A stretch of 18,359 nucleotides of DNA, from NCBI GenBank assembly GCA_002771075.1, contig PCXM01000031.1:18441-36799 (forward strand), in the 5' to 3' direction. A model generated the notes under the pieces. That model saw only the letters and a program-made list of their open reading frames with translations. It did not search any database and was not told the origin of the DNA. A program made the translations under genes and the position numbers. This document shows, piece after piece, positions 1 through 18,359 of this stretch. Each line of letters begins with the position of its first letter. The first letter of the stretch is position 1. This stretch comes from Candidatus Zambryskibacteria bacterium CG10_big_fil_rev_8_21_14_0_10_34_34. Lineage in GTDB: Bacteria > Patescibacteriota > Minisyncoccia > Phycocordibacterales > WO2-35-19.

Positions 1-222
1 TCCGATTGAAACAATTGGTTCCTCCCTATCAAATTCCCAAACGTTTATTTTCTTTTTAACAATATCGTCCTTGAAATTAATTCCTTTTATTGAGTTTGCA
101 AGATACAGCATCTTTATAAAACGTTTTCTGTCCTGATTATCAAGAAAAATATTTTGTTTACTATTTCCTCTGTTATAAAGATGATAAAATTCGCCTTCCA
201 CAAAGTTTTCTTTTCTTTGCAT
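1..222 (-). CDS. REP-associated tyrosine transposase (IS200-like, Y1_Tnp), N-terminal part only
   Basis: I translated the minus strand from the ATG at 222. The frame stays open to the window edge, giving 74 residues. The start reads EGEFYHLYNRGNSKQNIF, followed by a DNQDRKRFIKMLYLANS segment. This is the typical N-terminus of the IS200-like/RAYT family (Y-H-x-Y-N-R-G-N then D-x-x-R-F). These single-strand DNA transposases of the HUH-Y1 type handle REP hairpins. The HUH histidines and catalytic Tyr lie beyond the edge, so activity cannot be judged. An extended -10 (TGA-TATAAT, 244-252 on the minus strand) sits 21 nt upstream. The link to the REP-like palindrome in mnmA (6933-6982) is an inference. 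Family assignment is by recognition of the N-terminal pattern only. Confidence 0.8.
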   Translation of the reverse strand, partial: MQRKENFVEGEFYHLYNRGNSKQNIFLDNQDRKRFIKMLYLANSIKGINFKDDIVKKKINVWEFDREEPIVSIG

Positions 223-260
223 AAATTTTTTGTAATAAATTTAATTATATCATAAAAAAT

Positions 261-291
261 AAATAACCCGAAGTTGGACTTCGGGTTATTT
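261..291 (-). terminator. Rho-independent terminator of alaS
   Basis: A perfect 13-bp stem (261-273 with 279-291) has a 5-nt loop. Read on the minus strand it is followed by a T-rich tract (ATTTTTTAT). It lies 15 nt after the alaS stop. The core (CCCGAAGTTGGACTTCGGG on +) differs at only two positions from the REP-like unit inside mnmA, so the terminator may derive from such an element. Confidence 0.85.
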
Positions 292-305
292 GTGGATAAA
301 TTATT

Positions 306-2102
306 TTATTCTAAGACTGCTTTAATGCGGCGGACACCGAGAGAAACTGCTTCTTCTTTGGTGATTTTGAAAATTCTCTTTCTTTCCTTATCCCTCGGGT
401 TCTCCTCGGGACCTTCAATACTGGCTAAGTCGCCAGTATTTTCGGCATGTGGACCACCACAAAATTCTTTTGACCAAGCTTTGTCTAAAGATTTTCCTAT
501 ATAATATATACTGACTTCATCACCATACTTATCACCAAAAGCATGAACAGCACCAGTTTTTTCGGCTTCTTCCTTTTTCATTATCACTTTATTAACTGGC
601 AGGTTTTCAGAAATTTTTTGATTGACCAGGGTCTCAACTTTTTGTTTTTCTTCATCGGCCATCTTTCTGCTAAAACCAAAATCAAAACGCAACCTTTCGG
701 AGTTTATATTGCTTCCTTTTTGTCTGATTGACTCCCCCAAAACAATCTCTAGCGCTTGACGAAGTAAGTGAGTGGCGGTGTGCAATTTTTTGGTTTCTTC
801 TCCGGCGTCTGATAATCCACCTTTAAACATACCCGCACTTGATGTCCGAGAAAGATCTTGATGCTTTTTTAATTCTTCATTAAATTTATTTTCATCTATT
901 TCAATTCCTTTTTCTTTGGCCAATTCTTTGGTCAGTTCAAACGGGAAACCATAAGAAGTGAAAAGTACAAATGGGTTAGTTCCCTTTTCAAATTCTTTCA
1001 AACCATTTTCTAAAGTTTTTTCAAATTTTTCTTCTTCCTGGTTTAGATTATTGAAAATGAAATCTTTATTTTTTGAAAGTTCTGGATAAACATCTTTATA
1101 CATTGTGACTACAACTTCTGAAATCTGTTTGGTAAAAGATTTTAAACTGATTTGTTTTCCATAACGGATAGCACGGCGAATCAAGCGACGCAAAACATAA
1201 CCTTGGCCGGTATTCCCCGGAGCTATACCCTTTTCATCACCTAAAATAAAAGTAGTAGCTTTTAAATGGTCAGCAATTATGCGCATCGCTTTTATATTTT
1301 CTCCATCATATTTTTTAGTTGAAAGATTTTCTATTTTTTCAATGATTGGACAGAAGAGATCTGTTTTGTAATTGTCATCCAAACTATTCATCACTGCTAA
1401 AGTTCTTTCAAGACCCATTCCGGTATCAACATTTTTTTGAGTGAGAGGAACAAAATTTCCTTCTGCAGTTTTATTGTATTGCATAAAGACATCATTCCAG
1501 ATCTCAAGCCACTCTGGATTATCATCATTAAAACTTTCAGGTGTCTTCTCTGGATCTCCTATCCAATAAAACATTTCTGTATCTGGCCCACAGGGACCGA
1601 TTTCTCCGGCTGGTCCCCACCAATTATTTTTCTTTGGTAGTTTAGCTATTCTTTTTTCAGAAATCCCTAATGATTTCCATTTTTCAAAAGCTTCATCATC
1701 AAATGGTGCGTCACTATCTCCCTCAAAAACCGAAACAGATAAGCGATTTTTGTCTAAACCCAGCCATTCTTTTGAAGTTAAAAATTCAAAACTGTATTCG
1801 ATAGCTTCTTTTTTAAAATAGTCCCCTAAAGACCAGTTACCGAGCATCTCAAAGAAAGTGTGGTGATTTGCATCTCCTACTTCTTCAATATCACCTGTTC
1901 TTATACATTTTTGAACATCAACCAATCTGTTTCCTGAAGGATGTTTTTCGCCAAGCAAGTAAGGGACAAGCGGATGCATACCGGCGGTAGTGAAAAGCAC
2001 CGAAGGATCATTTTCGGGAATGAGCGAAGCGCTCGGAATCACTCTGTGTCCTTTGCTCTCAAAAAACTCTAAATATTTTTTTCTAATTTCTCCCGAGGTC
2101 AT
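306..2102 (-). CDS. alaS: Alanine--tRNA ligase, short form without C-Ala domain
   Basis: Charges tRNA-Ala with alanine in the cytoplasm and clears mischarged Ser/Gly-tRNA. The class II catalytic core is at the N-terminus (MTSGEIRKKYLEFFESKGH, LFTTAGMHPL). The editing domain keeps both zinc motifs, HTATH at residues 441-445 and CGGPH at 548-552, followed by NTGD. The protein is 598 residues, against about 875 in E. coli. It stops right after the editing domain, so the C-terminal C-Ala/oligomerisation domain is missing, as is usual for CPR bacteria. The start is the ATG at 2102; no Shine-Dalgarno is visible. The first codons are repeated at 2640-2676 upstream of the pemK-like gene. A terminator follows at 261-291. 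There is a 9-bp inverted repeat at 417-425/432-440 over the conserved NTGDLAS codons. Confidence 0.97.
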   Translation of the reverse strand: MTSGEIRKKYLEFFESKGHRVIPSASLIPENDPSVLFTTAGMHPLVPYLLGEKHPSGNRLVDVQKCIRTGDIEEVGDANHHTFFEMLGNWSLGDYFKKEAIEYSFEFLTSKEWLGLDKNRLSVSVFEGDSDAPFDDEAFEKWKSLGISEKRIAKLPKKNNWWGPAGEIGPCGPDTEMFYWIGDPEKTPESFNDDNPEWLEIWNDVFMQYNKTAEGNFVPLTQKNVDTGMGLERTLAVMNSLDDNYKTDLFCPIIEKIENLSTKKYDGENIKAMRIIADHLKATTFILGDEKGIAPGNTGQGYVLRRLIRRAIRYGKQISLKSFTKQISEVVVTMYKDVYPELSKNKDFIFNNLNQEEEKFEKTLENGLKEFEKGTNPFVLFTSYGFPFELTKELAKEKGIEIDENKFNEELKKHQDLSRTSSAGMFKGGLSDAGEETKKLHTATHLLRQALEIVLGESIRQKGSNINSERLRFDFGFSRKMADEEKQKVETLVNQKISENLPVNKVIMKKEEAEKTGAVHAFGDKYGDEVSIYYIGKSLDKAWSKEFCGGPHAENTGDLASIEGPEENPRDKERKRIFKITKEEAVSLGVRRIKAVLE

Positions 2103-2107
2103 ATTAT
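2071..2107. repeat. Direct repeat copy 1 (alaS 5' end)
   Basis: These 37 bp are identical to 2640-2676. Similarity continues about 11 bp further left with a few differences and one indel. The repeat covers the alaS start codon and first 11 codons. The two copies bracket the pemK-like gene and the putative RNA. Confidence 0.9.
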
Positions 2108-2137
2108 AAATTTAACATATTTTATCCACTTTTTGAT

Positions 2138-2165
2138 TTGACTTTTTATTTTATTTTGCTATACT
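2138..2165 (+). promoter_or_regulatory. Promoter for the putative structured RNA
   Basis: TTGACT (2138-2143), a 16-bp spacer and TATACT (2160-2165), with an extended -10 TGC directly upstream. The expected start is about 2172. No coding frame follows on this strand; the next thing downstream is the two-tetraloop RNA fold. Confidence 0.6.
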
Positions 2166-2171
2166 ACTAGC

Positions 2172-2247
2172 ACAGTTGGCTTCGGCCTTACCCCCGCAAG
2201 GGGGAGAATTTTAGGAAAGCTGTCAGAGTAATTCTCTGGTGGTTTTT
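2172..2247 (+). ncRNA. Putative 76-nt structured RNA, antisense to the 3' end of the pemK-like gene
   Basis: Seen in the sequence: a predicted transcription start at 2172 falls on the first base of a 6-bp closing stem (ACAGTT 2172-2177 with AGCTGT 2218-2223, one G-U). Inside it are two hairpins, GGC-TTCG-GCC (2178-2187) and CCCCC-GCAA-GGGGG (2191-2204). On the + strand their loops are the stable UUCG and GNRA tetraloops with the right closing pairs; on the minus strand they are not. A single-stranded A/G/U stretch (2205-2217) follows. Then comes a CAGAG/CTCTG hairpin (2224-2238) with a T5 run at 2243-2247, a plausible terminator. It does not fold as a tRNA, and I do not recognise it as tmRNA, SRP RNA, RNase P RNA or a known riboswitch. 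It overlaps 25 nt of the toxin gene's 3' end in antisense. Function unknown. Confidence 0.45.
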
Positions 2248-2606
2248 CTTAAATTTGTAAATATATCTTTATCAAGAAAACCAATTTTTTCTACCAGACG
2301 TCTCGTATCAATAATTCGTATTTGAGAAATATTTGCTCTTGCTTCTTCCTCTTCAATTTTTCCGACCGGTATACGCAAGGCGTGTTTACGTGGAGATGTG
2401 GTTAGAGGAACAACCATGCAGGCATCTGGTCCAAATCCTCTTAAGATGATACAAGGTCTAAGATACAGTTTGCCTTTTCCATCTTGTTCTGTTCCTACGT
2501 TTAACCCAAGTCTGCACCACCAAATTTCGCGAACAGTATACAATCTAGATTGCTCCGATTCCGTTTTCTTTTTAATCTCATTCCACCTATCAAAATCTTT
2601 TTGCAT
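2223..2606 (-). CDS. PemK/MazF-family toxin-like protein, no antitoxin partner seen
   Basis: 127 residues. After a charged N-terminal helix (FDRWNEIKKKTE) comes the PemK/MazF beta-barrel: VREIWWCRLGLNVGTEQDG, then RPCIILRGF, VVPLTTSP, and ISQIRIIDTRRL near the C-terminus. This order matches MazF-like endoribonucleases, which cleave mRNA, and the GEIWW-type opening with an N-terminal FDRWN helix is common in CPR genomes. A classical MazE/PemI antitoxin is absent. The only upstream frame (2612-2734) is a 40-codon ORF that contains a copy of the alaS start. The gene sits between two direct repeats of the alaS 5' end, and its 3' end is overlapped by a putative antisense RNA. Whether it is a toxin or a housekeeping RNase cannot be told from sequence. 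Confidence 0.82.
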   Translation of the reverse strand: MQKDFDRWNEIKKKTESEQSRLYTVREIWWCRLGLNVGTEQDGKGKLYLRPCIILRGFGPDACMVVPLTTSPRKHALRIPVGKIEEEEARANISQIRIIDTRRLVEKIGFLDKDIFTNLRKTTRELL

Positions 2607-2611
2607 TTTAT

Positions 2612-2734
2612 CTACTTATTTTTTATCATCAAAAAATCCAAATATTTTTTTCTAATTTCTCCCGAGGTCATATTATTTTTTATCCCTATTAACCCACTAC
2701 TTGCTCTATTGTCTGTAACACCTTTCTTTTTCAT
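2612..2734 (-). pseudogene. Small ORF containing a duplicated alaS N-terminus
   Basis: A 40-codon frame starts with ATG at 2734 and ends at TAG 2612-2614, 5 nt before the pemK-like start. The first 21 residues (MKKKGVTDNRASSGLIGIKN plus N) match nothing I recognise. The next part, MTSGEIRKKYLDF, repeats the AlaRS N-terminus almost exactly before running out at a stop. A promoter (TTGGAA, 17 bp, TAAAAT) ends 6 nt before the ATG, so it would be made as a leaderless message and could couple translation to the toxin gene. Most simply it is a scar of the event that duplicated the alaS start. A role as a tiny antitoxin or leader peptide is possible but unsupported. Confidence 0.45.
2640..2676. repeat. 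Direct repeat copy 2 (alaS 5' end)
   Basis: Second copy of the 37-bp repeat (see 2071-2107). Here the alaS start codons lead into a frame that stops after 19 codons, so this copy is not the functional start of alaS. Confidence 0.9.
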
Positions 2735-2740
2735 ACTCCT

Positions 2741-2769
2741 ATTTTACAACAAAAAATGTAGCTTTCCAA
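2741..2769 (-). promoter_or_regulatory. Promoter upstream of the small ORF and pemK-like gene
   Basis: Minus strand: TTGGAA (2764-2769), 17-bp spacer, TAAAAT (2741-2746). The -10 ends 6 nt before the ATG at 2734. Confidence 0.45.
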
Positions 2770-2771
2770 AT

Positions 2772-2800
2772 TTGATTTAAAAGGAAATTGTAGGTATATT
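2772..2800 (+). promoter_or_regulatory. Promoter of the M16 peptidase gene
   Basis: TTGATT (2772-2777), 17-bp spacer, TATATT (2795-2800). The ATG follows 10 nt later with no Shine-Dalgarno in reach, so the message would have almost no leader. It overlaps, and diverges from, the promoter at 2741-2769. Confidence 0.5.
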
Positions 2801-2810
2801 GTATAGCATT

Positions 2811-4079
2811 ATGAATTACAAAAAAAAGGTTTTGAAAAATGGTTTGAGGATAGTGGTTATTCCTATGAAAGATACTCTTTCTGTAACAGTGATGAGTTTA
2901 ATTGAAGCTGGATCAAAATATGAGACAAAAAAAATAAACGGACTCTCTCATTTTCTTGAACATATGTGTTTCAAGGGAACAAAAAAAAGACCAACAGCAA
3001 TGGATATTGCCAAAGAATTTGACGCTATGGGAGCTCAAAACAATGCATTTACTTCGCAAGAGTTTACAGGATATTGGGCTAAGGCACATTCAAAACATAA
3101 AGAAAAAATGATTGAGATCATTGCTGATATGTATCTTAATCCTACTTTTCCAGTTGATGATTTAGAAAGAGAAAAAGGGGTTATTATAGAAGAGTTAAAT
3201 ATGTATGAAGATTTGCCTATGAGAAGTGTTCATGATGTTTGGAATGAACTTTTGTATGGAGATCAACCTGCTGGTTGGCCTATAATTGGAACTATAAATA
3301 ATATTCGTGCGTTTACTCGTGATCATTTTGTAAATTATAGAAAAGATCTCTACAAGTCTGAATCTACTATAATTTTGGTTGCTGGTAATGTTGAAGCCAA
3401 AGATATATTTAAAAAAGTTCAAAAATATTTTGAGAAAATTCCTACCGGAAAGAAAAAGAAAAAATTGAAGGTAAAAGAAAAACAAACTAAACCAGCTATA
3501 AAAATAAAATACAAAGATACTGATCAAACACATCTAATAATTGGAGTTAGAGCTTTTGATACTAATGATAAAAACACGCCAGCTCTGAAAGTTCTTTCTG
3601 CTGTATTAGGTGGAGGAATGAGTTCTCGATTATTTCAAAAAATGAGAGATGAACTTGGTATTTGTTATTATGTAAAGTCTTATGTTGATCAATTAACAGA
3701 TCATGGAGTTTTGATGGTTACGGCTGGAGTTGATTCAAAAAGAGTTGACGAAGGTATCCTTGGTATTCTTGGAGAATTAAAAAAAATAAGAGATAACAAA
3801 ATAAATGGGGCTGAATTGAGAAAAGCCAAAGATTTTCTAATTGGTAATATGTATTTAGGGCTTGAATCTTCAGATTCTTTAACCGAGTTTTATGGTATGC
3901 AAGAAATTTTAAGTGATAAAATACAAACCCCAAAAGATCAGGAAAAAGAAATTGAAAAAGTGACTTCTCAAGATATTGCTAGAGTGGCAAAATCTTTAAT
4001 AAAAAATGATTGTCTTAATATGGCAATTGTCGGTAAATACAAAGACTCTAAAAAGTTTCAGAAAATTTTAAAGGTCTAA
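2811..4079 (+). CDS. M16-family (insulinase-like) zinc peptidase
   Basis: 422 residues from the ATG at 2811; a TTG four codons upstream is also in frame but a poorer start. The inverted zinc motif HFLEH is at residues 47-51, and the third ligand Glu lies about 76 residues later in GVIIEELNMYED (E127). These are the active-site features of the catalytic half of M16 peptidases. The second half (GGGMSSRLFQKMRDELGICY) is the domain with the conserved R/Y segment. The size fits a single bacterial PqqL/YmxG-like subunit that works as a dimer, degrading or processing peptides. No signal peptide or membrane segment is apparent, so it is probably cytoplasmic. It is the only + strand gene in the left two-thirds. 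Its stop overlaps the tail of the uracil-DNA glycosylase gene by 4 nt. Confidence 0.93.
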   Translation: MNYKKKVLKNGLRIVVIPMKDTLSVTVMSLIEAGSKYETKKINGLSHFLEHMCFKGTKKRPTAMDIAKEFDAMGAQNNAFTSQEFTGYWAKAHSKHKEKMIEIIADMYLNPTFPVDDLEREKGVIIEELNMYEDLPMRSVHDVWNELLYGDQPAGWPIIGTINNIRAFTRDHFVNYRKDLYKSESTIILVAGNVEAKDIFKKVQKYFEKIPTGKKKKKLKVKEKQTKPAIKIKYKDTDQTHLIIGVRAFDTNDKNTPALKVLSAVLGGGMSSRLFQKMRDELGICYYVKSYVDQLTDHGVLMVTAGVDSKRVDEGILGILGELKKIRDNKINGAELRKAKDFLIGNMYLGLESSDSLTEFYGMQEILSDKIQTPKDQEKEIEKVTSQDIARVAKSLIKNDCLNMAIVGKYKDSKKFQKILKV

Positions 4080-4648
4080 ACTTTTTTCAAAATTTCAAAA
4101 TCTTTTTTGAGTATATCTTTTGTGTGAGAATTGTATACAGCGACAGCTGGATGATAGAGAGGGATTATTTTGACTTTACCATACGGAAGAGTAGTGTCAA
4201 AGACTTGACCGTGGAGTTTACTGATGGTCCCTAACTTTGACTCAAGCCCAAATTTTCTCATTACATATTCCATTGAATATCTGCCTAAACCAACGATGAC
4301 TTTTGGTTGGATGATTTCTATTTGTCTGTCCAAAAATGGTCCGTATATTTCTATTTCTTCTGGTGATGGGTCTCTGTTTAGTGGCGGTCTGTCTTTGACT
4401 ATATTGGTGATGTATACTTTTTCGCGATTCATACCAATATACGCTAGTAGCTCATCTAAAATTTTGCCCGAAGCGCCACAAAAAGGAAAACCAGTTTGAG
4501 CTTCATTTTTGCCCGGAGCTTCTCCGATAAACATTATTTCAGCGTCGTGATTCCCTTGTCCGATGACTGGTAAATTTTTGTTTTCAATTCTAAATTTATA
4601 AAGTGGTGACTTCTTTAACGCCACCACCTCATCTTTTATTTTTCTCAT
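4076..4648 (-). CDS. Uracil-DNA glycosylase family 4-like, lacking the Fe-S cysteines
   Basis: 190 residues from the ATG at 4648, chosen because AAGGA lies 4 nt upstream. An in-frame ATG at 4681 would add 11 Lys/Asn-rich residues and overlap the nuclease gene. Motif 1 GEAPGKNE (42-49) and motif 3 HPAVAVYN (166-173) are those of family 4 UDGs, which remove uracil from DNA for base excision repair. Family 4 normally holds a [4Fe-4S] cluster by four Cys. Here the positions read S14xxY17 (for CxxC), D86 in VKDRPP (for VKCRPP) and Y102 (for the fourth Cys). The only Cys is C57, in the PFCGASG segment. The fold motifs are intact, so this looks like a cluster-free variant rather than a broken gene. 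It is the last gene of the mnmA operon. Confidence 0.9.
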   Translation of the reverse strand: MRKIKDEVVALKKSPLYKFRIENKNLPVIGQGNHDAEIMFIGEAPGKNEAQTGFPFCGASGKILDELLAYIGMNREKVYITNIVKDRPPLNRDPSPEEIEIYGPFLDRQIEIIQPKVIVGLGRYSMEYVMRKFGLESKLGTISKLHGQVFDTTLPYGKVKIIPLYHPAVAVYNSHTKDILKKDFEILKKV

Positions 4649-4667
4649 TAATTCCTTTTTGTTTTTT

Positions 4668-5405
4668 TTATTTTGTAGCATTATTGACTTTGTTTATATA
4701 TTTACAATATTCGCAAGTCGGAGAAGCTTTGGGGATTTCGTTTGTGTCTAAACATTTTTTCATATTCATTAAAGTTTTTTCTACCCAATCGGCCTTACCC
4801 TCATAAGGAATTAGTTTTATATCAAACTCTAGTTTGCCGTCAAAGGCTTCCCTATCTCTTTTGCCATTGGCATAAACAAAATATCCAGTGTCGCTAACCT
4901 TAAATTCATTTTGTCTCAAGAGCCACTGGTAAACTTCCATCTGTCTTTTGTAACCATCTTGCCACTCTGCATCTAGGTTTACTTCTTCGTTTTTACTTGT
5001 AGCTTTGTAGTCTACCACCATAAGAGTATTATTTTTATCTACCCAAATATCGTCCACAGCGCCAAAAACCACAAAATTTGTCGGCTCATAAAAAGTCTCT
5101 ACGCCAGTAAAATTTTCTCGCCAAATGTCTATCTTTTCATGTTGGAAAGGTATTGCATCAATACTGTATGAGTCCATGAGTGGGTGTGGGGTTTGTTGTT
5201 TGCGATGAATATCAAATTCTTTTTTAAGCAAAGTGTCCACCGCACTGTTTAAGTTGAAAGGAAAACCTTGTGGACGAGAGACACCAATGCGTCGGTCTAA
5301 ATAAAAACATCGCGGGCATTCTATAAATAAATCTATTTTACTTCGACTCACTTTGAAAGCTTCTTTTGACTTAGGATCATAAAGTTTTTTTCTATACCAG
5401 GCCAT
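4668..5405 (-). CDS. PD-(D/E)XK nuclease, RecB/Cas4-like
   Basis: 245 residues. The opening SRSKIDLFIECPRCFYLDRR holds a CxxC (C30, C33). The nuclease core follows: GAVDD (D118), VVDYKA (D132-x-K134) and the later Q-x-x-x-Y motif in YKRQMEVYQWL. The end has TCEYC (C231, C234). Two Cys near each terminus recall the Fe-S staple of Cas4/AddB-type exonucleases. It likely acts on DNA ends in repair or recombination. There are no cas genes or repeats in the window, so a CRISPR role has no support. It lies 1 nt downstream of the ATP-cone gene, without its own Shine-Dalgarno (translational coupling), and 19 nt before the UDG start. Confidence 0.85.
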   Translation of the reverse strand: MAWYRKKLYDPKSKEAFKVSRSKIDLFIECPRCFYLDRRIGVSRPQGFPFNLNSAVDTLLKKEFDIHRKQQTPHPLMDSYSIDAIPFQHEKIDIWRENFTGVETFYEPTNFVVFGAVDDIWVDKNNTLMVVDYKATSKNEEVNLDAEWQDGYKRQMEVYQWLLRQNEFKVSDTGYFVYANGKRDREAFDGKLEFDIKLIPYEGKADWVEKTLMNMKKCLDTNEIPKASPTCEYCKYINKVNNATK

Positions 5406-5406
5406 T

Positions 5407-6243
5407 CTATTTTTGGATTAAATCTATCTCTTTCATCATTTTTTCAATTTTTTCGTTTGATAGGCCAGTTTGTTTTAAAATATCTGGATTGTCTTTGGCT
5501 TGTTTGCAAAGAACTATACCCGCTTCCATCAAAAGTTTTTCATCACTTTGAGTAATACTGTTGAGGCAAGTGATTGGGTGTAAATGAGCTTCTTCTACCA
5601 TATCTTGGAGATTGCCTTTTTCTGGATAATTCCAACCAATTAATTTCATATTTCTGCATTTAGCATATTTGATAGCTGATTCAGAAAATTTGGTGTTAGT
5701 GATGAGCCACCCTTCATCCAATTTTCTTTTGTTTGGACCAAAATTTTCAAATTCTTGATTGGCTAAATCATCCCATCTGGATTTTATATAAAGAGCTACT
5801 TTGAGATCGGATTTTACACCATATTCGTTGTGGAATTTGGCTTCTATCATAATGAGTTTGTCTTTATTCCAAGCTGTAATGTCTATTTCATGTTCGGCGC
5901 ATTCTCCTTGAGCGATAAAATCAGTGGTGGTTTCAAAACCTTTTGTTCTAAATATTTCGGCTATGAAATTTTCAAATGGAAAACCAGTAGGACCGAGCTC
6001 CATGATGGCTCGGCGTAATGAATATCTGACAGCGGCTGGTCGCTCTTCATTTTCTAATAATTTGAAAGCATGATGATAAATCTCTCTGGTAGTATCACCT
6101 TCTTTTAATTCGCTTTCTATTTGAACTACTATTTTTTCAGCTATTTCTCTACTAGCTTGAGCTCGCATTAAAGAAGAGAGTAATTTTTGAGAATTAAACT
6201 CTTCTCGTTCACCTGTTGCTTTGATTATATATTTATTATTCAT
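5407..6243 (-). CDS. ATP-cone domain fused to an Mrr-like restriction endonuclease domain
   Basis: 278 residues from the ATG at 6243. A TTG at 6270 extends the frame but is inside mnmA. The chosen start overlaps the mnmA stop as TAATG and has AGGAGGAGGT upstream. Residues 3-85 are an ATP-cone (nucleotide-sensing domain of ribonucleotide reductases and NrdR), with the RPAAVRYSLRRAIMELGPTG ending. From about 86 comes an Mrr-like PD-(D/E)XK domain: FENFIAEIFRTKGF, then HEIDITA (D121) and IMIEAKFH (E134-x-K136). The combination suggests a DNA nuclease gated by (d)ATP level. The target is unknown; repair or defence are both open. It lies directly before a second PD-(D/E)XK nuclease and a UDG. Confidence 0.85.
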   Translation of the reverse strand: MNNKYIIKATGEREEFNSQKLLSSLMRAQASREIAEKIVVQIESELKEGDTTREIYHHAFKLLENEERPAAVRYSLRRAIMELGPTGFPFENFIAEIFRTKGFETTTDFIAQGECAEHEIDITAWNKDKLIMIEAKFHNEYGVKSDLKVALYIKSRWDDLANQEFENFGPNKRKLDEGWLITNTKFSESAIKYAKCRNMKLIGWNYPEKGNLQDMVEEAHLHPITCLNSITQSDEKLLMEAGIVLCKQAKDNPDILKQTGLSNEKIEKMMKEIDLIQK

Positions 6244-7358
6244 TATTCTATTATACCTCCTCCTAGGCAAATTTCATTATTGTATAAAACTAAAGATTGA
6301 CCAGGGGAAATTCCAGCTTGAAGTTTATCAAAAATCACTTTTAGTTCATTTCCTTTTTTCTCAACTCTGCAGCCGATTTTTTCCTGACGATATCTAATCC
6401 GGCAAAATATTTTCTTGCTTGGAATTTTCCCAATGATATTAACATCTTTTAAGTACAAGGACTGTCCTTGTATTGAGTTGGGTTGTGGAGTAATTTTTGG
6501 AGCAACTGTAATGGTATTATTTTTAATATTTTTAGAAATCACATATAAAGGACTATCATCGGTAGTCTTTTTTGTGATGGTAAAACCATGACGTTCACCG
6601 ATAGTGAAAAATAAAGCCCCTTTATGATGTCCAATTACTTCTTCTTTTTCATTCCCCGCTCCACTGAAGCTATACGGGGCAAGTAAAACTTTGCCTTTTT
6701 TTGGAGTGATGTATCTGGTCAAAAATTCTTTCATATCTATTTTTCCCAAAAAACAAAGCCCTTGGCTATCCTTTTTTGTCGCTTGCGGCAAACCAAATTT
6801 GCCAGCAAGCTTTCTCACTTCTAATTTTTGTAAATCCCCTATTGGAAACAAAGTGCGCTTAAGTTGTTTTTGAGTTAAGGTCCAAAGAAAATAAGATTGA
6901 TCTTTGTTTTTGTCAGCCCCTTCAGAAAGCTGGTAGCCCGAAGTCGGACATCGGGCTGACCCGATGTCCGACTTCGGGCTACATACGGCGTAATGTCCGG
7001 TTGCAACAAAATCAGCTCCATTTTTAAGAGCGAATTTTAAAAAGTGTCCAAACTTTATTTCTTTGTTGCACATCACATCTGGGTTTGGAGTCCTCCCCTT
7101 TTTGTATTCTGCAATCATATAATCCACTACTTCTTTTTTGTATTCTTTTTCTAAATCAAGGGTAATAAAAGGAATATCCAAAATTGCTACTACTCTCATA
7201 GCACTTCTTCTTTCCTCTTTCCAAGTGCAGGGATAACCCTCTGGCGTCCAAGCTTTGATAAAAACTCCAGTAACATTATACCCCTGTTCCTTTAAAAGCG
7301 CCGCACTGACCGCGCTATCCACTCCTCCAGATAATCCCACAAAAACCTTTTTTTTCAT
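6243..7358 (-). CDS. mnmA: tRNA-specific 2-thiouridylase MnmA
   Basis: 371 residues; makes 2-thiouridine at the wobble base of tRNA-Lys/Glu/Gln. The PP-loop SGGVDS is at residues 10-15. The catalytic pair is C97 (NPDVMCNKEIKFG) and C202 (DSQGLCFLG). ATGHYA and DKNKDQSYFL are conserved blocks. Between them, residues 126-142 (CSPKSDIGSARCPTSGY) are the translation of a perfect 23-bp inverted repeat, replacing the usual short variable loop. A second palindrome encodes residues 296-302. The gene has its own promoter (7366-7393). The -10 ends 7 nt before the ATG and no Shine-Dalgarno is present, so the message is probably leaderless. It is first in a four-gene operon with two nucleases and a UDG. 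Confidence 0.97.
   Translation of the reverse strand: MKKKVFVGLSGGVDSAVSAALLKEQGYNVTGVFIKAWTPEGYPCTWKEERRSAMRVVAILDIPFITLDLEKEYKKEVVDYMIAEYKKGRTPNPDVMCNKEIKFGHFLKFALKNGADFVATGHYAVCSPKSDIGSARCPTSGYQLSEGADKNKDQSYFLWTLTQKQLKRTLFPIGDLQKLEVRKLAGKFGLPQATKKDSQGLCFLGKIDMKEFLTRYITPKKGKVLLAPYSFSGAGNEKEEVIGHHKGALFFTIGERHGFTITKKTTDDSPLYVISKNIKNNTITVAPKITPQPNSIQGQSLYLKDVNIIGKIPSKKIFCRIRYRQEKIGCRVEKKGNELKVIFDKLQAGISPGQSLVLYNNEICLGGGIIE
6454..6472. repeat. 19-bp palindrome inside mnmA
   Basis: TACAAGGAC and GTCCTTGTA flank a single central base. It encodes residues 296-302 (in the QGQSLYL stretch), a linker in the C-terminal barrel. It is possibly a second, different palindromic insertion. Confidence 0.6.
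6933..6982. repeat. BIME-like pair of REP units inserted in mnmA
   Basis: A perfect 23-bp inverted repeat (6933-6955 with 6960-6982) surrounds a 4-nt centre. Each arm begins with GTAG and is itself a hairpin, CCCGA-AGTCGGACA-TCGGG. GTAG or GGAG feet next to an imperfect palindrome are the signature of REP sequences recognised by RAYT transposases, and a RAYT gene lies at the left edge. The insert is in frame and encodes 17 residues in a variable loop of MnmA. A closely related unit forms the alaS terminator. Confidence 0.8.
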
Positions 7359-7365
7359 AAGGACT

Positions 7366-7393
7366 ATAATATATTAAAAAATTTAATTCTCAA
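7366..7393 (-). promoter_or_regulatory. Promoter of the mnmA operon
   Basis: Minus strand: TTGAGA (7388-7393), 16-bp spacer, TATTAT (7366-7371), then 7 nt to the mnmA ATG. It fits in the 43-bp gap after mltG. Confidence 0.6.
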
Positions 7394-7401
7394 CAGACGA
7401 T

Positions 7402-8487
7402 TTAATCTAAATACATTTCCCTGTTCTTTTTGTGGCCTTCAAAATCTTTCGCATAATATATATTACCATATTTGTCCGACATAAAATAAAAATAATTAGT
7501 TTGATTTGGGGCGATGGCCGCTCTCAAGGAATCTATTCCAGGATTAGTGATAGCAGTTGGCGGTAAACCTTTATTGATATAAGTATTGTAAGAGTGGTCC
7601 TCAACCATATCTTCTTTAGTTAAAGTATATGAGTTTTTGCCATTATAATAAACAAACGGAGCATCAACTTGAAGTGCCATACCAAGTCGTAATCTATTCC
7701 ATAAAATTCCAGAAATTGTTCTTTTTGTATCCAAACTATTGTTAGCTTCTTCCTCTATGATTGAAGCCACAATAACAATCTCATTTAAAGGTTTATCAAG
7801 TTTGTCTATGTCTTCTCGGTATTCTTGAAGTTGTCTGACAAAGTTTTCTCGCATCATTAATATTAAATCATCAACCTTGGTGTTAGGTGTAAGGAAATAA
7901 GTATCAGGAAATAAGTAACCTTCATAATTGTTATTAGCCACCTCATTTATAAAATCGTCTGTCTTAAAGGATGGTAACTCTTTTTTTAATATTTCTGCCA
8001 TTTCAATAGAGGAAGATCCTTCCGGGAGAGTTATTTTTTGAGCGATTAAACCAAACTCTCCTTTGCTGATCATTTTAGCTACTTTGAAGACATTGATTGC
8101 TTTAGGAAAATAATAATCACCAGCTACTGCTTTTTTCTCTCCTCCCCAAAATATTACAAAAGTTTTAAGCCAAAAAGGAGAAAGGATTATTTTTTTTTCT
8201 TGAAGAAAATTGGCTATTTGAGAAAGATTTTCTCCCCTTTCAATACTTAAAAGTGTCTGACTTGGAAACGGTCTTGGAGATCTCCAAACTGTGATATAAA
8301 AACTAAAATAAATAAAAATGATTGCTAATATAATACCTACTATCTTTAAAGAATGTTTACCAAGGAAAGGATGAAATCCAAAGAGTTTTAGGCGCCAAAT
8401 TATAATCTTGGGGTTAGAAGAAATTTTTTGACGGATTATTTCAATTTTCTCCGTTACAAATTTTTTTAATTTGATTAATTTGTTCAT
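7402..8487 (-). CDS. mltG: Endolytic murein transglycosylase MltG (YceG-like)
   Basis: 361 residues from the ATG at 8487. An upstream in-frame ATG at 8574 would run 71 nt into the preceding gene and adds no family-like sequence. The N-terminus is cytoplasmic and basic, then one membrane segment at about 48-67 (IVGIILAIIFIYFSFYITVW), then a LysM-like part (SQTLLSIERGENLSQIANFL) and the YceG catalytic domain. Landmarks are PEGSSSIEMAEIL, GYLFPDTY (about 190-197), the catalytic Glu in ASIIEEE (E245) and GLPPTAITNPG. It cleaves nascent peptidoglycan strands on the outer face of the membrane and so sets glycan length. It is 16 nt downstream of the conserved membrane protein gene, probably the same transcript. 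No clear Shine-Dalgarno. Confidence 0.95.
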   Translation of the reverse strand: MNKLIKLKKFVTEKIEIIRQKISSNPKIIIWRLKLFGFHPFLGKHSLKIVGIILAIIFIYFSFYITVWRSPRPFPSQTLLSIERGENLSQIANFLQEKKIILSPFWLKTFVIFWGGEKKAVAGDYYFPKAINVFKVAKMISKGEFGLIAQKITLPEGSSSIEMAEILKKELPSFKTDDFINEVANNNYEGYLFPDTYFLTPNTKVDDLILMMRENFVRQLQEYREDIDKLDKPLNEIVIVASIIEEEANNSLDTKRTISGILWNRLRLGMALQVDAPFVYYNGKNSYTLTKEDMVEDHSYNTYINKGLPPTAITNPGIDSLRAAIAPNQTNYFYFMSDKYGNIYYAKDFEGHKKNREMYLD

Positions 8488-8503
8488 TAAAAATAACGGA
8501 AGA

Positions 8504-9745
8504 TTAGATAGGAAGATTTGAAGGCGCTTTAGATTTGAGTGAAGGCACTCTTTCAAAGGTCGGAGTGCTAGCAATAGAACCTGGGAAGTGATAAATAGTG
8601 GCGAGCTCTTCTACATTTAAAACAAACGGTTTACTGATGTGGTATTTTTTGCCTCTCCATGGTGAATAAAAATATCTACGAAGTTTGTATTCTTCTAAAG
8701 CCCTTGGCATTAGTTTTTCTTTTTTGCCGAACCACTCTTGCCAAGGATAATTAAAATCAGTAAACCACCCAGCAGGTTTGAAACCGTTTAGATTAAGAGA
8801 ACTATACTGTTTAACAGAACCTAATACTCCACCAATATTTGCTGGATTAAATTTGTCTTTGTCTGCTATATAAATTGCTCTAATACCACAATCAAATGGA
8901 AACTTCGAGATGCTTCTTTCTAAGGAGGCTATTATGTCTGACTCACCTTTGCTTGGTATTCTAGGAAAACCTCCCTCTTCTTTGGCTACTTTTAACTTTT
9001 CTATTATTTCATCTTTTTGTTTTTTTGCTTCATCTGTCCATGAATCTTCTTTTTCACCAAATAAATCAAACAAACGTCTTTTTTTGTGAGCCCTGATAAG
9101 TATCTGGATACAAATATTATGTCCTTCGGTAATAGAACCCAAAAACTCTATCATTGGAGTTATGGGATCAATCTTAAATTCTTCTTTGGGGTCTTTATCA
9201 AGTCCATAATCAACATAAGTTTTGATTGGATATGGGTCAGGTTTGGTTAAGGCAAATTCTGCCGCCCAAATTTGGTTTACATTTTTATTGTAATAAAACG
9301 GTTTGGCGTAGTCTTCTACTTCATATATTTCTACTTCAGGATATTGAGAATATATTTGAGCTTCAATGTTATTTCTATGTTTTAATTGAGTCCAAATAAA
9401 AAATCTAACATTGCCTCCAAGAGAAACAATTTCCAAAGAAAACCAAGATCTAGTCTTTCCTTTCCATATTCTATCTATCCAAGTGGTTTCACCTCCACCT
9501 TGATGAAAAGCACCCAATACCACTTCCATTGCAAGTGGAGATTTGGTGATTTCTCTTGGGAGTTTTATTTCTAATAAGACAGAACCTTCTTTTTGCCAAA
9601 ATTTGGTTTGATTGTATCTGACCCAAGCTCTAAAAGCTGATACTATAAAAACAGCTGGCAACCAAATGGGTAACCAAGCATAAGTATATTTAAATGCTAA
9701 TGAAAAACCGCTCCAAATTTCGGGTGGTATAAAACCTAATTGCAT
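8504..9745 (-). CDS. Conserved membrane-anchored protein of unknown function (VirD4/HerA-associated type?)
   Basis: 413 residues. One membrane segment is near the N-terminus (about 17-40, YTYAWLPIWLPAVFIVSAF), followed by a large soluble region beginning LLEIKLPREITKSPLAMEVVL. The C-terminus (NVEELATIYHFPGS, then SLKSKAPSNLP) resembles, from memory, the stretch that leads into the ATPase domain of type IV secretion/HerA-like proteins of CPR bacteria. No Walker motifs are present, so if it is such a protein it has only the membrane-side half, or is a stand-alone partner. An extended -10 (TGC-TATAAT) ends 7 nt before the ATG, with no Shine-Dalgarno, so the message is probably leaderless. It precedes mltG by 16 nt. 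I do not know its function. Confidence 0.75.
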   Translation of the reverse strand: MQLGFIPPEIWSGFSLAFKYTYAWLPIWLPAVFIVSAFRAWVRYNQTKFWQKEGSVLLEIKLPREITKSPLAMEVVLGAFHQGGGETTWIDRIWKGKTRSWFSLEIVSLGGNVRFFIWTQLKHRNNIEAQIYSQYPEVEIYEVEDYAKPFYYNKNVNQIWAAEFALTKPDPYPIKTYVDYGLDKDPKEEFKIDPITPMIEFLGSITEGHNICIQILIRAHKKRRLFDLFGEKEDSWTDEAKKQKDEIIEKLKVAKEEGGFPRIPSKGESDIIASLERSISKFPFDCGIRAIYIADKDKFNPANIGGVLGSVKQYSSLNLNGFKPAGWFTDFNYPWQEWFGKKEKLMPRALEEYKLRRYFYSPWRGKKYHISKPFVLNVEELATIYHFPGSIASTPTFERVPSLKSKAPSNLPI

Positions 9746-9752
9746 ACTTTAA

Positions 9753-9761
9753 ATTATAGCA
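9753..9761 (-). promoter_or_regulatory. Extended -10 promoter upstream of the membrane protein/mltG pair
   Basis: Minus strand TGC-TATAAT, 7 nt before the ATG at 9745. There is no good -35; the TGn extension may compensate. Confidence 0.55.
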
Positions 9762-9769
9762 CAGAGATT

Positions 9770-10825
9770 TTAGAGTGTTGTGTATAGACCTTGTTTATTT
9801 TTTTTGAAATATTTTGGATTTTGAAGATTGACTATGATTGTATTTGCTTTTACATATCTTTCTTTCATTACTTTTTCCAATATTTTTTCTTTATTTAAAG
9901 GACCATTTTTTTTGATAATCTCTAAGATGACATCTCTAACGATACCGGTAGAATAACCCCATTCTTTAAGAGCATAAAGTCCTCTACCCACCAAAACGAA
10001 ACGCGGGTCTTTAATTATTTCATTATGAGTAGTCGCTACGTGAGCTTTTTTATTGAAGACCTCACTTATAAGTTTGGCTACTTCACGAAAATGGATTGGT
10101 GAACCGTGTTTACGAAGAATGAGGTAAGCATAATCACGCACTCCTTTTATTTTTATGTTTGAAGATTTTGTTTTACCCCATTCCCCGAGAGGATTTTTAG
10201 AAATATTTTTAGAAATAGAAAGCCAACGAGTTAATATCTCATCTTTTTTATATTCATCGGCAACTTCTTTAAGGTGTTCCAAAAAAGAAGAAATAATTTC
10301 TGATTCAGGGATGATATCGTCATCTCCCAATTTAGAGTAAAGCTTTTTGATTGCCTCGTGTATTTTGTCAGATAGATTGCTATCAATATTCCAACGATGT
10401 TTGAACTCTATATCTTCTTTTATTTTATTAAAATCATCGCCAACAACTAAAAGAAAATGAATGTATTTTTTACTCAAAACATCTTTTCCTAAGTAGTCCA
10501 ATAGATCGTCTTCAGAGATGAGACCACCCATTTTATTGATGGTGTTTTTCAATTCATCAAAAACATTACTTTCTTTTTCGTAAGTATCAGCTTTGCGTAT
10601 ATGATTTATTGCATAGTTTTCTATCTGTCTCACCCTTTCTCTGGTGATGCCGTATTTTTTACCGATAGCTTCAAGGGTCATTTCTTTCCCTTCTGGATTA
10701 AAACCAAATCTACCTACTATGACATCTTGAGCTCTATCTGGCAGAGAACTTAAAAGTCGTTTAACAACTTGCTTCGGATTAAATGATAAAGCAAAAGTTT
10801 TATTATTGATAATTCCTTTTTTCAT
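9770..10825 (-). CDS. Sigma-70 region 4 / HARE-HTH transcription factor
   Basis: 351 residues. Residues about 22-76 are a sigma-70 region 4 helix-turn-helix (LPDRAQDVIVGRFGF, LEAIGKKYGITRERVRQIE). No region 2 or 3 exists, so it cannot act as a full sigma factor. Residues about 228-292 are a HARE-HTH domain (YAYLILRKHGSPIHFREVAKL, ending FVLVGRGLYALKEWG), the fold of the RNA polymerase delta subunit. A further winged-helix-like segment (VILEIIKKNGPLNKEKIL) closes the protein. It probably binds RNA polymerase and DNA. Its own promoter region has a perfect 18-bp palindrome just after the predicted start, which suggests autoregulation. No classical Shine-Dalgarno before the ATG. Confidence 0.88.
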   Translation of the reverse strand: MKKGIINNKTFALSFNPKQVVKRLLSSLPDRAQDVIVGRFGFNPEGKEMTLEAIGKKYGITRERVRQIENYAINHIRKADTYEKESNVFDELKNTINKMGGLISEDDLLDYLGKDVLSKKYIHFLLVVGDDFNKIKEDIEFKHRWNIDSNLSDKIHEAIKKLYSKLGDDDIIPESEIISSFLEHLKEVADEYKKDEILTRWLSISKNISKNPLGEWGKTKSSNIKIKGVRDYAYLILRKHGSPIHFREVAKLISEVFNKKAHVATTHNEIIKDPRFVLVGRGLYALKEWGYSTGIVRDVILEIIKKNGPLNKEKILEKVMKERYVKANTIIVNLQNPKYFKKNKQGLYTTL

Positions 10826-10850
10826 AAATTTATTAAATTATTACACCATA

Positions 10851-10868
10851 AAATATTGTACAATATTT
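10851..10868. promoter_or_regulatory. Candidate operator: 18-bp perfect palindrome
   Basis: AAATATTGTACAATATTT lies between the predicted transcription start and the ATG of the sigma4/HARE-HTH gene. Its position would let a bound dimer block transcription. Confidence 0.5.
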
Positions 10869-10875
10869 GATACTA

Positions 10876-10906
10876 TTTATAATATCATAGCACGTATTTT
10901 TGTCAA
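10876..10906 (-). promoter_or_regulatory. Promoter of the sigma4/HARE-HTH gene
   Basis: Minus strand: perfect TTGACA (10901-10906), then TATAAA (10876-10881, 19-bp spacer) or TTATAA (18 bp). Confidence 0.5.
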
Positions 10907-10915
10907 TTTTTTTAA

Positions 10916-10935
10916 AACCTTTATTTTAAAAGGTT
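10916..10935 (-). terminator. Weak terminator-like hairpin at the leuS end
   Basis: AACCTTT/AAAGGTT stem with a 6-nt loop, overlapping the leuS stop. The following minus-strand tract is TT then A7, so the U-run is poor. Confidence 0.35.
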
Positions 10936-13399
10936 AAATAACAAAGTTTATAATTCTGTTAGGTACGAAAATCACCTTTTTTGGCTTATTGTTTCCAAGC
11001 CATTTTTGGATTTCGGTTGATTTTAGGGCTCTTTCTTTAACTGTTTCTTCAGAAGCTTCAGTCTTTATTTCAAGTTGTCCACGAACTTTACCGTTTATTT
11101 GAATGGCAATAACAGTATTTTCTTCTTTTATTTTTGACTCATCATATTCCGGCCATTTTTCCAAATGAATGCTTGTTTTGTGCCTCAAATTTGTCCAAAT
11201 TTCTTCAGTTATGTGTGGCGCAAAAGGTGCCAGTAATTTCAAAAATGTGTCAAAGACCGTCTTTGACACATTAGGAATGTGCTCTAATTCATTTAAGAAA
11301 ATCATCATAGCAGAAATAGCTGTATTAAATTTATAATTTTCAATATCTTCGGTAACTTTTTTAATTGTTTTGTGTAAAAGGCCGATGAGTTTTGAGTTAC
11401 TAGTTTTGATGTCTGATTTTTCTTCTCGTATCTCATACTTTGTGTCTTGTTCTTCGATTTTTTGCACTATTTTCCATACTCTTTCCAAAAATCTTCTTAT
11501 ACCAACAATACCACCAAAGTCCCACGGGTATTGCCCCGTTTCGTTGTAAGGACCTATGAAAGCCAAATACATTTTGACCGTATCTGACCCTACTTTTTTT
11601 ACCATTTCATCTGGGTCTATCACATTTCCTTTACTCTTACTCATCTTTTGACCATCTGGCCCTAATATAAGTCCTCTATTCATTCTTTTTATAAAAGGTT
11701 CTGACTCATTAACCAATCCTAAATCAAAAAGAGCTTTGTGAAAAAATCTTGAATACAAAAGATGCATATTAGTATGTTCTGCTCCACCGGAATATCTTGA
11801 TACTGGCATCCAAAGTTTGAGTTTTTCTTTGTTTGCAAATTCTTTTTCATTTTTTGAATCTGTATATCTGTTGAAGTACCAAGAAGAGTCGACAAATGTA
11901 TCCATAGTATCCACTTCCGGTTTCCATCTATCAGATGAAGAACCAAATATTTTTTCCACTCTTTTCTTTAATTCTTTAGAACTGCCAAGTGGTGATTCGC
12001 CTTTTGGTGCAAAATCTTTAATGTCTTCTGGTAAAAGCCATGGCAGATTTTCTTCTGGTATTGGATGTGGTTTGCCTTTGGAATCGTAGACTATTGGTAT
12101 AGGACAACCCCAATATCTCTGTCTGGAAAGCAACCAATCTCTAAGTTTGTATTTGGTCACCTTCTCCCCAAACTTTTCCGTTATTTTCTCTCTGGCTTCT
12201 TCACTGTTTATTCCATCAAATTCTCTAGAGTTTATTAAAACACCCTCTCCTGTGTAAGATTCAACAGAAATATTGCCACCACTTATGACTTCTCTTATTT
12301 CTAGATTATATTTTTTAGCAAATTCAAAATCACGTTCGTCGTGAGCGGGCACAGCCATGACAGCGCCAGTGCCATAATTTCCCAACACATAATCAGCTAC
12401 AAAGATTGGTACTTCTCGTCCCGTTCCTGAAATTACAGGGTTTATTGCAACAATCCCTTCCAGCTTAATCCCCGTTTTTTTCTTCTTTGCATCTGTTCTT
12501 TCTATTTCTGTTTTAGCTTTGGTTTCTTTTATATATTTTTCTACTTCATTCAAATTTTCAATCTTTGATTTTAGTTTTTCAATAATCGGATGTTCCGGCG
12601 CGAGCACAAGGTATGTCACACCAAAAAGCGTATCTGCTCTGGTAGTAAACACTTTTATTTTTTCACTAAATACTAGATGTTGGCTACTGGCTACTTCAAA
12701 CTCCAATTCCGTCCCATCCGACTTCCCTATCCAATTTTTTTGCGCTGTCTTTATTTCTTCTGGCCAATTCAAATTTTCCATATCAGAAAGTAGGCGTTCG
12801 GCGTAGTCAGTGATTTTGAAAAACCACTGTTCCAAATCTTTTTGAATCACTTCTCTATCACATCTCTCGCATTTACCCGCCACCACTTGCTCGTTGGCAA
12901 GCACGGTGTTGCAAGATGGACACCAATTAACAATGGCTTTCTTTTTGTAAGCCAAACCTTTTTCATACAATTTCAAAAATAACCATTGTGTCCATTTGTA
13001 ATATTCGGGGTCTGAAGTGATAACTTTGCGAGACCAATCAAAAGAGTTACCCATACTTTGCAGTTGCTTTTCCATATAGGCGATATTTTCATAAGTCCAT
13101 TTGCGAGGGTCAACCTTATTTTTTATGGCCGCATTTTCAGCTGGCAATCCGAATGCATCAAAACCAATTGGAAACATAACATTGTATCCCCCCATTCTTT
13201 TTGCTCTGACAAAAATATCTGGCACAGCAAAGGCGTACCAATGTCCTATATGCAAATTACCCGATGGATATGGGAACTCTACCAGTGCATAAAAATTTGG
13301 TTTATTACCGTCTTGATCTTTAGTTTCGTAAAATTTATTTTCTTTCCAAAATTTTTGCCACTTAGTCTCAATCTCCCGATGATTATATTCTTTTTCCAT
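10934..13399 (-). CDS. leuS: Leucine--tRNA ligase
   Basis: 821 residues from the ATG at 13399; an in-frame TTG 9 codons earlier is unlikely. Charges tRNA-Leu. The class I signatures are intact: PYPSGNLHIGH (43-53) and KMSKS (585-589). A zinc-type knuckle CPSCNTVLANEQVVAGKCERC follows the first half of the Rossmann fold. The CP1 editing domain contains the TTRADTLFGVTYLVLAPEHP block and AVPAHDERDFEFAKKY. The anticodon-binding part ends with KLLAPFAPHITEEIW, and the C-terminal domain has VIAIQINGKVRGQ. Residues 710-719 (NVSKTVFDTF) are encoded by a 29-bp palindrome just before that helix. TATATT lies 6 nt before the ATG with no Shine-Dalgarno. Confidence 0.97.
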   Translation of the reverse strand: MEKEYNHREIETKWQKFWKENKFYETKDQDGNKPNFYALVEFPYPSGNLHIGHWYAFAVPDIFVRAKRMGGYNVMFPIGFDAFGLPAENAAIKNKVDPRKWTYENIAYMEKQLQSMGNSFDWSRKVITSDPEYYKWTQWLFLKLYEKGLAYKKKAIVNWCPSCNTVLANEQVVAGKCERCDREVIQKDLEQWFFKITDYAERLLSDMENLNWPEEIKTAQKNWIGKSDGTELEFEVASSQHLVFSEKIKVFTTRADTLFGVTYLVLAPEHPIIEKLKSKIENLNEVEKYIKETKAKTEIERTDAKKKKTGIKLEGIVAINPVISGTGREVPIFVADYVLGNYGTGAVMAVPAHDERDFEFAKKYNLEIREVISGGNISVESYTGEGVLINSREFDGINSEEAREKITEKFGEKVTKYKLRDWLLSRQRYWGCPIPIVYDSKGKPHPIPEENLPWLLPEDIKDFAPKGESPLGSSKELKKRVEKIFGSSSDRWKPEVDTMDTFVDSSWYFNRYTDSKNEKEFANKEKLKLWMPVSRYSGGAEHTNMHLLYSRFFHKALFDLGLVNESEPFIKRMNRGLILGPDGQKMSKSKGNVIDPDEMVKKVGSDTVKMYLAFIGPYNETGQYPWDFGGIVGIRRFLERVWKIVQKIEEQDTKYEIREEKSDIKTSNSKLIGLLHKTIKKVTEDIENYKFNTAISAMMIFLNELEHIPNVSKTVFDTFLKLLAPFAPHITEEIWTNLRHKTSIHLEKWPEYDESKIKEENTVIAIQINGKVRGQLEIKTEASEETVKERALKSTEIQKWLGNNKPKKVIFVPNRIINFVI
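11244..11272. repeat. 29-bp palindrome inside leuS
   Basis: AATGTGTCAAAGAC and its exact reverse complement flank one central base. It is in frame and encodes NVSKTVFDTF in the link before the conserved LLAPFAPH helix. It differs in sequence from the mnmA elements. Confidence 0.75.
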
Positions 13400-13405
13400 A
13401 TTTAT

Positions 13406-13411
13406 AATATA
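13406..13411 (-). promoter_or_regulatory. Candidate -10 box of leuS
   Basis: TATATT on the minus strand, 6 nt before the leuS ATG. Only a poor -35 (TTATGA, 13430-13435, 18-bp spacer) is present. Confidence 0.35.
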
Positions 13412-13431
13412 CAACAAAACTCCCAATTTTC

Positions 13432-13464
13432 ATAATTAGGTAAAAATTAAGATAATTAGGTAAA
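13432..13464. repeat. Two direct copies of a 13-bp motif, period 20
   Basis: ATAATTAGGTAAA occurs at 13432-13444 and 13452-13464, upstream of leuS. Two helical turns apart, they could be a protein site, or a small duplication in AT-rich DNA. Confidence 0.5.
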
Positions 13465-13479
13465 TTAGAAAATTTTATT

Positions 13480-14457
13480 TTATCCTCTCACTTGTGTCGG
13501 ATATGCGATGGGGTCAATAGTGCGAGAAAAACATTGTTGACCGACTTGGTGACTCCAATTTTCATTTTGCATCACTTTTCCTTTCATCGGATAACCTATA
13601 TCTATCGCTCTTGGGTCTTGTTCTACAAAGTTTTCTCTATTGAACTGGGCGCAAAGTTCAAATGTCATTTGGCTTGTTTTTTTATATTCAATATCCATCG
13701 GCAAGCTTGGCATTGATTCTGGTATCATACCGTTCATTTGCCAATAATTTATGATTTGCCACTCTGAATCTTGGAGTTCAGATATTTTTTTATTATCCAA
13801 CCGAAGTAATCTTTGGTTTTGAGGTGAACCTAAAATACCAAATCCTAAAATAATAGAAATCAAAATAATAACAGCCACACTCACTGCCCATATTTTCCTA
13901 TCTTTTGAAGAAATTTTGTCGCGTATATCTTGTAAATAAAATCCAAAGACCGCTCCAGCTACTAAAAGTACTACTAGCGCTTTTAGAAGAAATGCCGATG
14001 TTAAATCTTGTCCATCCAAAAATTTATAAAGTACTGTTATTAAATCTCCCGCCAAAATAATACCAGCCACGAAGAGAGTTATATAAGTGAGCCACTTACG
14101 GATTCCCAATTCTTTTTTTATCGGATTTTGAGTATAAATTTTGTAAACGAAATAGGAGAGAATAACGAAAATAGGAAAAACTATAATAAGGGTTGCTACC
14201 GGCATACTGATTTCCGAACCGCCTCCCCAAGCATAAATGTTGTTATCTATTTCAGGAAAAGATTTACTTATAATTTTAAAGGTTAAATTTAAAAAACTAA
14301 TAACGACTGCGTATAGGGCCACTATCGCTCCTAAATGTAAAAAGAAATCTCGAGCATTGGCTCGTAGCGAGCTTGTTGAATCTATCGGCTGATTTGTATT
14401 TTCCATAGTAGTAAAGATTAGTATTATTAAAATTAATAAGATTGCACTTATGAACAT
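13480..14457 (-). CDS. DUF5671-type multi-pass membrane protein
   Basis: 325 residues. The block ARDFFLHLGAIVALYAVVIS, followed by a PVATLIIVFPIFVILSYFVY helix, is the DUF5671 pattern as I recall it. About five hydrophobic helices follow one another to about residue 210 (for example AVSVAVIILISIILGFGILG). A soluble C-terminal tail then has two Cys (FELCAQF and QQCFSRTIDPI), perhaps facing outward. The ATG at 14457 has an extended -10 6 nt upstream (leaderless), so I kept it. A later ATG at 14406 would drop a 17-residue hydrophobic start. Function unknown. It lies 80 nt upstream of leuS. Confidence 0.8.
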   Translation of the reverse strand: MFISAILLILIILIFTTMENTNQPIDSTSSLRANARDFFLHLGAIVALYAVVISFLNLTFKIISKSFPEIDNNIYAWGGGSEISMPVATLIIVFPIFVILSYFVYKIYTQNPIKKELGIRKWLTYITLFVAGIILAGDLITVLYKFLDGQDLTSAFLLKALVVLLVAGAVFGFYLQDIRDKISSKDRKIWAVSVAVIILISIILGFGILGSPQNQRLLRLDNKKISELQDSEWQIINYWQMNGMIPESMPSLPMDIEYKKTSQMTFELCAQFNRENFVEQDPRAIDIGYPMKGKVMQNENWSHQVGQQCFSRTIDPIAYPTQVRG

Positions 14458-14463
14458 GTGTAC

Positions 14464-14472
14464 ATTATACCA
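14464..14472 (-). promoter_or_regulatory. Extended -10 promoter of the DUF5671 gene
   Basis: Minus strand TGG-TATAAT, 6 nt before the ATG at 14457. The -35 is poor. Confidence 0.55.
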
Positions 14473-14497
14473 TAGATGATTTTGAGAATCGCTAGAT

Positions 14498-14522
14498 ACA
14501 AAGAAGGGGAACCCTTCTTTGT
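14498..14522 (-). terminator. Hairpin after ychF, probable terminator
   Basis: Perfect 11-bp stem (14498-14508 with 14512-14522) with a 3-nt loop, 18 nt after the ychF stop. The U-run on the minus strand is short (TTTGTAT), so termination strength is uncertain. Confidence 0.55.
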
Positions 14523-14540
14523 TAAAAAAATGTGGTATAA

Positions 14541-15728
14541 TTAGATTTTGAATTCAATAACATCTCCGTCCTTTACGACATATTCTTTGCCTTCTGTACG
14601 AAGAAGTCCTTTTTCACGGGCAGCCGCATAAGCTTGTCGGGCGGAACCCCGGTGAAGTCCGGAGCCAGCTTCCAAAAGAGTGTCCCAAGGGATTACTTCA
14701 GCGCGTATAAACTTTTCTTTAAAATCATTATGAATCGCTCGGCCGGCCTCGGGCGCTATTGAACCTTTTTTGATAGTCCAACCACGAGTCTCATCTTCAC
14801 CGGTTGTAAAAAATGTTTCCAAACCCAGAAGTTCATAACTTGATGTAATTAAATTCCCTATCCCATCACTATCCGCTCCCAACTCTTTCCTGAAAGATTC
14901 TTTTTCTTCGCCTTCAAATTCTTTCAATTCATTTTCAATGTTGGCATCAACCAAAACATATTTTGCTTTGTTTTTTTCAAAAAATTTCATAAGTTTCTCC
15001 CACTTGTCTCGCGAAGCCTCTGGCGAAGTGGGATCGTTTATTTCATCCAAATTTTTACCTCCTGCTTTTTTATTCAAAACATAAAGTATCAGTTTGCTCG
15101 TTAAAAGTTGAGTGTTTATGACAAACGGTTTTTCTTTTTCATCAAGCTCATCAAATACCGTTATGGCCATTTTTTCATTTTCCAGAGCTTTCAGAACTTT
15201 TGTTAATGCTGAATGTTCAATAATGGGATCAGCCCCTTGGCCCACCGTAGCTTTAGTGGAGGAGGTCCTTTTCAAATCTTTTTCCAAACTGCCAAATCTT
15301 TTAGAAACTGTTTCCAAATCTTTCAAAATTAACTCCAAATTTATAATTTGGATATCACGCAGAGGGTCAATCTCGGTCTCAACATGCAAAATTTTTGGGT
15401 CATCAAAAATTCGCACTACTTGAGCTATAGCGTCGCACTCTCTCACATTTTGTAAAAATGCATTGCCCTTTCCCTCGCCTTTTGAAGCGCCTTTGACAAG
15501 TCCTGCAATATCCACAAACTCAATTACAGCAGGGATTTTTTTCTTTGATTTGGAAAATTCATTCAATTTGTCGAGCCGCTCATCTGGCACGGCTATTATG
15601 CCCACCGATGGGTCAATGGTGCAAAAGGGATAATTTTCCGCCGGCACACTTTTTTTGGTAAGCGCGTTGAAAAGTGTGGACTTCCCCACATTCGGCAGAC
15701 CGACTATACCTACAGAAATGTTGGCCAT
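14541..15728 (-). CDS. ychF: YchF/Obg-family P-loop ATPase
   Basis: 395 residues, about 30 longer than usual. G1 GLPNVGKS (10-17), switch/G3 DIAGLVKGASKGEGKGNAFL (73-92) and the C-terminal TGS domain (VIPWDTLLEAG to VVKDGDVIEF) are all present. YchF is a ribosome-associated ATPase linked to translation and stress. The position that is usually N-x-x-E (NVDE or NVNE), which governs nucleotide choice, reads NKKA (219-222). Just after it, residues 232-244 (DPTSPEASRDKWE) are encoded by a hairpin-forming stretch (14998-15033) and account for part of the extra length. Start ATG at 15728 without a visible Shine-Dalgarno. Confidence 0.95.
   Translation of the reverse strand: MANISVGIVGLPNVGKSTLFNALTKKSVPAENYPFCTIDPSVGIIAVPDERLDKLNEFSKSKKKIPAVIEFVDIAGLVKGASKGEGKGNAFLQNVRECDAIAQVVRIFDDPKILHVETEIDPLRDIQIINLELILKDLETVSKRFGSLEKDLKRTSSTKATVGQGADPIIEHSALTKVLKALENEKMAITVFDELDEKEKPFVINTQLLTSKLILYVLNKKAGGKNLDEINDPTSPEASRDKWEKLMKFFEKNKAKYVLVDANIENELKEFEGEEKESFRKELGADSDGIGNLITSSYELLGLETFFTTGEDETRGWTIKKGSIAPEAGRAIHNDFKEKFIRAEVIPWDTLLEAGSGLHRGSARQAYAAAREKGLLRTEGKEYVVKDGDVIEFKI
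14998..15033. repeat. Hairpin-forming insert in ychF
   Basis: TCCCACTT (14998-15005) and AAGTGGGA (15026-15033) form an 8-bp stem around 20 nt. In frame, it falls in a family-variable loop, as with the palindromes in mnmA and leuS. Confidence 0.5.
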
Positions 15729-15825
15729 AATTTCTAGAGTTTAATGGATTTTTCATAAAAAAGAAACCCTATAATTTTATTATTTTACCTGATTATTAAA
15801 TATTTTGTTTGATTTTAAAAAGTGA

Positions 15826-15857
15826 AAGCCGTAGCATCTTTGCAGACGGTACGGCTT
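15826..15857 (-). terminator. Terminator of the peptide gene
   Basis: 8-bp stem AAGCCGTA/TACGGCTT with a 16-nt loop that can itself fold (GCA/TGC). On the minus strand it is followed by TCACTTTTT. It starts 9 nt after the peptide gene's stop. Confidence 0.65.
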
Positions 15858-15865
15858 AGGCGAGA

Positions 15866-16060
15866 CTACTTGTGGTGTGAATCCTGCCACTGGTCCCAAT
15901 CCTTCCAGTTGTCCCAGTTACCCTTCCATGCGGTAGGGGTTGGGCTTCCTTTGGGATTGTCACCAATGGTGGGAAAGCGGGATACGCGAGCGATTGAACC
16001 GAGCAGAGTCTCTGATTTCTGCGTCGGCTTAGTCACAACGGGAGCATTCGTTACCGGCAT
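15866..16060 (-). CDS. RiPP precursor peptide with tandem W-x-x triplets (putative triceptide-type)
   Basis: 64 residues from the ATG at 16060, chosen because GGAGGTGAT sits 4 nt upstream. An ATG 5 codons earlier (16075) is also in frame, but that ribosome site would then be inside the gene. The first 40 or so residues look like a leader (TNAPVVTKPTQKSETLLGSI, then ARVSRFPTIGDN). A Gly/Pro-rich hinge follows (PKGSPTPTA), then a core WKGN-WDN-WKD-WDQ-WQD-SHHK. Five Trp are spaced 4,3,3,3, and four consecutive triplets have N, D or Q at the third position. This fits the aromatic-x-x motif that radical SAM/SPASM enzymes crosslink into three-residue cyclophanes. There are no Cys. GC is 54% by hand count against about 30-38% around it. 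Strong promoter and terminator of its own. The radical SAM gene lies 0.9 kb away on the same strand. Product chemistry is inferred. Confidence 0.75.
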   Translation of the reverse strand: MPVTNAPVVTKPTQKSETLLGSIARVSRFPTIGDNPKGSPTPTAWKGNWDNWKDWDQWQDSHHK

Positions 16061-16064
16061 CTTT

Positions 16065-16073
16065 ATCACCTCC
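16065..16073 (-). promoter_or_regulatory. Strong Shine-Dalgarno of the peptide gene
   Basis: GGAGGTGAT on the minus strand, 4 nt from the ATG at 16060, a near-full match to the 16S rRNA 3' end. It decides between two in-frame ATGs. Confidence 0.8.
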
Positions 16074-16085
16074 ATTCTGCTCAGA

Positions 16086-16114
16086 ATCTTAAATCATTGT
16101 CTTTATTTTGTCAA
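16086..16114 (-). promoter_or_regulatory. Promoter of the peptide gene
   Basis: Minus strand: perfect TTGACA (16109-16114), 17-bp spacer, TAAGAT (16086-16091). The expected start is near 16079, giving a leader of about 20 nt with the Shine-Dalgarno. It overlaps the divergent promoter at 16097-16126. Confidence 0.7.
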
Positions 16115-16126
16115 TCATTGTATAAT
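16097..16126 (+). promoter_or_regulatory. Divergent promoter of the TraB/Tiki-like gene
   Basis: TTGTCT (16097-16102), 18-bp spacer, perfect TATAAT (16121-16126). It is interleaved with the peptide promoter, so the two may be expressed in competition or together. Confidence 0.55.
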
Positions 16127-16154
16127 AAAAAGTATTCAAAATAATTAAGCCAAT

Positions 16155-16931
16155 ATGCTACTTTTAACTCAAGAAGAATACAGCAAATTAAAACATAAAA
16201 CTCCCTATGTTTATAAAATTCAAAACAAAAAACAATTTTTGTATTATTTTGGCGAAAGACATTCTTTTGATCCAAAAAATAAACAATGGATACAGGTTAA
16301 GGAGTTTTGGTTTGATTTTATTAAAAACACAGAAAATTCCAAAAGGATTGCATTTGTTGAAGCAGGCAACCCTTCTTTGAAAGAAACCGAAGAAAAGTCT
16401 ATTCTTGAAGCCGGTGGTACAGGACTTATTGTGTTTCTTTCTTCTCAATCAAAAACAGAAGTTTATTGTCCAGAACCCAATAGAACTTATGAAATGATGG
16501 AACTAGAAAAACAATTCTCAAAAGAAGAAATTGAATACTATTATTTTGCTCGTATTGTGTATCAATGGAGTAAAATACCAGATCCAAAACCAAAATTTGA
16601 AGAATACATAATCAGATTTCTTGAAAGAGACAAGAAGATGAGTGACTGGAATGACTTCGATTTTTCTTTTGAAAATTTAAAAATAGTTCACAAAAAACTT
16701 TTTGATACCGAATTTGATTTGGAAGATTTGAATTTTTTTAAGGATTTAGTCACACCAGTTGAATTAAAAACTGTTATAAACAGAGTCGCTAGAGCTAGTG
16801 GCGAAATAAGAAATGAATATATTATTAAAGAAATACAGAAATATTGGAATAACGGGTACTCAATATTTATAGAATATGGTGCAAGTCATGCGGTGATACA
16901 AGAATCATTACTTAAAGAGATATTGAAATAA
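16155..16931 (+). CDS. TraB/PrgY-Tiki-EreA superfamily-like protein (putative metal-dependent hydrolase)
   Basis: 258 residues, no signal peptide or membrane segment. The start has YYFGERHSFDP (G-E-x-H, H36), then IAFVEAG (E69). Near the end come a conserved-looking Arg (RNEYIIKEI) and IFIEYGASHAVIQ (G-x-x-H, H245). A GExH near the N-terminus and a GxxH near the C-terminus mark the superfamily that includes TraB/PrgY, ChaN, erythromycin esterase and the Tiki proteases. PrgY lowers activity of a peptide pheromone and Tiki cleaves peptides, so a role in processing or inactivating the neighbouring peptide is an attractive inference. It sits between precursor and maturase on the opposite strand. 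It has the low GC of the host genes (about 30%), so it may instead be a resident gene. No Shine-Dalgarno before the ATG. Confidence 0.6.
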   Translation: MLLLTQEEYSKLKHKTPYVYKIQNKKQFLYYFGERHSFDPKNKQWIQVKEFWFDFIKNTENSKRIAFVEAGNPSLKETEEKSILEAGGTGLIVFLSSQSKTEVYCPEPNRTYEMMELEKQFSKEEIEYYYFARIVYQWSKIPDPKPKFEEYIIRFLERDKKMSDWNDFDFSFENLKIVHKKLFDTEFDLEDLNFFKDLVTPVELKTVINRVARASGEIRNEYIIKEIQKYWNNGYSIFIEYGASHAVIQESLLKEILK

Positions 16932-16934
16932 AAA

Positions 16935-16961
16935 ACCGCGTCATTTTTGAGATGACGCGGT
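16935..16961 (-). terminator. Terminator overlapping the end of the radical SAM gene
   Basis: Perfect 10-bp GC-rich stem (16935-16944 with 16952-16961) with a 7-nt loop, followed on the minus strand by T6. The stop codon and last seven codons of the radical SAM gene lie inside the hairpin. On the + strand no U-run follows, so it serves the minus strand only. Confidence 0.85.
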
Positions 16962-18008
16962 CATGGAGCAAATCCGCTCAAAAACTTTCTTCCTTACTTC
17001 GCAATGACGATACTTGCCGGTTTTGTTATGCATAGCAGTGCAACCGTTATTGCAGAATGGTCGCCATTTGCAGGAAATGCAGTCTGGGTGAACATTTCTG
17101 ACTTTAAGACGAAACTTCTCAGCTTTGTCGCCAGTCATGATTTCGAGTAAACTTTTTTCCCGCAAATCTCCAAGCAGGTGCTGATCGTCAAAGCAGATGC
17201 GATCGCAAGGATAAACCAGTCCGTTGTAATCAACACAGAAGTAATTTCCGCATGAGCCGCTGAAGTTGCAACTACTCGGTCTTCTTCCGAGAAATGCAGC
17301 AACGAATTGATCTATTTCTTCAATTTCCAATGAAGGATCGTTGGTAGACATCCAAAAATCAATCAGTTCGTCGTAAGCTTGTAGGAGATTGTTCTCCGAT
17401 ATGGTGATGGTCGGATCATCTACCACATTGATAAGACACGAACTCTCATCAACAAAGTTTATTTTCCAACTTCTCAAACCAAGTGTATGATAGAAAAACT
17501 CTTGACTCTCTCTGATAAAGCCCAACCCCTTAGAGGTTATGGTTTGTATCAAACCAAACTTTAAACCTAGTTTTTGCATGAGTTCAAGGTTTTTCACAAC
17601 TTTGTCAAAAGTGGAATGACCTTGACGGTCGGGACGCTGCAAATCTTGAATTCTCTTGGTTCCGTCCAAACTCACACCAATGCCAAAATTATTGTCTTTG
17701 AAAAAGGATACCCACCGTTCATCTAAAAACGTCGCGTTTGTCTGCAGACGGTTTTCAAATTGAACATCTGGATACAATTTTTGTTCTGCAATAGCCAGTT
17801 TGTAAAAATCCAAACCAGCCAAGAGGGGTTCTCCGCCGTGCCAAATAGCGGTTACTTTTGCTATTCCCACCTCACCCATGTCTTTGATGAGTTTCTTGAG
17901 AAGACCATGTTCCATTTTCTGAAAACTAGCCTGGTCAAGATGAGAGTAAAAACAATAAACGCAACGCAAATTGCAGAAGTTCCCGACGGACTTGATTATC
18001 GCTGTCAC
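16941..18008 (-). CDS. Radical SAM/SPASM peptide maturase
   Basis: 355 residues. The start is GTG at 18008, with AAAGGAG 6 nt upstream. The radical SAM cluster motif CNLRCVYC is at C12, C16, C19. WHGGEPLL (56-63) is the SAM-binding GGE motif, and VSLDG lies at 112-116. The SPASM domain supplies auxiliary-cluster ligands: C247, C253, C258 and C268 around YFCVDYNGLVYPCD, then C310-x2-C-x5-C-x3-C323 and C336, a complete SPASM set. The LQTNATFLDERWVSFF and GIGVSLDG stretches resemble peptide-modifying enzymes of the GrrM/FxsB kind that form cyclophanes; anaerobic sulfatase maturases are the main alternative, but no sulfatase is here. The likely substrate is the W-x-x peptide at 15866-16060. GC is well above the host genes, and the strong ribosome site is unlike most of the neighbours. 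No RiPP recognition domain is evident. Confidence 0.88.
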   Translation of the reverse strand: MTAIIKSVGNFCNLRCVYCFYSHLDQASFQKMEHGLLKKLIKDMGEVGIAKVTAIWHGGEPLLAGLDFYKLAIAEQKLYPDVQFENRLQTNATFLDERWVSFFKDNNFGIGVSLDGTKRIQDLQRPDRQGHSTFDKVVKNLELMQKLGLKFGLIQTITSKGLGFIRESQEFFYHTLGLRSWKINFVDESSCLINVVDDPTITISENNLLQAYDELIDFWMSTNDPSLEIEEIDQFVAAFLGRRPSSCNFSGSCGNYFCVDYNGLVYPCDRICFDDQHLLGDLREKSLLEIMTGDKAEKFRLKVRNVHPDCISCKWRPFCNNGCTAMHNKTGKYRHCEVRKKVFERICSMTASSQK

Positions 18009-18014
18009 TCTGTT

Positions 18015-18021
18015 CTCCTTT
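18015..18021 (-). promoter_or_regulatory. Shine-Dalgarno of the radical SAM gene
   Basis: AAAGGAG on the minus strand, 6 nt before the GTG start. Together with the reading frame it fixes GTG as the start. A small AGGTC/GACCT hairpin lies just upstream in the leader. Confidence 0.75.
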
Positions 18022-18047
18022 CTAGGTCAAAGAACAGACCTGTAACT

Positions 18048-18076
18048 ATTTAACCACAAGATTATTACTATTGCAA
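18048..18076 (-). promoter_or_regulatory. Candidate promoter of the radical SAM gene
   Basis: Minus strand: TTGCAA (18071-18076), 17-bp spacer, TTAAAT (18048-18053). Both boxes match at four of six positions. Confidence 0.4.
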
Positions 18077-18108
18077 ACTTTTCGTTATTCCGAGGCTTTA
18101 ATGATAAT

Positions 18109-18246
18109 CTACTTTTCTCCTTTTTTAAATCCGTAATCAACTCCTCTTTTGAGTGGTGAAGACATTTTGATATCAAAGTAGAAAGGAATTAGTTTAGGAT
18201 TGGTATGTTGTATTGTGTTCAAGCCGTGCCTACAGAAATATTCATA
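18109..18246 (-). other. Open frame continuing past the stop of the right-edge gene
   Basis: After the TAA at 18247-18249 the same frame stays open for 45 codons (YEYFCRHGLNTIQ through MSSPLKRGVDYGFKKGEK) to TAG at 18109-18111. It reads like protein but has no good start or ribosome site. It could be a decayed C-terminus cut off by a stop mutation, or chance. Otherwise I see nothing coding between 18009 and 18246. Confidence 0.25.
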
Positions 18247-18359
18247 TTATCTTTTAGAAATTAAATTCAAAATAAGTCTAACTATTTTCTCTTTATGTTC
18301 TGGGTTGCTCTCAGCTACCATAATCGTAAGAGCAGTTAATGCTGATGGAGTAAGCTTAG
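18247..18359 (-). CDS. C-terminal fragment of an unidentified protein
   Basis: Minus-strand frame entering from the right edge: 36 residues ending TIMVAESNPEHKEKIVRLIL, then NLISKR and TAA. It is helical and charged. Too little is visible to name a family. It lies upstream of the radical SAM gene on the same strand, separated by about 240 nt that contain the candidate radical SAM promoter. Confidence 0.5.
   Translation of the reverse strand, partial: KLTPSALTALTIMVAESNPEHKEKIVRLILNLISKR

Follow-up and report, generated by a model that had tools for sequence, protein, structure and literature searches.

Gene content of the locus

The window, an 18,359-nucleotide stretch of a Candidatus Zambryskibacteria genome assembly that is 85.6% complete, encodes a short peptide and a radical SAM/SPASM enzyme on the same strand, with 880 bases between them (Table 1). 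The peptide ORF spans 15866–16075 on the minus strand, and we took the ATG at 16060 as the likelier start, which gives a Cys-free product of 64 residues with the core triplets W49-D-N, W52-K-D, W55-D-Q and W58-Q-D. The first-pass annotation had described this Trp-rich peptide and a complete enzyme 0.9 kb away, and both descriptions hold; it had left out the plus-strand gene that occupies the gap and encodes a Tiki/TraB/EreA/ChaN-like protein. The spacing W..W..W..W was found in only one of the 154 window ORFs of at least 30 residues, the precursor ORF, and among 4,452 ORFs from 506 kb of partly overlapping loci (L048–L127) the sole match was a copy of the same locus (L078). At the DNA level, a pattern of four spaced TGG codons was uninformative, matching 153 of 285 genomes, many of them in Gly-rich frames.

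Since a terminator-like hairpin follows the enzyme gene and the precursor has a promoter-like site of its own, both consensus matches only, the two genes are probably transcribed separately in this genome. Consensus matching across the region found 14 promoter-like sites (7.2 expected) and two terminator-like sites (1.4 expected).

Table 1 Features of the peptide–maturase locus, in window positions
Feature	Position	Strand	Basis
Precursor peptide gene, 64 aa	15866..16060	−	ORF, Shine-Dalgarno, homologues
Core, four back-to-back W-x-[N/D/Q] triplets, residues 49–60	15881..15916	−	Coordinates by arithmetic
Leader motif T-L-L-G-S-I-A-R-V-S-R-F-P, residues 18–30	15971..16009	−	Coordinates by arithmetic from start codon
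Shine-Dalgarno GGAGGTGAT of precursor, just 5' of start	16065..16073	−	Read from sequence
Promoter-like site of precursor, TTGACA-17-TAAGAT	16086..16114	−	10/12 consensus matches; consensus match only
Promoter-like site of Tiki/TraB-like gene	16097..16126	+	10/12 matches; consensus match only
Tiki/TraB/EreA/ChaN-like protein, 258 aa	16155..16931	+	GxxH residues 33–36, E69, R219, GxxH 242–245
Terminator-like hairpin 3' of radical SAM gene, between the convergent radical SAM and Tiki/TraB-like ends	16934..16962	−	Consensus match only
Radical SAM/SPASM peptide maturase, 355 aa, GTG start	16941..18008	−	Pfam, cysteine motifs, model
SPASM cysteines C247–C336	17001..17270	−	Coordinates by arithmetic
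CX3CX2C motif C12/C16/C19 of radical SAM barrel	17952..17975	−	Coordinates by arithmetic

Conservation of the peptide and its pairing with the maturase

Three precursor homologues were found (P0002–P0004; 62–81% identity), and across the four peptides all 12 core residues and the leader motif are invariant, with a mostly variable linker. The Trp triplets, whose conservation had been proposed as a check, are thereby retained in all three homologues; the W-K-G-N unit that had also been pointed out is present in the window peptide and not conserved, its Trp being missing in P0003 and P0004. None of ten precursors matched an NCBIfam family, and single-sequence scans of genome contigs returned no relatives of either the peptide or the maturase.

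In a tree, the maturase groups with five others in a clade that has 100/100 support and one member in each of six genera. A peptide combining a G-[AS]-x-x-R leader with W/F-x-[N/D] triplets is encoded at every one of the six loci; at the five other than the window's, its gene follows that of the maturase after 2–37 bases. Asn and Asp each hold the third position in ten of the 27 W/F triplets of these cores, followed by Gly (two) and Gln, Lys, Glu, Ser and Pro (one each). Two of the six maturases are broken as assembled, by a TAA in L108 and by absence of the CX3CX2C region in L068.

In the wider family, 20 of 38 maturase loci had an aromatic-triplet ORF on the same strand within 1.2 kb, and of 51 control genes one did (Fisher p = 1.3 × 10−8), with a pattern chosen after examples had been seen and with the window itself counted among the 38. 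Two of these matches (L119, L121) look spurious by eye, and the pattern was missed at the remaining 18 loci. A looser neighborhood test (21 of 38 maturase loci, 6 of 73 controls) was replaced by this stricter pattern and longer flank because the window's own peptide fell outside the first flank. The expectation that maturase homologues lie beside such peptides was therefore borne out throughout the clade and in only part of the wider family. Given the same pairing at related loci of other genomes, the locus looks like a member of a little-described family of ring-bearing peptides.

Affinities of the maturase

The maturase matched the Pfam Radical_SAM (65.9 bits) and SPASM (39.5 bits) families and was the sole Radical_SAM match in the genome. 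None of the best 25 of 64 matching NCBIfam models reached its cut-off. The highest score was for sulfatase_rSAM (242.4 bits, cut-off 349.45) and the second for DynA (211.2 bits, cut-off 450), while the cyclophane-maturase models GrrM/OscB (106.7 of 310), FxsB (85.1 of 370) and XyeB (78.4 of 450) and also YhhB (103.2 of 445) and AmcB (111.5 of 425) all remained below theirs. By the curated models, all far below cut-off, the maturase is not of the XncB, GrrM/OscB or FxsB types that the first-pass annotation had cited as precedent, and on these cut-offs we rejected the known triceptide subfamilies for this enzyme. The predicted structure (mean pLDDT 85.7) was closest by Foldseek to anSME (TM 0.83) and next to ChlB (TM 0.81, 22% identity), and the maturase profile ranked solved structures likewise (anSME 261 bits, with anSMEcpe best; ChlB 110 bits).

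The anSME enzymes are thus the nearest relatives by both sequence profile and fold, and the maturase could in principle be an anaerobic sulfatase maturase that generates formylglycine, with the peptide unrelated to it. The leading NCBIfam model and the top solved structures point this way, as does the Asp aligned with anSME D277, which is presumably the catalytic base of anSME (D269 is invariant in one alignment and is Glu in L003). We nevertheless rejected this reading, which we consider barely plausible, on the score below the sulfatase_rSAM cut-off (349), the missing sulfatase and the gene pairing: no sulfatase domain (PF00884) was matched in this genome, where at 85.6% completeness a gene could have been missed, compared to 10 of 14 control genomes with one, and the triplet peptide accompanies the maturase at six of six clade loci.

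Alternatively, the maturase may act on the Trp triplets in another way, forming darobactin/dynobactin-like ether or C–N crosslinks, or carrying out oxidation, hydroxylation or epimerization without rings. SPASM enzymes catalyze many reaction types, the maturases of dynobactin and darobactin act on Trp-containing cores, and DynA ranked second at 211 bits. This score is, however, under the cut-off of 450, the substrates of DynA and DarE have a core arrangement other than that here, and these cores have no W-x-W spacing like that behind the ether in darobactin. What recurs instead is an aromatic-x-[N/D] unit, in which Tyr replaces Trp at the related loci L049, L067, L071 and L110, as in known three-residue cyclophanes, and we regard such other chemistry as unlikely.

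The Tiki/TraB-like protein

We take the Tiki/TraB superfamily motif to be an N-terminal GxxH, an acidic residue and a C-terminal GxxH. The 258-aa protein has this arrangement: in an alignment of 26 sequences out of 69 homologues found, G33, H36, G242 and H245 are invariant and E69 is nearly so. It did not match Pfam PF01963, and of four distant relatives two scored under the 26.8-bit cut-off (P0190, 15.5; P0193, 12.4) and two gave no match (P0157, P0189). Comparison by sequence with solved structures returned nothing credible (best E 0.49), and Foldseek gave no significant match, ChaN and EreC appearing only on a second look.

Homologues of this gene adjoin maturase homologues in L049, L067, L068 and L071, and a radical SAM fragment in L063. 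Genome-level co-occurrence was weak, with four genomes shared between the 18 carrying the Tiki/TraB-like gene and the 26 carrying the maturase, out of 383 (p = 0.027, or p = 0.09 without the genome studied here), such that the argument for association rests on adjacency and not on co-occurrence. No member of the Tiki/TraB-like family was found in viral contigs, and the words Tiki and TraB do not occur in the main text of a review on RiPP proteases.

Passages of Makarova et al. 2022 (PMC8939145) describe CPR graspetide loci in which genes for peptide modification have SPASM maturases and Tiki/TraB proteins nearby, and suggest leader cleavage. Those loci resemble the present one in CPR hosts and in having both genes, and differ in that they center on ATP-grasp ligases and that aromatic triplets are not described in these passages; in branch 2, precursors were not confidently identified by the authors, two sets excepted.

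A triceptide-like system as the preferred reading

Passages of a review, in which dynobactin is also mentioned, describe OscB as joining C7 of Trp to Cβ of Asn/Asp in W-x-[N/D], and YxdB as joining C3 of Tyr to Cβ of Asp in Y-x-D. The locus shares with triceptide systems (XncB, OscB/GrrM, MscB/FxsB, YxdB, YhhB, HaaB) a SPASM radical SAM enzyme and a short aromatic-x-[N/D] precursor. It differs in that the maturase is below the cut-offs of the triceptide models compared and the chemistry is inferred, and in its back-to-back triplets, its occurrence in probable Patescibacteria genomes and, in part of the family, the Tiki/TraB-like neighbor. ChlB, which its paper's title calls a multiple cyclophane synthase, is a further point of likeness as the second structural neighbor, at low identity and at 110 bits versus 261 for anSME.

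We consider it likely that the locus is a triceptide-like RiPP system, and the best reading of its distribution is that the system is patchy across probable Patescibacteria. The first-pass proposal of triceptide chemistry is in this respect partly supported, by triplet conservation, clade pairing and ChlB; the crosslinks, the rigid rod of neighbouring rings and the action on host or competitors that it also put forward stay conjectural. The gene pair, leader, triplets and pairing are read from the sequences themselves, and from them onwards we infer the reaction, regiochemistry, ring number, leader removal, export and function. The enzyme would read the leader T-L-x-G-S-I-A-R. In each W-x-[N/D/Q] triplet, 5'-deoxyadenosyl radical chemistry would take a β hydrogen from residue three, and the β carbon of that residue would then be bonded to the indole ring of the Trp that opens the triplet. 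The outcome would be up to four adjacent three-residue cyclophanes, with 2 H lost per ring, after which the leader may be removed, possibly by the Tiki/TraB-like protein.

Counting against a triceptide-like system are the gap with an opposite-strand gene, the scores below the cyclophane-maturase cut-offs, the two broken clade maturases, the lack of a close homologue in eight other genomes of the genus and family, the 18 loci without the pattern, and the unmatched SUFBD, SAM synthetase and ABC_membrane domains.

The peptide natural products of ultra-small bacteria are little explored, and a literature search found no aromatic-triplet peptides of Patescibacteria/CPR, although an earlier mention in the JACS 2022 triceptide landscape is possible. 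If correct, a triceptide-like system here would extend triceptide chemistry to back-to-back rings and offer a handle on the products of such cells; the conserved leader and clear core make the two-gene cassette directly testable in a heterologous host, and the Tiki/TraB link would supply a candidate for leader removal. A broader and more doubtful scenario, which we advance tentatively, is that Patescibacteria hold a large unnamed multi-cyclophane family, represented here by a run of four Trp rings and produced by its own branch of SPASM maturases, with a cytoplasmic Tiki/TraB-like leader peptidase common to cyclophane and graspetide chemistries and with SAM, perhaps also Fe–S, supplied by a partner.

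Genome context

The bacterium is very small and probably symbiotic. The SUFBD core, the bacterial SAM synthetase C-domain and ABC_membrane had no match in its genome at 85.6% completeness, and the models tried thus gave no candidate for cofactor supply or export. GC content is 54% in the precursor (57% GC3 without Trp and Met codons), 42% in the maturase and 29% in the Tiki/TraB-like gene, versus 35% across the window. Nine genomes of the family were searched, eight of them in the genus and the present one included, and a close maturase homologue occurred only in the latter (G002 was weak, E = 2.2 × 10−6).

These uneven GC values, the single carrier among nine, the cofactor and exporter genes not found, and the broken maturases of L108 and L068 would fit a decaying or accidental pairing, in which maturase and precursor were acquired together and the working system has been lost. 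Both genes are intact here, however: each has a ribosome-binding site, the maturase keeps its cluster cysteines and the precursor core is invariant. SUF was missing in 52 of 54 genomes examined, among them 24 of the 26 that carry the maturase, so the present genome is no exception in this respect; we give decay a slim chance. Plasmid sequences yielded 274 records matching the maturase, every one below 60% identity; the ten best were at 28–30% and, where annotated, were sulfatase maturases or an arylsulfatase regulator.

Maturase and triplet peptide co-occur

We surveyed the neighbourhoods of homologues of the maturase, the radical SAM/SPASM enzyme of the window. A profile search of the class (383 genomes) gave 29 maturase loci in 26 genomes at E ≤ 1e-60, and among 379 genomes sampled across the phylum there were 14 loci in 13 genomes at E ≤ 1e-40; the 29 class loci and the nine phylum-sample loci absent from them made up the 38 loci tested. 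Pairing was scored as a small same-strand ORF at most 1.2 kb away whose end region holds three aromatic-x-[DNKQ] triplets. Such an ORF lay near the maturase in 20 of 38 loci versus 1 of 51 control genes from the same loci (≥200 aa, ≥2.4 kb from any maturase; Fisher P = 1.3 × 10−8), a count that includes the window itself and two matches that appear spurious by eye (L119, L121), with the pattern fixed after examples had been viewed. By this pattern, the peptide sought by the first-pass annotation beside homologues was present in 20 loci and missed in 18. Among the latter, peptides with two aromatic triplets (L112, L050) or looser W-x-x repeats (L056, L060, L125) were present, while L127, L052 and L058 had no same-strand ORF of 30–130 aa within 500 bases.

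A maximum-likelihood phylogeny was built from 37 maturases, those of the 38 loci except L059 and L120, with L013 added as an outlier. In it the window enzyme grouped with five others at support 100/100; the genomes concerned (G000, its own, with G596, G697, G386, G494 and G675) belong to six genera. Each of these loci has a gene for a peptide that carries G-[AS]-x-x-R in its leader, together with W/F-x-[N/D] triplets; it lies 2–37 bases downstream of the maturase in the other five and 880 bases away in the window. The maturase gene is broken as assembled in two, by a TAA in L108 and by the lack of the CX3CX2C region in L068, either through decay or through a fault in the assembly. Sister to these six is a group of five loci, among them L049 and L071 with Tyr-rich cores; in another clade of five (L057, L112, L115, L116, L118) the cores contain WD[KD]GHWANR and the leaders share the motif [IV]P[KQ]VL.

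A protein database search with the precursor returned four matches, itself included. Lack of conservation of the Trp triplets, named by the first-pass annotation as a refutation, was not seen: all four (residues 49–60, 12 core residues) were invariant in the four aligned peptides, while the preceding W-K-G-N unit lacked its Trp in two of them. G21-S-I-A-R-V-S27 and F29-P30 were likewise invariant, and P40 was the only invariant position within residues 31–48, a pattern that reads as leader, linker and core. We consider it very likely that the maturase acts on this peptide.

Enzyme identity and predicted product

Among the best 25 of 64 NCBIfam models matching the maturase, none reached its cut-off; sulfatase_rSAM came nearest with 242 bits against a cut-off of 349, then DynA with 211 against 450. 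Both scored above the cyclophane models and also led the tally for 16 aligned homologues. Its AlphaFold model (mean pLDDT 85.7) best matched the anaerobic sulfatase maturase anSMEcpe (TM 0.83, 28% identity), followed by ChlB (TM 0.81, 22%), which the title of its paper calls a multiple cyclophane synthase. A sulfatase domain was detected in 10 of 14 control genomes but not in the own assembly, which is 85.6% complete. The product probably bears three-residue cyclophanes, with about an even chance that all four triplets are closed. The proposed chemistry would match that of known triceptides, but the system differs from these in its branch of maturases, its host group, its gene neighbour and the back-to-back arrangement of the triplets.

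Genomic setting

The window (G000:C26:18441-36799) belongs to a 440-kb assembly of 45 contigs, in which the maturase is the only Radical_SAM match. The rest of the window carries housekeeping genes named by family (alaS, mnmA, YceG/mltG, leuS, ychF).

Features of the window
Feature	Position	Strand	Remark
Precursor gene	15866-16060	minus	own Shine-Dalgarno and promoter-like site
258-residue protein gene	between precursor and maturase	plus	no Pfam or NCBIfam match
Maturase gene	16941-18008	minus	full radical SAM/SPASM protein
PemK/MazF-like toxin gene	2223-2606		48 bits

GC content was 54% in the precursor, 42% in the maturase and 29% in the Tiki-like gene between them, against 35% for the window, a mixed composition consistent with acquisition from elsewhere. 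None of the eight further genomes examined from the genus and family carries a close maturase. The few named homologue records are Patescibacteria, Wolfebacteria and Kaiserbacteria, which makes a host of CPR type likely.

SPASM enzymes should need several Fe-S clusters. The own assembly gave no above-threshold match to the SUFBD core, the bacterial SAM synthetase C-domain or ABC_membrane. Since SUF was missing in 52 of 54 genomes examined (24 of 26 maturase carriers), the puzzle is general: the SUFBD core occurs in two of the 54, yet 26 have a SPASM enzyme.

Related cassettes

On an IMG/VR contig (IMGVR_UViG_3300037044_000078, L151:2841-4098), a 45-residue peptide, read off as six back-to-back Tyr triplets (YPE YGE YSE YLD YHD YSD), overlaps the start of a radical SAM/SPASM gene followed by phage holin, amidase/endolysin and resolvase-type integrase genes; this is a phage-borne triplet cassette. 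On another (L149:113-4150), a radical SAM homologue at 30% identity precedes a Trp/Tyr-rich peptide ORF and shares the piece with a phage capsid gene. Within L071:2702-9705, a Tiki-like gene adjoins an MvdD-type ATP-grasp ligase, and ~3 kb beyond lie a maturase, a peptide of the Y-x-D type and another Tiki-like gene. At L075:3017-4435, a short ORF forms a cluster with genes for an ATP-grasp ligase, for a peptide of 40 residues (read by eye at 3440-3562) and for a Tiki-like protein. In two genomes, ORFs homologous to each other, which we take to be pyrophosphatase-like, precede the maturase (L049:2717-3136, L068:2407-2718).
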